Below are positions 1-64,000 of a stretch of 64,000 nt of DNA, in pieces. This DNA is from Butyrivibrio sp. CB08. Its GTDB lineage: Bacteria > Bacillota > Clostridia > Lachnospirales > Lachnospiraceae. A model generated the notes under the pieces. That model was not told where the DNA came from and ran no database searches. It was given only the letters and a program-made list of their open reading frames with translations. A program made the translations under genes and the position numbers. The stretch spans positions 1 to 64,000 of the forward strand of contig NZ_RAIR01000003.1 of NCBI RefSeq assembly GCF_003625485.1. Direction: 5' to 3'. Each line of letters starts with the position of its first letter. The first letter of the stretch is position 1.

Positions 1-181
1 TTACTCTAGTGTAGCAGCAAAAGGTTATTCCTGTTTACAAAAATAAGTTAGGTGTCTACTTTTACGTTATCACTTCACTTCCAGCAAATGACCAACTGTC
101 ATCGAGGAAAAAGTATACCTTCAGAGCACAGTCATACCTCCTGAAGGCATATTTCAAATTTTTTCGCACTCCAAAACTGAA

Positions 182-361
182 ATGACAACAAGAAAGAACA
201 ACAAGAAAGGACAACAAAAGAAAACCAGAGAGAAAATGGATCTTTATAGAGCCAGTGGGATCTATCCTGGCAAGAATCTGATGTTCACCTACGAGACCGA
301 GGATAATCCACTGGACATCACCGGCGTAAGAAAGATGCTGACTGAAGTGTTTCTGTCTTGA
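182..361 (+). CDS. hypothetical protein, 59 aa, possible remnant
   Basis: A short open frame starts at ATG 182 and ends at TGA 359. The first 18 residues are almost all Lys, Asn, Gln, Thr and Arg, and the rest reads like a small soluble protein tail. The frame is open upstream back to about 92, so this may be the end of an older, longer gene. I see no convincing ribosome binding site and recognise no family. Bases 1-181 hold nothing else I can support. Confidence 0.25.
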   Translation: MTTRKNNKKGQQKKTREKMDLYRASGIYPGKNLMFTYETEDNPLDITGVRKMLTEVFLS

Positions 362-415
362 AATCAGCATAAAATCCGCTAGACTAATATATAACATCTA
401 AAATCAGGAGGACTT

Positions 416-874
416 ATGCGTACAGCACGTAGTGAAAAAGAGAACCTGATCAGAGAGAAGATGCTCTCTGAATTATATTCAAATCAGTACAACCAATTTA
501 TTGGTTTCGAGGTATTGGAGCTTAGTCCAACCTACAGTAAATCCAGAGTCAAATGTGACGAGAGACTCCACAATACCTACGGAAGCATACACGGCGGAGC
601 ACTGCTGTCATTTGTTGATGCCATGGCCGGCGCAACAGGCAGCATGAGCGGTTATTATGTTACCACCGTTTCCGCGAATCTTAACTTCCTTCTCCCTGCG
701 GTTAACACAGAGTACATATACTGCGAATGCATGAAACTTAAGACTGGAAAACATATCCTCGTCTTTGACATCAGAGTAACTGACGATGAGGGCAACCTGC
801 TTGATAGCGGAGAGTTCTCCTTCTTTGCCAGCAAAGTTCCAGTACTTGATAGCAACCTGAAATATGGCAAATAG
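416..874 (+). CDS. PaaI-family hotdog-fold thioesterase
   Basis: The 152-residue product fits the single-domain PaaI/YbgC hotdog thioesterases, cytoplasmic enzymes that hydrolyse acyl-CoA thioesters. The diagnostic segment is HGGALLSFVDAMAGA at residues 59-73, where the HGG turn and the Asp on the long helix are the usual active-site elements. The start at 416 is set by AGGAGG 6 bases upstream. It is followed at once by a Nudix gene and is probably co-transcribed with it. The substrate cannot be told from sequence. The extended N-terminus of about 25 residues before the fold is somewhat longer than usual. Confidence 0.85.
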   Translation: MRTARSEKENLIREKMLSELYSNQYNQFIGFEVLELSPTYSKSRVKCDERLHNTYGSIHGGALLSFVDAMAGATGSMSGYYVTTVSANLNFLLPAVNTEYIYCECMKLKTGKHILVFDIRVTDDEGNLLDSGEFSFFASKVPVLDSNLKYGK

Positions 875-890
875 GAAGATCACAGAAAAC

Positions 891-1379
891 ATGAAAACAA
901 TCGACATCGTTGGCGACAACTATTTTGGGAAATGGACTAACACCCGCACGGCCTGCAGGGCGGTCATAATACAGGATGGCAAGCTCCTGCTGTCCTACGC
1001 AGCTGTAGACGACATATGGATGCTTCCTGGCGGAGGACTTGAGGATGGAGAGGGAGAAAGAGATTGCTGCGTCCGGGAAGTTGCTGAGGAGACCGGATAT
1101 GTGGTAAGACCCTCAGACTGCATGCTGGAAATAAATGAATACTACGAAGACTGGAAATGGGTAAACAGATATTTCTTCGCAGAGGTAGTGGAGACAACAG
1201 AAGTGAAGCTCACGGAGAGAGAAAAAGAAGTTGGAATGGAACCAAGGTGGCTGCCCATAGATGAGATCATCGCCATTTTCTCAGAACACGCTTCCTACGC
1301 TGATACAGACGAGATGAAGCGTGGGATGTACCTTAGAGAATACACGGCACTTCAGGAGCTGATTCAGCAAGCAAACTGA
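891..1379 (+). CDS. Nudix hydrolase
   Basis: The 162-residue Nudix-domain protein probably hydrolyses a nucleoside diphosphate linked to another group. The Nudix box, G-x5-E-x7-REVAEETGY, is complete at residues 48-70 with the metal-binding REVAEE core. I chose ATG 891, behind a weak AGGAAG. An in-frame ATG at 864 would overlap the thioesterase gene by 11 bases and has no ribosome binding site. The N-terminus GDNYFGKWTNTRTACRAVI is typical of small MutT-like proteins without a further domain. The substrate is unknown. A shared terminator lies between it and the convergent cysteine synthase gene. Confidence 0.85.
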   Translation: MKTIDIVGDNYFGKWTNTRTACRAVIIQDGKLLLSYAAVDDIWMLPGGGLEDGEGERDCCVREVAEETGYVVRPSDCMLEINEYYEDWKWVNRYFFAEVVETTEVKLTEREKEVGMEPRWLPIDEIIAIFSEHASYADTDEMKRGMYLREYTALQELIQQAN

Positions 1380-1404
1380 ACCGAATTCCCTAAACGCATA
1401 CAAA

Positions 1405-1440
1405 AAGCCTGAGAGCACACTCGCTCCCAGGCTTAAATTT
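1405..1440. terminator. bidirectional terminator
   Basis: A 12-base stem (1405-1416 with 1423-1434, one G-T pair) is flanked by A-rich sequence on the left and T-rich sequence on the right. It lies between the convergent Nudix and cysteine synthase genes and can serve both. Confidence 0.8.
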
Positions 1441-1453
1441 TCCATCAAATTCT

Positions 1454-2383
1454 TCAATCATCAAACAGTGGTGTTGAGAAATATCTTTCCGCCGTATCAG
1501 GCAGTACAGTCACAACAGTTTTCCCAGGACCAAGCTTTTTGGCGAGCTTGATGGCTGCAGCAACATTGGTTCCGCTGGAGATTCCGCACATGAGACCTTC
1601 AAGTCTTGCAAGGTCCTTGGATGTCTCGATGGCTTCTTTATCAGAAACCAGGCAGATGTTGTCGTAGATTGACTGGTTGAGGATCTCAGGGATGATGCCA
1701 TCTCCGATACCCATCTGCAGGTGAGTTCCGATGTTTCCTCCGGCAAGGATCGCGGCGTTTTCTGGCTCCGCTGCCCAGATCTCCATGTCAGGGTATTTCT
1801 CTTTTAACACTTCACCGATACCTGTCAGGGTGCCGCCAGTGCCGATTCCTGAGCAGAAACCGTGGATCGGGCGATCAGCCTGTTCAAGAATCTCAAGGGC
1901 TGTGGCCTTTTTGTGGGCCATGGTGTTGTTGGGATTTTCAAACTGCTGTGGCACGAAGACCTTAGGGTTTTCATCGCGCATCTTAAGAGCAGTCTGCAAA
2001 CATTCGTCGATGCACTTTCCGATGTCGCCGTCGTCGTGAATAAGGACAACCTCAGCGCCGTAGTGCCTTATGAGCTTTCTGCGCTCTTCGCTGACGGAGT
2101 CAGGCATGATGATAATGGTCTTGTAACCTTTGACTGCGCCGATGAGCGCCAGGCCAATTCCCTGGTTGCCGCTGGTGGGTTCCACAATAATGGAATCCTC
2201 GTGAATGAGGCCCTGCTTCTCAGCCTCTGTTATCATGTTAAGGGCGGTTCTGGTCTTGATTGATCCGCCGATATTTGTTCCTTCGAATTTAACAAGGACT
2301 TCTGCGCAGTCCTTATCAACCATTCTGTTAAGTCTCACAAGAGGCGTATTTCCAACTGCCTCAAGCACATTTTCGTAGATCAA
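1454..2383 (-). CDS. cysK: PLP-dependent cysteine synthase family protein
   Basis: The 309-residue fold-type II PLP enzyme is of CysK length. CysK makes cysteine from O-acetylserine and sulfide in the cytoplasm. The PLP lysine is K43 in GGSIKTRTA, the substrate loop is PTSGNQG (residues 69-75), the phosphate loop is GTGGTLTG, and the C-terminus LPDTAERYFSTPLF is CysK-like. Two positions are unusual: KTR replaces the common KDR after the lysine, and the Asn loop reads GNQG rather than GNTG. A relative acting on another beta-substituted serine is therefore possible. The start codon is TTG, fixed by GAGGAAA 6 bases upstream. It has its own promoter in the gap shared with ybaK. Confidence 0.82.
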   Translation of the reverse strand: MIYENVLEAVGNTPLVRLNRMVDKDCAEVLVKFEGTNIGGSIKTRTALNMITEAEKQGLIHEDSIIVEPTSGNQGIGLALIGAVKGYKTIIIMPDSVSEERRKLIRHYGAEVVLIHDDGDIGKCIDECLQTALKMRDENPKVFVPQQFENPNNTMAHKKATALEILEQADRPIHGFCSGIGTGGTLTGIGEVLKEKYPDMEIWAAEPENAAILAGGNIGTHLQMGIGDGIIPEILNQSIYDNICLVSDKEAIETSKDLARLEGLMCGISSGTNVAAAIKLAKKLGPGKTVVTVLPDTAERYFSTPLFDD

Positions 2384-2445
2384 GATTTCCTCTTTCTACC
2401 CTTTCCGAAAAGGGCGTCCAAAATTCTTCAAACAATACATATTTG

Positions 2446-2474
2446 AGCATAAGTTTCTTTTTTAGTGCTGTCAA
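2446..2474 (-). promoter_or_regulatory. sigma-A promoter of the cysteine synthase gene
   Basis: On the minus strand TTGACA (complement 2469-2474) is followed after 17 bases by TATGCT (complement 2446-2451). It lies 63 bases before the TTG start and fires away from ybaK. Confidence 0.6.
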
Positions 2475-2491
2475 GAATTAGCGAAATATTG

Positions 2492-2500
2492 TGGTAAAAT
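2492..2500 (+). promoter_or_regulatory. extended -10 promoter of ybaK-like gene
   Basis: TGG-TAAAAT forms an extended -10 element 25 bases before the ATG at 2526. No good -35 is present, which fits an extended -10 promoter. It overlaps the back of the divergent cysK promoter region. Confidence 0.45.
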
Positions 2501-2525
2501 ATGTTGAGAGTTAGGAGGCAAGGAC

Positions 2526-3074
2526 ATGACAGAGTTATTTACCGGAAGACCAGTAAGCGCCGAGGGGCGCCTGCCAAGAGAAATCAGAGTCTATGATCTG
2601 TTGGACGAACTTCAAATAGAGTACAAAAGAGCTGACCACGAGCCCACCACAACCATGGAAGCCTGCGAAGAGGTGGACAAAGTGCTGGGCACAGTGATGT
2701 GCAAGAACCTGTTTTTGTGCAACAGACAGAAGACCAGGTTTTACCTTCTTCTCATGCCAGGTGACAAGAAGTTTAAGACAAAAGAGCTGTCGGCTCAGAT
2801 AAATTCAGCCAGGCTCTCTTTTGCCGAAGCAGAAGATATGCTGAAATACCTGGACATCGAGCCCGGGGCAGTGAGCGTGATGGGGCTCATGAACGACAAA
2901 AATCACGAGGTGCAGCTCCTGGTGGACGAGGACGTCAAGGCCGGAGAGTTCATCGGATGCCATCCATGCGTTTGCACATCCAGCATGAAGATCAAGGCCG
3001 CAGACATTTTCGAGAAGTTCCTGCCGGCGGTGGGACACGAATATCAGACAGTGCATCTGGTTGGGGAGGACTAA
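2526..3074 (+). CDS. free-standing prolyl-tRNA editing protein (ProX/YbaK family)
   Basis: The 182-residue protein has the YbaK/ProX editing fold, which deacylates mischarged tRNA(Pro) in trans. Family features are the HEPTTTMEACEE segment after the first helix, CKNLFLCNRQKTRFYLLLMP with the conserved lysine, and the PGAVSVMGLMND turn. The C-terminus HPCVCTSSMKIKAADI is typical of the clostridial prolyl-tRNA-synthetase-associated domain proteins, which makes ProX (Ala-tRNA(Pro)) slightly more likely than YbaK (Cys-tRNA(Pro)). TAGGAGG sets the start. The Dabb gene follows after two bases. Confidence 0.85.
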   Translation: MTELFTGRPVSAEGRLPREIRVYDLLDELQIEYKRADHEPTTTMEACEEVDKVLGTVMCKNLFLCNRQKTRFYLLLMPGDKKFKTKELSAQINSARLSFAEAEDMLKYLDIEPGAVSVMGLMNDKNHEVQLLVDEDVKAGEFIGCHPCVCTSSMKIKAADIFEKFLPAVGHEYQTVHLVGED

Positions 3075-3076
3075 AA

Positions 3077-3358
3077 ATGAAGCATTACATAATCGCGAAA
3101 TTCAAGGACAGAAACGATACAGAAAAGCTCCTTCCGGAGATAACAGCTCTTTTCCAAAAGAGCCTTGACCTTCCGGGAGTTGATGGCGTCACCATTCACA
3201 AGTCAAACAGCACCAGGGACAACAGGTACAGCCTCATGATCGAGATGGATCTGTCAAAAGAGGGACTGGAGGCCTTTGATGCGTCGGAGGTCCACAAGGA
3301 GTGGAAGGCGACCTACGGGGAGAGGCTTGAGAGCAAGGCGATATTTGACTGCGACTGA
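3077..3358 (+). CDS. Dabb (dimeric alpha-beta barrel) stress-responsive protein
   Basis: The 93-residue product has the pattern of the stress-responsive A/B barrel (Dabb) family. It begins MKHYIIAKFKD, has a central HKSNSTRDNRYSLMIEMDL strand pair, and ends with the HKEW helix. Such proteins form homodimers, and most have no known substrate. The start at 3077 follows GGGGAGGA, which overlaps the end of the preceding gene, so the two are probably translated from one message. A longer frame opening at 2957 lies inside the upstream gene and is not the real start. Confidence 0.8.
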   Translation: MKHYIIAKFKDRNDTEKLLPEITALFQKSLDLPGVDGVTIHKSNSTRDNRYSLMIEMDLSKEGLEAFDASEVHKEWKATYGERLESKAIFDCD

Positions 3359-3379
3359 TTTGATGGGAGGAGCGAGGAT

Positions 3380-4126
3380 ATGCTTAACGACTTTTACGAT
3401 GACAGTGAACCAATAGTTAACTTCGAGACTTTTTACGGGCCCAGGAAAAATCTGGTGGAGAAGTGCCTCGTCATTTTCTCAAAGGTGATCTATGACCACA
3501 TGCTTGAGGAATATGAGTGCGAGCAGATTGCGGAGATCGGGGCCTGCAACGGCGCGATCCCGGTTATGGCTTTTGAACATAATGGAGAAAAAGTCGCTTT
3601 CTACCTGACAATGATCGGCTCCGCGCTGGCGGGAGGAACTGTGGCGGAGGCTAGTCACCTTACGGGAGCCAGCAAATTTGTGATGTTTGGATCCTGCGGA
3701 AGTCTTGACGCGGAGAAGACAACTGGAAAGTTTATCTTACCAACGGAGGCTTATAGAGGAGAGGGCCTGTCATATTACTATGCTAAGGCCCAGGATTATA
3801 TCAAGGTAAAGAACTCCGATAAGCTGGCGGAAATCTTTGCGGAGATCAACGTTCCATTTGTACAGGGAAGAATCTGGACCACAGACTCAATGCTCAGGGA
3901 AACAGTGAATCTCGTTAACAAGAGGAAGAGCGAGGGCTGCATCGCAGTTGAGATGGAAGTTGCCGGAGTGCAGGCGGTGTGCGATTTCTACGGATATGAG
4001 CTGTACGATTTTCTGGCAGCAGGCGACGTGCTGGTTGAAGGCGACTACCAGGTGGAGGGGCTTGCAGACGCCAACCACAACCTGGACAAGCTGCAGATCG
4101 CGCTTAAGATTTTGGAGAGAATTTGA
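3380..4126 (+). CDS. nucleoside phosphorylase family protein
   Basis: The 248-residue protein belongs to the PNP/UDP phosphorylase superfamily, which cleaves nucleosides with phosphate. The phosphate-loop strand FVMFGSCGSL and the hallmark segment AVEMEVAGVQAVCDFYG, whose Glu contacts the ribose, are both present. Length agrees with hexameric uridine or purine nucleoside phosphorylases. The base preference cannot be read reliably, and the base-binding stretch YDFLAAGDVLVEGDY is unusual. A GGGAGGAGCGAGG site precedes the ATG. The next feature downstream is the thiamin riboswitch, so the transcript probably ends before 4224. Confidence 0.82.
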   Translation: MLNDFYDDSEPIVNFETFYGPRKNLVEKCLVIFSKVIYDHMLEEYECEQIAEIGACNGAIPVMAFEHNGEKVAFYLTMIGSALAGGTVAEASHLTGASKFVMFGSCGSLDAEKTTGKFILPTEAYRGEGLSYYYAKAQDYIKVKNSDKLAEIFAEINVPFVQGRIWTTDSMLRETVNLVNKRKSEGCIAVEMEVAGVQAVCDFYGYELYDFLAAGDVLVEGDYQVEGLADANHNLDKLQIALKILERI

Positions 4127-4223
4127 GGCGGACGATAGTTCTTTTGCCGGATTGAGAAATTCTCCTTGCGCGAAAGCCGCTTATGGTCTATCATTGAACC
4201 TAATGTAACAACAATTCAATAGA

Positions 4224-4311
4224 CGGGAGCTTGTATTACAGGCTGAGAGGAAGGTGCGACCTTCGACCGAGAACCTGATTTGGATAATGCCAACGTAGGG
4301 ATGCCTTCTGG
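4224..4311 (+). promoter_or_regulatory. TPP riboswitch (THI element)
   Basis: The aptamer core is recognisable. CTGAGAGG at 4243-4250 is followed by the pyrimidine-sensor part GAACCTGATTTGG and by the pyrophosphate-sensor part ATAATGCCAACGTAGGGA. It precedes thiW-thiME-thiD-thiC, as expected for feedback by thiamin pyrophosphate. A terminator follows at 4337-4368. Confidence 0.95.
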
Positions 4312-4336
4312 ATTTGCGTGGAATGGAAGAGTTTGC

Positions 4337-4368
4337 GGGAGCTATCTTGTCAGGTAGCTCCCTTTTTT
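4337..4368 (+). terminator. riboswitch-controlled terminator
   Basis: GGGAGCTA (4337-4344) pairs with TAGCTCCC (4355-4362), followed by six Ts. This is the expression platform of the TPP riboswitch. The same seven bases GGGAGCT also occur at the 5' edge of the aptamer (4225-4231), so the 3' arm has two possible partners. Confidence 0.85.
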
Positions 4369-4390
4369 GCGCCCGTCGGAAGGAGACAGT

Positions 4391-4927
4391 ATGAAGAAAA
4401 GTAACTATCTAAAACGAATGGTGATGCTGGGCATGTTCGTGGCCCTTGGGGTAGTCATATCGCCAATTCTCAGAGTTGAGGGGATGTGCCCCATGGCGCA
4501 CCTCATCAACATCACCTGCGCAGTTTTCCTGGGCCCCTGGTACGCCCTGCTTTGCGCGCTTCTGATCGGAATCATCCGAATGGCGGTGATGGGGATCCCG
4601 CCTCTGGCCCTGACCGGAGCCATCTTCGGCGCTACATTATCCGGCGTCTTCTACAAACTATCCAAAGGTAAGATCATCGCCGCGGTCCTCGGGGAGATCA
4701 TCGGCACCGGCGTCATCGGCGCCATCGTTTCCTACCCTGTCATGACTTTTTTCTGGGGAAAAGAGGGACTGACCTGGTTCTTCTATGTTCCCTCATTTAT
4801 CATGGGCACGCTGATCGGCGGAAGCATCGCATTTTTCCTGCTTAAAAACCTCGAGGCAGCGGGACTCCTGACCAGGATGCAGGAGAGCCTTCGCGACCAA
4901 CCAGCAAAGGAAAAAGAGGCAGCATGA
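4391..4927 (+). CDS. thiW: ThiW, thiazole-type ECF transporter S component
   Basis: The 178-residue, strongly hydrophobic protein has five to six membrane segments and matches ThiW, the substrate-binding S component thought to import the hydroxyethylthiazole moiety of thiamin through a shared energy-coupling module. GMCPMAHLINITCAVFLGPW (residues 33-52) and the GIPPLALTGAIFGA segment are characteristic. The start is ATG 4391, 6 bases behind AGGAG; an earlier TTG at 4367 lies in the terminator. Its stop overlaps the thiME start in ATGA. Pairing with a thiazole kinase supports a salvage role. Confidence 0.9.
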   Translation: MKKSNYLKRMVMLGMFVALGVVISPILRVEGMCPMAHLINITCAVFLGPWYALLCALLIGIIRMAVMGIPPLALTGAIFGATLSGVFYKLSKGKIIAAVLGEIIGTGVIGAIVSYPVMTFFWGKEGLTWFFYVPSFIMGTLIGGSIAFFLLKNLEAAGLLTRMQESLRDQPAKEKEAA

Positions 4928-6333
4928 AAACTAAGAATTCACCACTAATTCATTGCATCACAAATCCGATTTCCATGACCCAGTGTGCCAACACAGTCCT
5001 GGCCCTTGGGGCTAAGCCCATCATGGCAGAGCATCCAGGGGAGGTAAAAGAGATAACGGCTACCGCGAAAGCGCTCCTGCTTAACCTGGGGAACATCTCC
5101 GGCACCAGAATGGAAGCCATGGAGATAGCCTTTGGGGAGGCTTTGGTGCGTGACATCCCAGTTGTTATAGACGCTGTGGGTGTTTCCTGCTCGAAGCTTA
5201 GAAGAGATTTTCTGCTAGCTCTTTTGGGGAAAAGAGCTAACGACTCATGTCTGGTTATCAAAGGAAACTACTCTGAGATCCTTGCGACATGTGATGAGAG
5301 CTACAGGTCTGAAGGCGTTGATGCTGCGAAGGGAATTGAAAGAGAAGAGGTTGCAAGGGCGGCGGAAGAGCTTGCGAGAGAGCGAGGGGCTGTTGTTCTT
5401 GCCAGCGGCGCCGTGGACATCGTTACGGACGGCGAGAGGACAGAGCTTGTGGAAGGCGGATGTCCTGAGCTTGCCATGATAACAGGAACAGGATGCATGC
5501 TTGGGGCGATCTGCGCGACGCTGCTGGCGGAGAGCAGAGGATTGGCAACTGTCGCGGATGCGTGCAGACTTCTTGGAACAGCTGGGGAGAAGGCTGCCAA
5601 GGACTCTCATGGAGGAGCTGGCTCGTTCCTTGTTAAGCTAATGGACGACATTTCGATGGGAGGCGAGCAGGTTATGCAGCGCGTGACAAAAGACCAACTA
5701 AAACTCTACCTGGTCACAGACAGTACCGGCCTTTCAGAAGAGGAGTTTTTGACGAAGGTGGAGGCTGCACTGCAAGGCGGAGTCACCTTCCTGCAGATCA
5801 GAGAAAAGGACAGACCAACCCTTGATTATATTGACCTGGCCAGAAAAGTCCACGAGATCAGTGCTCGCTACAACGTGCCCCTTGTGGTAGATGACAGGGT
5901 GGATGTTGCTATGGCAATTGATGCTGAGGGAGTACATCTTGGCCAGAGCGACATGCCTGTGGACGAAGCAAGAAAGCTCCTTGGAGATAGCAAGATAATT
6001 GGAGCAACAGCCAAGACCGTGGAGCAGGCAAGGGTAGCCAAGGACATGGGAGCTGACTACATAGGAGTTGGAGCCATCTATCCTACAACAACTAAGGTAA
6101 AGACCATCATCACTTCAGTGGATACTTTAAGGGACATCTGCGAGAAAGTGGAAATCCCTGCCAATGCCATCGGAGGACTTAATAAGGACAACATCGACGT
6201 GCTTAAGGGAGTGCCAATCGCCGGCATCTGCGTGGTGTCAGCAATCATGAAGGCAGAGGATTCCTACAAGGCCACAAGAGATCTGCTCGCGCGAATGGAC
6301 GAACTTGAAATAGGAAAGGGGAATAGCCTATGA
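4924..6333 (+). CDS. thiM-thiE: ThiM-ThiE fusion (hydroxyethylthiazole kinase / thiamin phosphate synthase)
   Basis: A 469-residue fusion. Residues 1-250 are ThiM, which phosphorylates hydroxyethylthiazole, with the N-terminal [14 protein letters not shown] and the catalytic anion-hole segment TGTGCMLGA. Residues from about 258 onward are ThiE, which joins thiazole phosphate to HMP pyrophosphate, with [29 protein letters not shown] and the GIGP-loop equivalent [11 protein letters not shown]. Joining the two enzymes channels the thiazole phosphate. The start overlaps thiW by four bases. The last codons are repeated just downstream, a recent tandem duplication. Confidence 0.93.
5216..5239. repeat. 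head-to-head pair of the AAAAGAGCT word inside thiM
   Basis: Two 10-base arms, TAGCTCTTTT (5216-5225) and AAAAGAGCTA (5230-5239), surround GGGG. The hairpin lies in the middle of the thiM coding frame, so it is not a terminator. It is the only place in the window where two copies of the iterated word meet as a tight palindrome, apart from the hsp20 terminator. Confidence 0.8.
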
Positions 6334-6355
6334 AATTTGGAATAGGAAAGGGGAA
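6309..6355 (+). repeat. 15-base direct repeat at the thiE-thiD junction
   Basis: AATAGGAAAGGGGAA occurs at 6309-6323 (last codons of thiE) and again at 6341-6355, where its AGGGG serves as the thiD ribosome binding site. The start-to-start distance is 32 bases. It looks like a short tandem duplication of the thiE 3' end. Confidence 0.85.
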
Positions 6356-6365
6356 CTGTCCATGA
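6330..6365 (+). CDS. possible 11-residue linking cistron between thiME and thiD
   Basis: ATG 6330 overlaps the thiME stop, and its TGA (6363-6365) overlaps the thiD ATG 6362. The peptide [11 protein letters not shown] repeats the end of ThiE (EIGKGNSL). AGGAAAGGGG lies 10 bases upstream. It may only couple translation, and there is no evidence for a peptide function. Confidence 0.3.
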
Positions 6366-7153
6366 CACCTATGAAAAAAGTTTTGACCATCGCAGGAAGT
6401 GACCCTTCCGGAGGGGCAGGAATCCAGGCAGATCTTAAGACCATGGAGGCCCACGGAGTATATGGCATGAGCGTTATCACAGCTCTCACAGCTCAGAACA
6501 CCATGGGAGTTACTGGGAAATTCCCGGTACCAGCAGACTTCGTCACAGAACAATTAAATTCAATTTACGAGGACATCATCCCCGACGCTGTTAAGATTGG
6601 AATGCTGCCAGACGCAGAAGTGATGCGCTCTGTCCGGGATGCGCTCGTAGCTCATAACCAAAAGAATGTAGTACTGGACCCGGTTCTTAGCTCCACATCA
6701 GGAACCAACCTCTCGGAGGAGGATGCAAGGGAAGTTTTAAAGACTGCTCTTTTCCCGGTGTGCAGGCTAATTACGCCAAATATTCCTGAGGCAGAGGTGC
6801 TGGCAGGAACTGCCATAACATCTAAAGAAGAGATGGAAAGAGCCGCTAAGTTTCTATACGAAACCTACGGCTGCGGCGTTCTGATAAAAGGCGGACACAG
6901 CGGATTTACTGGGGAGAAGGCGGAAGATTGTCTGTGCGACGATAGCTCTTTTGCCTGGTTCTCGGACAGAAGGATAGATAATCCAAACACTCACGGGACA
7001 GGATGTACGTTGTCCAGTGCCATTGCATGCAATCTTGCGGAAGGCTTGAGTCTGCCAGAAGCAGTAGAACGCGCGAAGGCTTACCTTACAAAATGCATAG
7101 AAAAAGGGCTGGACCTTGGAAAAGGCAGAGGCCCGCTTGAACATAGAATTTAG
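6362..7153 (+). CDS. thiD: hydroxymethylpyrimidine / phosphomethylpyrimidine kinase ThiD
   Basis: The 263-residue ribokinase-fold enzyme makes HMP pyrophosphate in two phosphorylations for ThiE. The N-terminal [16 protein letters not shown] binds substrate. [10 protein letters not shown] and the C-terminal anion hole [13 protein letters not shown], with its catalytic base region, are intact. Start 6362 has AGGGG 8 bases upstream; ATG 6371 is an in-frame alternative that would remove three residues and matches the usual [11 protein letters not shown] start. It sits third in the thiamin operon. Confidence 0.93.
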
Positions 7154-7167
7154 GAGGAGATTTAGGA

Positions 7168-8472
7168 ATGAGAAATTACACAACACAGATGGATGCTGCA
7201 AGGCAGGGGATCATCACACCGGAGATGGAGGCGGTTGCCAGGGACGAGTACAGGACTCCCGAGGAGATCAGGGACCTGGTTGCCAGGGGACAGGTTGCGA
7301 TCTGCGCCAACAAGAATCACAAATGTATTCAGCCAAAGGGCGTGGGTTCCATGCTGAAGACCAAGATAAACGTTAACCTTGGTGTGTCCAGGGACTGCAA
7401 GGACTACGACGTGGAGATGGAGAAGGTGATGGCGGCTGTGAACATGGGGGCTGACGCTATCATGGATCTGTCATCCCACGGAAATACGCAGCCTTTCAGG
7501 AAAAAACTCGTGGAGAGCTGTCCTGTGATGCTGGGAACTGTGCCAGTTTACGACAGCGTTATCCACTATCAGAGGGATCTGTCAGAGCTTACTGCTAAGG
7601 ATTTCATCGATGTGGTAAGGCTTCATGCTGAGGACGGCGTTGACTTTGTGACTCTCCACTGCGGTATTACCAGAAAGACCATCGAGCAGATAAAGAAACA
7701 TAAGAGAAAGATGAACATTGTTTCAAGGGGCGGATCTCTGGTGTTTGCCTGGATGAGCATGACCGGGCAGGAGAATCCATTTTATGAGTACTACGACGAG
7801 ATCCTGGAGATCTGCAGGGAGTACGACGTGACCATTTCTCTGGGAGACGCCTGCAGGCCTGGATGTCTTGCGGATGCCAGCGACGTGTGCCAGATCGAGG
7901 AGCTGGTAAGGCTTGGGGAGCTCACCAAGAGAGCCTGGGAGAAGGACGTGCAGGTCATGGTTGAGGGTCCTGGACACATGCCAATGGACCAGATCGAAGC
8001 CAACATGAAGATGCAGCAGACCATCTGCATGGGCGCTCCTTTCTATGTTCTGGGACCTCTTGTTACTGACATCGCTCCTGGCTACGACCATATCACTTCA
8101 GCTATTGGCGGTGCTATCGCGGCTGCCAGCGGTGCGGCTTTCCTGTGCTATGTAACTCCCGCTGAGCACCTGGCACTTCCAAACGTTGAGGACGTTAAGC
8201 AGGGAATCGTGGCTTCCAAGATCGCTGCCCACGCTGCAGATATCGCCAAGAAGATCCCACACGCCATGGACATCGACAATAAGATGGGCGACGCCAGAAG
8301 AGTTCTTGACTGGGATGCCCAGTGGGAGTGCGCCATCGACCCTGAGACCGCCAAGAAGATCCACGCAGACAGGGCTCCTGAATTTGACGATACCTGCTCC
8401 ATGTGCGGAAAATTCTGCGCGGTAAGAAGCATGAACAAGGCTCTGGCAGGAGAACATATCGATATTCTGTAA
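7168..8472 (+). CDS. thiC: phosphomethylpyrimidine synthase ThiC
   Basis: The 434-residue radical SAM enzyme rearranges aminoimidazole ribotide to HMP phosphate. It is the shorter anaerobe-type ThiC without the long N-terminal extension of E. coli ThiC. Conserved parts include [11 protein letters not shown], the [12 protein letters not shown] active-site strand and [11 protein letters not shown]. The C-terminal cluster motif reads CSMCGKFC, a CX2CX3C spacing, one residue shorter than the CX2CX4C I know from E. coli. AGGAGG precedes the ATG. This is the last gene of the thiamin operon. No thiazole-synthesis genes (thiG, thiH, thiF) are in the window, consistent with thiazole salvage. Confidence 0.95.
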
Positions 8473-8577
8473 TGGCTGGTTCATGTCACTGACAGTGCTG
8501 GGCTTTGACGCAAAGTATCTGGAATAAAGAAGAGAAAATGATGATTGGCGCTGTTGCTTTTTGATTTTGCCAGGTTT

Positions 8578-9303
8578 ATGATATTTCCAATCATGAATGA
8601 AAAAAGTTTGGGGATTAAAACTAGAGAAGTGATAGGACAGGCCTTTTACAGGTCTGTTCCTGTTATGGCTGGATATATTGTTCTTGGAATTGGATTTGGA
8701 ATTCTGCTTCGGAACGCTGGATTTGGCGTCATCTGGGCCTTTGCCATGAGCGCGCTGATCTACGCAGGTTCCATGCAGTATGTGGGCATCGGCCTTCTGA
8801 CAGGTGGAGCTTCGGTTGTCACCACCATCATCACCACCATCATGGTGAACGCGAGACATCTCTTTTACAGCATCTCCATGATCGACAAGTACAAGGGCGC
8901 AGGCAAGTTCAAACCCTACATGATCTTCGCGCTGACAGATGAGACCTATTCTCTTTTGTGCGAGGATAGAGGGCCCTCTGCAGAGACCCTGAATCTATAC
9001 CGCTTCTTTGTGTCGCTGTTTAACCAGTGCTACTGGGTTACGGGCAGCGTTCTTGGAAGCCTTCTTGGGAGCATTCTTCCCTTTTCTACTGAAGGAATTG
9101 AATTCTCGATGACAGCTCTTTTCATCGCCTCATTCACTGAGCAGTGGATCTCGTCAAAAGAGCATGTTCCGGCACTTACAGGACTGGCTTCAACGGTGCT
9201 GTGCCTCTTGGTGTTCGGGCCTCAGAAGTTCCTCATCCCGTCAATGCTCCTCATCACATTTGTACTATCTATCATCAGGAAGAGGGAGGTGGCAAAAGCA
9301 TGA
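8578..9303 (+). CDS. azlC: AzlC-family branched-chain amino acid exporter, large subunit
   Basis: A membrane protein of 241 residues matches AzlC/YgaZ, which together with a small AzlD subunit exports branched-chain amino acids and analogues. The family core GYIVLGIGFGILL, the small-residue helix SALIYAGSMQYVG and the MVNARHLFYSIS loop are present. No clear ribosome binding site decides the start; I took ATG 8578 (AGG 5 bases upstream), while ATG 8593 or TTG 8545 are possible. Its stop overlaps the azlD start in ATGA. Confidence 0.85.
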   Translation: MIFPIMNEKSLGIKTREVIGQAFYRSVPVMAGYIVLGIGFGILLRNAGFGVIWAFAMSALIYAGSMQYVGIGLLTGGASVVTTIITTIMVNARHLFYSISMIDKYKGAGKFKPYMIFALTDETYSLLCEDRGPSAETLNLYRFFVSLFNQCYWVTGSVLGSLLGSILPFSTEGIEFSMTALFIASFTEQWISSKEHVPALTGLASTVLCLLVFGPQKFLIPSMLLITFVLSIIRKREVAKA

Positions 9304-9605
9304 CAGCAGCTATTCTCATCGCAGCCATGGCGCTTACCACCATGGCCCTTCGGTTCCTTCCATTTCTGATATTTGGCAAAAACACTCCTGAGTACATCTC
9401 GTATCTTGGCAGAGTGCTGCCCCAGGCTATCATCGCTCTTCTGGTGGTGTACTGCCTTCGTGAGGTTTCATTTCTATCCAGCCCCTTCGGAATCCCGGAG
9501 CTGGTGGCTGGCGCATTCGTTGTAGGAATGCAGGTCTGGAAGAGAAACGCGGTTCTGAGTATTCTGCTCGGAACAGCGGTTTACATGTTGCTGATTAGAT
9601 TGTAA
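9300..9605 (+). CDS. azlD: AzlD-family small subunit of the amino acid exporter
   Basis: The 101-residue protein has four membrane segments and the AzlD signature ALRFLPFLIFG near residue 16. It pairs with the preceding AzlC and overlaps it by four bases, so the two are translationally coupled. The transcript must end close to the stop, because the csoR promoter begins only 10 bases downstream. No terminator hairpin is visible there. Confidence 0.88.
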   Translation: MTAAILIAAMALTTMALRFLPFLIFGKNTPEYISYLGRVLPQAIIALLVVYCLREVSFLSSPFGIPELVAGAFVVGMQVWKRNAVLSILLGTAVYMLLIRL

Positions 9606-9614
9606 AAAATCTAA

Positions 9615-9643
9615 TTGACAAATACCCCCTTAGGGTATATCAT
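9615..9643 (+). promoter_or_regulatory. csoR-copA promoter
   Basis: TTGACA (9615-9620) and TATCAT (9638-9643) are 17 bases apart. The spacer is almost entirely filled by the first CsoR operator, so bound repressor would block RNA polymerase directly. Confidence 0.8.
9622..9638. promoter_or_regulatory. CsoR operator 1
   Basis: ATACCCCCTTAGGGTAT is a 17-base GC-centred palindrome of the CsoR type, located between -35 and -10 of the copper operon promoter. Confidence 0.8.
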
Positions 9644-9656
9644 GCAATCATGATAG

Positions 9657-9673
9657 ATACCCAGAGGGGGTAT
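9657..9673. promoter_or_regulatory. CsoR operator 2
   Basis: ATACCCAGAGGGGGTAT is the same 17-base site in opposite orientation, in the leader just downstream of the expected transcript start. The two centres are 35 bases apart. Confidence 0.75.
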
Positions 9674-9693
9674 TTTATATGGAGGGAAAAGAG

Positions 9694-10032
9694 ATGTCAG
9701 ATCACCCACACTGTGTTGAAAACATAGAAGAATCCTGCTCCTGCTGCTGTTCAGGTAAGCACAAGGAGCGCGATGAAAAAGAATACAAGGACCTCATGAA
9801 CAGGCTTAAGAGGATCGAGGGACAGGTTCGCGGCGTTGAAGGAATGCTTGAAAACGACGCCTACTGTACCGACGTTCTCATTCAGGTTTCAGCCATTACA
9901 AGTGCCCTTAACAGCTTTAACAAGGCGCTTCTTGCAAACCACATGAGGACCTGCGTTGCAGACAATATCAGGGAAGGCAATGACGAAGTGATCGATGAGC
10001 TGGTCACCACATTGCAGAAGCTGATGAAGTAA
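9694..10032 (+). CDS. csoR: copper-sensing repressor CsoR
   Basis: The 112-residue all-helical repressor releases DNA on binding Cu(I). The ligand set is intact: C58, H83 and C87, with spacings of 25 and 4 residues, identical to the classic Cys-His-Cys triad. The DNA-contact helix NRLKRIEGQVRG is present. The first 23 residues are rich in Cys and His (HPHC, SCSCCCSGKH), an extension that could bind extra metal. Start 9694 has GGAGGG upstream; ATG 9679 lies nearer the operator and is less likely. copA follows after 14 bases. Confidence 0.93.
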   Translation: MSDHPHCVENIEESCSCCCSGKHKERDEKEYKDLMNRLKRIEGQVRGVEGMLENDAYCTDVLIQVSAITSALNSFNKALLANHMRTCVADNIREGNDEVIDELVTTLQKLMK

Positions 10033-10046
10033 TGTAAGGAGTTATT

Positions 10047-12644
10047 ATGGAACAATATAAAGTTACAGGGATGAGCTGTGCTGCCTGCCAGACAAGAGTT
10101 GAGAAGGCGGTCAGCGCTGTTGACGGCGTTGAGAGCTGTGCAGTGAGCCTTCTTACCAACTCCATGGGAGTTGAGGGAAATGCTCGTCCGGAAGATATAA
10201 TTGCTGCGGTTGAGGCAGCAGGGTATGGAGCAAGTGTTAAAGGCAGCGGATCTGAAAATGGAGCCGGCAGCGGAAGCAGCGGCAGCGGCGCCGGAGCCGG
10301 AACCATTAGCAGCGCATCAGCCGACGATTCTCTCAAAGACACCGAAACCCCCAAGATGAAAAAGCGTCTCATCTGGTCGATAGTTCTCCTGGTTCCACTT
10401 ATGTACGTGTCCATGGGACACATGCTCTGGAACTGGCCACTACCAGGATTCCTTGATGGCAATCACGTTGCCATGGGAATATATCAGATGCTTCTGGCAG
10501 GAATGGTAATGGTCATCAACCAGAAGTTCTTTATTAGCGGATTCAGGGGGCTCATTCACAGGGCTCCAAATATGGATACACTGGTGGCGCTGGGTGCTAC
10601 CGCATCTTTCGGTTACAGCGTAGTGGCGCTCTTTGGAATGAGCCGAGCCGTCATGGATGGCAACCAGGACCAGGTCATGTACTTCATGAACCAGTTCTAC
10701 TTTGAGGCGGCGGCCATGATCCTGACCCTTATTACTGTGGGCAAGATGCTGGAGGCAAGGTCCAAAGGCAAGACCACAAGCGCCCTTAAGGGACTTATGG
10801 ATCTGTCACCCAAGACCGCGGTGGTCCTCAAGGATGGCGCAGAAGTTACCGTTCCAATAGAGACCGTGAAGGTTGGAGATAAATTCGTAGTAAGGCCCGG
10901 AGACAGCATTCCTGTTGACGGCGTTGTGTCTGAAGGCGAGAGCGCAGTGAACGAATCTGCCCTTACCGGCGAGAGCGTTCCTGTTGAGAAGAACGTGGGC
11001 GACACGGTTTCTGCTGCTACCATCAACACCTCAGGCTACATGGTCTGCGAGGCTACAAGGGTTGGCGAGGACACCACTCTTTCAGCCATCATCAGGATGG
11101 TCAGCGACGCTGCGGCCACCAAGGCACCCATCGCCAAGATCGCCGACAAGGTTTCAGGCGTGTTCGTGCCAGCTGTAATAGGCATCGCACTGGTGACATT
11201 TATCGCTTGGCTCATTGCAGGACAGAGCGTTGGATACGCCATCGCAAGAGCGGTTTCAGTGCTTGTTATCAGCTGCCCATGCGCTCTTGGCCTGGCAACT
11301 CCTGTTGCTATCATGGTTGGAAACGGCGTTGCAGCTAAGACCGGGATCCTCTTTAAGACCGCAGCTTCTCTGGAGCAGGCGGGCAGGACCCAGATCCTGG
11401 CCCTTGATAAGACCGGAACCATCACAACCGGCGAGATGAAGGTTACCGACATCCACCCACTTAACGCATCTTCAGAAAAAGAGCTGCTGACAGTAGCCTA
11501 CGCTCTCGAGTCAAAGAGCGAGCATCCAATCTCCAAGGCAGTTACAGACTACGCCAGCGAGAACCACATAGAACTTGCAGAGACAACAGAATTCGAAGTC
11601 CTCTCAGGAAACGGCCTTAAGGCCAAGCTTAATGGCAGCGAGATCACCGGCGGAAGTGCCAAATACATAGGCAGTTTGATCGGAGGACTAAGTAAAGAGA
11701 CTGATGAACTTATAAAGCATCTTGCAATGGAAGGGAAGACGCCAGTTCTTTTCACCAAGAGCGGAGCGCTTCTGGGCGTCATCGGAGTTTCGGATGTGAT
11801 AAAAGAGGATTCCACAGAGGCAATCGCAGAGCTTAAAAAGCTGGGAATCCACACGGTTATGCTGACCGGCGACAACGAGGTTACCGCAGCTGCGATCGCA
11901 GCCCAGGCGGGAGTTGACGAGGTTGTTGCTTCCGTCAAGCCAGATGGCAAGGAGGCTGTGGTAAAGCAGCTCATGGAGCACGGCGTTGTGACCATGGTGG
12001 GCGACGGCATCAACGACGCTCCGGCTCTGACAAGTGCGAACCTTGGAATCGCCATCGGCGCTGGAACAGACGTTGCCATCGACGCGGCTGACGTGGTTCT
12101 CATGAAGAGCAGCATCAGGGATGTTGCGGCGGCCATCAGGATCTCAAGAGGGACACTTAGGAACATTCACGAGAATCTTTTCTGGGCATTTTTCTACAAT
12201 GTCCTTGGAATACCGCTTGCTGCGGGATGTTACGTGGCGGCTTTCGGATGGGAACTTAATCCTATATTTGGCGCAGCAGCCATGGGACTATCGAGCTTTT
12301 GCGTGGTGTCCAATGCGCTTCGCCTTAACTGGCTTAAGCCCTACGACAGCAAAGGCGATAAAATAGTTAAAAACCCTGTAACAGGGATTTTAATAGAACA
12401 GAAAACTGAAATTGAAACAATAAAGGAGAACAACGAAATGAAGATCAAAGTTAACGGAATGATGTGTGGACACTGCGAAATGCACGTAAAGAAGGCTCTT
12501 GAGGCAATTGAGGGAATCGAAAGCGCAACAGCATCTCACGAGGAGAACCAGGTTACAATCGCTACATCTGCAGATGTTGATGAGGCTGCGATCAAGGCAG
12601 CAGTTGAGGAAGCAGGCTACGAGTACGCTGGAATTATGGAGTAA
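10047..12644 (+). CDS. copA: copper-exporting P1B-type ATPase with C-terminal CopZ-like domain
   Basis: The 865-residue protein expels Cu(I) across the membrane. In order it has an N-terminal metal-binding domain with CAAC (C11, C14); a Gly/Ser/Ala-rich linker (about 68-96); membrane helices; the actuator TGES; the CPC transport motif (C410, C412); the phosphorylated D454 of DKTGT; the HP motif; and GDGINDAP. The core would normally end after [10 protein letters not shown] near 770. Here the frame continues through a short linker into a second metal-binding domain with CGHC (C807, C810), which resembles a free CopZ chaperone and keeps its own start signals. It is controlled by CsoR. Confidence 0.95.
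12374..12386. other. relic intergenic hairpin inside the copA frame
   Basis: CCCTG-TAA-CAGGG preceded by five As and followed by ATTTTAAT lies in the codons for the CopA-CopZ linker. In shape it is a weak terminator, now read through as protein. Confidence 0.45.
12438..12644 (+). CDS. copZ: internal start for a free 68-residue CopZ-like copper chaperone
   Basis: Inside copA and in the same frame, AAAGGAG (12422-12428) stands 9 bases before ATG 12438. Initiation there would give a 68-residue heavy-metal-associated domain with MMCGHC at residues 8-13, the length and sequence of a stand-alone CopZ that hands Cu(I) to CopA. The strength of this site suggests that free CopZ is made as well as the fusion. 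E. coli copA also yields a free metal-binding domain, though by frameshifting and from the N-terminus. Proof needs protein data. Confidence 0.55.
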
Positions 12645-12649
12645 AGAAC

Positions 12650-13129
12650 ATGATCACTGAGCTGAGTCCATCCTACGACCTGGAGCTTGCGGAGCTCATC
12701 AGGGTCAACCTAAAAAAGCACCATCTTGATATCCCAGGCACGGTCTATTTTGATGACAACTTGAATCACCTCAGCGACTTTTACCTGGCTGAGCCATCAA
12801 AGCGCAGTTATTTCATCATGACTGATGATGATGGCAGGCTCGTTGGCGGCATCGGCCTTGCGGAGCTTGAGTTTATCGAGGACTGCTGCGAGCTGCAAAA
12901 GCTGTATCTTTCAGATGACGTTAAGGGTGCGGGGCTTAGCTATAAGCTTATATCCCTCGTCGAGGACAAGGCAAAAGAGCTGGGCTACAAACGGATGTAT
13001 CTCGAGACCCACGACAATCTTGCTGCGGCCATTCATGTCTACGAAAAAGCTGGCTTTAAAGAAATTGATAAGCCAGCCGGCGTTGTTCATGCTACAATGA
13101 ATAGGTTCTTTATAAAAGAACTTGGCTGA
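12650..13129 (+). CDS. GNAT-family N-acetyltransferase
   Basis: The 159-residue GNAT protein transfers an acyl group from acyl-CoA to an unknown amine. Motif A, the CoA-binding part, is LYLSDDVKGAGLSYKLISL; instead of the common Q/RxxGxG it has VKGAGL. The C-terminal ETHDNLAAAIHVYEKAGFKEI is textbook GNAT. GGAG overlaps the copA stop codon region 8 bases upstream, so it may be translated from the copper operon transcript, but nothing else ties it to copper. Confidence 0.85.
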   Translation: MITELSPSYDLELAELIRVNLKKHHLDIPGTVYFDDNLNHLSDFYLAEPSKRSYFIMTDDDGRLVGGIGLAELEFIEDCCELQKLYLSDDVKGAGLSYKLISLVEDKAKELGYKRMYLETHDNLAAAIHVYEKAGFKEIDKPAGVVHATMNRFFIKELG

Positions 13130-13153
13130 AACTTTGGCCGGGAAGGAAATAAC

Positions 13154-13924
13154 GTGAGCATAGACAGACAGCGGGTCAGGGAGCAGTTCGCCTCCTACAC
13201 AAGAGACTACGACCCCACAGACCCCAAGATCGCGCTTAAGATTGCGCATACATACCGCGTCGCCGACAACTGCGAGAAGATCGCACAGGCCATCGGGCTG
13301 ACTCCCGATCAGGTAGATTTTGCCTGGCTTTCGGGCATGCTTCACGACATCGGCAGGTTCGAGCAGGTGACAAGGTACAATACTTTCATTGATTCCCAGT
13401 CCGTGGATCATGCGGAATTCGGGGCTGACCTTCTTTTTGGAAAAGAGAACCTGATAGCCGGATACTTCGATGACAAAGGCGCATATGATCAGCTGGAGAC
13501 CGTCATCAGGCAGCACAACAAATACAGGATCGCTGAGGAAGTGACTGGAGATACGCTTGTTTTCTGCAAAATCTTAAGAGACGCTGATAAGGTGGACATT
13601 TTGCGGGTTAACGTTGAGACTCCCATGGAGGAGATCTACAATGTCTCCGCAGAGGAGCTGCATTCTTCCGGAGTGTCAGAGGAAGTCATGAAGCAGGTCA
13701 GAGAGCACCATGCTGTCAGCCGCGATGTCACCAATACCCCGGCGGAGCACCTGGTGGGACATATCGCTCTTTGCTTTGAGCTTGAGTATCCAAAGAGCTG
13801 GGAGCTTGCCAAGGAGCAGGGATATCTTAATAAGATGTATAGATTCCCTTCAACCAACGAGAGCACTTTGAAGGCGCTGGATGAGATTAAGAAAGAGCTG
13901 GAGCTCTTTTACCAGAATAGATAA
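13154..13924 (+). CDS. HD-domain phosphohydrolase
   Basis: The 256-residue HD-superfamily protein has a metal-binding LHDIGRFEQVTRYNTF segment (about residues 60-75), an upstream histidine in AHTYRVADNC, and a DADKVDILR segment further on. Together these complete the H...HD...D metal set. Such proteins hydrolyse phosphate esters of nucleotides; the substrate is not known here. The start is GTG 13154, behind GGAAGGAAA. A rho-independent terminator follows. Confidence 0.82.
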   Translation: MSIDRQRVREQFASYTRDYDPTDPKIALKIAHTYRVADNCEKIAQAIGLTPDQVDFAWLSGMLHDIGRFEQVTRYNTFIDSQSVDHAEFGADLLFGKENLIAGYFDDKGAYDQLETVIRQHNKYRIAEEVTGDTLVFCKILRDADKVDILRVNVETPMEEIYNVSAEELHSSGVSEEVMKQVREHHAVSRDVTNTPAEHLVGHIALCFELEYPKSWELAKEQGYLNKMYRFPSTNESTLKALDEIKKELELFYQNR

Positions 13925-13930
13925 GATTTA

Positions 13931-13958
13931 GAGGCTGTTTGAACGGCCTCTTTTTTTT
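13931..13958 (+). terminator. terminator
   Basis: GAGGC (13931-13935) pairs with GCCTC (13946-13950), followed by eight Ts. Confidence 0.75.
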
Positions 13959-13981
13959 TGTAATTTTTTTTGAAATTTGTA

Positions 13982-14012
13982 TTGACCCTGACGTTACGTT
14001 ATAGTTTATGGT
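13982..14012 (+). promoter_or_regulatory. MerR-type promoter with 19-base spacer
   Basis: TTGACC and TATGGT are separated by 19 bases containing ACGTTACGT, a small palindrome. The over-long spacer holding a dyad is the mark of promoters twisted into activity by MerR proteins. The next gene is such a regulator, so autoregulation is likely. Confidence 0.7.
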
Positions 14013-14040
14013 ATAGATACACGTGAAGGAGATGAAAGCC

Positions 14041-14769
14041 ATGATGACAGTAAATGAAGTAAGTAAGCTGACGGGAGTGAGTATACGCACCCTGCAGTAC
14101 TACGACCAGATCAAACTCTTAAAGCCCACGCAATACACGGAGTCGGGCTACAGGCTGTATGACGATGCGGCCCTTGAGAAGCTGCAGCAGATCTTACTGT
14201 TTCGTGAGCTGGAATTTCCCCTTAAGGATATAAAAGAGATTGTAAGCAGATCTGACTTTGACGAGAAGAAAGCGCTTGAGCAGCAGATCGAGCTCCTGGA
14301 ACTTAAAAAGGAGCACATCGAAAACCTGCTGAACATGTGCAAGTACCTGAAAAAGAGAGGAGTGAAGAAATTGAATTTTTCAGCATTTGATACAAGTAAG
14401 CTTGATGAATACGCACAGAAAGCCAAGGAGCAGTGGGGCGACACCGCGGCTTACAAGGAATTTGAGAATAAGAGTAAGGGCAGGACAAAGGAGCAGGAGA
14501 GTGGCCTCATGGCTGATCTCTCCAAGGTCTTCGAGGAGTTTGGCGCTATGAAGGGCGAGGAGCCAGGTTCAGACAGGGCCCAGGCTCAGGTCAAGAAGCT
14601 CCAGGACTTTATCACCAAGAACTTCTACACCTGCACCGACGAGATCCTTTACGGCCTTGGAACAGGCTACGTTGCCGGCGGCGAGATGACCGATAACATC
14701 GAGAAGATGGGCGGCGCAGGCACCGCACAGTTTGTGTTCGACGCGATCAAGGTTCACTGCGGGAAGTAA
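14041..14769 (+). CDS. MerR-family regulator with TipAS ligand-binding domain
   Basis: The 242-residue protein has an N-terminal MerR winged helix (TVNEVSKLTGVSIRTLQYYDQIKLLKP begins at about residue 3), a long coiled-coil dimerisation helix (about 70-105), and a TipAS-like C-terminal globin-type domain with the typical YAQKAKEQWGDTAAYKE and NFYTCTDEILYGLG segments. TipA-type regulators bind antibiotics or hydrophobic drugs and activate efflux or their own gene. AGGAG sets ATG 14041; a GTG at 14023 is in frame. The promoter has the expected 19-base spacer. No obvious efflux target is adjacent. Confidence 0.9.
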   Translation: MMTVNEVSKLTGVSIRTLQYYDQIKLLKPTQYTESGYRLYDDAALEKLQQILLFRELEFPLKDIKEIVSRSDFDEKKALEQQIELLELKKEHIENLLNMCKYLKKRGVKKLNFSAFDTSKLDEYAQKAKEQWGDTAAYKEFENKSKGRTKEQESGLMADLSKVFEEFGAMKGEEPGSDRAQAQVKKLQDFITKNFYTCTDEILYGLGTGYVAGGEMTDNIEKMGGAGTAQFVFDAIKVHCGK

Positions 14770-14813
14770 TTTTTTAAAAAAACCCCAGTGTAGAATAAGT
14801 AGTATAATACTAA

Positions 14814-14850
14814 GCAGAGGCTTCTTAGGAGGCTTCTGCTTCTTGTTTTA
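14814..14850 (+). terminator. weak stem-loop after the MerR gene
   Basis: AGCAGAGGCTTC and the imperfect complement around GGCTTCTGCT (14832-14841) form a hairpin followed by a T-rich stretch. A TATAAT just upstream (14804-14809) may instead belong to a promoter for the lipoprotein gene, so the role is uncertain. Confidence 0.35.
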
Positions 14851-14878
14851 TCAGGAAGCGTGAGAGGAGGATGAAGAA

Positions 14879-15430
14879 ATGACTATCTTTAGAAACAATA
14901 ATAGAACCACACTTAGCAGCTGCGGGAAAAGAGCTATCGCAGTGATCTTCGCTGCAACCATGGCCCTTACAATCTGCGCATGTGGAAAAGAAACTTCTGA
15001 CGCCGACAGTGGCCTGGCCTTCGAGCCAGTAGAGGCAACAGATGCAAACGCCGGAGCAGAGCAAAACGGCGGAGCAGAGCAGAACGCAGCAGGCGCCGCA
15101 ACCCTTGCAGCTCCAGTCGTTAAAGACGGCGAGCTCAGGCCTGGCGAAGACTGTGTTGAGACATACTTTGAATGGGAACCAATAGATGGCGCTGAGGGCT
15201 ACGAAGTAACCGTGCAGAACAAATACTACGAAGAAGAAACCTACAGAGAACCTGCAGAAACATTCGAGATAACAGACCCTAACTACGCTGCAGGAGCACA
15301 GGACTACTTTGATTTCAAGATCAAGGTTAGAGCCTACAAGGGCAGCGGAGATGCAAGAGTCTACAGTGACTATAGCAACGAAGCAGTTGGATCAACCTAC
15401 GACGAGGCCGAGATTCAGAACGCAAACTAA
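14879..15430 (+). CDS. putative lipoprotein with fibronectin-III-like domain
   Basis: The 183-residue exported protein has a charged N-terminus, a hydrophobic stretch (about residues 19-33) and a Cys-containing cleavage region ICAC, which suggests a lipoprotein although the position before the Cys is not ideal. A Gln/Asn/Ala/Gly-rich linker (about 52-75) leads to a beta-sandwich domain with the pattern FEWEPIDGAEGYEV...KIKVRAYKGSGDARVYSDYSN, which is typical of fibronectin type III modules. AGGAGG precedes the ATG. The function is unknown; surface binding is a guess. Confidence 0.65.
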   Translation: MTIFRNNNRTTLSSCGKRAIAVIFAATMALTICACGKETSDADSGLAFEPVEATDANAGAEQNGGAEQNAAGAATLAAPVVKDGELRPGEDCVETYFEWEPIDGAEGYEVTVQNKYYEEETYREPAETFEITDPNYAAGAQDYFDFKIKVRAYKGSGDARVYSDYSNEAVGSTYDEAEIQNAN

Positions 15431-15507
15431 CAGGAGCGCCTCACAGGATGATGTGCGGGATGTGAAGCTCTGTACCGTCTACGTGTATACAAGGAGAAGG
15501 GAATATC

Positions 15508-15822
15508 GTGAGGGGAGTCAAGGTTCAGAAAGCAAATGTGAAAAGCAGGATACTGGAAAAGACAGGCGGAGTCTGCGCTGTGTGCGGAAGACCCCTGGAG
15601 TTTTCCAAGGTGACCATAGAGCACTACATCCCAAAGTATCACGGCGGGACAGACGACGAGAGGAATCTCCTGCCCCTGTGCAGGACTTGCAACCGGAGCA
15701 AGGGCTCGCGCCTTGTGCAGGCAAAAGAGCATTATCCGTACCTTAAGTCTGCTTACATAATAGAGACTAAACAATACCAAAACGAATGGGAGAATGGAGG
15801 AGACAAACATGGCAACAGCTAA
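15508..15822 (+). CDS. HNH endonuclease domain protein
   Basis: The 104-residue HNH protein has zinc knuckles CAVC (about residues 23-26) and CRTC (about 58-61) flanking the catalytic IEHYIPKYHGGTDDERNLLPL segment, which holds the His, Asn and His-equivalent residues. Stand-alone HNH proteins of this size nick or cut DNA, in phages, repair or restriction. The start is GTG 15508 behind AAGGAGAAGG. Its end overlaps the next gene by 14 bases, so the two are made together. Confidence 0.8.
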   Translation: MRGVKVQKANVKSRILEKTGGVCAVCGRPLEFSKVTIEHYIPKYHGGTDDERNLLPLCRTCNRSKGSRLVQAKEHYPYLKSAYIIETKQYQNEWENGGDKHGNS

Positions 15823-16117
15823 GAAGACAACCACAACCAAGAAAGCAACAACAGCTAAGAAGACAACAGCAAAGAAGACAACAGCTAAGAAACCAGCTTC
15901 AACCACAGCCAAGAAAACTTCAACTGGCACATCCGTAAAGGTTACCGCCACAGAGAAGAAGCTCCTTGAGCTCTACAGGGCAGCAGACGCCGACACCAAG
16001 AAGGCAGCAGTAGCGCTTCTTAAGGGCGAGAAGTCCCAGCTTAGCGGAATCCTGGATTCCATTCTTGATAACAAAGCTATTATGAATACAGTTACAAGCT
16101 TGTTCAAACAGTCCTAA
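15809..16117 (+). CDS. lysine-rich, histone-H1-like small protein
   Basis: The 102-residue product has two parts. Residues 1-45 are a repetitive AKKTT-type tail of Lys, Thr and Ala, like bacterial histone-H1-like or Hc1-type DNA-binding tails. Residues 50-102 form a compact helical domain (TEKKLLELYRAADADTKKAAV) with a short helical end. GGAGGAG sets ATG 15809. It overlaps the HNH gene, which suggests the pair acts on the same DNA. The tail is coded by near-repetitive codons and may vary in length between strains. Confidence 0.7.
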   Translation: MATAKKTTTTKKATTAKKTTAKKTTAKKPASTTAKKTSTGTSVKVTATEKKLLELYRAADADTKKAAVALLKGEKSQLSGILDSILDNKAIMNTVTSLFKQS

Positions 16118-16156
16118 ACAAGGGCTTTTGAAATATATCTTATGAGGAGCAAAGTT

Positions 16157-17077
16157 ATGAAAAAGTTCTACAGACACCTGCCAGTCCTGGCAATGATCAT
16201 GTTGCTCACAGGATGTGGCAGCAGTACCACTGCGCCTTCAGATGAGAGCGCAGAAACAGAGACTTCTACAAAAGAGGCTAGCATAGAGTCAGAAGCTCCC
16301 GCAGCTGAATCCAGCGTAGAAGCGGATTCAGAGCCTGCAGACGCAGACAGCCAAAGTGCCGACGCCGAAACATCTCCCTTCGAACTCTGGGAGTATGTGG
16401 GCTACGTTGACGAGTGCACCAATTACACCTGGCGCGCGGAGTTCGACAACTGCGACTACGACGGGGATGGCAAGACCGACCGCGTAAACCGCGACTGCGA
16501 CACCAAGGAAGAGAGCGCCATCTACACCATCAAGTTTGGCAACGGCGATGAGCTTGTGACACCCAAGGGCTGGGATACCGGATTCCCTCACATTCAGTCA
16601 GGAGACCTTGATGGAGATGGGGCAAAAGAAATCCTGGTGACCCTCACATACGACACCAGCACTGATCCATTTTCCTTTGGTGACATGTGGCTCTTCCACA
16701 AGGACCAGACCACCGGCCAGTACAGCCAGGTTGAGCTTCCACTTGCAAATGGAGAAAACGGAGCTAAGGGATTTACCACGGAATACGATGAACCAGAAGA
16801 TGGCAATATCAAATACACCTTCAAAGAAGCAGGCCTTTCAGCAACAGAAGAAGTCGGAGAAGACTACATCAAAGACTGGTGGACGACAGACGCTGTTACA
16901 GAGATCAGACCGGTATTCTTTGCAGAGATAATAAATGAAGACAGCCCGGTGTTAAGGTGCTACGTTACACCTTTCCCGAGGCTTGGAACCATCATGGGCT
17001 TTAACCTCAACTACAATAACGGCAAGTACGAGATTGGCTACATCGAAAGAGATGAGCCCAAGACCTGGGCCCAGTAA
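16157..17077 (+). CDS. lipoprotein with Asp-rich calcium-loop repeats
   Basis: The 306-residue lipoprotein has a short signal and lipobox LLTGC (Cys 20), then a Ser/Glu/Ala-rich disordered linker to about residue 75. The body has two DxDGDG-type loops, CDYDGDGKTDRV and GDLDGDGAKEILV, as in FG-GAP/VCBS blades or EF-hand-like calcium sites. It is exported and anchored to the membrane; the ligand is unknown. ATG 16157 has AGGAG 7 bases upstream, better than ATG 16142. It is convergent with the HxlR gene with only 4 bases between. Confidence 0.75.
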   Translation: MKKFYRHLPVLAMIMLLTGCGSSTTAPSDESAETETSTKEASIESEAPAAESSVEADSEPADADSQSADAETSPFELWEYVGYVDECTNYTWRAEFDNCDYDGDGKTDRVNRDCDTKEESAIYTIKFGNGDELVTPKGWDTGFPHIQSGDLDGDGAKEILVTLTYDTSTDPFSFGDMWLFHKDQTTGQYSQVELPLANGENGAKGFTTEYDEPEDGNIKYTFKEAGLSATEEVGEDYIKDWWTTDAVTEIRPVFFAEIINEDSPVLRCYVTPFPRLGTIMGFNLNYNNGKYEIGYIERDEPKTWAQ

Positions 17078-17081
17078 GAAA

Positions 17082-17468
17082 TCACAGATTGACCTCACCC
17101 CACTTCTTCAGTTCAAGAAGGATTGGGATGAGGCTTTTTGCTTTTTTGGTCAGATTGTACTCGACACGGACTGGCATCTCGTCGTACTGCTTGCGCTCTA
17201 CAAGACCGTCTGCCTCAAGCTCTTTAAGAGAGTTTGCAAGCATGGTGTTGGTGATGCCATCAACGGCGCGGTTGAGCTCACCGTAGCGCACTACTTCTTT
17301 GTTGTCGATGACGCAAAGGATCATGATCTTCCATTTGCCGCCGACTATATCTATTACTTTCTTAAGGCCGCAGCCCTTCCCAGCGATATCTTCACACAGA
17401 GGCTCGCGCTTCGCACCAGAAGTCTTCGCACCAGAAACCTTCCCACCTACATTCTTTTTTGAAGCCAT
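17082..17468 (-). CDS. HxlR-family transcriptional regulator
   Basis: The 128-residue winged-helix regulator of the HxlR type carries the family signature CGLKKVIDIVGGKWKIMIL, the ELNRAVDGITNTMLANSLKELEADGLVER recognition part and the C-terminal LELKKWG. Many family members sense redox or reactive carbonyl stress through a Cys near the N-terminus; here Cys occurs in LCEDIAGKGCG. It has an unusual Lys/Gly/Ala-rich N-terminal extension of about 18 residues. It is divergent from the iron-sulfur triad and is the likely regulator of it. Confidence 0.88.
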   Translation of the reverse strand: MASKKNVGGKVSGAKTSGAKREPLCEDIAGKGCGLKKVIDIVGGKWKIMILCVIDNKEVVRYGELNRAVDGITNTMLANSLKELEADGLVERKQYDEMPVRVEYNLTKKAKSLIPILLELKKWGEVNL

Positions 17469-17527
17469 AATTCCCATCCTTTCCCATTACTCAGTTTTTT
17501 CGTACCAGGTCTATATTATTTGCGTAC

Positions 17528-17555
17528 TTGATATACTTTTTATACCACCTATAAT
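17528..17555 (+). promoter_or_regulatory. promoter of the iron-sulfur triad
   Basis: TTGATA and a consensus TATAAT are 16 bases apart. The region also holds GTAC and TATAC half-sites of the kind bound by HxlR proteins, and it is shared with the divergent regulator. Confidence 0.65.
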
Positions 17556-17629
17556 ATGAGTATCGCTCGCAAATTGCAAGCGGTAAAAGGAAAGATGTAA
17601 AAAGCGAGAATTAGATGGGAGAAGATCAA

Positions 17630-17866
17630 ATGAGAAAGGCAGCAAACGACATAAACAGATGCGTTGCCTGCGGCGTCTGCGCATTGCAGTGCCCGCGAGG
17701 AGCAATCAGTATCTGCAAGGGATGTTATGCCGTTGTTGATATCGCGACCTGCGTTGGATGCGGACTTTGCGCCGGAGCCTGCCCCACAGGTTCCATGTCC
17801 ATTCAGGACACCCTAACCCCCCTCAGAGATATCCAAGAAGAACGCACGGAGGACGCAGCACGATGA
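17630..17866 (+). CDS. 2[4Fe-4S] ferredoxin-type protein
   Basis: A 78-residue bacterial-type ferredoxin has two cluster motifs, CVACGVCALQCP and CVGCGLCAGACP, plus an extra CKGC between them. It probably passes electrons to the membrane iron-sulfur protein encoded next. ATG 17630 has GGGAG 8 bases upstream; ATG 17615 is in frame and less likely. Its stop overlaps the next ATG. Confidence 0.88.
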   Translation: MRKAANDINRCVACGVCALQCPRGAISICKGCYAVVDIATCVGCGLCAGACPTGSMSIQDTLTPLRDIQEERTEDAAR

Positions 17867-18462
17867 AGACGGCAACCAAGAAGAAACACTGGTACGACTA
17901 CCTGTGGATCTGGACAATAGTATATTTCGCCCTTGGCTTTTTTAACATTCTGTTCGCCTGGCTTGGGCTCATTGATTTCATTCTCCCACTGATATTCGCC
18001 ATCGCAGGAGGAAACAAGCTCTTTTGCAATCACTTCTGCGGAAGGGGACAGCTCTTTTGGGTGCTTGGCAGGAACATGAAATGCTCAAGAAGAAAGCCCG
18101 CCCCGAGGTGGATATCCTCAAAGTGGTTCAGATACGGGTTCCTGACATTTTTCATGACAATGTTTGGCAGCATGATCTTCCAGACATATCTGGTGTTCTC
18201 GGGAGCCGGAACTCTTCGGAAGGCCATCAAGTTATTTTGGACCTTCAAAGTACCCTGGAAATGGGCGTATAATGGAAGTGTGTTCCCGGACTGGGTGGCA
18301 CAATTTGGATTTGGATTCTACAGCCTGATGCTGACATCGACGCTGATCGGGCTGATAGTTATGGCACTTTACAAGGAACGGACCTGGTGTTCATTTTGTC
18401 CCATGGGGACCATGACTCAGGGCATTTGCCAGATCAAGGCAAAGAAAGGTATGGAGAAATGA
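17863..18462 (+). CDS. NapH/MauN-like membrane iron-sulfur protein
   Basis: The 199-residue membrane protein has about four transmembrane helices (near residues 12-30, 35-50, 90-110 and 150-175) and two half-motifs, CNHFCGRGQLF and the C-terminal CSFCPMGTM, as in the polyferredoxins of the NapH/RnfB-associated type. It probably moves electrons between ferredoxin and a membrane carrier. GGAGG is 8 bases upstream, and both ends overlap the neighbours by ATGA. The full polyferredoxin C-terminus with extra 4Fe-4S motifs is absent. Confidence 0.8.
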   Translation: MKTATKKKHWYDYLWIWTIVYFALGFFNILFAWLGLIDFILPLIFAIAGGNKLFCNHFCGRGQLFWVLGRNMKCSRRKPAPRWISSKWFRYGFLTFFMTMFGSMIFQTYLVFSGAGTLRKAIKLFWTFKVPWKWAYNGSVFPDWVAQFGFGFYSLMLTSTLIGLIVMALYKERTWCSFCPMGTMTQGICQIKAKKGMEK

Positions 18463-18851
18463 CTTTACAGGAAAGAGCCGACAAGGCAGTACAATTAAAG
18501 GCTTCAGGAATGTACAACTGCGCGCAGTCAGTAACAGCGGCGCTGGCTGACGAAACGAACCTCACAGAGGAGCAGCTTTGCCAGATCTCTGCAGGCTTTT
18601 GCGCTGGAATGGGCAATCTCGAGGCAACCTGCGGCGCTCTCATCGGAGCAGGCATGGTAGCAGGCCTTAAGACCGAGGGCCGTGGAACTCTTGGAAAGAC
18701 CAGGCAGATCCAGGAGGAGTTCGGCAGAAGATGCGGCGCCATCAAGTGCAAGGACCTCAAGGCCGTAACCGACGGCAAGCCCCTTTGCCCCTGCGAAGAG
18801 TGCGTAAGGAACGCAGTCATGATCTACGGCGAAGTCTTCGGGCTCCAATAA
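18459..18851 (+). CDS. C_GCAxxG_C_C family redox protein
   Basis: The 130-residue protein has the full Cys pattern of the C_GCAxxG_C_C family: YNCAQSV, a downstream FCAGMG, TCGALIGAG, RRCGAIKC, then CPCEEC at the end. These proteins occur in anaerobes next to redox genes and have no established reaction. It is translationally coupled to the membrane iron-sulfur protein by an ATGA overlap. A strong terminator follows at 18867. Confidence 0.88.
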   Translation: MTLQERADKAVQLKASGMYNCAQSVTAALADETNLTEEQLCQISAGFCAGMGNLEATCGALIGAGMVAGLKTEGRGTLGKTRQIQEEFGRRCGAIKCKDLKAVTDGKPLCPCEECVRNAVMIYGEVFGLQ

Positions 18852-18866
18852 TATAAGTGCAAATCA

Positions 18867-18898
18867 GGCCGTTATCCGTGTGAGTAACGGCCTTTTTT
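18867..18898 (+). terminator. terminator of the iron-sulfur triad
   Basis: GGCCGTTA (18867-18874) and TAACGGCC (18885-18892) form a perfect 8-base stem followed by six Ts. Confidence 0.9.
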
Positions 18899-18965
18899 CA
18901 TTTGCGGTATACTATTGGTATCTGGGAAAAGAGCTACAAGCTCCCCCGGAAAGGACGCCACAACA

Positions 18966-19553
18966 ATGAACAAAGATGTAATAATCACTGAAGCGATAGA
19001 ATACGTAAAAGACCTGTTTGCCGGAAATTCCGATGGCCACGGCGCTGACCACACCATGAGGGTCTACCAAAACGCCAAAGCCCTGATGGAATCTTACCCG
19101 GAGGCAGATGGCTTTATGGTCCTTCTGGCAGCGCTCCTTCACGACGCCGACGACCACAAGCTCTTCAACACAGAGAACAACGCCAATGCCAGAGCTTTCC
19201 TCGGGAAAAGAGATATCCCTGCCGAGACTGCAGATCAGATCTGCACCATGATCAACGCAGTTTCATTTAGCCAGAACAGAGGAAAGACACCAGAGACCTT
19301 AGAGGGCAAGATCGTCCAGGATGCAGACAGACTGGACGCCATTGGAGCTATCGGAATCGCCAGGACCTTTGCCTACGGCGGAAAAGTCGGAAGAGACCTG
19401 TCAGTTTCTATCCAGCATTTCTACGACAAGCTCCTTCTCCTCAAAGATGAGATGAACACCGACGCAGCCAAGGCCATGGCCCAGAAGCGCCATGAATACA
19501 TGTGCGAGTTCTTGGAGGAATACTATAAAGAGACTGGAATGGAGAGACCATGA
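18966..19553 (+). CDS. HD-domain hydrolase
   Basis: The 195-residue HD protein resembles YedJ-type phosphohydrolases. The metal residues lie in GADHTMRV, LLHDADDHK and VQDADRLDAIGAIGIART. ATG 18966 follows GGAAAGGACG. A copy of the GGGAAAAGAGCTA word lies just upstream at 18924, between the previous terminator and this gene. The substrate is unknown. Confidence 0.85.
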   Translation: MNKDVIITEAIEYVKDLFAGNSDGHGADHTMRVYQNAKALMESYPEADGFMVLLAALLHDADDHKLFNTENNANARAFLGKRDIPAETADQICTMINAVSFSQNRGKTPETLEGKIVQDADRLDAIGAIGIARTFAYGGKVGRDLSVSIQHFYDKLLLLKDEMNTDAAKAMAQKRHEYMCEFLEEYYKETGMERP

Positions 19554-19576
19554 ATGGTCTGCGATATTGGTGATCA

Positions 19577-19607
19577 AGGGGATGGCACAGAGTGCCATCT
19601 CCTTTTT
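19577..19607 (+). terminator. terminator
   Basis: A stem of about 11 bases (19577-19587 with 19592-19602, one G-T pair) has an AGAG-type loop and is followed by five Ts. Confidence 0.75.
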
Positions 19608-19627
19608 CCATTTTTCGCAGGGGTCCA

Positions 19628-19656
19628 TTGACAAAGATTTTCTTTGATAGTAATCT
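19628..19656 (+). promoter_or_regulatory. hicAB promoter
   Basis: TTGACA (19628-19633) and TAATCT (19651-19656) are 17 bases apart and 32 bases before the hicA start. Confidence 0.7.
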
Positions 19657-19688
19657 GTAACTAGAAAATAGTTACAAAGGATAATACG

Positions 19689-19946
19689 ATGCCCAAAAAG
19701 GAAGACCTGCTTAGAAAGCTACTTAGTAAGCCAACACCTACAAATTTCACAACTCGCGAACTTGATGCGCTCATGAAGAAGTGTGGCTGCAAGAAATTTG
19801 AAGGAGGCAGAGGCTCAGGGATAGGCTATTATCACGAAGAAACAAAACGTATCGTTCAGTTTGATGGTCCACATCCTGGCAATGAGTTATATCGCTACCA
19901 GATAAAAATGATCATCAAGTTTTTAGGAGAGGTAGGTGAAATCTAA
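19689..19946 (+). CDS. hicA: HicA-family toxin
   Basis: The 85-residue dsRBD-like HicA mRNA interferase shows the family parts LLSKPTPTNFTTRELDALMKKCG, GGRGSGIGYYHEE and DGPHPGNELYRYQIKMIIKFL. The catalytic histidine that follows GS in many HicA proteins is not at that place (GSGIGYYH), as in the larger-type HicA where the His lies a few residues on. It is followed by hicB with a TAATG overlap, the standard toxin-antitoxin order. AAAGGAT is the binding site. Confidence 0.88.
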   Translation: MPKKEDLLRKLLSKPTPTNFTTRELDALMKKCGCKKFEGGRGSGIGYYHEETKRIVQFDGPHPGNELYRYQIKMIIKFLGEVGEI

Positions 19947-20293
19947 TGCATAGTTCACTAATGGAATGTGAAGGTTATCACGCTAAGATTGAATTTGATC
20001 AGGAAGATAAGATATTCGTTGGCCATGTTCTTGGGATAAATGACTCTATAAATTTCCATGGAGAATCAGTAACAGAGCTGATGGTGGAGTTCCGTAAGTC
20101 AGTTAATCACTATGTTGACTATTGCATCCAGATCGGAAAAGAGCCTGAAAGAGAATTTAAAGGTTCCTTCAATGTCAGAATTAAACCGGAGCAACATAAA
20201 AAGGTGGCTCTCCATGCGGCTAATGAAGGAATAACAATAAACCAGTTTGTTGCCAGAGCGATTGACGATGAACTGGCTATGCTTGAAGGATAA
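19946..20293 (+). CDS. hicB: HicB-family antitoxin
   Basis: The 115-residue antitoxin has an N-terminal partial RNase-H-like fold (YHAKIEFDQEDKIFVGHVLGIND) and a C-terminal ribbon-helix-helix part (FNVRIKPEQHKKVALHAANEGITINQFVARAID) that would bind the operon's own promoter. It neutralises the HicA made from the overlapping gene. The DUF1284 gene begins 6 bases downstream and may ride on the same transcript. Confidence 0.9.
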   Translation: MHSSLMECEGYHAKIEFDQEDKIFVGHVLGINDSINFHGESVTELMVEFRKSVNHYVDYCIQIGKEPEREFKGSFNVRIKPEQHKKVALHAANEGITINQFVARAIDDELAMLEG

Positions 20294-20299
20294 GATGAC

Positions 20300-20689
20300 A
20301 TGAGCAGAATGTTACGACCACATCATGGGATGTGTTTTCAATTCTATGAAGGAAAAGGATACAGCGAGGATTTCACAGACCACATGGGCAGGATAATCCG
20401 TGAGATGGAGGCTGATCCGACGCAGCAAGTCATGCTTAAAGTAGAGACAGACATCGTATGCGAAAACTGTCCAAACAACGAGGGCGGAAAGTGCACAACC
20501 CAGGACAAGGTGAAGCGCTATGACGAAGAAGTCCTGAAAGCATGCGGCCTGGAAGACAGAGACGAAATCCCTTATGCCGACTTCATTACACTGGTCCATG
20601 ATAAGATCATCAAAACCGGTCTTAGAAGCGACATCTGCGGCGACTGCAGCTGGGATTACATCTGCAGGGGAAAAGAGCTTCCACAGTAA
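20300..20689 (+). CDS. DUF1284 protein
   Basis: The 129-residue protein of DUF1284 starts with the family's LRPHHGMCFQFYEGKGYS, where the two His and the Cys are conserved, followed by CENCPNN, KCTTQDK and a C-terminal CGDCSWDYIC. The many Cys suggest a metal or iron-sulfur site. The biochemical role of the family is not known. It lies behind HicAB in the same direction, with a terminator after it. Confidence 0.85.
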   Translation: MSRMLRPHHGMCFQFYEGKGYSEDFTDHMGRIIREMEADPTQQVMLKVETDIVCENCPNNEGGKCTTQDKVKRYDEEVLKACGLEDRDEIPYADFITLVHDKIIKTGLRSDICGDCSWDYICRGKELPQ

Positions 20690-20742
20690 TACATGGAATT
20701 ATAATTCCGCCAATACTATACCCCACGAAACAAACTCTCAAA

Positions 20743-20767
20743 AGCGGCAATTTTGCCGCTTTTTTTA
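20743..20767 (+). terminator. terminator
   Basis: AGCGGCAA and TTGCCGCT (20743-20760) form a perfect 8-base stem with a TT loop, followed by seven Ts. Confidence 0.9.
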
Positions 20768-20854
20768 TATGCATTTTATTGACCGTAAGTCAACTAAGGG
20801 ATAAACTCTTTACGATATTGCGATTAGTGTTATGAAAGATGAGGGACGAATAGC

Positions 20855-21589
20855 ATGAATTTTAAAAGAGCTTTAGCCTTAACCTTGAGCGTAGTTACAT
20901 TTGCAGCATGCTCAGTAACTGCCTTTGCAGCGCCAAAGAAGATGGCGGACGGAACAATGTTTGACGCTGAGTTTTATGCAAAGCAGTACCCTGATGTAGC
21001 AAACGCTGTAGGAACAAGTGAGAAGGCTTTATATAACCACTATGTTAACAACGGAAGAGCAGAAGGCAGATTTGCCACCGCAGACGCAGCAGCTGCCGCA
21101 GGCCAGTCAGCAATAGCATCAGCAACCCCTGCTGCCACCACAAACTTCGTTGCCTTGAAAGACCTTGCCAACTACAAGAGCCTTAAAAAGAAAATGACCA
21201 ACCAGGAATTCCAGCAGGCCTACGACGTAGCGTATCAGCTGGTAGCACCTCTGGCAGGAATGAGCCGCCAGGATCAGCTGGTAGGCGTGGCAACAGGAAT
21301 CAGAATGGGAGTTGACCTTGGAGTAGTTACCTACACAACAGAAGCTCCTCACTACAATGACCCTTATGGTTACTTTGTGACAGGCGTTGGCTCCTGCGCA
21401 GGATGCACCAGAGCAACAGGCCTTTGCCTCAACATTCTTGGAATCCCATACGAGCACGTAAACGAGAACCAGTGGGGCCATCAGTGGTGCAGAGTCCCAA
21501 TGGGCGATGGAACCTACTGGATCTGCGATGCCTATGGTCTCTACTGCGGACCAGAGCCCGCACCATACAAGCACCCATATATACAGTGA
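20855..21589 (+). CDS. secreted transglutaminase-like protein
   Basis: The 244-residue exported protein has a signal peptide (residues 1-26, ending AFAA). Residues 30-75 hold a FDAEFYAKQYPDVANAVGTS...LYNHYVNNGRAEGR module that recurs in secreted proteins of Lachnospiraceae. The C-terminal half has a transglutaminase-like fold: the Cys pair C181/C184 in GSCAGCTRATG, the His in WGHQWCRV and the Asp in WICDAYG could form a Cys-His-Asp triad. It may act as a cell-surface protease or crosslinker; the substrate is unknown. The first copy of the Cys is the less usual catalytic choice. Confidence 0.75.
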   Translation: MNFKRALALTLSVVTFAACSVTAFAAPKKMADGTMFDAEFYAKQYPDVANAVGTSEKALYNHYVNNGRAEGRFATADAAAAAGQSAIASATPAATTNFVALKDLANYKSLKKKMTNQEFQQAYDVAYQLVAPLAGMSRQDQLVGVATGIRMGVDLGVVTYTTEAPHYNDPYGYFVTGVGSCAGCTRATGLCLNILGIPYEHVNENQWGHQWCRVPMGDGTYWICDAYGLYCGPEPAPYKHPYIQ

Positions 21590-21603
21590 GATATTTAAAT
21601 TTT

Positions 21604-21649
21604 TAGGGAACTTTTGGTACAATTATCACATCAAAAGTTCCCTATTTTT
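21604..21649 (+). terminator. strong terminator
   Basis: A perfect 13-base stem (21604-21616 with 21632-21644) with a 15-base loop is followed by five Ts. Confidence 0.9.
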
Positions 21650-21685
21650 ATGGGAAAAGAAATATCGGAGGAGTGTTGGGGGATT

Positions 21686-22195
21686 ATGAAAAAAGCAGTG
21701 GCAATGATTCTTTCATCAGCCATCCTGATAGTAGCATCCGGCTGCAGCGCACTAGATCAGGTAAAAGAGCCTATAGAGTACGCATACCCTGTTGACGAAG
21801 CAATCTACTATCAGACCATGGACAAGATACTGGGGCAGTACAATTTCAACGGGCTTGAGTGGGGCAGCAAAGTGAATCTTACAGAAGGTACAGACGCCCT
21901 CATCTTCTGGGATGAGGACGAAACAGGACGATATAAGGCCTACGGTGTTATCAGCATGGATGCAGGATGCTATGGAATAATTCTGGACGATACCATAGAC
22001 GGAACAGATGACAACGCCAACTATGTCTATGAGGAATGGGCATATACTGGTAAGGCAGAGGATAAGCCTAAGTTTAAATGGGATGGTAATCAGCTGTACC
22101 TGACATATCCGGTTTCAGAAGATGGCGAAGTGACCAAGAAGACTGTAGAGATCGGCCACGGATTTGATACTGGACATATGGAATTTAGAGACTGA
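21686..22195 (+). CDS. hypothetical lipoprotein
   Basis: The 169-residue lipoprotein has a Lys-rich start, a hydrophobic core and lipobox VASGC (Cys 19 or 20). The mature part is acidic and rich in Tyr and Trp, with Asp/Gly turns, and matches no family I recognise. ATG 21686 lies behind a GGAGGAG and a closer GGGGG. A frame opening at 21614 runs through the upstream terminator and is not the start. Confidence 0.65.
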   Translation: MKKAVAMILSSAILIVASGCSALDQVKEPIEYAYPVDEAIYYQTMDKILGQYNFNGLEWGSKVNLTEGTDALIFWDEDETGRYKAYGVISMDAGCYGIILDDTIDGTDDNANYVYEEWAYTGKAEDKPKFKWDGNQLYLTYPVSEDGEVTKKTVEIGHGFDTGHMEFRD

Positions 22196-22219
22196 GGAAA
22201 GTAAACGTATAGTAAATAT

Positions 22220-23197
22220 ATGAAAACAGTGAACGTAGTCGCAGCAATAATCTGCGACGATTACAACAAGAAAACAAGAATATTCGCAACCCAGCGTGGT
22301 TATGGTGACTACAAGGATGGCTGGGAATTCCCAGGTGGCAAGATCGAGGATGGTGAGACTCCAGAGCAGGCTTTAGTCCGCGAGATCAGGGAAGAGCTTG
22401 GAGCTAAGATAGAAGTCCATGACCTTATCGACATCATCGATTACGACTATGAGACATTCCACCTCCACATGAACTGCTACTGGGCAACTGTAGAAGAAGG
22501 TGAACTCCAGCTCCTTGAGCATGAAGCTGCAAAGTGGCTTGAGTACAGTGAACTCAGAAGTGTTGACTGGCTTCCTGCGGACCTGGCGCTGATCCCTAAT
22601 ATCGCAAAAGAGATGTTTGATAACAACGTTGAGTATTACAACGAGAATGCTGACTCATTCTTCGCTGGAAGTGTTGATGCCAACATGTCCTATGCCAGAG
22701 AGAAGTTCACTTCACATCTCCCATCAGGAGCAAAGATCCTTGACGCAGGCTGTGGAAGCGGGAGAGATAGCAAGGCATTCCTGAATGCAGGATATGACGT
22801 AGAGGCCTTCGATGCATCTCCTGAGATGTGTAAACGCGCTTCTGAATATACTGGCTTAGACGTTAAGAACATGAGATTCGAAGACATGACATATACCAAA
22901 GAGTTCGATGGCATATGGGCATCTGCGACACTTCTCCATGTGCCAATGACAGAGCTTCCAAGCATCCTCCAAAAGATGAATGCAGCTCTTAAACCTGACG
23001 GAGTAATATACGCATCATTCAAGTACGGCGACGGAACCAAGATGCGTGGAATCCGCAAGTTCAGCGACTTCAATGAAAAGACCATAGTTCCACTTTTTGA
23101 AAACGCAGGATTTACAATCCTGGACAACGAAGTTGGCAATGACAACAGACTCGGCAGAGAAAGTGAAATGTGGGTAGAGGTAATAGTTAGAAAATGA
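22220..23197 (+). CDS. fusion of Nudix pyrophosphohydrolase and SAM-dependent methyltransferase
   Basis: The 325-residue fusion has two domains. Residues 1-130 are a MutT/CTP-pyrophosphohydrolase-type Nudix domain (MKTVNVVAAIICDD; box GGKIEDGETPEQALVREIREELG). Residues 135-325 are a class I methyltransferase with the SAM loop ILDAGCGSGRDSKAF and motif II-III ATLLHVPMTELPSIL, close to the TehB/UbiE type. A damaged or modified nucleotide could be handled in two steps, but this is inference. The binding site is weak. Its stop overlaps the next gene by four bases. Confidence 0.85.
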   Translation: MKTVNVVAAIICDDYNKKTRIFATQRGYGDYKDGWEFPGGKIEDGETPEQALVREIREELGAKIEVHDLIDIIDYDYETFHLHMNCYWATVEEGELQLLEHEAAKWLEYSELRSVDWLPADLALIPNIAKEMFDNNVEYYNENADSFFAGSVDANMSYAREKFTSHLPSGAKILDAGCGSGRDSKAFLNAGYDVEAFDASPEMCKRASEYTGLDVKNMRFEDMTYTKEFDGIWASATLLHVPMTELPSILQKMNAALKPDGVIYASFKYGDGTKMRGIRKFSDFNEKTIVPLFENAGFTILDNEVGNDNRLGRESEMWVEVIVRK

Positions 23198-23886
23198 CAA
23201 CAAAAGAAAAACCCTTAGGAATGAGAATAGGTGAGAACGTCTTCTGCATCGGCTATCTGATGTTTGCCCTGATCGCAGGGATCATATTCATCACCAGGAC
23301 AGCCACCACCGGCAATCTGTTCTTTAGGATCTGCGCGGTCATGACCCTGCTCCTTGGCGGTGGCGATGCATTCCACCTGATCCCAAGGATCATCTACAAC
23401 TTCAGGGGCGAGCCCTCGGGAAAAGAATTGCAGCAGAAGCGAGATTTCTGGCTGGGACTGGGAAATCTGATATCATCCATCACAATGACCGTGTTCTACA
23501 TTTTCTTTTTCGCAGCATTGTCCGTAAAGCATGGAAAGTATGATATCAGCTCCGTGATGCCAGAGAAGTTCACTCTGTATTTGATACTGAATGCCCTGGC
23601 AATCATCCGCATCATCCTGTGTATGTTCCCTCAGAACCACTGGTTTTCCAAGGACCAGGAGACAAGATGGAACCTGTACAGAAATATCCCCTTTGTTATT
23701 ATGGGAGTGATCACAATCCTGTATCTGATCATTTGGTATAAAGAGCTACTGCTGGCAGCGTTAGTGACAGTGAGCTTTGTCTGCTACATGATAGTAGTGC
23801 TGGGCGCCAGGAAAAAGCCCATGCTTGGAATGATGATGATTCCAAAAACAATATGTTATATCTGGATGATTGCACTGTTTCTATGA
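23194..23886 (+). CDS. seven-helix membrane protein, unknown family
   Basis: The 230-residue integral membrane protein has about seven transmembrane helices. I do not recognise the family. GGDAFHLIPRIIYNFRG after the second helix carries charged residues within a hydrophobic surrounding and could be functional. Translation is coupled to the Nudix-methyltransferase gene by ATGA, so the two are expressed together. Another membrane protein follows. Confidence 0.7.
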   Translation: MTTKEKPLGMRIGENVFCIGYLMFALIAGIIFITRTATTGNLFFRICAVMTLLLGGGDAFHLIPRIIYNFRGEPSGKELQQKRDFWLGLGNLISSITMTVFYIFFFAALSVKHGKYDISSVMPEKFTLYLILNALAIIRIILCMFPQNHWFSKDQETRWNLYRNIPFVIMGVITILYLIIWYKELLLAALVTVSFVCYMIVVLGARKKPMLGMMMIPKTICYIWMIALFL

Positions 23887-23911
23887 AGCCTGACAAGAGG
23901 AGGAAAATGAA

Positions 23912-24340
23912 ATGAGTAATTTGGGGATGAGTATGCTCTGCCTTGCAGTGTGCTATATATTGGTGACCTGGGTTGGAATCGGTCACACGATTTTTAACGT
24001 CAAGGTGCTTCACATGAAGTCCATGAAGGAAGGGCCGGGAATGGGCGAGGCCTATGAAAAGACCAAGCCCTGGCATCCACTGTACAACATAATCCTGTTC
24101 CCTGTGTTCGGATATATCTACATGCACAGTCTCGCAAATCCAACAATGACTGAGGCTTTGCTGACAGGCTGCATCTGGGCAGTGATCAGCATCATCGTGG
24201 ACCTGGTGGGCTGGGTCCTCATCAAACATCCATGGAGACTGACTTTCAAGCAGTTCTATGTGGAATACCAGCCATGGATCACATTGATCTATATCGCGAT
24301 CTTCCTTGGACCAGTGATTGGATTTTTGTTTGTGAAGTAA
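23912..24340 (+). CDS. four-helix membrane protein, unknown family
   Basis: The 142-residue membrane protein has four predicted helices (about residues 7-27, 58-75, 83-104 and 118-140). The loop after helix 1 is charged (MKSMKEGPGMGEAYEKTK), and KHPWRLTFKQFYVEYQPW lies between the last two helices. The family is not recognised. AGGAGG precedes the start, and a terminator at 24377 closes the unit with the two genes before it. Confidence 0.7.
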   Translation: MSNLGMSMLCLAVCYILVTWVGIGHTIFNVKVLHMKSMKEGPGMGEAYEKTKPWHPLYNIILFPVFGYIYMHSLANPTMTEALLTGCIWAVISIIVDLVGWVLIKHPWRLTFKQFYVEYQPWITLIYIAIFLGPVIGFLFVK

Positions 24341-24376
24341 TTGGCAAGAATAAAGTTACTGGCATGATGTGCTTAT

Positions 24377-24404
24377 AAGCCGCTCTGTTGAGCGGCTTTT
24401 TTAG
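24377..24404 (+). terminator. terminator
   Basis: AAGCCGCTC and GAGCGGCTT (24377-24398) form a 9-base stem with a TGTT loop and are followed by a T run. Confidence 0.9.
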
Positions 24405-24482
24405 TGTCCGATTTATCGCCCAAATGTTGTGGGATAATCCTATCATCAGAAGATTGGATTATAGAAAAAGGAGATTTTAACT

Positions 24483-24698
24483 ATGTTAATAATATTGATA
24501 GCACTGTTTCCGGTACTGTTTACGCTTTGGGTCTTGGTACAGATAATCATAATTATGGTTCGCTTTATTAGCTTTGATATCAAACTTGCTTCTATCAAGC
24601 GCACTAATCCTAAGCTGTATGAAGAGTTAAGATATAAAGCCAATATGATGTCCAATGGATGTAGGACTGTGATTATTAAAGAGGATCATTACCTTTGA
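24483..24698 (+). CDS. small single-pass membrane protein
   Basis: The 71-residue protein has one long hydrophobic helix (residues 2-30, nearly all Ile, Leu, Val, Phe) and a basic cytoplasmic tail. AAAGGAG is well placed. It starts the AT-rich stretch that runs to about 28 kb and resembles no family I know. It may belong with the next two tiny genes. Confidence 0.55.
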   Translation: MLIILIALFPVLFTLWVLVQIIIIMVRFISFDIKLASIKRTNPKLYEELRYKANMMSNGCRTVIIKEDHYL

Positions 24699-24761
24699 TA
24701 TTGGCAAAGAGGAACAAAAGATGAATGGTTTAGATATGCCCATGAGGGCAGGAGGTAGAAC

Positions 24762-24953
24762 ATGTTTTTTGGAAAGAAAGACAAAGATGTAAGACTAACT
24801 GATAAAGAGTACAAGAACCTGGTTGGTAATATGAGCAAGAAGGAGCGCAAAGACTTTGATCGTAGGCAGAAAGAGTTCAGACGTGACAGAGAATATGATC
24901 GCCTGAATGACTGGCTAGATTTTGAAGACGATATGGATGATATGGGATGTTAA
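24762..24953 (+). CDS. small highly charged protein
   Basis: The 63-residue protein is built almost only of Lys, Arg, Asp and Glu, basic in the middle (KKERKDFDRRQKEFRRDRE) and acidic at the end (DFEDDMDDMG). AGGAGG sets the start. The pattern suggests a short coiled or disordered adaptor. No family is recognised. Confidence 0.55.
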   Translation: MFFGKKDKDVRLTDKEYKNLVGNMSKKERKDFDRRQKEFRRDREYDRLNDWLDFEDDMDDMGC

Positions 24954-24968
24954 AAGTAGGAGTTGCTT

Positions 24969-25085
24969 ATGAAAAGACTATTGTATTGGGTAAGGAAGTG
25001 TTTCCTAAGGCATAACAAGTTCTGCAAGCACTTTTGTGTTACATGTAAGTACTATGAAATATGTCGCAGAGACGGAATGGAGTGA
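24969..25085 (+). CDS. 38-residue Cys-rich peptide
   Basis: A very small gene has AGGAG 7 bases before ATG 24969. The peptide has five Cys in C-x7-C-x3-C-x2-C-x5-C order and many Lys, Arg and Tyr, which suits a small zinc-binding fold. It lies 15 bases behind the charged protein gene. The family is not recognised. Confidence 0.45.
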   Translation: MKRLLYWVRKCFLRHNKFCKHFCVTCKYYEICRRDGME

Positions 25086-25242
25086 TACAAAAAGATTATA
25101 CGAATAATAATACATATTCATCCAGTTGATGGAAAATCGCAAGAACATGAATAAAAAGCTTAGTAATTTGGTGCGTTGCATAGCTCTATGTGATAGAATT
25201 AATCTCGTGTAACCGTATCTTTTATTATCAGTGAGGCGGAGT

Positions 25243-25449
25243 ATGAAGATTAGTTATAAGAAATTATGGATTATGTTGGCAGAACAGGAAATGAGTAAGC
25301 AGGTATTCCGAGAAGAATTGAAAATTGCCTCTGGTACCATGACCAAATTAAATAAAGGTCAAGAAGTCTCCTTGTCTGTTATTCTTCGCATATGTGAGTA
25401 TTTTGATTGCAATATAGGCGATGTATGCGATGCGGTTAAGGCAGAATAA
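25243..25449 (+). CDS. small XRE-family HTH regulator
   Basis: A 68-residue Cro/CI-type helix-turn-helix protein forms a complete single domain (KKLWIMLAEQEMSKQVFREELKIASGTMTKLNKGQEVSLSVILRICEYFDCNIGDV). Such minimal HTH proteins commonly control adjacent accessory genes. ATG 25243 has GAGGCGGAG upstream; the longer frame from 25231 overlaps that site. The PAPS-reductase-like gene follows after 16 bases and is the obvious target. Confidence 0.8.
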   Translation: MKISYKKLWIMLAEQEMSKQVFREELKIASGTMTKLNKGQEVSLSVILRICEYFDCNIGDVCDAVKAE

Positions 25450-25465
25450 ATAGAGTGGTGGATGT

Positions 25466-26788
25466 ATGATAGAAAGAATATGCCCAAAATGTAAAGTGCC
25501 AATGAATGGGGACAATTGTGTTAATCCTAAATGTGGTCATGCAACAGAAATGGCTTCAACAATATATTGGTGTGATGAGTGTAATATACCTATTTATGAG
25601 AAAGAGTGTCCTGTTTGTGGGAATGAAGGCAGATATCTGTCTACAGATCTAAGACCGGTTTTCCCTGAAGAAAACATGCTGGTTTCATTACTTATTACTG
25701 GTAATCCTTTTGAATATCAGAAGAGTTCGGTGTGGTACGGCTCGAATGCATATATCATTGATGGACAGAAGATAAAGTTTTCTGTGGGCAAAGAGAATGC
25801 CAAACCTTTAGATGAGATAAAAGCAATAAAAGCGGCTTATGATGAGGCGTCAAAGAGTCTTGATTATAAGTATTTTGAACAAAGTGTCAGCCTTTTTGTC
25901 AAAGCTAACGCCGACCGATACAACTACATAACTGAAGAGGCAATTAACTTTATTCAGCAGTATCTCAACAAATATACAATAGAGGATATGATGGTTTCGT
26001 TCAGTGGAGGAAAGGATTCTACTGTAACATCGCATCTTGTTAATCGTGCGCTTGGAACGAACAGGATATTGCATGTTTTTGGAGATACTACATTAGAGTT
26101 CCCATATACTCTTGAGTATAAGAAAAGATTTAATAAGAATGAAGAATCACAAGGGGTTAGAATTCTTACTGCAAAAAACAGAGAAAAGAATTTTGAGAAT
26201 TTATGTGAGGTGGTTGGTCCACCTAGTAGAGTAATGAGGTGGTGCTGTACAGTTTTTAAAACGGGTGCGATACAGAAGACTATAGCATCAGCATTTAAAG
26301 ATAAGAATAATATCTTGAGCTTTCAAGGAATACGACATAATGAATCGGCTAGCAGAAGTAAATATGAACGTGAGAGTGAAAGCCCAAAGATCTCAAAACA
26401 AACTGTAGCTGCGCCTATCATCGATTGGACAGACTTTGATGTATGGCTTTATATCCTTACTACTGGAATTGATTTTAATGAAGCTTACAGATTGGGATGG
26501 ACTAGAGTGGGATGTTGGTGCTGCCCGAATAATGGAGCATGGTCGGAATTCTTATCTAAAGTTCATATGTATGAACAGTATGTTCATTGGCATGACATGT
26601 TAGTTGAATTCGCAAAACAAATAGGAAAACCAGATCCAGAAGACTATGTTGCTGAAGGTGGATGGAAGGCAAGACAAGGCGGAAATGGATTAGCTGCAGC
26701 ACAAACATCAATTGTTGCTTTTGAACCATGTGCAACAGACGAGAGTGCATTCAACTATGATCTTCAGAGACCGATAACAGATTGTTAA
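25466..26788 (+). CDS. PAPS-reductase-like protein with N-terminal zinc ribbons, probably C-terminally truncated
   Basis: The 440-residue protein of the adenylyl-sulfate/PAPS reductase superfamily has two zinc ribbons (CPKC...C...C and CDEC...CPVC, residues 6-55), a PUA-like stretch (about 70-110) and an ATP-pyrophosphatase domain with the P-loop SGGKDS (residues 180-185). Cys motifs RWCCTVFKTG and GCWCCPNN may hold a cluster. Relatives of this class occur in archaea and clostridia and are uncharacterised; DndC of DNA phosphorothioation is a distant cousin. The frame stops right after FNYDLQRPIT, where I would expect more protein. The next gene is a macro domain missing its front half, so a deletion may have removed both ends. 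Confidence 0.75.
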   Translation: MIERICPKCKVPMNGDNCVNPKCGHATEMASTIYWCDECNIPIYEKECPVCGNEGRYLSTDLRPVFPEENMLVSLLITGNPFEYQKSSVWYGSNAYIIDGQKIKFSVGKENAKPLDEIKAIKAAYDEASKSLDYKYFEQSVSLFVKANADRYNYITEEAINFIQQYLNKYTIEDMMVSFSGGKDSTVTSHLVNRALGTNRILHVFGDTTLEFPYTLEYKKRFNKNEESQGVRILTAKNREKNFENLCEVVGPPSRVMRWCCTVFKTGAIQKTIASAFKDKNNILSFQGIRHNESASRSKYERESESPKISKQTVAAPIIDWTDFDVWLYILTTGIDFNEAYRLGWTRVGCWCCPNNGAWSEFLSKVHMYEQYVHWHDMLVEFAKQIGKPDPEDYVAEGGWKARQGGNGLAAAQTSIVAFEPCATDESAFNYDLQRPITDC

Positions 26789-26828
26789 AATGAATAGAGA
26801 GAAATGATAGATATCATAGGAGAGAGTT

Positions 26829-27047
26829 ATGAGTAAAAATGACTACCACAGCATCTCTTTTCCGTTGATAAGTTCTGGTATTTTTGGAGGAAATCTTCCT
26901 AATGCTGTGGGTGAATCGACCAAACAATGCTGCAGAGCATATAAGAAGTTTGTCCAGGATTATCCTGATTATGAGATCGACGTTAAACTCTGTGCTTATG
27001 GACAAGGCGAGATGACTTTGGCCCAGGCAGAGTTTGATGCGAATTGA
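26829..27047 (+). pseudogene. macro-domain gene fragment (C-terminal half)
   Basis: The 72-residue product matches only the second half of a macro domain: YHSISFPLISSGIFGG is the ribose/phosphate loop, and STKQCCRAYKKF...EIDVKLCAY is the last strand-helix pair. The first half with the Asn-Ala-Asn and Gly-rich ADP-ribose loops is missing. It has an AGGAG site and could be translated, but would not fold as a complete domain. It abuts the truncated PAPS-reductase gene. Confidence 0.65.
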
Positions 27048-27106
27048 GGATAAGATATCAGAGTAAGTAGATTTCTATAAGAATATGAAATGGAGGACTG
27101 TTGGGG

Positions 27107-27454
27107 ATGCAGGGAAAATATCCAGTTATTACGTTGTGTGGGAGCACACGTTTCAAGGATCAGTTTATGGAAGCACAGAAGAAGCTGACACTTGAAGGCA
27201 ACATAGTAATTAGCGTTGGACTTTTTGGACATTCAGGAGATTCTGAAGTCTGGGAAAACATGGATGAAGGTACACTTACAAAGACCAAGGAAATGCTTGA
27301 TGATATTCATAAGCGCAAAATTGATATGTCTGATGAGATCTTTGTGATCAATGTTGGAGGATATATCGGCGACAGTACTAGAAGCGAGATTGAGTATGCT
27401 TTAGCTCATGATAAGAAAGTAAGGTATCTCGAGGCATACAAAGAAAAGGCTTGA
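27107..27454 (+). CDS. nucleoside 2-deoxyribosyltransferase-like protein
   Basis: The 115-residue protein is of the nucleoside deoxyribosyltransferase/DUF4406 fold. VITLCGSTRF at residues 6-15 is the nucleotide-binding strand-loop, and IFVINVGGYIGDSTRSEIEYALAHDKKVRYL carries the usual Asn, Gly and the Glu that acts as nucleophile in true transferases. It could act on nucleosides or NAD-like compounds. It is encoded directly after the macro fragment and before the leader-peptide genes on the other strand. Confidence 0.7.
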   Translation: MQGKYPVITLCGSTRFKDQFMEAQKKLTLEGNIVISVGLFGHSGDSEVWENMDEGTLTKTKEMLDDIHKRKIDMSDEIFVINVGGYIGDSTRSEIEYALAHDKKVRYLEAYKEKA

Positions 27455-27466
27455 TTGGCCCTGATA

Positions 27467-27601
27467 TTATTTCCTTCGTTTATTAGATAAGAGTAGACCT
27501 GCAAGCAATGTAATAGGTACAGCAAGTACTGATATCAGTGTTGTTGCTCCTGCAGCGATACTCTTATTATTTTTCTTATTTTCATTGTTGTTTTCGCTCA
27601 T
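27467..27601 (-). CDS. 44-residue membrane peptide
   Basis: A minus-strand gene starts at 27601 with CAGGAG 11 bases upstream. Residues 1-13 are polar (Asn, Lys, Glu), 15-38 a hydrophobic helix with Gly and Pro, and the tail NKRRK is basic. It lies 24 bases behind the double-glycine-leader gene on the same strand. The shape fits a bacteriocin immunity peptide or a small membrane partner; I cannot tell which. Confidence 0.45.
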   Translation of the reverse strand: MSENNNENKKNNKSIAAGATTLISVLAVPITLLAGLLLSNKRRK

Positions 27602-27625
27602 GGACCTGGATTACTCCTGTGATGA

Positions 27626-27880
27626 TCAACCTATATAATGGTCGCCCTTAACTAACCAGTGCCAGGTATCTTGGAAGTCTTCCCAGGTTATGTCCTCTTT
27701 GGGCTTGGCCATTGCTTCTTCCAAACTGGTAAATGAACGCTCATGACCTGGTTTTCTTCGAGGAGCAGCGGCCGCGCTCATTCCACCAGTTACTTTTTCC
27801 ATTTCTTCGTTTGAAAGTTCCATTCCGGATTCTGCAAAGAAACTATTATTATTCTCTTTTGAGTTCTTTGATGGCTTCAT
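27626..27880 (-). CDS. double-glycine leader peptide (putative bacteriocin or RiPP precursor)
   Basis: The 84-residue product has the leader pattern MELSNEEMEKVTGG at residues 20-33, the form recognised by peptidase-containing ABC exporters and by many RiPP enzymes. The part after GG is 51 residues: MSAAAAPRRKPGHERS, then an acidic helical segment and an aromatic end with WEDFQDTWHWLVKG. It has no Cys, so a lanthipeptide or sactipeptide is unlikely. No exporter or modification gene lies nearby. The start at 27880 follows AAAGGGAGA; a TATAAT at complement 27936-27941 may be its -10. A quorum or bacteriocin peptide is the best guess. Confidence 0.6.
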   Translation of the reverse strand: MKPSKNSKENNNSFFAESGMELSNEEMEKVTGGMSAAAAPRRKPGHERSFTSLEEAMAKPKEDITWEDFQDTWHWLVKGDHYIG

Positions 27881-28011
27881 ATTGTTCTCCCTTTTTGCGA
27901 ATAACAGACAACTAATTACCTTGAGCTCATATACTATTATATACGAATTACTATCTAACATGTCAGTATTTTTGTGATAAAAATGATATGATAGACGAGA
28001 GGAAGGTTGCT

Positions 28012-28968
28012 ATGAAGATGACTCGTCTTGCAAATAGAATAAATATCGTCTTACTGGCACTTTGTGTCTCCATGTCCTTATTCCTCTTTGGCTGCGTACA
28101 GAGTCATGCAGAGGACGAGATTCCTGCGTATAGTGGAAATGCGTTTGTAGAGCTTAACAAGAATGTTTCGGAGTTCAAGAAAGATGAGATCACCGTTAGC
28201 TCTTTTGAACGATATGGAGAACTGGACAAGCTGGGAAGATGTACAACCGCGGTAGCATGTATCGGACGGGACCTTATGCCCACAGAGGAGCGCCAGTCTA
28301 TTGGTGATGTGCGGCCTACAGGTTGGAAGCAGAATAAGTATCCTGGATTGGTAGATTCAGATCCTCCTTATCTGTACAACAGATGCCACATGATAGGATT
28401 TCAGCTGACTGGTGAGAATGCCAATGAGAAGAACCTTATCACTGGAACCAGGTACATGAACGTAGAGGGAATGCTGCCCTACGAGAACATGGTGGCAGAA
28501 TATATCAGCAGTACTGGCAACCATGTAATGTACAGAGTTACTCCCATTTTTACAGGGAAGAATCTTCTGTGTGATGGGGTGAAGATTGAAGCTTACTCGG
28601 TAGAAGATAAGGGCAGAGGTATTTCTTTTAACGTATTCTGTTATAACGTTCAGCCGGGAGTAGAGATAAGCTATGCAAATGGCAGCAATAAGCTGGCGCC
28701 TGAGACCAGTAGAGAGGTAGACGGTAGTTCTTTTATCATAACTGGCGGAGATTCCGGGAATGGATCAGTAAGGTCTTCGGCAGGTAGTGAGGTTTCTGAT
28801 ATTCCTGCAGAGACTACATATATACTCAACAAGAATTCCAAGAAGTTCCATTATCCTGACTGTGAGAGCGTTTCTGACATGAAGGAAAAGAACAAGGTAT
28901 ATAGCGACAAGAGCAGGGATGAGATAATTGCTGATGGATACAAGCCCTGCAAGAGATGTAATCCATAG
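28012..28968 (+). CDS. exported DNA/RNA non-specific endonuclease
   Basis: The 318-residue lipoprotein or secreted nuclease has an N-terminal signal with lipobox-like LFLFGC. The central domain is of the EndA/NucA type, with the catalytic stretch NRCHMIGFQLTGENANEKNLITGTRYMN, where NRCH (residues 123-126) replaces the usual DRGH and the His is kept. After a Ser/Gly-rich linker, the last 45 residues (FHYPDCESVSDM...YKPCKRCNP) form a small Cys/His zinc module like those in Ada-type and thermonuclease-associated proteins. ATG 28012 has AGGAAGG upstream. It probably degrades extracellular DNA. Confidence 0.88.
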   Translation: MKMTRLANRINIVLLALCVSMSLFLFGCVQSHAEDEIPAYSGNAFVELNKNVSEFKKDEITVSSFERYGELDKLGRCTTAVACIGRDLMPTEERQSIGDVRPTGWKQNKYPGLVDSDPPYLYNRCHMIGFQLTGENANEKNLITGTRYMNVEGMLPYENMVAEYISSTGNHVMYRVTPIFTGKNLLCDGVKIEAYSVEDKGRGISFNVFCYNVQPGVEISYANGSNKLAPETSREVDGSSFIITGGDSGNGSVRSSAGSEVSDIPAETTYILNKNSKKFHYPDCESVSDMKEKNKVYSDKSRDEIIADGYKPCKRCNP

Positions 28969-28979
28969 AGGTGGAAGAG

Positions 28980-30008
28980 ATGCCATTTCAGATCATCAGA
29001 GCGGACATAACTAAAGTAAAAGCAGATGCCATCGTGAACACAGCTAATCCTGCTGTGGCTATTGGTGGTGGCGTTGATTCTGCCTTATATAAAGCTGCGG
29101 GGGAGGATAAGCTCCTTGCAGCCAGGGAGAAGGTTGGTGTTCTGGAGCCGGGAGAAGTTGGGATTACGCCGGCTTTTGATCTTGATGCCAGGTACATTAT
29201 TCACGCCAGTGGACCATGGTGGGAAGGCGGAAGTCACGGTGAGGTAGAGCTCCTTACCCAGTGCTACGACAGGGCTCTGGCATTGGCTTTGGAGAATGGA
29301 TGCAGGTCCATTGCTTTTCCGCTGCTTGCCACGGGGACTTATGGTTTTCCGAAGAGGATCGGTATAGAGGTAGCCGTTAGCTCTTTTACCAGGTTCCTGG
29401 GAGAGCATGAGATGGAGATATACCTGGTGGTGTTCGGAGAAAGTGCCGTCAGGATATCCGGAGAGCTGGGAGAAGAGGTCAGGAGCTTCATCGACGAGGA
29501 CTATGAGACTGAGGCTCTTAAAGAGGAGTATTCATGCGACGGAATTCCGGAGGATGAGCCGGAGAAAACGGTAAGGCCCAGGGCGGCGATGCTATGCAGT
29601 ACGGTGGCTGGAGCTGTACCAAACCAGGCCCTTGGGATGTCTCTTGATGCTGCGCTTAAGGACATGTACACGGATACCTTTGAGAAGCATCTTCAGCAGT
29701 ACATCAACAAGAAGGGACTCAAGAATTCTGAGGTTTATGCAGCTGCCAATATTTCCAAGCAGTATTTTTCCAAGCTCCTTAAGGGGCAGGTCAAGCCGTC
29801 AAAAGAGAAGGTCCTTGCCCTGGCAGTTGGTCTGCGCCTGAACCTTGATGAGGCTGTGGATTTCCTGCGGCTTGCGGGGTATGCTTTGTCTCCGGTGTCA
29901 CAGACGGATGTGATCGTGGAGTGGTTTATCACCCATGGGGATTACAATGTAATGAAGATCGATATCGTGCTTTTTGATTACGGACTGGATCCGCTGTCAA
30001 AGGGATGA
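28980..30008 (+). CDS. macro domain protein with C-terminal HTH region
   Basis: The 342-residue protein binds ADP-ribose through residues 1-165, a complete macro domain (ADAIVNTANPAVAIGGGVDSALYKAAG; ATGTYGFPK phosphate loop). From about residue 240 there is a helical region with an XRE-like HTH (LKNSEVYAAANISKQYFSKLLKGQVKPSKEKVLALA). It could couple ADP-ribose or a related signal to transcription. It starts 11 bases behind the nuclease gene and ends in a terminator. A GTAAAAGAGCTAACGG word lies in the coding part at 29373. Confidence 0.85.
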   Translation: MPFQIIRADITKVKADAIVNTANPAVAIGGGVDSALYKAAGEDKLLAAREKVGVLEPGEVGITPAFDLDARYIIHASGPWWEGGSHGEVELLTQCYDRALALALENGCRSIAFPLLATGTYGFPKRIGIEVAVSSFTRFLGEHEMEIYLVVFGESAVRISGELGEEVRSFIDEDYETEALKEEYSCDGIPEDEPEKTVRPRAAMLCSTVAGAVPNQALGMSLDAALKDMYTDTFEKHLQQYINKKGLKNSEVYAAANISKQYFSKLLKGQVKPSKEKVLALAVGLRLNLDEAVDFLRLAGYALSPVSQTDVIVEWFITHGDYNVMKIDIVLFDYGLDPLSKG

Positions 30009-30021
30009 TGTGGGTTTTGCC

Positions 30022-30047
30022 AAGGTCGCCTTCGGGTTGACCTTTTT
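30022..30047 (+). terminator. terminator
   Basis: AAGGTC...GACCTT with a CCTTCGGG inner stem-loop is followed by five Ts. Confidence 0.75.
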
Positions 30048-30131
30048 CTTTTCCCAAAAAGGTAATATGTGGTCATAACAAAGAAAACAGCCCACTGCAG
30101 GGGGCGACATGATTACCAGGAGGGAAATTAA

Positions 30132-30911
30132 ATGAATAAGAATCTTACAGAAATCGTTTATATATTGGACAGATCGGGCTCCATGGGCGGGCTTGAGGCG
30201 GACACCATCGGCGGGTTTAATGCTATGATGGAGAAGCAGAAAAAGACAGGTGAGAAGGCACTTGTGTCGACGGTGCTGTTCGATGATGTCTGTGAAGTGA
30301 TCCACGACAGGGTTCCGCTGGATAAGGTTGAGGAGATGACCGGGGAGCAGTACTACGTCAGGGGATGCACGGCGCTGCTGGATGCGGTGGGCGGAGCGAT
30401 CCATCACATCGGAAACGTGCACAAGTACGCAAGGGAAGAGGACAGGCCGGGCAAGACCATATTTGTGATCACTACGGATGGCTTTGAGAACGCCAGCAGG
30501 AAGTACTCCCGGGAGAAGATTGAGAAGATGGTCAGAAGGAAGCAGGAGAAATACGGATGGGAGTTTATCTTTATTGGTGCGAATATTGATGCTTATGCGG
30601 AGGCGCAGAAATACGGGATCCGCAAGGACAGGGCAGTGAATTATGTGAGTGACAGTGTGGGGACTGCGAATGTGTACGCTGGAGTTTCAGCGGCGGTCTG
30701 CTGCACGCTTAAGGCTTCCGCGGAGAACTATCACATGGAGATGGATGAAAGCGGATGGGCTGATGAGATAAATGAGGATTATGTAAGACGCGGGGGATCT
30801 GACGCGGGACGAAGGAGTGTTCTGGGCGCTGGTAGTGTTCCGGGCGCTGGTAGTGTTCTGGGCGCTGGCGATGCGGCTTTTGCAGGACGTGGTAGAAAGG
30901 CCAGGAGGTGA
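30132..30911 (+). CDS. VWA-domain protein
   Basis: The 259-residue von Willebrand A domain protein has the metal-ion adhesion motif DRSGSM (D13, S15, S17), the Thr of RGCTALLDAVGG and the TTDGFEN segment. Stand-alone cytoplasmic VWA proteins of this TerY-like type are found with stress and phosphatase genes. The last 35 residues contain three copies of a six-residue Val-Leu/Pro-Gly-Ala-Gly-Ser unit and a basic tail, coded by an 18-base tandem repeat. The ADP-ribosylglycohydrolase gene follows after 6 bases, so the two form an operon. Confidence 0.85.
   Translation: MNKNLTEIVYILDRSGSMGGLEADTIGGFNAMMEKQKKTGEKALVSTVLFDDVCEVIHDRVPLDKVEEMTGEQYYVRGCTALLDAVGGAIHHIGNVHKYAREEDRPGKTIFVITTDGFENASRKYSREKIEKMVRRKQEKYGWEFIFIGANIDAYAEAQKYGIRKDRAVNYVSDSVGTANVYAGVSAAVCCTLKASAENYHMEMDESGWADEINEDYVRRGGSDAGRRSVLGAGSVPGAGSVLGAGDAAFAGRGRKARR
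30816..30869 (+). repeat. 18-base tandem repeat, three units
   Basis: AGTGTTCTGGGCGCTGGT occurs at 30816, 30834 and 30852 with one or no differences per unit. It is in frame in the VWA gene and likely to vary in copy number. Confidence 0.9.
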
Positions 30912-30917
30912 TGTGTT

Positions 30918-31802
30918 ATGGCAATTAAAGGAGCAGTTCTTGGAGATATATTGGGTGCGCAGTACGAGTTTGACAGACCAAGGAATCTGGACTGGAAGAA
31001 TGTGGCTTTGGTAGGCGGCGATGCTATCGGGTTTACGGATGATTCCGTGATGGCGCTGGCGGTGAAGAAGGCGATAGTGGAAGGCGCTGGAGGTTCTGGG
31101 GGTTCTGGAGCTGGTGGAGCCGCTGGGGCTGATGGAGCTGCTGGGGCTGAGTGCGGGGACGGTGATCGCGGCTGTGTGAGCAGCGAGGCGCTGGTGAAGA
31201 CCATGGTGGCTGTTGGGCGCAAGTATCCATTCTGCGGATATGGTGGAAGGTTCTTTAAGTGGATAAATGGAGATAAGCATGAGCCTTATAACAGCTGGGG
31301 CAATGGATCTGCCATGAGAGTGGCTTTTGTTGGGGAGTTTTATGAGGATTATGAGGAGATGCAGAAGATGGCTGAGGTTACAGCTGCGGTTTCACACGAT
31401 CACCCTGAGGGGATCAAAGGAGCAGTGGTCACAGCCACATGTATCTGGATGGCGAGACATGGCAAGAGCAAGCAGGAGATCTATGACTACGTGCTGGAGC
31501 AGTATCCAAAGGATGACTATGAGTACAGCATTGCATACAGCCTAGATGAGATCAGGCCAAGGTATAAGTGGAATGAGAGCTGCCAGGAGTCAGTACCTGC
31601 GGCTATGAGGTGCTTTTACGAGAGCAGCGACTACGAATCGTTCATCCGAAATGTCTTTTCCCTGAAATGCGACAGTGATACCTTCGGAGCCATCGCTGGC
31701 GGCGTGGCGGAGGAGTTCTACGGGGGATTTGGTGCGATCGACGCGGATGGACTGCTGAAGAAGTATCTGACACCGGAGCTGTGGGAGATACTGGTGGAGT
31801 GA
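30918..31802 (+). CDS. ADP-ribosylglycohydrolase family protein
   Basis: The 294-residue enzyme of the ARH/DraG fold removes ADP-ribose from proteins or breaks related compounds. The metal ligands are in GFTDDSVM (T40, D41, D42) and in the C-terminal CDSDTFGAIAGG. Between the first metal helix and the next segment sits an insert of about 30 Gly, Ala, Ser and Asp residues (56-86) that the family does not have. It has an Ala/Gly/GC-rich codon pattern like the VWA repeat. It is encoded in one operon with the VWA protein and just after a macro protein, so ADP-ribose chemistry is the local theme. Confidence 0.88.
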   Translation: MAIKGAVLGDILGAQYEFDRPRNLDWKNVALVGGDAIGFTDDSVMALAVKKAIVEGAGGSGGSGAGGAAGADGAAGAECGDGDRGCVSSEALVKTMVAVGRKYPFCGYGGRFFKWINGDKHEPYNSWGNGSAMRVAFVGEFYEDYEEMQKMAEVTAAVSHDHPEGIKGAVVTATCIWMARHGKSKQEIYDYVLEQYPKDDYEYSIAYSLDEIRPRYKWNESCQESVPAAMRCFYESSDYESFIRNVFSLKCDSDTFGAIAGGVAEEFYGGFGAIDADGLLKKYLTPELWEILVE

Positions 31803-31882
31803 AGTTTTGAGGGCTGGCGGGCTGGAGTTGTACTGGTTGCAGGGCTGTTGTGGGTGTTTTGGGTCAAAATCGGGTTTTTTGG

Positions 31883-32030
31883 AAAAGGGGGACCACTGAT
31901 TTTTGAAAAGTTGACGTTATAGCGTTTGGGTTTGGGTAAAAAACCTGGTTTTTCTAAAAGAGGTACCATTTTTCTGGGTGTTTTCCGTGGAAATCTTCGG
32001 AAAAATCCTGGGTTTAATGGTACCTCTTTT
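31883..32030. repeat. gene-free island A with a locus-specific word in three copies
   Basis: The gap 31803-32169 has no gene. AAAAGAGGTACCATT (31956-31970) and its exact reverse complement (32016-32030) form a 15-base inverted repeat 45 bases apart. A diverged copy, AAAAGGGGGACCA (31883-31895), precedes them. The island opens with GGGTCAAAATCGGG (31861). A TATAAT at 32146 begins the next gene's promoter. Confidence 0.6.
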
Positions 32031-32169
32031 TCAAAAAGGCCGTTTTTCGCCCAAAATGGGGAAGAGGAGAGGGTTGAAGTTCACGAAATATAGAATGTTG
32101 AATTTGGCATACTACATTTTCTATACATTACTGTCAAGAAATTACTATAATAAACTCTATGGAGGAGTT

Positions 32170-32979
32170 ATGGTAAAGAGATTATTTACACCAGGGATCA
32201 GGGCGTTATGGTTTGTGCTTGCGGTTCTGTGCCTTGCGTATTCATTGATGGTATTTTTGGTGGGAAGCGGAACATTTTCCTTTGTGATATGGTTGGTGGG
32301 GGCAGCGTTTTTCGGGGCTTGTCACTTCCTGGCTGGAAAGGGAAGATGGGCTGCGGTGCCAAAAGTTGTAAGGTGGATGACGTATGTTGTTCTGGCGGCG
32401 GGAGCAGCGGTGTTCCTGGTCTGCCAGGTGGCGATCTGGTCGCATTTTTTTGATAAGGGAGAAGCGGATCTTGACTATGTCATTGTGCTGGGAGCGCAGA
32501 TGAGAGGTGACAAGCCAAGCGTTATCTACAGGTACAGGCTGGAGAAGACTGGGGAGTACATGGAAGAGAATCCTGACACCAGGTGCGTGACTACCGGAGC
32601 CAAGGGCGGAAATGAGACCATGAGCGAAGGTCAGGGCGGAGCAGATTATTTGGTGAGCCTTGGAGTTGATAGAGACAGGATCGATGTTGAGGAACTCTCA
32701 ACTGACACAAAAGAGAATATCCAGAATGCGTTGGATATCATCAGGCAAAGAGAAGCGCAGAGCGATGGCGACAAGGACAATCTGGATAACCTTGATAACC
32801 TCAGGATAGGAATCGTGACCAACGGATTCCATGTATTCAGAGGAGTACGCATCGCCAGGAAGCTCACGGATGCGGAAATTTGTGGCATCGCTGCTTACAT
32901 GCAGCCACAGTACATTCCTAACAATACAGTCAGGGAGTGCTTTGGAGTAATAAGAGATTTTTTGGCAGGATTACTATAG
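32170..32979 (+). CDS. YdcF/SanA-family (DUF218) membrane protein
   Basis: The 269-residue protein has three N-terminal membrane helices (about residues 10-90) and an extracytoplasmic DUF218 domain with LDYVIVLGAQMRGDKPSVIYRYRL and ESLSTDTKEN-like EELSTDTKENIQNA, the conserved core of YdcF, SanA and ElyC. Relatives affect cell-envelope synthesis in bacteria. The TGGE/K loop is CVTTGAKGGNETMSE. ATG 32170 has GGAGGAG; a frame opening at 31978 in the island is spurious. A short Asp/Asn/Leu tandem stretch (DNLDNLDNL) lies near residue 205. Confidence 0.85.
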   Translation: MVKRLFTPGIRALWFVLAVLCLAYSLMVFLVGSGTFSFVIWLVGAAFFGACHFLAGKGRWAAVPKVVRWMTYVVLAAGAAVFLVCQVAIWSHFFDKGEADLDYVIVLGAQMRGDKPSVIYRYRLEKTGEYMEENPDTRCVTTGAKGGNETMSEGQGGADYLVSLGVDRDRIDVEELSTDTKENIQNALDIIRQREAQSDGDKDNLDNLDNLRIGIVTNGFHVFRGVRIARKLTDAEICGIAAYMQPQYIPNNTVRECFGVIRDFLAGLL

Positions 32980-33012
32980 GCAACGATACAGACATTAGGA
33001 GGAGGCAGTTGT

Positions 33013-33549
33013 ATGAACATCGTAGTTTATTGCGGGTCAAGCAGTGGTAATGACGAAAGGTTCCTTGAGTCTGCGAAGGCCCTTGGAAAGTGGATCGGTG
33101 AAAGTGGTAATACTCTTGTTTATGGCGGAGCCAGCAAGGGACTTATGGGAGCAGTGAGCACAGCGGCGTTGGAAGCAGGGGCAGAGGTAATAGGAGTCCT
33201 TCCGGATGTTCCTTTGATCCAGGCAAGGAGGCAGCAGGGGCTTACCCAGTACATCGACACACCTACCATGGCTGAGAGAAAGGCCAGGATGATAGAGCTT
33301 GCGGATGCTTTTGTGGCGCTGCCAGGCGGGATCGGGACGCTGGATGAGCTGACAGAGGTTATGTCACTGATGAGCCTTAACATTACAAGCTGTCCGATAG
33401 TTCTTTTCGATACTAATGGATATTATCAGCCCTTCAGAGCAGTTGTAAGGAACATCGTTGAGAGCGGATTTGGAAGGGATGAGTATTTTGCAAATATGCT
33501 GTTCTCGGAGGATATGAAGGATATCGCAGAGTTCATAACGAGGAAATAA
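33013..33549 (+). CDS. LOG-family phosphoribohydrolase
   Basis: The 178-residue Rossmann protein of the LOG family, often misnamed lysine decarboxylase, releases free bases from nucleoside monophosphates. The active-site motif PGGIGTLDE is at residues 104-112, and the conserved Arg segment MAERKARM is at 86-93. AGGAGGAGG sets the start. It is co-directional with the YdcF and metallo-beta-lactamase genes and probably cotranscribed. Confidence 0.9.
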   Translation: MNIVVYCGSSSGNDERFLESAKALGKWIGESGNTLVYGGASKGLMGAVSTAALEAGAEVIGVLPDVPLIQARRQQGLTQYIDTPTMAERKARMIELADAFVALPGGIGTLDELTEVMSLMSLNITSCPIVLFDTNGYYQPFRAVVRNIVESGFGRDEYFANMLFSEDMKDIAEFITRK

Positions 33550-33584
33550 GTGGCTGCCGGCGCAGGCAGCAGGGGGATTACAAC

Positions 33585-34268
33585 ATGAGCAGACTTGAAA
33601 GATTAACAGAACACATATGGTACATGCCATTTGAATCAGAGCGTGACAGGCCAAACCTGAGCTATATCAAGGGTGACAACTGGAGCCTGGCAATAGACGC
33701 AGGGCACTCTGAGGCCCACACCAGGGAGTTTTACGAGCTTCTGGAAAAAGAGAATCTTCCGCTCCCAAGCATTACTGCCATAACCCACTGGCACTGGGAC
33801 CATACATTTGGGATGCATGCCATCAACGGATTGTCTATCGCCAATGCAAAAACAAACCAGCATATCGCTGAGATTAAGAGCAGGATAGAGCAGAACGGAG
33901 CAGAAGAGTTCCTATCTTTTGATGAGAGTATCAGGCTTGAATACGCTGGGGGAAGGCCGGTTATCGTAACCCTGGCAGATATGGTGTTTTCTGGCGAGAT
34001 GACACTGGACCTTGGAGGCATTCACGTTCAGCTCCTGGAAGCTGAGGCGCCGCACACTGATGATTCGACGCTAATCTATGTTCCGGAGGAGAAAGTTCTT
34101 TTCCTGGGGGATTCCACCTGTGGTGAGTTCCCAAGCTGGAGGAAGGACGGGGCTCTTGCCAGGAAACTAGCTGACACGATAGAGAAGATCGGGCCAGAGA
34201 CCTGTGTTGAAGGACACTGGCAGCCGGTAGAGACCGCAGATACGCTAAATGACCTTTTAGAAGGGTGA
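33585..34268 (+). CDS. metallo-beta-lactamase fold hydrolase
   Basis: The 227-residue MBL-fold protein has the metal motif HWHWDH at residues 68-73, a later His in EAPHTDDSTLIYV, the Asp of LFLGDST and the C-terminal His of EGHWQPV, so both metal sites look complete. The reaction could be a thioester, lactone or phosphoester hydrolysis. The stop codon lies inside the following terminator stem. Confidence 0.88.
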   Translation: MSRLERLTEHIWYMPFESERDRPNLSYIKGDNWSLAIDAGHSEAHTREFYELLEKENLPLPSITAITHWHWDHTFGMHAINGLSIANAKTNQHIAEIKSRIEQNGAEEFLSFDESIRLEYAGGRPVIVTLADMVFSGEMTLDLGGIHVQLLEAEAPHTDDSTLIYVPEEKVLFLGDSTCGEFPSWRKDGALARKLADTIEKIGPETCVEGHWQPVETADTLNDLLEG

Positions 34269-34292
34269 TGCCAAATTTGGCATCACTTTTTT
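34265..34292 (+). terminator. terminator
   Basis: GTGATGCC-AAATTT-GGCATCAC (34265-34286) is a perfect 8-base stem with a palindromic loop, followed by six Ts. Confidence 0.9.
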
Positions 34293-34366
34293 ATTACTTG
34301 AAAAAGCTTAGTGAGAGATGTATCATAAAAGTGAAATTAAAGATTTCAAATATGTGAGGGTGCAAT

Positions 34367-34984
34367 ATGGTAATCGATTATATTGTAGAAAATTACAAGG
34401 GTGGCGAGCCTATCTTTATAGATGAGATACCTGGGAAATCCAAGGATTATATCAGGCAGGAAATGAAGAGGCTTGTTGACGATGGCAAACTTGAGCGGCT
34501 ATACAATGGGGTATATTATATCCCTTATTTGACAGTACTGGGTACGAAAGGCCGTATTTCCGTGGATAAATTCATTGAGAAGAAATATCTGAATGTAGGT
34601 GGTGAGACTACAGGATATATCACTGGCTTGCAGCTTGCGAATAAGTTTGGATTTACAACACAAAACCCGTCCTGTTATGAGGTTTGTAGCAATGAGGCCA
34701 CAACCAAGCAAAGGAAACAGGATTTGGATGGCAATACCATAATAGTGTATAAACCAGTTGCTGAGATCTGCGAGAAAAACGTTGGAGCCCTTCAATTTCT
34801 TGATCTTATGACTAATATCGACAAATATAGCGAAGTTAGTGGAAAAGAGCTCTTTAAGAAGCTGAATAAATACATTAAAACAGTCAATCTGGACTTTTCT
34901 GTTGTTAAAGAGTATCTGCCATATTTCCCTGATAAGGTATTCAAAAATCTATATTACGGAGGCTTGATGAGTGAGCTGGTATAA
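34367..34984 (+). CDS. AbiEi-like antitoxin (DUF6088 type)
   Basis: The 205-residue protein has an N-terminal winged helix (GGEPIFIDEIPGKSKDYIRQEMKRLVDDGKLERLYNGVYYIP) that matches the AbiEi/DUF6088 antitoxins. These bind their promoter and counter a partner nucleotidyltransferase. It overlaps the partner gene by 14 bases. The AT-rich coding sequence differs from the genes on either side and suggests acquisition with the toxin. Confidence 0.82.
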   Translation: MVIDYIVENYKGGEPIFIDEIPGKSKDYIRQEMKRLVDDGKLERLYNGVYYIPYLTVLGTKGRISVDKFIEKKYLNVGGETTGYITGLQLANKFGFTTQNPSCYEVCSNEATTKQRKQDLDGNTIIVYKPVAEICEKNVGALQFLDLMTNIDKYSEVSGKELFKKLNKYIKTVNLDFSVVKEYLPYFPDKVFKNLYYGGLMSELV

Positions 34985-35888
34985 AGGGAATAGGAGTGAA
35001 TGGCAGGAGATAATTGAAACTGTAGCACGTGAGGAGAGAAGAACAGTACAGATGGTTGAAAAGGATACGATTCAATCATTCATTTTACTGGAACTGTCCA
35101 AAAGTGAGTTGCCATTTGTATTTAAAGGAGGAACATCTCTTTCAAAAGCCTTTGGTTTGATAGATCGTTTTTCAGAAGATATAGATTTATCAATGAATGT
35201 TAAGGTTTCGGAATCTGAAAAAAGGAAGTCTAAGGAAACTATCTTATCTATAGCCCAAAATCTGGGGCTTCAATTAGTCAATCCTGATGATATTAAATCA
35301 AAACACAGCTATAACAAGTATGTTTTTGAGTACGACTCTTTTTACAGCGATATACCACTTGAGCTTATTGTGGAAACAAGCTTTTATCAAAAGGTTTATC
35401 CGGTTACTACACGTAGAGTTGACAGTATTATTGGAGCGTTCTGTGATAAAAACAATATAGTATTGCCAGTTCCCTTTGATGCGGCCACTGTGAACATGCA
35501 GGTTCAGTCCCTTGAGAGGACATTTATCGATAAGATATTTGCTATATGCGATTACAGAATTCAGGACATGCAGGACAGGGATTCAAGGCATCTATACGAT
35601 ATTGCCAAGATACTTCCGGAAATTGCCATTAACGATGAGCTGGATAAACTCATTGATGATGTAAGAGATGACCGTATGTTATCCAAATACAACCCGTCAG
35701 CGTCTCTTGAGTACAGCATTCCCAAGCTGCTGGATGAGATCATAGAGAGTAGATTCTACGAGCGTGACTACAATGATATCACTAAGAGGCTCCTTTATGA
35801 GGATGTATCGTATGATGAGGCGATAGAGCAGGGAATAGCAAAGGTGGCATTGTTTGACATATTTAATTACCGTAAGCAGCGACCGTAA
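34971..35888 (+). CDS. AbiEii-family nucleotidyltransferase toxin
   Basis: The 305-residue nucleotidyltransferase of the AbiEii type has GGTSLSKAFGLIDRFSEDIDLSM (GGTS at 53-56, FSEDIDL at 67-73), which gives the GG-x(n)-DxD active site, followed by the LERTFIDKIFAICDYR and DSRHLYDIAKI segments. The pair is a toxin-antitoxin or abortive-infection unit against phage. The start is GTG 34971 with GGAGG 8 bases before it; an ATG at 34966 is in the wrong frame. Confidence 0.88.
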   Translation: MSWYKGNRSEWQEIIETVAREERRTVQMVEKDTIQSFILLELSKSELPFVFKGGTSLSKAFGLIDRFSEDIDLSMNVKVSESEKRKSKETILSIAQNLGLQLVNPDDIKSKHSYNKYVFEYDSFYSDIPLELIVETSFYQKVYPVTTRRVDSIIGAFCDKNNIVLPVPFDAATVNMQVQSLERTFIDKIFAICDYRIQDMQDRDSRHLYDIAKILPEIAINDELDKLIDDVRDDRMLSKYNPSASLEYSIPKLLDEIIESRFYERDYNDITKRLLYEDVSYDEAIEQGIAKVALFDIFNYRKQRP

Positions 35889-35954
35889 GGCCAAACTCTT
35901 TATTAAGCCACAGACCGCAGAGTTTATAGTTAATTAACGTTTTAGCGGCAATAA

Positions 35955-36050
35955 TTATGCCAGAACTACTCCATCCACGACTACGAGCGAATTGCGGACA
36001 AAGAGATGTATGAGTGCAAGCACAGGATGAAGGCGGAGAGGACAGACTAA
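35955..36050 (+). pseudogene. remnant of a GGDEF-domain gene (last residues only)
   Basis: After an in-frame stop at 35952 the frame gives about 31 codons ending ERIADKEMYECKHRMKAERTD. This matches the final helix of GGDEF diguanylate cyclases (ADxxMYxAK). No start or rest of the domain is present. It lies directly behind the AbiE pair. Confidence 0.5.
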
Positions 36051-36091
36051 AGAGGATTGACAAGCAGAGCCTTTAGTAGGATGATTAAGCA

Positions 36092-36790
36092 ATGCTTAAC
36101 AATAATAGATTTCAGGAAAACCGCACGATAAGTGCTATCATATTTAACATGCTCCTGGCGGCTGTGAGTCTTTTCTGCAACGGATTTGGAGTGTACCTGA
36201 CCATCCAGGCCAACATTGGCGCAGGTCCGTGGGATGTGCTGAATCTGGGACTTGCGAGGACCCTGGGGATCCTCTACGGAACAGCGTCAGTTGCTGTATC
36301 CTACGCGATACTTGGTATCGACATTGGTCTACGAGAGCCCATCGGGATCGCGATGTTCATTGACGCCTTTGTAGTAGGTAAGGCGGTAGACTTTTTTAAC
36401 AGGATGAACGTAGTGCCAAAGTGCGATTCGGTTCCCAAAGGGATCGTGGTTATGCTCATCGGTCTTGTGATCATGGCATACACCCAGTACACCTACATGT
36501 CAGCGAGCCTTGGCTGCGGTCCAAGAGATACACTGCTGGTTGCGCTTGCGAAAAGAGCTGGTCGCATCCCTATAGGTGCTGTCAGCATAGCACTTCTGAG
36601 CCTTGCCACTTTCATTGGATGGCTCCTTGGAGGCCCGGTAGGAATTGGAACTTTGATATGCGCCTTCGCAACTGGCCCAATCATGCAGATGGCATTTAAG
36701 TCAGTGAAGTTCGATGCAACCCACGTACACCACCAGCATCTGACGGATTCGGTTAAGGTGTTCGTGGACAGGAAGACGAAGGCGGCGTAA
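36092..36790 (+). CDS. YczE/YitT-type membrane protein
   Basis: The 232-residue membrane protein of the YczE family (DUF6198) has five to six helices and two repeats of the family motif, NIGAGPWDVLNLGLAR and SLGCGPRDTLLVALAK, which shows an internal duplication. YczE is needed for antibiotic secretion in Bacillus by an unknown mechanism. No clear ribosome binding site was found; AGGATG lies 10 bases upstream. The C-terminus has a His-rich stretch (HVHHQHL). Confidence 0.85.
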   Translation: MLNNNRFQENRTISAIIFNMLLAAVSLFCNGFGVYLTIQANIGAGPWDVLNLGLARTLGILYGTASVAVSYAILGIDIGLREPIGIAMFIDAFVVGKAVDFFNRMNVVPKCDSVPKGIVVMLIGLVIMAYTQYTYMSASLGCGPRDTLLVALAKRAGRIPIGAVSIALLSLATFIGWLLGGPVGIGTLICAFATGPIMQMAFKSVKFDATHVHHQHLTDSVKVFVDRKTKAA

Positions 36791-36860
36791 GAGGCAACTT
36801 AGGGTTGTGCAGAAATGCATACCGGTGAATAATTATTCACAAAATATACATATAAAAAAT

Positions 36861-36897
36861 AGCCCTGTACAGGATTTTGAAAACCTGCACAGGGCTT
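36861..36897. terminator. bidirectional terminator
   Basis: AGCCCTGTACAGG (36861-36873) and CCTGCACAGGGCT (36885-36897) pair with one mismatch, with As to the left and Ts to the right. It separates the convergent YczE and chemotaxis receptor genes. A TAGCTCTTTTCCC word follows at 36921. Confidence 0.85.
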
Positions 36898-36945
36898 ATT
36901 ATTTATGTGTATTTCGGCATTAGCTCTTTTCCCGAGCCTAAGGCA

Positions 36946-38964
36946 TTATGACTTGAAGAAGGACATCTCTTCGTTGAGCTTATCAGCGATATCCTTGAGG
37001 TTGTTAGCAGATCCAGCAAGGGTTGTAACTGTAGCAGAGAGCTCCTGCATGGAAGCGCCTGTCTCCTCTGAAGAAGCAGCGTTCTCTTCGGAAATAGCAG
37101 AAAGTGCGCTCATTGTGTCAACAACTGCGTTCTTACTTGATTCACAAGTATCAGCGCCCTGAGAGATGAGCTGTACGCCGCCTACTGTGCTGCTGATATC
37201 ACCAAGCATTCCGTTAACTGCATCCAGTGTCTCGCCAAGGGCGATCTGCTGGTCATTGTTGCCCTGCTTAACGTCTTCAGCTGCCTGAACTGCGGCTTTG
37301 GACTGCTCGAGGAGGACATCCATCTCTTTTCTGATATCATCAGCCATCTGCTTGGAATCATCAGCAAGCTTGCCGATCTCTTCCGCAACGACTGCGAATC
37401 CTTTTCCTGCTTCGCCGGCTCTTGCAGCCTCGATGGAAGCGTTGAGGGAAAGGAGGTTTGTCTGTGTAGCGATTGAGGCAATGCCTTCAACCTTGCCATT
37501 GATATTTGTAACAGCATCCTGTGTAGCACTGATGGTCTTGGAGATCTCGTCGATCTTGGCGGTCATCTCGGCTGAGGAATCCTGCAGGGATGCAAGGGAG
37601 TTGCTGGATACTTCTGAAGCTTCCTTCATCTTGTTTGCAAGATCTGAAAGGCTTCCAGTTGAATTCTGAACGTCTCCTACAGCATCGCCGATTCTTCCAA
37701 CGTTCTCGGATGCACTCTGGATCTCGTCTGCCTGCTGGGTTGCTCCGGATGCGATCTCCTGAACTGCATTTGATACGTCCTCAGCTGTCTGGGAGATCTG
37801 GTTAGCCATATCGGAGAGCTCCTCGGAGGATGTACCTACATCCGAAGCGGACGCCTTGATGTTGGTTACAATATCCTGAAGCTTCTGGATAACTGTATTG
37901 GTGCTGCCAACCATAAGGCCAAACTCGTCTTTTCTGTGGAGATGTCTTTTAACTGGCTTGAATTCACCGTCTGAAAGAGCTGACAGGGAGTCGCTTACAT
38001 CGCCGATAGGATCTGTAAATGCTCTTGCCATGATCAGGGAAACAATGCCTGCAAGGACAGAAAGAATAAGTCCGATGATGATAACGATGATCGCTGAGCT
38101 TCTTGCTGAAGCCTTGATCTCATCGAGGTTCTGGGCACAGCATACTGTCCAGCCTGTATCAGGGTCTTTTGCATAGCAGATGATGGCGTTATATTCGCCA
38201 GTGAAAGCTGTGAAGGAACCGCTTGTTGCGTCACTTGTCATGAATGGCGTGTCTGTATAAACAAAGTTCTCTTCATTTTCAGCTGTGATATCAAACTGTG
38301 AATGAGCTGCCATCATACCTGATCTGTCAACGATGTAGGCATTCTCAGCATGCTCTGCAAGGAAATCGTGGAACTCGTTAAGGTTGTAGTTACGCTGAAC
38401 AACACCGATTACAGTGCCGTTATCGTATACAGGACATGAGAAAGTTGTCTGACGGGCGCCTGTTGAAGCGGATGTGATTACATCTGATGCATGTACATTA
38501 CCCTTCATGGCTTCCTGGAAATATTCTCTCTTGCTTACGTCAACCAGCTTACCTGATGCACGGAGCATCTGCATTCCGTCTGGTCCTGTGATAACTGTGA
38601 TGTTACCGTCGTTAAGCTGGCCATCTACTTCATTAAGATATGCCTGAGCTTTTGAAGCTGAGGTCAGATCTGTTGGATTTACGTAGAAAGTCTTTGTTGA
38701 TGGTGCAGCAGCAATGGCCTGCATGGCTGCAAAGTTTTTCTGAATAATGGTCTCGTACTCTGACTCAATGTACCAAGCCTGCCAGTTAAGAGCCTTGATA
38801 GCGTCTGCTTCAGCTTTCTTGGTGGAGTTGTTGTAGCTGACAATGATAGCGATTGCCAATGGAAGAATGGCAACGATCAGCATAACTGCAATGAGTCTGG
38901 TTTTGATACTGTTTGAGAAACTAACAGCATTTGTGTTCTTAGTTTTCTTAGTTACCTTCGCCAT
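36946..38964 (-). CDS. methyl-accepting chemotaxis protein
   Basis: The 672-residue transmembrane receptor has a Lys-rich start, a first helix (about 20-42), an extracellular double-Cache domain (about 45-290; [21 protein letters not shown]-like strands), a second helix (about 300-325), HAMP, and a long signalling coiled coil. The hairpin tip for CheA/CheW reads [42 protein letters not shown]. It senses an unknown small molecule outside the cell. GGAGG sets the start at 38964. A possible -10 (TATAAT) is at complement 39025-39030. The flagellar cluster lies 14 kb downstream in the window. Confidence 0.95.
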
Positions 38965-39246
38965 AAAAGTGCCTCCATACATTAGATTTGTAACGACCAT
39001 AAAAAAGAAACTGCTACGAGAATAATTATACAGCTATAGTTGGGAAATAGCACGTATTTAGGCGAAATATAATAAATATTTTATGAGTTAAATTTCAAAA
39101 ATGTATCTGTTTTAGCACATTTTCTTTCAAAGCCGTGTAAAAGTACGCGAAATAAGTGAATATTTAATACCTCCAGCCCCGACTGTGATAAATAATATAG
39201 CGTAAGGTGTGACACAGCATTTTGTAGTTTGTTGAGGTAAAGAAAA

Positions 39247-39678
39247 ATGGTCATAGGAATTATCGGAGAAAATTGCAGCGGGAAATCAACCCTGGCAGAT
39301 GAGATCAAAAAGAAAATAGGTGCGGAGATCATCACAGGGAAGGATTACCTTAGGATGGCCAAGAGCGAGAGTGAGGCGAAAGCTCTTTTCCAGAAGAAAA
39401 TGGAAAACGCCGTCAACGGTGACAATCTGATCTACGTGATTTCTGACCGGGAGCATCTAGAGCTCCTTCCTGCCGGGGCAAAAAAGATACTGGTTTCGGC
39501 GGACTTAGACACAATTAAGGAACGGTTCAAGGCAAGGCTCCATGGCAATCTGCCTGCGCCTGTAGAGCTCATGCTGGTGAAGAAGCATGGGATGTTTGAC
39601 AACGAACCGGTGGATTTCAAGTACGACGGTGTAAACGGCAACGCTTACATGTTGTGCGAGAGTTTGGAGGTAAATTAA
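39247..39678 (+). CDS. P-loop nucleotide kinase-like protein
   Basis: The 143-residue P-loop protein has Walker A GENCSGKST (residues 7-15) and an adenylate-kinase-like lid region (LDTIKERFKARLHGNLPAPVELML). Its length and layout resemble small shikimate/adenylate-type kinases. The substrate is unknown. No strong ribosome binding site is present (GAGGTAAAG at 10 bases). A 47-residue gene follows after one base. Confidence 0.72.
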   Translation: MVIGIIGENCSGKSTLADEIKKKIGAEIITGKDYLRMAKSESEAKALFQKKMENAVNGDNLIYVISDREHLELLPAGAKKILVSADLDTIKERFKARLHGNLPAPVELMLVKKHGMFDNEPVDFKYDGVNGNAYMLCESLEVN

Positions 39679-39679
39679 A

Positions 39680-39823
39680 ATGCACTTTTTTGATAGAATT
39701 TTTGGAAACAGAAGATCTCTCAGTAAAGACGAGCAGGCCCTTATCGAGTGGGCACGCATCGAGAAGGTAGACAGAATCGTATGCGAAAAAGATCTGAGAA
39801 CTTTTTTCAACTACTGTAAATAA
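39680..39823 (+). CDS. small hypothetical protein, 47 aa
   Basis: A short gene starts at ATG 39680 with TTGGAGG overlapping the end of the kinase gene and ends at 39823 just before a terminator. It is charged, with Arg, Lys, Asp and Glu and a final CEKDLRTFFNYC region with two Cys. The family is not recognised, but the placement in an operon with a good site makes it believable. Confidence 0.55.
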   Translation: MHFFDRIFGNRRSLSKDEQALIEWARIEKVDRIVCEKDLRTFFNYCK

Positions 39824-39831
39824 TTCAGAAG

Positions 39832-39857
39832 GGAGCAGCCGGGCGCTGCTCCTTTTT
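39832..39857 (+). terminator. terminator
   Basis: GGAGCAGC and GCTGCTCC (39832-39852) form an 8-base stem with a CGGGC loop, followed by five Ts. Confidence 0.9.
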
Positions 39858-39873
39858 CCATTTCGGGGCTTTG

Positions 39874-39902
39874 TTGACAGCGGTCGAAATAACGTCTATC
39901 GT
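39874..39902 (+). promoter_or_regulatory. promoter of the CDF transporter gene
   Basis: TTGACA (39874-39879) and TATCGT (39897-39902) are 17 bases apart. Confidence 0.6.
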
Positions 39903-39922
39903 TTTTATTGAGGGTTATTGAA

Positions 39923-40789
39923 ATGGATGAAACAAGAATTATAAAAAGAGTGTCCAAAGTTGGAATATTCGGAAACGTGGTGCTGGCTTTATTCAAGCTG
40001 ATCGCAGGTGTCATCGGTAATTCCGGAGCTATGATATCCGACGCGGTGCACTCTTTATCTGACGTATTTGCTACATTTGTTGCATATGTTGGCGTAAGGC
40101 TGTCCCAGCAGCCAGAGGACGACGAGCACCCATACGGCCATGAGAGGCTGGAGTGCGTGGCGGCCATGATCCTTGGCGCCCTTTTGGCAGTGACAGGCCT
40201 TGGCATCGGATACACCGGCCTTCAGAAGATCATTTCCGGAGAGCCCCTTGAAGTTCCCACAATTCTGCCACTTATCGCAGCTGTGGTCTCCATCGTGGTG
40301 AAGGAAGCCATGTTCTGGTACACCATGCACTACGCCAAGAAGATTGATTCTCCGGCATTTAAGGCAGACGCCTGGCACCATCGCTCAGACGCCATCTCAT
40401 CAGTTGGCGCATTTATCGGTATCGGCCTGGCTAAGCTTGGCTTTCCTATCATGGACCCCATCGCAAGCCTTGTGATATGCTGCTTTATTCTTAAGGTGGC
40501 CTACGACATCTTCAAGGATGCCCTGGACAAGATGCTTGATACCTCCTGCGGAACTGAGATGGAAGGCAGGATGATGAGCTTTATCATTAAGCAGGAAGGT
40601 GTTGAAAATATCGATCTGTTCCACACCAGGCAGTTTGGAAACAAGATCTACATTGATCTTGAGATCGCTGTCAAAGGTGACATGTCTCTGTACAAAGCCC
40701 ACGAGATCGCTGAGCGGGTTCACAACAGCGTGGAGCAGGAATTCCCCAATGTTAAACATATAATGATTCATGTTAATCCGGCGGACTAA
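39923..40789 (+). CDS. cation diffusion facilitator transporter
   Basis: The 288-residue CDF exporter of divalent metals (Zn, Fe, Mn or Cd) has six membrane helices. The metal site residues are MISDAVHSLSD (D40, H43, D47 region) and DAWHHRSDAISS in helix 5. The cytoplasmic C-terminal domain follows from about residue 205, with FHTRQFGNKIYIDLEIAV and KHIMIHVNP. HPYGHERLE is the typical loop. It is close to FieF/YiiP. ATG 39923 has GAGGG upstream; TTG 39908 is an in-frame alternative. Confidence 0.92.
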   Translation: MDETRIIKRVSKVGIFGNVVLALFKLIAGVIGNSGAMISDAVHSLSDVFATFVAYVGVRLSQQPEDDEHPYGHERLECVAAMILGALLAVTGLGIGYTGLQKIISGEPLEVPTILPLIAAVVSIVVKEAMFWYTMHYAKKIDSPAFKADAWHHRSDAISSVGAFIGIGLAKLGFPIMDPIASLVICCFILKVAYDIFKDALDKMLDTSCGTEMEGRMMSFIIKQEGVENIDLFHTRQFGNKIYIDLEIAVKGDMSLYKAHEIAERVHNSVEQEFPNVKHIMIHVNPAD

Positions 40790-40869
40790 GGGCTGGCGCG
40801 GGTTCGAGCTGCGGCCTGGGCGTGCTGGCGTCGTATTTTGCGTGGCTTGATGGGTTGCGCACAATATAA

Positions 40870-40898
40870 TTGCATTTAATGTTTGAGAGTGGTATAAT
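40870..40898 (+). promoter_or_regulatory. promoter abutting the radical SAM gene (possible leaderless mRNA)
   Basis: TTGCAT (40870-40875) and a perfect TATAAT (40893-40898) are 17 bases apart. The ATG of the next gene is at 40906, only 7 bases after the -10, where transcription should begin. No ribosome binding site is present. Confidence 0.6.
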
Positions 40899-40905
40899 GG
40901 GTCCT

Positions 40906-41997
40906 ATGAGTAAAGAATTTGATATCCAGGAATATATGACACATGGGGTTGAGCGCGTAGTTTCCGACGCCATCAAGGCAACCCTTAAGAATCCAAAAGA
41001 GAGCGCCTACATGGCGAAGTTTGCTCTGGCAACCAAGGCGGCTTCCAAAAGAAGAGCCAAGCTCGAAGCGGAGGGCGAGCACATTCCGCCGTTCCTTATT
41101 GCCAGCATCACCAGCAGCTGCAACCTTCACTGCGCAGGATGTTATTCAAGGTGCAACAATGCAACCCAGGACACTGAGCCGGTTCAGCAGCTTTCAGATG
41201 AAGAGTGGCTTAAGATCTTCGATGAAGCAGGAGATCTTGGCGTAAGCTTCATCCTTCTTGCAGGTGGAGAGCCGCTTCTTCGTAAAGGCGTTATTGAAGC
41301 AGCTGGCAAAAAGCCAGACATTCTTTTCCCCATATTCACAAACGGAACCTATATGGCGGACAAGTACTTCGAGATGTTCGACAGACGCCGCAACCTGATT
41401 CCTATCATGAGTATCGAGGGCGAGAAAGAGGCCACTGATGCAAGGCGCGGCGAGGGCGTTTACGACAAGCTGATCTCAAACATGGATGAGCTGTGCGAGC
41501 GCGGCCTTATCTACGGCGCATCAGTTACCGTGACAACTGAGAATTACAGGGACGTATCTTCCGAGGAGTTTATTGGGAAGCTCTCCAGCAAGGGCTGCAA
41601 AGCAGTGATCTTCGTTGAGTTCGTGCCAGTTACCGACGAGTCCCAGCACCTTGCTCCAGGCGACGCAGAGCGCGATTACCTGGCAAAAGAGATCTCACGC
41701 CTTCGTACTGAGCATCCGGAGATGGTGTTTGTTTCCTTCCCTGGAGATGAGAAGAGCTCCGGCGGATGCATCGCTGCAGGAAGAGGGTTCTTCCACATCA
41801 ATTCCCACGGCGGAGCAGAGCCATGTCCATTTTCACCATACTCGGACATCAATGTAAAAGAGACGTCGCTCAGGGACGCCATGAAGTCCAGGTTGTTTAA
41901 GGCGCTGCAGCAGGAGGGCGTTCTCGTGGACGACCACCAGGGCGGCTGCGTACTGTATGAGAAGAGAAAAGAAGTGGAAGCGCTGATAGGAGGGTAA
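40906..41997 (+). CDS. radical SAM protein
   Basis: The 363-residue radical SAM enzyme has the cluster motif CNLHCAGC (C72, C76, C79), a GGEPLL substrate/SAM loop, and C-terminal Cys in GGC, EPCPFSPYSD and GGCVLY that could hold an auxiliary cluster. The first 60 residues form a helical cap. The target is unknown. A nitroreductase-type gene follows after 4 bases and may act with it. Start ATG 40906 has no ribosome binding site but fits a leaderless message; ATG 40897 would overlap the -10 box. Confidence 0.88.
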   Translation: MSKEFDIQEYMTHGVERVVSDAIKATLKNPKESAYMAKFALATKAASKRRAKLEAEGEHIPPFLIASITSSCNLHCAGCYSRCNNATQDTEPVQQLSDEEWLKIFDEAGDLGVSFILLAGGEPLLRKGVIEAAGKKPDILFPIFTNGTYMADKYFEMFDRRRNLIPIMSIEGEKEATDARRGEGVYDKLISNMDELCERGLIYGASVTVTTENYRDVSSEEFIGKLSSKGCKAVIFVEFVPVTDESQHLAPGDAERDYLAKEISRLRTEHPEMVFVSFPGDEKSSGGCIAAGRGFFHINSHGGAEPCPFSPYSDINVKETSLRDAMKSRLFKALQQEGVLVDDHQGGCVLYEKRKEVEALIGG

Positions 41998-42001
41998 TGT
42001 G

Positions 42002-42673
42002 ATGAATGATTTTGAAGCTATTTATGCCAGGCACTCGGTTCGCAGTTACAAGCCAGATGCCATCGAGGCTGACAAGGTTTTACAGCTTCGCGAGAAGATA
42101 GATGAATTAAATGCCGCTGGTAACCTGCACCTGCAGTTTATCGAGGACGCAGGCAGGACCTACAGCAGGCTAATGAACAGAGTAGCAGGCCTTGGCTCTG
42201 CACCCAGCGTCATCGCCTGTGTTGGCAAGGACGCCGAGGACCTTGACCAGAGGGTTGGATATTACGGGGAGCAGTTAGTTCTTTTCGCTCAGAAGCTCGG
42301 ACTTAATACCTGCTGGACAGGTACCTTTAGTAAGGGTAATACCGACGCTGATGTTAAAGAGGGCGAGAGGCTTGTGATCTGCATCGCCATCGGCTATGGC
42401 CAGGACCAGGGCAGAGTCCGAAAGTCCAAGAGCTATGAGGATGTTGCGAAGGTGGATGCTGCAGTCGGCGAGGCTCCAGAGTGGTTTAAGAAGGGCGTTG
42501 AGATGGCGCTTCTTGCACCAACAGCCATCAACCAGCAGAAGTTTGTAATTAGGCTTGGCGCTGATGAGAGCGTGGAGCTTGTCGACAAGGGCGGAATCTT
42601 TAGTAAGGTAGACCTTGGCATTGTTAAGTGTCACTTCGAGATCGGCGCAGGAAGAGAAGTTACAAAAAGTTAA
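42002..42673 (+). CDS. nitroreductase family protein
   Basis: The 223-residue flavoprotein is of the nitroreductase type. FEAIYARHSVRSYK (residues 3-16) holds the FMN phosphate-binding Arg, and FKKGVEMALLAPTAINQQKFVI holds the second FMN contact. It is of the two-lobed clostridial type that uses FMN and NAD(P)H. AGGAGGG is 8 bases before ATG 42002, overlapping the end of the radical SAM gene, so the two form an operon. Confidence 0.88.
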   Translation: MNDFEAIYARHSVRSYKPDAIEADKVLQLREKIDELNAAGNLHLQFIEDAGRTYSRLMNRVAGLGSAPSVIACVGKDAEDLDQRVGYYGEQLVLFAQKLGLNTCWTGTFSKGNTDADVKEGERLVICIAIGYGQDQGRVRKSKSYEDVAKVDAAVGEAPEWFKKGVEMALLAPTAINQQKFVIRLGADESVELVDKGGIFSKVDLGIVKCHFEIGAGREVTKS

Positions 42674-42694
42674 CAAATATTGATAACAATTTAA

Positions 42695-42722
42695 TTGCAA
42701 TAAATATTTAAAGTGATATAAT
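42695..42722 (+). promoter_or_regulatory. promoter of the 58-residue gene
   Basis: TTGCAA (42695-42700) and TATAAT (42717-42722) are 16 bases apart in an AT-rich stretch. Confidence 0.65.
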
Positions 42723-42747
42723 CGTTCATGGACGGAGGGAAATTGAA

Positions 42748-42924
42748 ATGAACGAGATCAGTGAGATTGTTGCCGGAGAGATCAAGAGCGTTCGCGATAT
42801 CATGCAGAGCGAAGCAAATGCAAGATGGGCATCCGCTCGTGACGTCAAGTCAGATAAGGTAGTCATCAGACTTAATCCGGACGATTCAGTAGAATTTGTT
42901 GGCACGGGAGTAATCGTAGCCTGA
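42748..42924 (+). CDS. small hypothetical protein, 58 aa
   Basis: A compact small gene has its own promoter and CGGAGGG 10 bases upstream. It encodes a soluble 58-residue protein with an N-terminal helix (MNEISEIVAGEIKSVRDIM) and a C-terminal beta hairpin (KVVIRLNPDDSVEFVGTGVIVA). It is monocistronic, followed by an inverted repeat that could end transcription. The family is not recognised. Confidence 0.65.
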   Translation: MNEISEIVAGEIKSVRDIMQSEANARWASARDVKSDKVVIRLNPDDSVEFVGTGVIVA

Positions 42925-42959
42925 AAGTTGTTTACTAACAAAATAGAACATTTAAAGAA

Positions 42960-43090
42960 AAACGTATCAAAAATCATCACATGACATCGTTGTCAGGTGA
43001 GAAAATTTGATACGTTTTTTGTATTAATGGCTGTCTATTTAGAAAAATCGAGGATTCCGCAGGGCGAAGAGGACATTTTTTGATACGTTT
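42960..43090. repeat. gene-free island B with a locus-specific word in three copies
   Basis: The gap 42925-43268 has no gene. AAACGTATCAAA (42960-42971) is repeated inverted at 43006-43017 and again inverted at 43079-43090. After each of the last two copies comes a related block with AAAAATCGAG and then CGCAGGG (43043 on and 43097 on). Copies one and two form a hairpin with a T tail that may terminate the upstream gene. Confidence 0.65.
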
Positions 43091-43268
43091 CTTTGAAAAA
43101 ATCGAGTTTTGTGAAAATCCGACTTTCGCAGGGGGAGTCTCTAATTTATGTCAACCACCTCTAAGGGGGAGAATCTTTTTGCCAAGTCTCCTCCCCCTGG
43201 CAGGATTTCTTTTGCCGCGGCCTGGTGTTAAAATAGTTCCATACACCGAAATTTAGAGGAGAGAGGGC

Positions 43269-43859
43269 ATGTACCCATCAAGAGAAGAAGCAGAGAGACT
43301 CCTTGTGGAGGCGGAAGGCTGTAATCCCGGGCCTTGGGGGAATCACAGCAGAGTGGCAGCTCACTGCGCGGAAGCCATTGCGGCGCGGTTGGGGCTTGAT
43401 CCGGAGAAGGCCTACGTGCTGGGACTGCTCCACGATATAGGAAGGAAGTATGGAAAGCGCCATCTGGGGCATGTTTCCGATGGGTATTCCTATATGATGT
43501 CCCTGGGGTACGATGAGGTGGCGCAGATATGCCTGACCCATTCTTTCAGCGATCACGATTATAAGAAGTACGTTGGAAACTTTGACACCAATGAGGAAGA
43601 GACGGCGCTGATAAGGGACAAGCTTCTGGAAGCTGAGTTTGATGACTATGACTATCTTATCCAGCTGTGCGACGCAATCGCAGGGGCTGAGGGTGTCATG
43701 GATATGATAGAGAGAATGAGTGATGTTAAGGCCCGATACGGGGATTATGATCCTGTGAAGTGGGACAGCAACATAAAGCTCAAGGCATATTATGAAGAGA
43801 AAATGGGCATGGACCTTTACGAGGTAGTAGACAAGGAACATTTCAAGCCCGGGGCATAA
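43269..43859 (+). CDS. HD-domain hydrolase
   Basis: The 196-residue HD protein has metal residues in [25 protein letters not shown] and the late [13 protein letters not shown]. It belongs to the YqeK/YedJ-like group of small HD phosphohydrolases; the substrate is unknown. AGAGGAGAG lies upstream. The macro-domain gene follows after 16 bases, so a link to nucleotide or ADP-ribose turnover is possible. Confidence 0.85.
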
Positions 43860-43875
43860 AATCAGGGAGGTAGGT

Positions 43876-44388
43876 ATGAGCAGCATAAAGTATCATTCTG
43901 GTGACATTACGAAACTTAAGGTTGACGCCATAGTCAACGCGGCCAACAGCTCACTTCTTGGAGGAGGGGGCGTTGATGGCGCGATCCACAGGGCAGCAGG
44001 CCCGGAGCTCCTTGCAGAGTGCAGGACGCTGAATGGCTGCAATACGGGAGAGGCCAAGATCACCAAGGGCTACAACCTTCCAGCGGCTCACGTTATCCAC
44101 ACCGTTGGGCCTATTTACAGCGGAAGCCCATCGGACCCAGTAAGCTTAAGGAATTGCTACTGGAACAGCCTTGAGCTTGCCAAGGAAAACGACCTTCACA
44201 GCATCGCATTTCCTGGCATCTCCACTGGCGTTTATGGCTATCCCAAGAAGGACGCCGCCAAGGTGGCTCTTACTGCAGTCAGGGAGTGGATGGAAGAAAA
44301 CGCAGATTACGATATTGACGTGACAATCGTTAATTTCTCTGAAGAGGATTATCTAATTTATCAGAAAGTTGCAGCGCAGCTGGACTAA
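43876..44388 (+). CDS. O-acetyl-ADP-ribose deacetylase-type macro protein
   Basis: The 170-residue single macro domain has every hallmark of the YmdB/MacroD type: [27 protein letters not shown] (ADP-ribose loop and catalytic Asp region), [16 protein letters not shown], and [17 protein letters not shown]. It removes acetyl from O-acetyl-ADP-ribose or ADP-ribose from acidic residues. GGGAGG sets the start. It is cotranscribed with the HD gene before it and probably the hydrolase after it. Confidence 0.93.
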
Positions 44389-44406
44389 TCGCTGCGGGGA
44401 GGAAAC

Positions 44407-44967
44407 ATGGACAAGAAGCTGGCAGTTCTTTTCCCAGGAATTGGGTATCACTGCGACAAGCCGCTGCTGTACTATTCTAAGAAGCTGGCTCGGCAGCAGG
44501 GGTATGAGGTGGTGGAGATCCACTATGATTTTGACGGCGAGATTTTGGACGTAAAGAATAACGCCCATCGTATGATAGAGGCGGTAGAAGAGTTCGGAAG
44601 ACAGGCACTTTCGCAATTAGCCGACATCTCTTTTGACCAGTATACAAGTGTTGTGTTCGTAGGTAAGAGCATCGGGACAGCCATCGCAGCCCGCCTTGCC
44701 AAGGGAAAAGAGCTATCGGTAAAGCAGGTGGTGCTGACTCCCGTTCCAGACACCCTCAAGAACCTTCCAAAAGAAAACACCATCGTCTTTCATGGCCTTA
44801 GCGATCCATGGTGTGACAACGACATCGTGGACAAAGCCCAGGCAGAGACTGGATTTGAGCTGCATCTTGTAGAAGGCGCAAACCACTCGCTGGAGACAGG
44901 AGACCCCATGCGGGACCTTGAGATCGTGCGGGACGTTATTGAGAAATTGGCAGAGTTTCTTGATTAA
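44407..44967 (+). CDS. alpha/beta hydrolase
   Basis: The 186-residue small alpha/beta hydrolase has nucleophile elbow GKSIGT (Ser at about residue 82), an Asp in the HGLSDPWCDNDIV segment and His in EGANHSLE, a full Ser-Asp-His triad. The substrate is unknown. GGGGAGG lies 5 bases upstream. The word GGGAAAAGAGCTATCGG is inside the gene at 44703. Confidence 0.8.
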   Translation: MDKKLAVLFPGIGYHCDKPLLYYSKKLARQQGYEVVEIHYDFDGEILDVKNNAHRMIEAVEEFGRQALSQLADISFDQYTSVVFVGKSIGTAIAARLAKGKELSVKQVVLTPVPDTLKNLPKENTIVFHGLSDPWCDNDIVDKAQAETGFELHLVEGANHSLETGDPMRDLEIVRDVIEKLAEFLD

Positions 44968-45005
44968 GGTTGCATTTTTTAGTTGGGCCAAAAATCGCGG
45001 CTTAG

Positions 45006-45164
45006 AGAATTGTCACCATACCATGTTCGTAATAACGTTGATAATCGGGCTGGTATGGGCGTTTTGAAGAATTGTCACCATAAGGAAAAAGAAAGACATC
45101 GCATTTTTTGCGGGAATTTTGCGGAAATTAGGCAAATCTTGAGCTTGTACATGGTGACATTTCT
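45006..45164. repeat. gene-free island C with a locus-specific word in three copies
   Basis: The gap 44968-45409 has no gene. AGAATTGTCACCATA occurs at 45006-45020 and 45068-45082, and ATGGTGACATTTCT (45151-45164) is a close inverted copy. The island opens with GGGCCAAAAATCGCGG (44985), like island A. The rest to 45357 holds nothing I recognise. Confidence 0.6.
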
Positions 45165-45357
45165 CCAGAGACCATGTTTTAGCCCAGGCGCCATACAAAA
45201 TATAGAATAGAAAGGCAAAACTGTAGAATGAGACAAGAATCATGGAGATGATCTTGGACTGACGCAAAAGGCGTAGACTGAAATATGCCCTCGCCCTTGG
45301 AATGGGGCGGACAGTGTGATATTATAGTGACAGAAAGCAAAGGCGCTTACAGAAATG

Positions 45358-45385
45358 TTGACGTACTTTGCTTTTTTTGTAGATA
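45358..45385 (+). promoter_or_regulatory. promoter upstream of the 95-residue gene
   Basis: TTGACG (45358-45363) and TAGATA (45380-45385) are 16 bases apart, 24 bases before the start codon. Confidence 0.5.
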
Positions 45386-45409
45386 TGATTGGCAGAGAGG
45401 AGACATGCT

Positions 45410-45697
45410 ATGGAAATTACAGAAAAGCTTGAAGGCCTTATCGAGAAAGCTAAGGGGGATGCGGCCCTGAAGGACAGGCTGCTGGCCACAAGAAATTCAT
45501 CTAACCCCGTTGCGGAATTCTGTGATATTGCCACAGAGTGCGGTTTTCCCATGTCTGTCATGGATATAGTAAATCAGGGAGAGGAGTTCTACGCGGAGAT
45601 CAAGCGCAGCACCAACGGCGGCGGAGAGAATTCGCCGGATCTTGATTTCCAGAATGATGAGTACTCCATTTTCATGATGAGGCTGAGCGACCTGTAA
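45410..45697 (+). CDS. small protein, weak Nif11-like resemblance
   Basis: The 95-residue protein has a helical first half (ITEKLEGLIEKAKGDAALKDRLLATRNSSNPVAEFCDIATECGFPMSVMDIVN) with the layout of Nif11-type domains, but no Gly-Gly or Cys-rich core follows. The end is acidic and Gly/Asn-rich. GAGAGGAG sets ATG 45410. It precedes the large PEP/pyruvate-binding gene by 65 bases, with a copy of the iterated word in the gap (45731). Confidence 0.55.
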   Translation: MEITEKLEGLIEKAKGDAALKDRLLATRNSSNPVAEFCDIATECGFPMSVMDIVNQGEEFYAEIKRSTNGGGENSPDLDFQNDEYSIFMMRLSDL

Positions 45698-45762
45698 ACG
45701 CGGGTAGCGTCTGCAGCGAGCCGGGCCGTTAGCTCTTTTCCCTAACAGCAGGAGGTACGCGT

Positions 45763-48339
45763 ATGGCAGCATTTGACCGGGTGAAATCCGGAATCCCGGA
45801 GATGGACACGGCGCTGGACAACATCAGGCTCGGGGATAACGTGGTGTTCCGCGTGTCGGACCTTGATGAGTTCAGGCTCTTTGTGGATCCTTATGTGGAG
45901 CAGGCCAAGCGGGACAAAAGAAATATCATCTACTTCAGGTTTGCGTCCCATGAGCCGCTGGTGGCGGACTGCCCCGAGGTTAAGACCTATGAGGTTCCGC
46001 TGACACACCACTTCGAGACCTTTACCATGGACATCCACAACATCATAGATAAAGAGGGCAGAGACGCCTTCTACGTTTTCGATTGTCTGTCGGAACTTCA
46101 GATCCGCTGGGCAAATGATCTTATGATGGGCAATTTTTTCAGGGTTACGTGCCCATTTCTGTTTATTCTTGATACTGTCGCATTCTTCCCTATCATCAGG
46201 GGCAGGCATTCTTTCCACGCAGTCAACAAAATCCTAAACACAACGCAGCTCTTTCTTGATGTGTATTCCGATATAAAAAACGTATACGTGCGCCCGGTGA
46301 AGGTCTGGAACAGGGATTCCGAGACCATGTTTTTGCCGCACATTTATAAGAAGGACGAGGGGACTTTCAGGCCGATCCTTGATGGCGTTCAGTCAAGCCG
46401 CTTCTATCAGCTTCTGGACAACCACCAGAGGCCTGGAGAGGACCAGTACATCGACTTCTGGGACAAGTTCTTTAACGCAGCCAGGATCCAGTACGACGCT
46501 CAGATGGACATGACCGCGTCCTGCGAGACCATGTGCAATATCATGATGACCAGGGACGAGAAGATGCAGCTCATGGTAAAAAAGCATTTCCGGCCGGAGG
46601 ATTATTTCAACGTAAGGAGTCACATGATCGGCACTGGAATGGTTGGCGGAAAAGCCTGCGGAATGCTGCTTGCAAGGGCTATCATAAGGAATCTGTGCCC
46701 TGAGATAAATGAGGTTTTGGAGCCCCACGATTCGTTCTTTATCGGGTCGGATATCTACTATACATATATCGTTGACAATGAGTTCTGGGACCTGAGAGTC
46801 AGGCAGAGGACCGAGGAGGAGTACTTTTCACTGGCGGCGGAGTTTGCGGATAAGCTCCAGCAGGGCACTTTCTCGGAGGCTCTGGAGACCCAGTTCAAGC
46901 ACATCCTTGAGTACTACGGTCAGGATCCGTTCATCGTCAGGTCCAGCAGTATCTTGGAGGACGGCTTTGGCAATGCCTTTGCGGGCAAGTACGAGTCAGT
47001 TTTCTGCGCAAACAGAGGAACTCTTGAAGAGAGGCTTCTTGAGTTTGAGAACGCGATCCGCACGGTATATGCCAGCACCATGAGCCTTTCTGCGCTGGAC
47101 TATCGTAAGCGCAGGGGTCTGGACAAAAGAGATGAACAGATGGCGCTGCTTGTTCAGAGGGTTTCAGGCTCTTACTACGGCCCTTACTATATGCCATGCG
47201 CTGCAGGCGTAGGCTATTCCTACAGCCCATACAAATTCCTGTCGGGGATAGATCCAAAGGCAGGAATGCTAAGGCTCGTCATGGGCCTTGGAACTTCTGC
47301 CGTTGACAGGACTATGGGCTCTTATCCCAGGCTGGTTAGCCTTGATATGCCAGAAGCAACCTCATCTACAACTGTTGCTGAGAAGCACCAGTTCTCCCAG
47401 AGAGCCGTTGAAGCTATGGACGTCAATGAGCACGTGCTTAAGCGCCTAGAGCTGAGAGAGATTGAGAGTAAGCTCCCGTTCTACCTGCTGAACACTTTGC
47501 TTGAGCACGACTACGAGGTTGAAGATTCCCTTAAGGAGCGCGGGATCATCAGGGATGTACGCTTCATTTCCTGCAAGGGCCTTGTGAAAAAGCAGATCCT
47601 CATGGAGCAGATGCAGCAGCTTATGCAGCTGATCCAGAGCGAGTATGAGCATCCGGTGGACATCGAATTTACCATGAACCTGTCTGAGAGCGGAGAGTAT
47701 TCCATAAACCTTCTGCAGTGCAGACCCCTTCAGGTGTTCAAGGACACAGCACAGGTTGCGGTTCCTGAGAATATCCCGCAGGAGAGCATCGTTCTTGAGA
47801 CTATGGATTCCTCCATGGGCCTTTCAAGAAACGTTCCCATCGATATGGTGGTCTACGTAGATCCAAAGGCCTACTACAACATGCCTTACGCAGACAAACC
47901 CAAGGTTGCAAGTCTTATAGGTAAGATAAACTGGAAGTACCGCGGACAGGGAAGACACATGATGCTGATGGTTCCTGGGCGCATCGGAACTTCGTCTCCG
48001 GAGCTTGGCGTTCCCACTACCTTTGCGGACATCAGTGAATTCGAGGCGGTGTGCGAGGTGGAAGAAAAGGAAGCTGGCTACAACCCTGAGCTCTCCTACG
48101 GAAGCCACATTTTCCAGGACCTGGTTGAAGCTGACATTCTGTACACAGCTATTTTTGCAAATGAAAAGACGCTTACCTTCGCACCGGATAAGCTGTCACG
48201 GTTTGAAGACATAGCGTCTGAATTTGAAGAAAACAAGGATGTGGCTGGCATCGTAAAGGTCTATGATATGAAGGAAAAACAGTGCGCATTGTTCTACGAC
48301 CTTGAGAAGAACCATCTTATGCTTAAGATGGGAGAGTGA
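45763..48339 (+). CDS. PEP/pyruvate-binding domain protein with KaiC-like N-terminus
   Basis: The 858-residue protein begins with a RecA/KaiC-like segment (GIPEMDTALDNIRLGDNVVFRV) whose Walker A loop appears lost. From about residue 300 it carries the ATP-grasp PEP/pyruvate-binding domain of phosphoenolpyruvate synthase (MVGGKACGMLLARAI, DPFIVRSSSILEDGFGNAFAGKYESVF, MNLSESGEYSINLLQCRPLQ). The swivelling phosphohistidine domain and the TIM barrel of a full PEP synthase are absent, so it cannot run that reaction alone. It may phosphorylate a partner or sense pyruvate. AGGAGG sets the start. Confidence 0.82.
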   Translation: MAAFDRVKSGIPEMDTALDNIRLGDNVVFRVSDLDEFRLFVDPYVEQAKRDKRNIIYFRFASHEPLVADCPEVKTYEVPLTHHFETFTMDIHNIIDKEGRDAFYVFDCLSELQIRWANDLMMGNFFRVTCPFLFILDTVAFFPIIRGRHSFHAVNKILNTTQLFLDVYSDIKNVYVRPVKVWNRDSETMFLPHIYKKDEGTFRPILDGVQSSRFYQLLDNHQRPGEDQYIDFWDKFFNAARIQYDAQMDMTASCETMCNIMMTRDEKMQLMVKKHFRPEDYFNVRSHMIGTGMVGGKACGMLLARAIIRNLCPEINEVLEPHDSFFIGSDIYYTYIVDNEFWDLRVRQRTEEEYFSLAAEFADKLQQGTFSEALETQFKHILEYYGQDPFIVRSSSILEDGFGNAFAGKYESVFCANRGTLEERLLEFENAIRTVYASTMSLSALDYRKRRGLDKRDEQMALLVQRVSGSYYGPYYMPCAAGVGYSYSPYKFLSGIDPKAGMLRLVMGLGTSAVDRTMGSYPRLVSLDMPEATSSTTVAEKHQFSQRAVEAMDVNEHVLKRLELREIESKLPFYLLNTLLEHDYEVEDSLKERGIIRDVRFISCKGLVKKQILMEQMQQLMQLIQSEYEHPVDIEFTMNLSESGEYSINLLQCRPLQVFKDTAQVAVPENIPQESIVLETMDSSMGLSRNVPIDMVVYVDPKAYYNMPYADKPKVASLIGKINWKYRGQGRHMMLMVPGRIGTSSPELGVPTTFADISEFEAVCEVEEKEAGYNPELSYGSHIFQDLVEADILYTAIFANEKTLTFAPDKLSRFEDIASEFEENKDVAGIVKVYDMKEKQCALFYDLEKNHLMLKMGE

Positions 48340-48384
48340 ACGACCGGCTGCTTTGGCCGCAGGCCAAGGCTTTCCCGGGCGGCG

Positions 48385-48786
48385 TCAGGACTCGATCAGA
48401 TCACTGATTTTTTTCCCGAAAAAGAAATTTCGCTCGATCTCATAGAACTCCTCCCACATGGAGAGAGTCCTGCAGTTCTCTTTCCTGGGGCAGTCCTCAG
48501 CACCTTCCGCAAGGCAGGCAACTGGGGCGATTGACCCCTCCATAAGTTCTATGATCTCCCCCACGGTGTACTCCGCGGGGGTTTTTGTTAGTTTATATCC
48601 GCCGTGTTTGCCGCTGGCGCCTGCAAGTAGATTGCCGTGGACCAGCTCTTTTGCAATGATCTCCATGTATTTCTTGGACAGGCCCTGGCGCTCTGCGATG
48701 TCCTTGAGCGGAATGAACTCGTCCCCTGGCTGCTCAGCCAGATCTATTATCATTCTGAGTGCGTATCTTCCCTTGGTTGAAAACAT
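48385..48786 (-). CDS. Rrf2-family regulator with IscR-like Cys set
   Basis: The 133-residue winged-helix Rrf2 protein has MFSTKGRYALRMIIDLAEQ and SKKYMEIIAKELVHGNLLAG for DNA binding. It carries three Cys, CLAEGAEDCPRKENC, at positions where IscR binds a [2Fe-2S] cluster, so it could sense iron-sulfur status or sulfide. AAAGGACGG sets the start at 48786. It diverges from metY, so sulfur control, like CymR but through a cluster, is plausible. Confidence 0.88.
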   Translation of the reverse strand: MFSTKGRYALRMIIDLAEQPGDEFIPLKDIAERQGLSKKYMEIIAKELVHGNLLAGASGKHGGYKLTKTPAEYTVGEIIELMEGSIAPVACLAEGAEDCPRKENCRTLSMWEEFYEIERNFFFGKKISDLIES

Positions 48787-48871
48787 GTGTCCGTCCTTTC
48801 GAAAGCTCTTTTCCCCTATGGTATAAGGAAAATGTATAGATAGCAATAACTTTATCCTATTATAAAACCTA

Positions 48872-48900
48872 TTGACACGGTAGGCAAATAGTAATAACCT
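48872..48900 (+). promoter_or_regulatory. metY promoter with dyad
   Basis: TTGACA (48872-48877) is followed after 17 bases by TAACCT. The -35 sits in an imperfect dyad beginning CTATT (48869) and ending AAATAG (48886-48891), a likely Rrf2 operator shared with the divergent regulator. Confidence 0.5.
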
Positions 48901-48962
48901 TTTAACAAGTTAAATCGATAAAACGAGCGACAGAAAATATATAAACGCAGGAGGTTACAGGT

Positions 48963-50243
48963 ATGAGCAACTACAGATTCGAGACATTACAGTTACATGT
49001 TGGACAGGAGCAGCCAGATCCCGCTACAGATGCAAGGGCGGTTCCAATTTACCAGACCACATCTTATGTTTTCAGAAACAGCCAGCACGCAGCAGACAGA
49101 TTCGGACTTGCTGACGCGGGCAACATCTACGGAAGACTTACCAATTCCACACAGGACGTTCTGGAAAAGAGAATTGCAGCTCTCGAGGGCGGATCAGCAG
49201 CCCTGGCAGTAGCTTCTGGAGCAGCAGCTATCACATATACAATTCAGGCGCTGGCAGCAAACGGCGGACACATCGTAGCACAGAAGACCATCTACGGCGG
49301 AAGCTACAACCTGCTGGCACACACACTTCCACAGTACGGCGTGACTACTACATTTGTAGACGCTCACAACCTCTCTGAGGTTGAGGGAGCAATCAAGGAG
49401 AACACAAGAGCCATCTACCTTGAGACCCTTGGAAATCCTAACAGTGATATTCCTGACATCGATGCAATCGCTGAGATCGCACACAAGCACGGACTTCCAC
49501 TTGTAATCGACAACACATTTGGAACACCATATCTCATCAGACCTATCGAGCACGGCGCTGACATCGTTGTTCATTCAGCAACCAAGTTCATCGGCGGACA
49601 CGGAACAACCCTTGGCGGAATCATCGTTGAGGCTGGTAAGTTCAACTGGAAGGAGAGCGGAAACTATCCACAGATCGCAGCTCCAAATCCAAGCTACCAC
49701 GGCGTTTCATTCTACGATGTTGTTGGACCAGCTGCTTTCGTTACTTATATAAGAGCAATCCTTCTTAGAGATACCGGAGCTACAATCTCTCCATTCAATG
49801 CGTTCCTGCTTCTTCAGGGCGTTGAGACACTTTCACTTCGTCTCGATAGACACGCTGAGAACACCAAGAAGGTTGTAGAGTTTTTAAAGAACCATCCAAA
49901 GGTTGAGAAGGTTAACCATCCTTCACTTCCTGATCATCCAGATCATGCGCTTTATGAGAAGTACTTCCCTAACGGTGGAGCTTCAATCTTTACCTTTGAG
50001 ATCAAGGGTGGAAAAGATGCAGCATGGAAGTTCATCGACAACCTTGAGATCTTCTCACTTCTTGCAAACGTTGCGGATGTAAAGAGCCTTGTTATCCATC
50101 CTGCAACAACTACACACTCACAGCTTAACGACGATGAGCTTAAGGACCAGGGCATCACACAGAGCACAATCAGACTTTCAATCGGTACTGAGCACATCGA
50201 TGACATCATTGCAGATCTCGAAAAGGGATTCGCAGCAATCTGA
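48963..50243 (+). CDS. metY: O-acetylhomoserine (thiol)-lyase
   Basis: The 426-residue PLP enzyme of the Cys/Met metabolism family forms homocysteine from O-acetylhomoserine and sulfide. The PLP lysine is in VHSATKFIGGHGTTLGG. The start FETLQLHVGQEQPDPATDARAVPIYQTTSYVF is typical of MetY rather than of cystathionine enzymes. GGAGG sets the start. It is divergent from the Rrf2 gene and ends at a strong terminator. With cysK it completes sulfide capture in this window. Confidence 0.94.
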   Translation: MSNYRFETLQLHVGQEQPDPATDARAVPIYQTTSYVFRNSQHAADRFGLADAGNIYGRLTNSTQDVLEKRIAALEGGSAALAVASGAAAITYTIQALAANGGHIVAQKTIYGGSYNLLAHTLPQYGVTTTFVDAHNLSEVEGAIKENTRAIYLETLGNPNSDIPDIDAIAEIAHKHGLPLVIDNTFGTPYLIRPIEHGADIVVHSATKFIGGHGTTLGGIIVEAGKFNWKESGNYPQIAAPNPSYHGVSFYDVVGPAAFVTYIRAILLRDTGATISPFNAFLLLQGVETLSLRLDRHAENTKKVVEFLKNHPKVEKVNHPSLPDHPDHALYEKYFPNGGASIFTFEIKGGKDAAWKFIDNLEIFSLLANVADVKSLVIHPATTTHSQLNDDELKDQGITQSTIRLSIGTEHIDDIIADLEKGFAAI

Positions 50244-50317
50244 TACAAAACTACTAAACCGCTTTTTTCTAAATGAAAATCTCCTATTTACATAATGTAT
50301 AATCTCCTACGAGCAAG

Positions 50318-50352
50318 GGCCAAAACCGCACAGCCAGCGGTTTTGGCCTTTG
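50318..50352 (+). terminator. metY terminator
   Basis: GGCCAAAACCGC (50318-50329) and GCGGTTTTGGCC (50337-50348) form a perfect 12-base stem followed by Ts. Confidence 0.92.
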
Positions 50353-50389
50353 TTTATATTTATTTTAGAATTTTATTTTTGGAGGGGTG

Positions 50390-50418
50390 TTGACATTTTG
50401 TTCTACTTGTTCTATAAC
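50390..50418 (+). promoter_or_regulatory. hsp20 promoter
   Basis: TTGACA (50390-50395) and TATAAC (50413-50418) are 17 bases apart. Confidence 0.8.
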
Positions 50419-50435
50419 ATACTTGTAACAAGAAA

Positions 50436-50462
50436 TTAGCAGCCGAACACATCGAGTGCTAA
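50436..50462. promoter_or_regulatory. CIRCE-like HrcA operator
   Basis: TTAGCAGCC-N9-GAGTGCTAA matches the CIRCE inverted repeat (TTAGCACTC-N9-GAGTGCTAA) except for three positions in the left arm. It lies 18-44 bases after the hsp20 -10, the usual place for HrcA repression. Confidence 0.85.
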
Positions 50463-50514
50463 TAAACCAAAACCACTACACCACAAAAAATCTTTTAGTA
50501 AAGGAGTGATAGAT

Positions 50515-50979
50515 ATGTTGATGCCTATGTTATGGAGTAATAATGATTTATTTGACGAGATGGACAATTTCTTTAACGACGGTTTCTTTGGCGGAAACTG
50601 CAGAGCTCCAAGAGCAGCCCAGCAGTTCGACTCTATGTCAGGCCTTATGAGAACTGATGTCATCGAGAAGGACGACGCTTATCAGCTTGAGGCTGAACTT
50701 CCAGGATTCAACAAGGAAGACATCAGCATCGATCTCAAGAATGACACACTGACCATCAGTGCAAATCATACAGAGAACAACGACGAGAAGGGCGACGACG
50801 GCAAGTACATCCGCCGCGAGAGGAGAAGCTCATCTTACCAGAGATCCTTCCACGTTGAGGGACTTAAGCCTGAGGACATCATCGCCCAGTACAAGAACGG
50901 CGTCCTTACAGTAAACCTTCCTAAGAAGGAAGCAATCCCTGAGAAGGAAGAGACCTTCAAGATCGAGGTCAAGGACTGA
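50515..50979 (+). CDS. small heat shock protein Hsp20
   Basis: The 154-residue alpha-crystallin chaperone holds unfolded proteins. The crystallin domain spans about residues 45-150, with RTDVIEKDDAYQLEAELPGF, RRSSSYQRSFHVEGL and the A-x-x-x-N-G-V-L motif QYKNGVLTVNLPK. The N-terminal arm is Phe- and Asn-rich. AAGGAG is 8 bases before ATG 50515; GTG 50506 is less likely. It is preceded by a CIRCE-like site, so heat control by HrcA is likely, although hrcA is not in the window. Confidence 0.95.
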   Translation: MLMPMLWSNNDLFDEMDNFFNDGFFGGNCRAPRAAQQFDSMSGLMRTDVIEKDDAYQLEAELPGFNKEDISIDLKNDTLTISANHTENNDEKGDDGKYIRRERRSSSYQRSFHVEGLKPEDIIAQYKNGVLTVNLPKKEAIPEKEETFKIEVKD

Positions 50980-50983
50980 GACA

Positions 50984-51017
50984 AAAAAAGAGCTGCCGGC
51001 TAAGGCAGCTCTTTTTT
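50984..51017. terminator. bidirectional terminator
   Basis: A perfect 14-base stem, AAAAAAGAGCTGCC (50984-50997) with GGCAGCTCTTTTTT (51004-51017), serves hsp20 and the convergent rubrerythrin gene. It contains two copies of the AAAAGAGCT word as its arms. Confidence 0.92.
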
Positions 51018-51021
51018 ATTA

Positions 51022-51579
51022 TTAATAGTTCTGAGCCTTGCGGATAAAGTAAGCCTGAGGGTGGTTGCAGACTGGGCAAACCTCTGGAGCCTTAGGGCCT
51101 ACAACTACGTGTCCGCAGTTTGAGCACTCCCAGATTGTGTCGCCGTCAGCTGAGAATACGATGCCATCCTCGATGTTCTTAAGGAGCTTGCGGTATCTCT
51201 CCTCGTGCTCCTTCTCAATTGCTGCTACCTGCTCAAAGAGGGCTGCGATGTCGTCAAAGCCTTCCTCTCTGGCCTTCTTGGCAAATGAAGGATACATCTC
51301 TTTCCACTCGTATGCCTCTCCATCTGCTGCTGTCTCGAGATTGTCTACTGTGGTTCCGATTCCTGAAAGAATCTTGTACCAGAGCTTAGCGTGCTCTTTC
51401 TCGTTGGCAGCTGTCTCTTCAAAGATCTTGCTGATCTGTACATATCCGTCTTTTTTGGCCTTGGAAGCGAAGTATGTGTACTTGTTTCTGGCCTCTGACT
51501 CACCTGCAAATGCTGCAAGGAGGTTTTTCTCAGTTTCAGTTCCCTTAAGTTCGTTAGTTCTTGGATCAAGATTAGCCAT
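51022..51579 (-). CDS. rubrerythrin
   Basis: The 185-residue rubrerythrin reduces hydrogen peroxide in anaerobes. The N-terminal four-helix bundle carries the di-iron ligands ([29 protein letters not shown]; a later [10 protein letters not shown]). The C-terminal rubredoxin part has CSNCGHVV and [15 protein letters not shown] lies upstream of the start at 51579. It is a monocistronic oxidative-stress gene. Confidence 0.95.
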
Positions 51580-51824
51580 TTTAAAAGTCCCCTTTCCTTG
51601 TGAAAAACATTTTGAAAAGCCCGAAAATACGGGGCTTGTTGCCGTACAGTTATTCTAACATAAGCCGGAAACCGATTCCATGTTTACTTTTGGCTAAAAA
51701 GCATGTTAATTTTTGTGCATTTTAAGCGCCCTGCAGATGGCGGATTCTGCGGCACGGATGGAACAAATAGTATATAATATAGAAAGTAATGCAATTGTAA
51801 ATTTCACTTAAGAGGAGACAAGAC

Positions 51825-52376
51825 ATGCAAAAGACCGCTATTTTTCTGGCTGATGGATTTGAAGAGATTGAGGCTCTGGCTGTTGTTGACCTGCTGCGCC
51901 GCGCCAAGATCGACGTTGCGATGGTTTCAATCATGGAGAGCAAGAGCGTTTACGGCTCCCACGGGATCGCTGTTGAGGCGGACACTGTGATCGAGGGCTT
52001 TGACTTTGACGGCGTGGATATGCTGATCCTTCCTGGCGGAATGCCTGGAACCACCAATCTTGATGCATGCGAGCCTCTTAAAGCTAAGATAAAAGAGTTT
52101 AACGACGCCGGCAAAATGCTGGCTGCAATCTGCGCAGCTCCTACCGTTTACGGTAAAATGGGGCTCCTCTCGGGTAAAAGAGCTACCTGCTACCCTGGAC
52201 GTGAACCAGACCTCCTTGGGGCTACCGCTGTGACTGACAAGGTCGTTAAGGACGGCAACTTCATCACAAGCCGCGGAGCAGGAACAGCAATAGATTTCGC
52301 GCTGGCTATAATCGAGCATTTCCAGGGCGTTAATGCAGCCAAGGACATGGCAGAGAAGATCGTATATACAGCTTGA
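51825..52376 (+). CDS. DJ-1/PfpI family protein
   Basis: The 183-residue protein of the DJ-1/YajL group has the nucleophile Cys C103 in AAICAAPTVYG, the acidic partner in DGFEEIEA (residues 10-17) and LPGGMPGT. Such proteins handle glyoxal-type damage or act as redox-sensitive chaperones. AGAGGAG precedes the ATG. The word GGGTAAAAGAGCTACC occurs inside the gene at 52172. Confidence 0.92.
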   Translation: MQKTAIFLADGFEEIEALAVVDLLRRAKIDVAMVSIMESKSVYGSHGIAVEADTVIEGFDFDGVDMLILPGGMPGTTNLDACEPLKAKIKEFNDAGKMLAAICAAPTVYGKMGLLSGKRATCYPGREPDLLGATAVTDKVVKDGNFITSRGAGTAIDFALAIIEHFQGVNAAKDMAEKIVYTA

Positions 52377-52415
52377 TGATCACTGGCCGGACGCCGGCCT
52401 TATAAGGAGACGCAC

Positions 52416-52988
52416 ATGGGCGTAGAGATAGAGAGAAAGTTCCTGGTAAAAGAGCTGCCAGGCGACCTCAACAAATATCACTTCCACCAGATCGAGCAGG
52501 CTTACCTCAACGTAAGCCCCGCGATCCGCGTTCGCCGCGAGGACGACACCTACTACATGACCTACAAGGGAATTCGCGGAGAGATAAATGACAAGGGCGC
52601 AGGAGACTGGGCTGTGGCAGACGACCACGAACGCATCGGACAGACAGAATACAACATGCCTCTTACGGCTGAAGCTTACGAGCATTTGGCAGCCAAGGCC
52701 GATGGCAACATTATTATTAAGAAGAGATATCTGATCCCACTTAATGAGGATGCTTTTGATGACAATATCCTTGAGGCTCACCCTGAGCTTAAGCAGGCCA
52801 TGGAAGAGCGAACCATCAAGATCGAGCTGGATGTCTTTGAGGGAGTGTTTGAAGGCCGCATGATCGCGGAAGTAGAGTTCCCATCTGAGGAAGCAGCTCT
52901 TGTTTACCATCCTGCAGAGTGGTTTCTTAAGGATGTAACAGGTGATCCCCAGTACAGCAACGCACATATGACAACGGAAAAACTTTGA
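52416..52988 (+). CDS. CYTH-domain protein
   Basis: The 190-residue CYTH (triphosphate tunnel) protein starts with the ExExK-type signature VEIERKFLV and has alternating charged strands that form the tunnel (IRVRREDDTYYMTYKG, TIKIELDVFEG, IAEVEFPSEEAA). It binds triphosphates such as inorganic triphosphate. AGGAGA is the binding site. It is probably cotranscribed with the DJ-1 gene. It is the last gene before the flagellar cluster. Confidence 0.9.
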   Translation: MGVEIERKFLVKELPGDLNKYHFHQIEQAYLNVSPAIRVRREDDTYYMTYKGIRGEINDKGAGDWAVADDHERIGQTEYNMPLTAEAYEHLAAKADGNIIIKKRYLIPLNEDAFDDNILEAHPELKQAMEERTIKIELDVFEGVFEGRMIAEVEFPSEEAALVYHPAEWFLKDVTGDPQYSNAHMTTEKL

Positions 52989-53062
52989 GGGTCGCCGTAA
53001 TTTCTTTTGACCCAAAAGGATTTGTTCACAAAATGTTAACAATTTAAATTATAAAATAACTC

Positions 53063-53089
53063 TAAAGTTTCATCTCTAATTTCCGATAT
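53063..53089 (+). promoter_or_regulatory. sigma-28 promoter 1 upstream of flgM
   Basis: TAAA (53063) and TCCGATAT (53082-53089) are separated by exactly 15 bases. It is the first of two in the 322-base gap 52989-53310. Confidence 0.8.
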
Positions 53090-53239
53090 AATTTACGACG
53101 GAACGAAAAGGTTTGAGAATAAAAACCTGAGAATTGTACGGAAACAAGGGATTCTATTAACTTTTTTACTAGTTGCCCTGATAGTGTTTTTGACCATTAC
53201 ATGCTCTAAAAAGTTTGGGGGAATTTTTTAGAAAAAAAC

Positions 53240-53266
53240 TAAAGTAATGGTAACTTCTACCGATAA
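53240..53266 (+). promoter_or_regulatory. sigma-28 promoter 2 upstream of flgM
   Basis: TAAA (53240) and ACCGATAA (53259-53266) are separated by 15 bases, 45 bases before the flgM start. Confidence 0.85.
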
Positions 53267-53310
53267 ATGATATAGAAGTTCAAAAATACTCCAGGGAAGG
53301 AGGAAAAGAT

Positions 53311-53589
53311 ATGCGAATAGAAGCATACAGTCAGGTTCAGCAGATTTACTCTAACAGCAAAGTAGGTAAGCCCCAGGCAGCTAAGAAGACCAATGATATC
53401 AGAGATACTGTATCATTTTCTTCAATTGGAAAAGATATCCAGGTTGCTAAACAGGCTGTAAACAATGCTCCGGATGTCAGGGAAGATGTCGTTGCAAAGT
53501 TAAAAGCTGCTATTAAGAACGGTACTTATGATGTGAGTGGAGAGGCTTTTGCTGATAAATTACTGGCAAAATACGAAGAACTGGCTTAA
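53311..53589 (+). CDS. flgM: anti-sigma-28 factor FlgM
   Basis: The 92-residue FlgM holds sigma-28 inactive until the hook is complete. The C-terminal sigma-binding helices VREDVVAKLKAAIKNGTYDVSGEAFADKLLAKY are typical, and the N-terminal half is disordered and polar. GGAGG sets the start. It is expressed from two sigma-28 promoters, giving negative feedback on its own partner. flgN follows after 47 bases. Confidence 0.93.
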   Translation: MRIEAYSQVQQIYSNSKVGKPQAAKKTNDIRDTVSFSSIGKDIQVAKQAVNNAPDVREDVVAKLKAAIKNGTYDVSGEAFADKLLAKYEELA

Positions 53590-53636
53590 GTAGCCAGATC
53601 CACATCAATTAAATAATAATTTGGAGGATGATTCCA

Positions 53637-54155
53637 GTGGCAAGTCTCGTGGAAACACTGGTGGATGTTCTCGACAGAGAATGTACACTTTATGAAAAAT
53701 TACTGGGATTATCTAGCCGGAAGACCACCATCATTATCAAAGGTGATCTTAAGGCACTTGCAGAAATCACGGATGAGGAGCAGTGCATAATAGGCGATAT
53801 CCAGGGAATAGACAAGCAGAGAGAGACAGCGATGAAGGATATTGCGAATGTACTTAACATGGATGTTAATTCATTAAAACTGACCGATCTGATCCAGGTA
53901 CTTGAGAAGAGACCAGCGGATCAGAGAAACCTGGCAGTGCAGCGGGATAGGCTTGTTGACGTTGCAGACAATGTCAGGCGTGTAAATGGACAGAACCAGG
54001 AACTATTAAAGAGTTCAATTGAAATGGTTCAGTTCGAAATGAACATCATCCAAGCGTCTAAGAGAGCTCCCCAGACGGCGAATTACTCAAGAGCTGCAGA
54101 CACTACAGGCGAATGTTTAGGTTACACATCGGGCGGGTTTGATGCAAAGCAGTAA
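53637..54155 (+). CDS. flgN: flagellar export chaperone FlgN
   Basis: The 172-residue helical chaperone guards FlgK and FlgL before export. SLVETLVDVLDRECTLYEKLLGLSSRKT (start) and the following long helices match clostridial FlgN. The start is GTG 53637, 9 bases behind GGAGG; an ATG at 53628 touches the binding site and is too close. It lies before the flgK pair, its clients. Confidence 0.88.
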   Translation: MASLVETLVDVLDRECTLYEKLLGLSSRKTTIIIKGDLKALAEITDEEQCIIGDIQGIDKQRETAMKDIANVLNMDVNSLKLTDLIQVLEKRPADQRNLAVQRDRLVDVADNVRRVNGQNQELLKSSIEMVQFEMNIIQASKRAPQTANYSRAADTTGECLGYTSGGFDAKQ

Positions 54156-54236
54156 CGTACCACTACAAAAGTGGTACGGGAGCATGTAGATAATCCACCC
54201 GGGTGAATACCGCAGATTCGTGGTAGTGTCTTTTTT
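54156..54236 (+). promoter_or_regulatory. structured leader between flgN and flgK
   Basis: CGTACCACT (54156-54164) and AGTGGTACG (54170-54178) make a 9-base hairpin. CACCCGGGTG is a palindrome at about 54197-54206. A weaker hairpin TACCGC/GTGGTA ends 5 bases before six Ts (54231-54236). The CACTAC of the first arm can also pair with GTAGTG at 54223-54228, so alternative folds are possible. Confidence 0.5.
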
Positions 54237-54295
54237 GTACCCAAAATTAAGTAACCAGAATTAAACCGTTGCCAGATAGCACGGAGGTAACAAAC

Positions 54296-55954
54296 ATGTC
54301 TTTAATGGCCAACTTATATGTAGGAACATCGGGTCTTATGACTTCCCAGAACGCGCTGAACACCACAGCGCACAACATGGCGAACCTGGACACCGAGGGC
54401 TACACAAGGCAGCAGGTTTCGCAGGGAACCAGAGCGTATCAGACTTTAGAGAAAAAGAATGAAGCAATCGCCTGGAAACAGATCGGAACCGGTGTTAACT
54501 ATAATAATTGTAAGCAGGTAAGAAGCGAATTCCTTGACACTTCCTATAGACAGGAAAGTGGCAGGCTCGCTTTTTATGACGTTTCTATAAAAGGCCTTGA
54601 AGAGATAGAAGATCAGCTGCAGGAGATGAACGGATCAGAGTTCGCTGAGTCCCTGAATAACCTCTGGGTGTCAGTACAGGAGCTTGCTAAGGATCCATGC
54701 TCTGCGGTAACCCAAAGCTCTTTTGTCACAAGAGCAAACGAGTTCCTGACAAGAGCCAAGAGTGTATATGATGGCCTGGTTTCTTATCAGGAGAACCTTG
54801 ATTCAACAGTTAAGGACATGTGCAACGAGATCAACAAGATCGGCGATCGCATCAAGGTCCTCAACAATGAGATAGTAAACATCGAGTCAGGCAGAGAAGA
54901 GAAAGCCAACGACCTTCGAGATGAGAGAAACCTCTTATTAGATAAGCTTGGTGAGTATGGAAAGATTGAATATCAGGAAGATGTTTTCGGTAATGTAGCA
55001 GTTCTTTTCGAAGGATCATCATTTGTAACTACCGACCACGTCAATCACCTGGCAATAGATACCAAGTGGGGAAGCCCCGTTGGATACGCTACTCCATATT
55101 GGGAGTACGCAGCAAAGACAGTGGACAACAGAGATGGCACCAAGTCAGTCGTTTCCATCGACGGAGCTCACATCTTTGATCTTACACAGAACATTTCAAC
55201 TTCAACAAATACTGATATCGGTAAGCTTCGCGCAGTCCTCCTTGCAAGAGGCGATCACAACGCAACTTACCACGATATCTCAGAAGATACAGAGTATTAC
55301 AACACACATGTCGCTCAGTCAGTCATCATGAACGTCGAGGCAGAGTTCGACCAGATGGTCAACAACATTATGACAGTCATCAACGACATCATGGAGAATG
55401 CAGAGAGTAATCCTTCATTCATCGACGGAAGCGTTGGAGAAGCCAAGGAGTTCACACTTTTCAGCTGTGCCAACGAGGAAGACAAGCTCATCTACGACAT
55501 CAGCGAAGATAAGCCAGCAGGCACAGTTCTTACAGGATTTACAATTAAGAACACTCAGATAAATCCAAAGCTCATTCAGGAACCGACTCTTTTCACCTTC
55601 AGAACCGTAGATGGCAACGAAGACAACGACACTATTACCAAGTTAAAAGAGGCGTTCACAAAAGAAGCTTATTGCCTGAATCCAAACGTAACAACAAGAA
55701 ACAGCTTCATCACATACTACAACAGCCTGGTTTCACAGGTTGCCAACTCAGGAGATGTTTACAACAGCATCAAAGAGGCGCAGGAACAGACAGTATCAGC
55801 AGTAAGCTCAGCAAGAGAGCAGATCGTTGGCGTATCCAGTGACGAAGAACTTGAATTCATGATCATGTTCCAGAATGCATACAACGCATCAAGCCGATAT
55901 ATAAACGTAGTAAGCGAAATGCTTGAGCACCTGGTAAGTACTCTCGGAAGCTGA
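54296..55954 (+). CDS. flgK: flagellar hook-associated protein FlgK (first copy)
   Basis: The 552-residue junction protein between hook and filament has the N-terminal rod/hook motif LYVGTSGLMTSQNALNTTAHNMANLDTEGYTRQQV and the C-terminal EEL-x-x-MIMFQNAYNASSRYINVVSEMLEHLV, which coil together in the outer tube. ATG 54296 has GGAGG; the upstream frame to 54269 is not used. A second, longer FlgK follows after 56 bases, sharing the same ends. Confidence 0.93.
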   Translation: MSLMANLYVGTSGLMTSQNALNTTAHNMANLDTEGYTRQQVSQGTRAYQTLEKKNEAIAWKQIGTGVNYNNCKQVRSEFLDTSYRQESGRLAFYDVSIKGLEEIEDQLQEMNGSEFAESLNNLWVSVQELAKDPCSAVTQSSFVTRANEFLTRAKSVYDGLVSYQENLDSTVKDMCNEINKIGDRIKVLNNEIVNIESGREEKANDLRDERNLLLDKLGEYGKIEYQEDVFGNVAVLFEGSSFVTTDHVNHLAIDTKWGSPVGYATPYWEYAAKTVDNRDGTKSVVSIDGAHIFDLTQNISTSTNTDIGKLRAVLLARGDHNATYHDISEDTEYYNTHVAQSVIMNVEAEFDQMVNNIMTVINDIMENAESNPSFIDGSVGEAKEFTLFSCANEEDKLIYDISEDKPAGTVLTGFTIKNTQINPKLIQEPTLFTFRTVDGNEDNDTITKLKEAFTKEAYCLNPNVTTRNSFITYYNSLVSQVANSGDVYNSIKEAQEQTVSAVSSAREQIVGVSSDEELEFMIMFQNAYNASSRYINVVSEMLEHLVSTLGS

Positions 55955-56010
55955 TGATCTGATTTAGGAAAAAGAGATTCAGACACCGCACCACTAAAAG
56001 GAGAATCCAC

Positions 56011-57888
56011 ATGCCTTCTCAATTTTTTGGACTTAACATTGCAGCTACAGGACTTAGAGCAGCAAATGCAGCTCTGAACACCACAGCAAACAACATATCG
56101 AACGCAAACACTGATGGTTACACAAGGCAGACAGTTAAGCAGGAAGCCAATGACGCCCTCAGAGTTTTTGCTACCTATGGCTGCGCAGGAGCAGGTGTTG
56201 ACACCATCGCCATAGAGAGAGTCAGAGATGAGTTCTACGACACCAAGTACAGAAACAACGAGACACTTCTTGGTAACGTCAAGCAGAAGAACTACTACAA
56301 CGGACTCATCGAGCAGTATCTGGACGACGACGGAAATACCGGATTCTCATCTCTTTTTAATAAAATGCAGGCAGCCATGCAGTCAGTAATGACAGCAGCT
56401 GGAACAACAGAAACCAAGTCATCATTCGTATCAAGCGTAAAGAGTATCACAGAGTACTTCAACAACGTATACAACTCACTTCAGAACGAGCAGGCAGACG
56501 TCAACGCAGAGATCAAGCTCTGTGCGGACAGAGTAAGCGCCATCGCTCAGGAAGTTGCTTCAATAAACAAGCAGATCAATATCATCGAGATGACAGGCGC
56601 AAGAGCCAACGAGCTCAGGGACAAAAGAGATGTCCTCATCGATGATCTTTCAAAGATAATCTCAGTAGAGGTTAAGGAAACACCAATTGTTGACGAAACA
56701 CAACCCGATAGAGAAACAGGCGCCACAAGATATCAGGTCTGGGTTGGATCAGCTTACGAGCTGGTTGACACCTACGAATACAAGCAGATGGTCTGTGTAT
56801 CAAGAGCTGATGACGGTTCAGTAAACCAGAACGACGTTAAGGGACTTTTCGATATCAAGTGGGGCGGCAGTAACTATAAGGACGGCGACGACGTAAGTGA
56901 ACTTGCGGATTTCGCTCTGGATTCCCAGCTCATTGGTGGAGAGCTTCAAGGTCTTTTGGCCATGAGAGATGGTAACAACTACCAGTACTTCCACGGTGTG
57001 AGCCAGGTAACAGATGGAAAGGCCGGAACAGAAGGCGTTAAAGTACACGATGACGGCACAGTAACAATGAGTGTAAAGGTCGACGCGGACTACCTTAAGG
57101 ACATGACCAAGGCAACTATTCCTGAGACAGGAAGCATCAAGGTTGGATCCAAGACTTATAAGTATGACAACTGGGAATATGACGGAGACAGCGTTTACAC
57201 CTTTACAATAGATCCTGAGACACTTACAAGTACTCCTGACGAGAACAAGACAGTAAGCATCGGATATTCCAACAGCTATCAGGGTATTCCATATTACATG
57301 TCCCAGATGAATGAGTGGATCCGCCAGTTCTCAGATGCTTTCAACCGTATCATGGTAGCTGGATACTCTTCAGACTCCCTTGATGGTATCAGCGTTTTCA
57401 CCGCAACAATGGATAACAATTCAGCAGCTGATTACACCTACGAGGAGCTCACAACTCTTTCAAAGAACAAGGGATACTACAAGGTAAGGGGCGGTAACTT
57501 CACCGTCAACTCAGTTCTTATAAATGACTCCGACAGACTGGCAACCAAGGCAGACATCACAGAGGGTGAGTCAGAGTTTGGAAACCTCACCAAGTTAAAA
57601 GAGATGCTCAATACCCAGAAGATATTCAGAGGAGCAACATCAGGAGAGTTCCTTACAAAGGTACTTGGAGATGTGGCCCTGAACAAGAGTAACTCCCAAA
57701 CCCTTGAAGAGACCTATACTTCCCTTGAGAACACCATCGGCAACCAGAGACTTTCAGAATCTGGTGTTGATGAAGATGAAGAAGCATCAAACCTGGTTAA
57801 ATTCCAGAATGCATACACACTTTCATCCAAGATGATACAGACTCTTACAGAGATCTACGACAGACTGATATTACAGACAGGCGTATAA
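56011..57888 (+). CDS. flgK: flagellar hook-associated protein FlgK (second copy)
   Basis: A 625-residue FlgK has the same terminal motifs, GLNIAATGLRAANAALNTTANNISNANTDGYTRQTV and SNLVKFQNAYTLSSKMIQTLTEIYDRLI, and a different middle with more inserted strands. Two FlgK-like proteins in tandem suggest two junction rings or a split role; one may act as the hook-cap-to-filament adaptor. AAAGGAG sets the start. Confidence 0.93.
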   Translation: MPSQFFGLNIAATGLRAANAALNTTANNISNANTDGYTRQTVKQEANDALRVFATYGCAGAGVDTIAIERVRDEFYDTKYRNNETLLGNVKQKNYYNGLIEQYLDDDGNTGFSSLFNKMQAAMQSVMTAAGTTETKSSFVSSVKSITEYFNNVYNSLQNEQADVNAEIKLCADRVSAIAQEVASINKQINIIEMTGARANELRDKRDVLIDDLSKIISVEVKETPIVDETQPDRETGATRYQVWVGSAYELVDTYEYKQMVCVSRADDGSVNQNDVKGLFDIKWGGSNYKDGDDVSELADFALDSQLIGGELQGLLAMRDGNNYQYFHGVSQVTDGKAGTEGVKVHDDGTVTMSVKVDADYLKDMTKATIPETGSIKVGSKTYKYDNWEYDGDSVYTFTIDPETLTSTPDENKTVSIGYSNSYQGIPYYMSQMNEWIRQFSDAFNRIMVAGYSSDSLDGISVFTATMDNNSAADYTYEELTTLSKNKGYYKVRGGNFTVNSVLINDSDRLATKADITEGESEFGNLTKLKEMLNTQKIFRGATSGEFLTKVLGDVALNKSNSQTLEETYTSLENTIGNQRLSESGVDEDEEASNLVKFQNAYTLSSKMIQTLTEIYDRLILQTGV

Positions 57889-57942
57889 AAACTTAAATAG
57901 AAAATTTGATGGCAGCATCTGCAAGAAATTGCAGGTGCTGTC

Positions 57943-57969
57943 TTAAGTTTACAAATAAACTGCCGATAT
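57943..57969 (+). promoter_or_regulatory. sigma-28 promoter upstream of flgL
   Basis: TTAA-N15-GCCGATAT (57943-57969) has a perfect -10 and a one-base deviation in the -35, 75 bases before flgL. Confidence 0.7.
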
Positions 57970-58044
57970 AGATATTGAAAATCTTATATTCTGCAAGGAT
58001 GCGTATGTTATGACAAAGGATTGTCTTTTTAGTGAGGGATAACT

Positions 58045-60138
58045 ATGCGCATTACTAACAAGATCATGCAGAACAATTCACTCTATAATATTAATAATAA
58101 TAAGGTCTCTGAAGATCAGCTCAACACCATGATGTCAACAGGCAAGAAGATCACAAGACCTTCAGACGATCCTGTTATCGCCATCAGAGCACTTCGTCTT
58201 CGAAGCAATGTAACACAGCTTTCTCAGTACTATGAGAAGAACGCCAAGGACGCAGAGAGCTGGCTGCAGGTTACAGCAGATGCGCTTTCAACAGTAACAG
58301 ATGTCCTTACAGACTGCGTAAAGCAGGCAACAAAGGGCGCCAACAAGGATCTTACACTGGATGACCTTGAGACAATCATCACTCAGATGGATGCACTTTC
58401 TCAGGAGTATTACTCAACAGGTAATGTAGATTACGCAGGAAGATACGTGTTTACAGGTTACAGAACTGATACAGCTCTTACCTATGACAAGACAACAACT
58501 TCTTCTTATACAAATATCAACGACGAGTTCAATGCAGCCAATATCGCAGAGTCCATCAGAGTTGTAGGCAAGTACAAACTTGAGAACGCTCAGATTCTGG
58601 ATGACAGCGTATCTGCAACACTTCAGAACGAGGTTGTAGAAAGATCTGTCGGAAGGCTTCGTCTTTCCTATGATGATCTTGACTACACAGGAAGCCCTAA
58701 AAAGTCAGCTGAGCTTAAGTACAGGGAGGTTCTTGACCAGCCAGCAACCAGTACAGTGACAGAGCCAACTAATGCGATCAACCTCACATTTAAGGATGAG
58801 CTGGGTGTTACCCATTACGCAGCAGTTCCTCTCAATAAGACAACAAAAGACAATTGCACTATTGATAGTCCTCTGGACAACATGACATATTCATCAACAA
58901 GAAATGTTGATGGTACTTATTCAATTGATTTCAGAAATACTGAGACAAATACTCAGTACAGAGTAACTGTAAACGAAGATGGAAAACTGTTATCAAAATC
59001 TGAATATGTAGAAGATGCAGAAACAGTTCTGGAGCAGACACATTTTTCAAGCATTACTTATACAGGAGCCAGCGGAGTGCCACAGACAGTGCGCGTGCCA
59101 CTGCTTCCTGCTATAGATCAGAGCTACACCATCAATCTTACAGAAGATGGATTTACTGCCACAGTAAATAGCGACGGAACATACACAATTGTTAATAATA
59201 ACAAGACCGAGTACGTTGATGGCTCACACAGCAACGAAGTTATTCAGCTGACAGCAAATGGAAGTGTATATTGCTCATATGTTGAGACAACCATTTCGAT
59301 TGATTCCGATCACATACTTTATAAGACCAGTACTGAGGAAGATAAGGACAATGCTTACAATGATCTTTACAATCATCCTACAGGAGCATTGGCGTATATG
59401 AACGCAGCTACCGGCGAGATACTTCTCAATGATTATTTAAAAGAGAAGCTCTCAACCCTTCCAGACCTCATCAACGCGAACTCCATTGATATGGTTTACG
59501 ACAAGAAGGAATGGAAAAAAGGCGACATCAGACCAGAAAATCTCTTCGCCTGTGAGCATACAGATGCAAATGGTAAGGAGATCCTTTACAACAAGGGAAC
59601 AGCTGGACATGGCATAGCCTATGATGTTGGTTTTGCTCAGTCAGTTGTAGTTAACACCACAGCTGATGCAGTATTTACAACCAATGTACAGAGAGATGTC
59701 ACTGACCTTAAGGATATGCTCTCAGAGCTCAAGACCATGAGTTCAACCCTTAAGACTCTCAATGAGAAGCTTGCAAGTGCAAAAGATGATGCTACAAAGG
59801 CCAAGGTTCAGAATCAGATAGAATCAGCCCAGAAGGCATACGACTTCCTTAGAGAAGGCATCCAGAAGGAGTTTGAACACAAGATCACTTCTATGCAGAA
59901 GTCTCTGGATACTGCAAATGTCGCAGTTACTGATAACGGAACAAGGGCAAAGAGACTTGACCTTATCAGCACAAGACTTATGAGCCAGACAACCACCTTC
60001 AAGTCCTTACAGTCAGACAATGAGGACATCGATCTTGCGGAGGCTGCAACCCAGCTGACAACAGCTCAGGTTACATATGAGGCCAGCCTCATGGCTACAG
60101 GTAAGATCAGTCAGACATCACTTATGAACTACATCTAA
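58045..60138 (+). CDS. flgL: flagellar hook-associated protein FlgL, extra long
   Basis: The 697-residue FlgL-type protein has flagellin-like ends (MRITNKIMQNNSLYNINNNK; final DLAEAATQLTTAQVTYEASLMATGKISQTSLMNYI). FlgL is commonly near 300 residues, so about 350 residues between positions 160 and 530 are an insertion of beta-rich, Thr/Asn/Asp-rich sequence with repeated phrase types (YSIDFRNTET, YTIVNNNKTEY). Such inserts project from the filament base. GTGAGGG is upstream. It has its own sigma-28 promoter. Confidence 0.9.
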   Translation: MRITNKIMQNNSLYNINNNKVSEDQLNTMMSTGKKITRPSDDPVIAIRALRLRSNVTQLSQYYEKNAKDAESWLQVTADALSTVTDVLTDCVKQATKGANKDLTLDDLETIITQMDALSQEYYSTGNVDYAGRYVFTGYRTDTALTYDKTTTSSYTNINDEFNAANIAESIRVVGKYKLENAQILDDSVSATLQNEVVERSVGRLRLSYDDLDYTGSPKKSAELKYREVLDQPATSTVTEPTNAINLTFKDELGVTHYAAVPLNKTTKDNCTIDSPLDNMTYSSTRNVDGTYSIDFRNTETNTQYRVTVNEDGKLLSKSEYVEDAETVLEQTHFSSITYTGASGVPQTVRVPLLPAIDQSYTINLTEDGFTATVNSDGTYTIVNNNKTEYVDGSHSNEVIQLTANGSVYCSYVETTISIDSDHILYKTSTEEDKDNAYNDLYNHPTGALAYMNAATGEILLNDYLKEKLSTLPDLINANSIDMVYDKKEWKKGDIRPENLFACEHTDANGKEILYNKGTAGHGIAYDVGFAQSVVVNTTADAVFTTNVQRDVTDLKDMLSELKTMSSTLKTLNEKLASAKDDATKAKVQNQIESAQKAYDFLREGIQKEFEHKITSMQKSLDTANVAVTDNGTRAKRLDLISTRLMSQTTTFKSLQSDNEDIDLAEAATQLTTAQVTYEASLMATGKISQTSLMNYI

Positions 60139-60287
60139 TTATGTAGCGCAACTTCGATGGAAGGCGTAAATTGTCAAATAATTGTGGCACTTGTACGTTA
60201 TAGCGTATATAATTATAAGTGTAGAGATTTCGGGAACTAAGCGGACTTGTCCGTATATCACCAGACAATAAAGTATGGAGGTACACC

Positions 60288-60755
60288 ATGAAATTAACAA
60301 CAAGGATTTTTGGAGAAGTAGAAATTGATGATAACAAGATAATTAACTTCCCTAACGGCATCATTGGTTTTCCTGATCTTAAGAGATTTACTCTGGTTCA
60401 CGACGAAGAAGAGGAAGAAAAAAACAATACCATCAAGTGGCTTCAGTCAATCGAAGAGCCTGAGTTCGCAATGCCAGTAATTGATCCACTTATCGTTTGC
60501 CCTGACTACAGCCCAGAGGTAGACAAGAACATTCTTGAGGATATTGGAGATATTAAGGATGAGGACATTCTTGTTCTTGTAACAGTAACAGTTCCTCATG
60601 ACCTTACCAAGATGACTGTAAACCTTATGGGACCATTTATCATCAACGCAGAAGAGAGAAAAGGCGTGCAGGCAATCGTAGAGAACAGTGATTACCCTGT
60701 TAAGTTCCCTATCTATGATATTCTTCAGAAGAATAAGGAAGCTAAGGAGGGCTGA
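60288..60755 (+). CDS. fliW: flagellar assembly factor FliW
   Basis: The 155-residue FliW binds flagellin and CsrA in a partner switch: free FliW traps CsrA, and flagellin releases it. Family marks are FPNGIIGFPDLKRF, DPLIVCPDYSP and DILVLVTVTVPHDLTKMTVNLMGPFIIN. ATG 60288 has GGAGG. csrA follows after 2 bases. An A-T-rich sigma-A-like promoter may lie in 60139-60287, which holds no other feature. Confidence 0.93.
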   Translation: MKLTTRIFGEVEIDDNKIINFPNGIIGFPDLKRFTLVHDEEEEEKNNTIKWLQSIEEPEFAMPVIDPLIVCPDYSPEVDKNILEDIGDIKDEDILVLVTVTVPHDLTKMTVNLMGPFIINAEERKGVQAIVENSDYPVKFPIYDILQKNKEAKEG

Positions 60756-60757
60756 TT

Positions 60758-60973
60758 ATGTTAGCGTTATCTAGAAAGAAGAATGAGGCAATCATTATAA
60801 ACAACAACATAGAGATCACTGTCCTTGATATCAGAGGTGACCAGATCAAACTTGGCATCTCAGCACCCAAGGAAGTGCCTATCTATAGAAAAGAAGTTTA
60901 CATCCAGATCCAGGATGAGAACAAGAACGCAACTGACGTCGCTGGAATCGACGCACTCAAGAAGTTGCTGTGA
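60758..60973 (+). CDS. csrA: carbon storage regulator CsrA
   Basis: The 71-residue RNA-binding CsrA blocks translation of flagellin mRNA until FliW removes it. MLALSRKKNEAIIINNNIEITVLDIRGDQIKLGISAPKEVPIYRKEVY contains the RNA-binding edge strands (L4, R5-equivalent and I, P, R of APKEVPIYRKE). Translation is coupled to fliW. A hairpin terminator follows. Confidence 0.96.
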   Translation: MLALSRKKNEAIIINNNIEITVLDIRGDQIKLGISAPKEVPIYRKEVYIQIQDENKNATDVAGIDALKKLL

Positions 60974-60989
60974 TTGGAGAAAAATGTTG

Positions 60990-61021
60990 GCCGGCGCGCA
61001 AAAAGTGCGTCGGCTATTTTT
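60990..61021 (+). terminator. terminator after csrA
   Basis: GCCGGCGCGC (60990-60999) and GTGCGTCGGC (61005-61014) form a 10-base stem with G-T pairs, followed by TATTTTT. Confidence 0.75.
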
Positions 61022-61035
61022 GACGGGGAACAAGG

Positions 61036-62223
61036 ATGCGGATTCTGTATTACGACTGGGATGAATTTAATGGTGAAGACTGCAGGGATGCAATGAGAAG
61101 GTTGGGGCATCAGGTGGAGACCATACGCCTCGATCAGCTTGGTGGAGATCTGACTCCGGAGATCGAGCAGCAGTTTAAGAAGAGGTTCGACAGTAGGGAT
61201 GATTCGGGGAAAAGATATTTCGACCTGGTCTACAGTTATGACTACTTCCCAGGTATCTCTGAGGTGTGCCAGAAATATGATGTTCCCTATGTGTGCTGGG
61301 TGTTTGACTGTCCGCATTATCCACTGTTTTCACCGTCAATCCACAACAAGGTCAATCGCATATTTGTTTTTGACAGAGATTTATATAAAAAGCTAAAAGA
61401 TAGAGGAGTTCAAACAGTACATCACTGCCCACTGGCAGTAAATGCCAAGAGATTGTCTGAGGTATGCAAAAGTTTGGATGGTCCAAATGGCGATGGAATT
61501 GCATATCTGCACGATGTTTGTTTTCTTGGAAGTCTCTACGACAATGAGTTTAATTTCTATGATCAGTGGACGGGAATTCCGACAGAAATCAAGGAGTATA
61601 TTGAACAGGTAATTGGGAGCCAGGAGAGAGTCTTTGGATATGATCTCTTTTCAGATGACAGAGTCTTGTCAGAGGAAGATATCGAACGGATCAAGAATTT
61701 CATAAATATAGAAGATACAGGACGCTATCGCATAGATTACAGCGATGTGATAAGGGATATATTCCGGAAAAAAGTCACGGTCAATGAGCGCAGAAATATC
61801 TTGACCGAGATGGGAAAGCGCTTTGATACAGTGGTTTATACCAACCCGGATGCAGTTCCTATCCCTGGTGTAAATAACCTTGGAGTGGTATCTTACACAG
61901 ACAAGATGTCGGAGGTATTTCGCAGAAGTAAGATCAATCTCAACATTTCGCTTAGGTGCATCACATCGGGAGTATCGCTGCGGGTCATGGATGTACTGGC
62001 GGCAGGTGGATTTCTTTTGACCACATACACATCTGAAATTGCCGAGTATTACGAGGATGGTGTTGATCTTGCTATCGCCAGAACTCCAGAGGAGATGATA
62101 GACAAGGCAGCATATTATCTTGAGCACGAAGATGAGAGGAAAGAGATAGCACAAAACGGGCAGAAAAAAGTATTTGAAAAGTTTGCATACACAAAAATAT
62201 TGCCTGAGGTCTTGAAATTATAA
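61036..62223 (+). CDS. CgeB-like glycosyltransferase (DUF3880 type)
   Basis: The 395-residue glycosyltransferase resembles the CgeB/DUF3880 proteins. The N-terminal Rossmann part is MRILYYDWDEFNGED...DLVYSYDYFPGISEVCQKYDVPYVCWVFDCPHYPLFSPSI, and the C-terminal nucleotide-sugar part is VSYTDKMSEVFRRSKINLNISLRCITSGVSLRVMDVLAAGGFLLTTY with the acidic residue of the GT-B fold. Its place between csrA and flaG suggests it glycosylates flagellin. It may have a weak site only (GGGG). Confidence 0.85.
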   Translation: MRILYYDWDEFNGEDCRDAMRRLGHQVETIRLDQLGGDLTPEIEQQFKKRFDSRDDSGKRYFDLVYSYDYFPGISEVCQKYDVPYVCWVFDCPHYPLFSPSIHNKVNRIFVFDRDLYKKLKDRGVQTVHHCPLAVNAKRLSEVCKSLDGPNGDGIAYLHDVCFLGSLYDNEFNFYDQWTGIPTEIKEYIEQVIGSQERVFGYDLFSDDRVLSEEDIERIKNFINIEDTGRYRIDYSDVIRDIFRKKVTVNERRNILTEMGKRFDTVVYTNPDAVPIPGVNNLGVVSYTDKMSEVFRRSKINLNISLRCITSGVSLRVMDVLAAGGFLLTTYTSEIAEYYEDGVDLAIARTPEEMIDKAAYYLEHEDERKEIAQNGQKKVFEKFAYTKILPEVLKL

Positions 62224-62260
62224 AATTTTTATTAATTTTACGTTTTTTCTTATCATACTA

Positions 62261-62287
62261 TAAAGAAAATATGACATTATCCGATAT
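62261..62287 (+). promoter_or_regulatory. sigma-28 promoter upstream of flaG
   Basis: TAAA (62261) and TCCGATAT (62280-62287) are separated by 15 bases, 102 bases before the flaG start. Confidence 0.85.
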
Positions 62288-62388
62288 AGAGGGTAAGAAA
62301 TCGTGTATAGACCTAGTCTGTACTTTATTGTTAACAGTTGTAGTTTTGCCGCAGATCAAGCCCTGATCTGACATGGAGGTAAAGGATT

Positions 62389-62868
62389 ATGGGATTAGAA
62401 GTGATTAATGGTTTTAGCCCGCTGATGCAACAGACACAGCCACAGGTTAAAACACAGATTAAGGAACAGAGCCAGTCTCAGTCAGAGATTGTGAATAGTG
62501 AAGCCAGTGGAGCAATGAATACCATTGATCTTAAGGTTGAAGCGGCTGACAACTCTGCAAATTCTGGTGCGGATAGTCAGAGTGGAGCTCAGACATATTC
62601 CAAGGCTCAGGAGAGGCTTGAAGCTACAGAAGAGCAGATTCAGGAAGATAATGAGAAGGTTCGCAAGGCTATCTCTGAGATGACCAAGAATGTCAAGTCC
62701 AATGCTGAAGCTGTATTTGGCATACATGACAAGACAAACCGCGTCACCATCAAGATGGTTGATAAAGAGACCAAGAAGGTTATCAAGGAATTCCCACCTG
62801 AGGAGACATTGGATATGATCGCCAAGGTTTGGGAGATCGCAGGACTCATGGTAGACGAGAAGAGATAA
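62389..62868 (+). CDS. flaG: flagellar protein FlaG
   Basis: The 159-residue FlaG has a polar, Gln/Ser/Asn-rich N-terminal half and the FlaG signature IKMVDKETKKVIKEFPPEETLDMIAKVWEIAGLMVDEKR at the end. It influences filament length in some bacteria. GGAGGTAAAGG sets the start. fliD follows after 62 bases in the same transcript. Confidence 0.9.
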   Translation: MGLEVINGFSPLMQQTQPQVKTQIKEQSQSQSEIVNSEASGAMNTIDLKVEAADNSANSGADSQSGAQTYSKAQERLEATEEQIQEDNEKVRKAISEMTKNVKSNAEAVFGIHDKTNRVTIKMVDKETKKVIKEFPPEETLDMIAKVWEIAGLMVDEKR

Positions 62869-62930
62869 AACCCGAAGATGGAAACGGATTTCCATGTAAC
62901 ATGCTCACGGATTGAGAAAGGAGAACGCGT

Positions 62931-64000
62931 ATGCCTATTAGAATTACAGGAATGAATTCAGGTCTTGATACTGAGAGTATCATAACTGCTTTAACTCAGC
63001 AGAAAAAAGACAGAGTTGATAAATTGAAAGGTGACCAGACCAAGCTCACTTGGAAGCAGGATAAGTGGAAAGAACTCAATAAGAAGGTTTCTTCATTTTA
63101 CAATGGAACACTTTCTAATATGAGATTTTCATCTGCCTACACTAAGAAGACGACATCAGCCAGCAAGGAAAGTGCTGTGTCGATCGTTACTGGTGATGCG
63201 GCAATGAATACTACACAGACACTGAACATTACTAAGCTTGCCAAGGCAGCATATTTGACAGGCCAGAAGGCATATGTTGGTGACCCTGAGGAAAATAAAA
63301 CAGCTAAGCTTGACACCACCATCGAAGAGCTGGGCATAAGCGCCGGTGATACGATTGATTTCAGGGTTGGCGGTGAAGGCTCCGACCAGAAGATATCTGT
63401 GACAATAGCGGAAGGGGATACTGTTGAGAAGATCCTTAACAAGCTGAAAAGCGCGACTACAGCTGATGGTACAAAACTCGATTTCAATTTTGACGAGAAG
63501 AACGGCAGGTTCTATGTGGCTTCTCAGAAAGAAGGCGGCCAGGTTGCTTTCCACATTGATGCTGCTACAGATGCTATGAAGAAGCTTGGACTTTCCTATG
63601 ACGGAGATTCCGAGGAGACAGCCAAGAATTATATTGCCGGATCAAGTGCAACAATAGAGCTTAATGGTGTTGAGTACACATCAGAGAATAATGTATTTGA
63701 GATAAATGGCCTTACTATTACTGCAAAAGAGGTTGCTTCCAACATTACAATTACAACCAAGCAGGACACCAGCGGAATATACGATAACATCAAGAATATG
63801 CTCAAAGAGTACAATGAGCTGATGAAAGAGATCACCACAGCTTATGGTGCAGACAAGGCCAAAAAGTACAGTATGCTCACTGACGACCAGAAAGACGAAA
63901 TGTCTGATAAGGAAGTTGAGGAGTGGGAGAAGAAGATTAAGGATGGCCTACTTAGCGGCGACGAAACTCTTGGCAAGATCAGAACAGGGCTTCGCGGCAT
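62931..64000 (+). CDS. fliD: flagellar filament cap FliD (partial, cut by window end)
   Basis: The N-terminal part of the filament cap protein is visible over about 356 codons and stays open at the window edge. MPIRITGMNSGLDTESIITALTQQKKDRVDKLKGDQTKLTWKQDKWKELNKKVSSFYN is typical of the first FliD domain. FliD caps the growing filament and folds flagellin subunits. AAAGGAGA is at 5-10 bases before ATG 62931. The lower half is missing here, so length and C-terminus are unknown. Confidence 0.93.
   Translation, partial: MPIRITGMNSGLDTESIITALTQQKKDRVDKLKGDQTKLTWKQDKWKELNKKVSSFYNGTLSNMRFSSAYTKKTTSASKESAVSIVTGDAAMNTTQTLNITKLAKAAYLTGQKAYVGDPEENKTAKLDTTIEELGISAGDTIDFRVGGEGSDQKISVTIAEGDTVEKILNKLKSATTADGTKLDFNFDEKNGRFYVASQKEGGQVAFHIDAATDAMKKLGLSYDGDSEETAKNYIAGSSATIELNGVEYTSENNVFEINGLTITAKEVASNITITTKQDTSGIYDNIKNMLKEYNELMKEITTAYGADKAKKYSMLTDDQKDEMSDKEVEEWEKKIKDGLLSGDETLGKIRTGLRG

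Follow-up and report, generated by a model that had tools for sequence, protein, structure and literature searches.

A Conserved Internal Start in Fused copA–copZ Genes of Clostridia May Yield a Free Copper Carrier beside a Tethered One

Introduction

The window analyzed here, a stretch of 64,000 nucleotides from Butyrivibrio sp. CB08 (contig NZ_RAIR01000003.1, positions 1 to 64,000), contains a copA gene whose reading frame continues past the copper pump into a CopZ domain, and a Shine-Dalgarno sequence (SD) and an in-frame ATG stand directly ahead of that domain. Genes for CopZ often share an operon with the pump (PMC7558416). The question raised by this locus is whether such a gene makes a single protein, in which the carrier is tethered to the pump, or two proteins, the second of which would be a free CopZ translated from the internal start.

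Results

The Fused Gene and Its Neighborhood

The fused gene is a single open frame of 865 amino acids on the forward strand (10047–12644) that encodes, in order, an N-terminal metal-binding (heavy-metal) domain, the CopA pump core (ending at residue 767), a linker of 30 amino acids (12348–12437, forward strand) and a CopZ domain of 68 amino acids. The Pfam domains assigned to it (HMA in two stretches, E1-E2 ATPase and hydrolase) agree with this order and bear out the proposal of an earlier note on this DNA that the CopA frame continues through a linker into CopZ. The membrane CPC and MxxSS motifs, which belong to the motif list of P1B-1 copper ATPases, are both intact, as expected of a CopA, and the gene scores above the cut-offs of TIGR01525 and TIGR01511. 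The C-terminal domain has the features of the CopZ/Atx1 group, an HMA domain of about 70 residues with a CxxC copper site (PF00403, E = 5.5e-17; copper-site motif GMMCGHC); it matches the solved CopZ 6ff2 (E = 2e-8) and reaches 63.1 bits against the NCBIfam CopZ equivalog, below the 85-bit cut-off. The motif MxCxHC is ascribed to a prokaryotic CopZ2-like subgroup (PMC7558416).

The linker has a G+C content of 0.31, versus 0.54 in the CopA core, and its peptide is not conserved. Toward its end lies the internal SD, AAAGGAG (12422–12428, forward strand), whose bases form part of the in-frame codons ATA AAG GAG (Ile-Lys-Glu) and which is followed, after a gap of 9 nucleotides, by an ATG (12438–12440) in frame with CopA; initiation there would result in a free CopZ of 68 amino acids (12438–12644, forward strand).

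Directly upstream on the same strand is a gene for a CsoR-type repressor (PF02583; 9679–10032), likely the regulator of the copA–copZ operon, in which a Cys-rich N-terminal extension (CSCCCS) precedes the domain. A sigma-70-like promoter (TTGACA-17-TATCAT; 9615–9677, forward strand) overlaps TACCCCC/GGGTA inverted repeats; read by eye, two TACCC(C)/GGGTA repeats lie over and after the promoter-like site (9622–9677) and are candidate CsoR operators. A GNAT acetyltransferase gene (12650–13129) begins 5 nucleotides past the copA–copZ stop and is perhaps part of the same operon.

A CopZ profile search of the whole CB08 genome returned four matches, two of which are the domains of the fused gene itself, and found no second close CopZ. 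The third match is an HMA protein of 129 amino acids (L274, G000:C19:392186-392380), hydrophobic over an N-terminal stretch and bearing a Cys-rich patch; we take it to resemble FeoB-associated proteins. The fourth, a weak match (E = 9e-4), is a small CxxC HMA-like protein (L290, G000:C16:263180-263323) that adjoins an ArsR-like regulator. This last protein probably belongs to another metal system; it could, on the other hand, serve as a second soluble carrier, a point against the two-protein reading proposed below.

The Fusion Is Common in Clostridia

For a less biased picture than the named relatives give, 250 genomes of the family, from 249 genera, were searched with a profile of 35 CopZ domains, followed by 80 of the 102 low-scoring ones, and a gene was called fused when the CopZ match lay inside an open frame of at least 800 amino acids. 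By hand count, fused copA–copZ is present in at least 174 of the 250 genomes, namely in 137 among the matches listed in the first pass and in 37 in the low-scoring pass, which covered all but 22 of the low-scoring genomes; the profile found no match in three of the 250. All 100 regions fetched from this survey are C-terminal fusions, as are 57 of 59 hand-chosen regions from further families in the class and from some other classes in the phylum. The 80 named relatives, being the best 80 of 590 by full-length match, lean towards fused genes.

Separate copA–copZ pairs also occur in the family, where CopA is mostly 43–48% identical to that of CB08; one such pair (L185), with a CopA that is 64% identical, stands near the fused type. 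A quick tree was built from 245 CopA C-termini, leaving out six rows without the end motif; support is weak at 110 of its 242 inner branches, and the distribution of fused and separate genes requires four changes on it. The fusion is common in Clostridia and is no recent accident. Loss of a stop codon, which the earlier note put forward as a possible cause, may still underlie the fusion, but not as a recent event, given its presence in many families and some other classes and the four changes on the tree.

Three fused genes with the internal site (L014, L071 and L075) come from records titled Treponema (MAG), Pyramidobacter and Synergistaceae (MAG), which lie outside Bacillota; transfer and binning error are possible causes. 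Plasmid records of Butyrivibrio fibrisolvens D1, Roseburia sp. 831b and Ruminococcus albus 7 list a single pump gene, in an incomplete gene table. The internal ATG is present in all three plasmid genes, which stand outside the 241 junctions analyzed below. R. albus has a strong SD before it (AAGGAGG; internal site of pRUMAL02, L285: AAGGAGGATAATACAATG); the SDs of B. fibrisolvens (AAGGAA) and Roseburia (GAGGAA) are weaker. The R. albus plasmid pRUMAL02 is typed as conjugative.

The Internal Start Is Conserved and Selected at the DNA Level

We compared 241 fused junctions, made up of sets of 176 and 57 and of eight later ones. The 176 were left from 181 after removal of L022 (CopZ deleted) and L078 (contig end), neither of which has the anchor, and of three duplicates of named loci; the 57 were left from 59 after L254 and L255 were dropped as N-terminal matches. 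Seven of the 57 missed our first CopA-end pattern and were counted as fused on the strength of about 300 open codons upstream, and four of those seven (L244, L248, L257 and L259) also missed a wider pattern. The later junctions comprise three included for an adjacent copZ, two long frames, a second copy from the genome of L022 and two with a free copZ match. One locus with a disrupted CopZ frame (L202, G179) was left out of the counts.

An internal start was scored where an in-frame start codon lay 4–14 codons before GMxC and was preceded, at normal spacing, by an SD match of at least 5 nucleotides. This rule is passed by 228 of the 241 junctions, including all 57 from the wider class and phylum, and 224 of the 228 use ATG; an SD match of at least 6 nucleotides is present in 192 of 241. 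In an alignment of CB08 and seven relatives, AAAGGAG is identical in seven of the eight sequences (L012 has AAAGGAC), and L008, outside this alignment, has AAGGAA. The linker peptide drifts and its length varies greatly while the DNA signal stays.

The linker of CB08 also contains an inverted repeat, CCCTG-TAA-CAGGG (12374–12386, forward strand), which the earlier note described as a small hairpin with a T-rich tail (12374–12390) and listed among the signs that the linker looks like a former gap between genes. The hairpin itself is present, but it does not rise above chance (fold z-score −1.0; 3 terminator-like sites in the region versus a shuffle mean of 3.5) and is not conserved, the perfect stem being kept in one of seven aligned relatives (L004) and stem and T-rich tail together in 3 of 233 junctions. 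On fold, shuffle count and lack of conservation we reject a relic of a terminator, and we judge the repeat incidental. The idea of a former intergenic gap with a terminator is likewise not supported, and L009 lacks nearly the whole linker and yet keeps both SD and ATG.

Because an SD can arise as a by-product of the codons for Lys-Glu, it might be held that selection acts on the protein, for a Lys/Glu-rich linker of suitable flexibility or charge. Lys-Glu is indeed frequent at the SD (90 of 161 scored junctions), and when the peptide of 179 junctions (three duplicates among them) was held and synonymous codons were redrawn from the same gene, an SD match of at least 4 nucleotides was expected in 166.8 and observed in 173, so that the peptide alone explains nearly all of these. 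Longer matches tell against this account: at least 5 nucleotides are matched in 170 of the 179 junctions versus 129.9 expected (standard deviation 4.9), and at least 6 nucleotides in 143 versus 72.3 (standard deviation 5.5), excesses of about 8 and 13 standard deviations, respectively. Codon choice points the same way, with GAG as the glutamate codon of the SD in 124 of 134 cases versus 1920 of 3880 (about 50%) elsewhere in the same genes, and AAG-GAG as the spelling of Lys-Glu in 76 of 86 pairs at the SD versus 118 of 568 elsewhere; for these counts, and for the spacing given below, the start was picked by its best SD, which biases slightly to GAG, and the recoded sequences were given the same choice. 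The same SD is moreover written in different frames as KE, EE, QE, ME, TE, GE, GD, GG and others, and its occurrence as Gly-Glu, Gly-Asp, Gly-Gly, Gln-Glu and Met-Glu argues further against selection for lysine and glutamate, which we regard as an exceedingly improbable source of the signal.

These codon-level tests also bear on two other accounts. It is conceivable that the SD and ATG are functionless leftovers of a once separate copZ, and the separate copA and copZ pairs found in the same family make a fusion of neighbors plausible; such leftovers would nonetheless have had to persist across many families, in 228 of 241 junctions, with biased synonymous sites, amid linkers of variable peptide and length, and we give this account next to no credence. 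Alternatively, free CopZ might be released by proteolysis at the linker, with internal initiation playing a minor part. Linkers so variable in sequence and length may be cleavable, but cleavage leaves the conservation of synonymous sites and of the start codon unexplained, and we think it very unlikely as the main route. The gap between SD and ATG is 9 nucleotides in 129 of 161 scored junctions. Of 1255 in-frame ATGs in the CopA core, 3.9% have an SD match of at least 6 nucleotides, although each of these was a single candidate and the junctions offered the best of a few; the start of copA itself has such a match in 44 of 78 cases, less often than the internal site. Predicted structure is weak at the internal starts (mean MFE −6.3, versus −21.1 at core ATGs; 222 each), and in CB08 the region around 12438 is predicted to be mostly unpaired.

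Judged by these comparisons of sequence, the internal SD–ATG is real, conserved and selected at the DNA level across more than two hundred relatives, and the 228 junctions and the codon-level tests together place copA–copZ among genes with a conserved in-frame ribosome-binding site and internal start codon. The earlier note had described AAAGGAG 9 bases before the ATG as a start signal that survives within the fused frame; the signal is there, far beyond chance across relatives, but "survive" understates the case, since it looks selected rather than left over.

Double-CopZ Proteins and Loss of the Start

A slowing effect on ribosomes has been proposed for intragenic SD-like sequences, and the internal SD might in the same way be a pause site that allows CopA to insert into the membrane before CopZ is made, with no initiation at all. 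The joint conservation of the ATG and of its spacing from the SD is not what a pause site calls for, and a second line of evidence comes from the four proteins seen whose single frame ends in a pair of CopZ domains (L102, L140, L182 and L275). In all four an SD–ATG precedes the last CopZ and in none the first, at the border with CopA; such a placement agrees with a single free CopZ product and disagrees with a pause at the CopA border. No SD–ATG was found before the second N-terminal metal domain in any of the three such domains. Loss of the signal, moreover, goes together with an extra copZ gene, as described next, and we hold a pure pause site to be very unlikely.

The earlier note named fused relatives without an internal site as the case that would count against internal initiation, and such relatives exist: 13 of the 241 junctions fail the start rule. 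Seven of the 13 (L029, L037, L074, L138, L183, L264 and L265) are followed immediately by a separate copZ, versus two of the 228 that keep the start (L263 and L132/L268, each with an adjacent copZ-like gene), a difference with a Fisher P of 7e-9, although junctions share ancestry and such P values overstate their independence. Adjacency was taken from flanks for the named and the class and phylum loci and from search listings for the rest, and the flank is under 240 nucleotides at L017, L024, L066 and L227. At three loci the adjacent copZ was known before the junction was read, and the forecast loss of the start held at two: the start codon is gone in L264 and the SD in L265, and both are retained in L263. 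Without these three loci an adjacent copZ accompanies 5 of 11 lost starts versus 1 of 227 retained ones (P = 4e-7). When start loss and adjacent copZ were compared in independent pairs on the tree, there were four pairs, on starred branches, too few for power.

For three further junctions without the start (L057, L172 and L178), a separate copZ lies at another place in the genome. The genomes of the remaining three (L034, L130 and L145) contain no short separate CopZ as far as searched; L034 and L130 keep a 4-nucleotide SD. A short free CopZ match (E under 1e-8, frame under 115 amino acids) is also found, by hand count, in 7 of 20 genomes that keep the start.

The separate CopZ proteins of L263–L267, L269 and L270 are of one shared type (GM.C..CE.H.N...F..KKV.SS, ending.PY), unlike the fused CopZ, and six of these seven genomes have lost the start. 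In Butyrivibrio sp. M55 (G541), one copA copy (L022) is without nearly all of its CopZ, and a second fused gene elsewhere in the genome retains CopZ with the SD–ATG.

Discussion

The best explanation of these data, and in our view a very probable one, is that the fused gene encodes two proteins, a tethered CopZ and, by internal initiation, a free one. Ribosomes initiating at 10047 would make a copper-exporting ATPase with CopZ tethered at its C-terminus, and others, binding AAAGGAG and initiating at the ATG at 12438, would make the 68-amino acid CopZ in the same frame, a soluble copper(I) carrier that would feed the pump. Both products would come from one transcript, probably under the control of CsoR, so that the pump and its carrier would be co-produced, with the internal SD determining the amount of carrier per pump. 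The tethered CopZ probably serves direct hand-over to the pump, or regulation. That initiation occurs at 12438 and that free CopZ accumulates we infer from sequence. The suggestion of the earlier note that one gene may give both CopA–CopZ and free CopZ draws strong support from the recoding test, the GAG bias, the breadth of conservation and the double-CopZ proteins; its interpretation as a whole is partly supported.

The nearest likeness is the copA gene of Escherichia coli. There the carrier is the N-terminal part of the protein, and the slip motif CCCAAAG follows closely on the first metal-binding domain, the −1 frame soon running into a stop. From this one gene come a copper pump and, by programmed ribosomal frameshifting, a small CopZ-type carrier, CopA(Z) (Meydan 2017 and Drees 2017, as cited in PMC7558416 and PMC10187127). 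The CB08 gene would likewise give a pump and a small carrier, but its carrier is the C-terminal domain and would be translated in the same frame from an internal start. CCCAAAG is absent from the fused gene, which has two XXXYYYZ heptamers, one within the first domain (codon 43) and one in the linker (codon 775); judged by its slippery sites, the gene does not fit an E. coli-type frameshift system.

In the copA–copZ operons of Enterococcus, Bacillus and Staphylococcus the same two proteins often come from one operon (PMC7558416), as annotated on Staphylococcus plasmids; they are the products of two separate genes, and CopZ is not tethered as it is in CB08. The CopA of Archaeoglobus fulgidus resembles the fused protein in having metal-binding sites at both ends, including a C-terminal one, and the passages of PMC7558416 that treat it mention no internally started separate product. 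Full-length and C-terminal products of one gene are described for two-polypeptide endolysins, with an internal start in the same frame (PMC9430671), and for SpaO and its short form (PMC13059759). In SpaO and some endolysins the short product forms a complex with the long one, whereas the short product of CB08 would be a complete diffusible carrier. We found no report of a fused copA–copZ with an internal start in Clostridia in the open-licence text of PubMed Central.

More broadly, we think it reasonably likely that this is an old, Clostridia-wide dual-coding gene, that free CopZ comes mainly or solely from the internal start in most of these species, with the strength of that start fixing the ratio of free to tethered carrier, and that the start has been given up mainly where a separate copZ was gained; such a gene would be a solution to making pump plus carrier that evolved independently of frameshifting in E. 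coli. The plasmid records that list only the pump, incomplete as their gene table is, suggest that many gut and rumen genomes may contain an overlooked small protein of this kind. Synonymous changes can abolish the SD with the fused protein left intact, and the gene thus offers a test bed for separating the tethered from the free carrier. If our reading is true, this would be a second and mechanistically different case of a copper pump and its carrier made from one bacterial gene, which would suggest that their co-production is itself favored.
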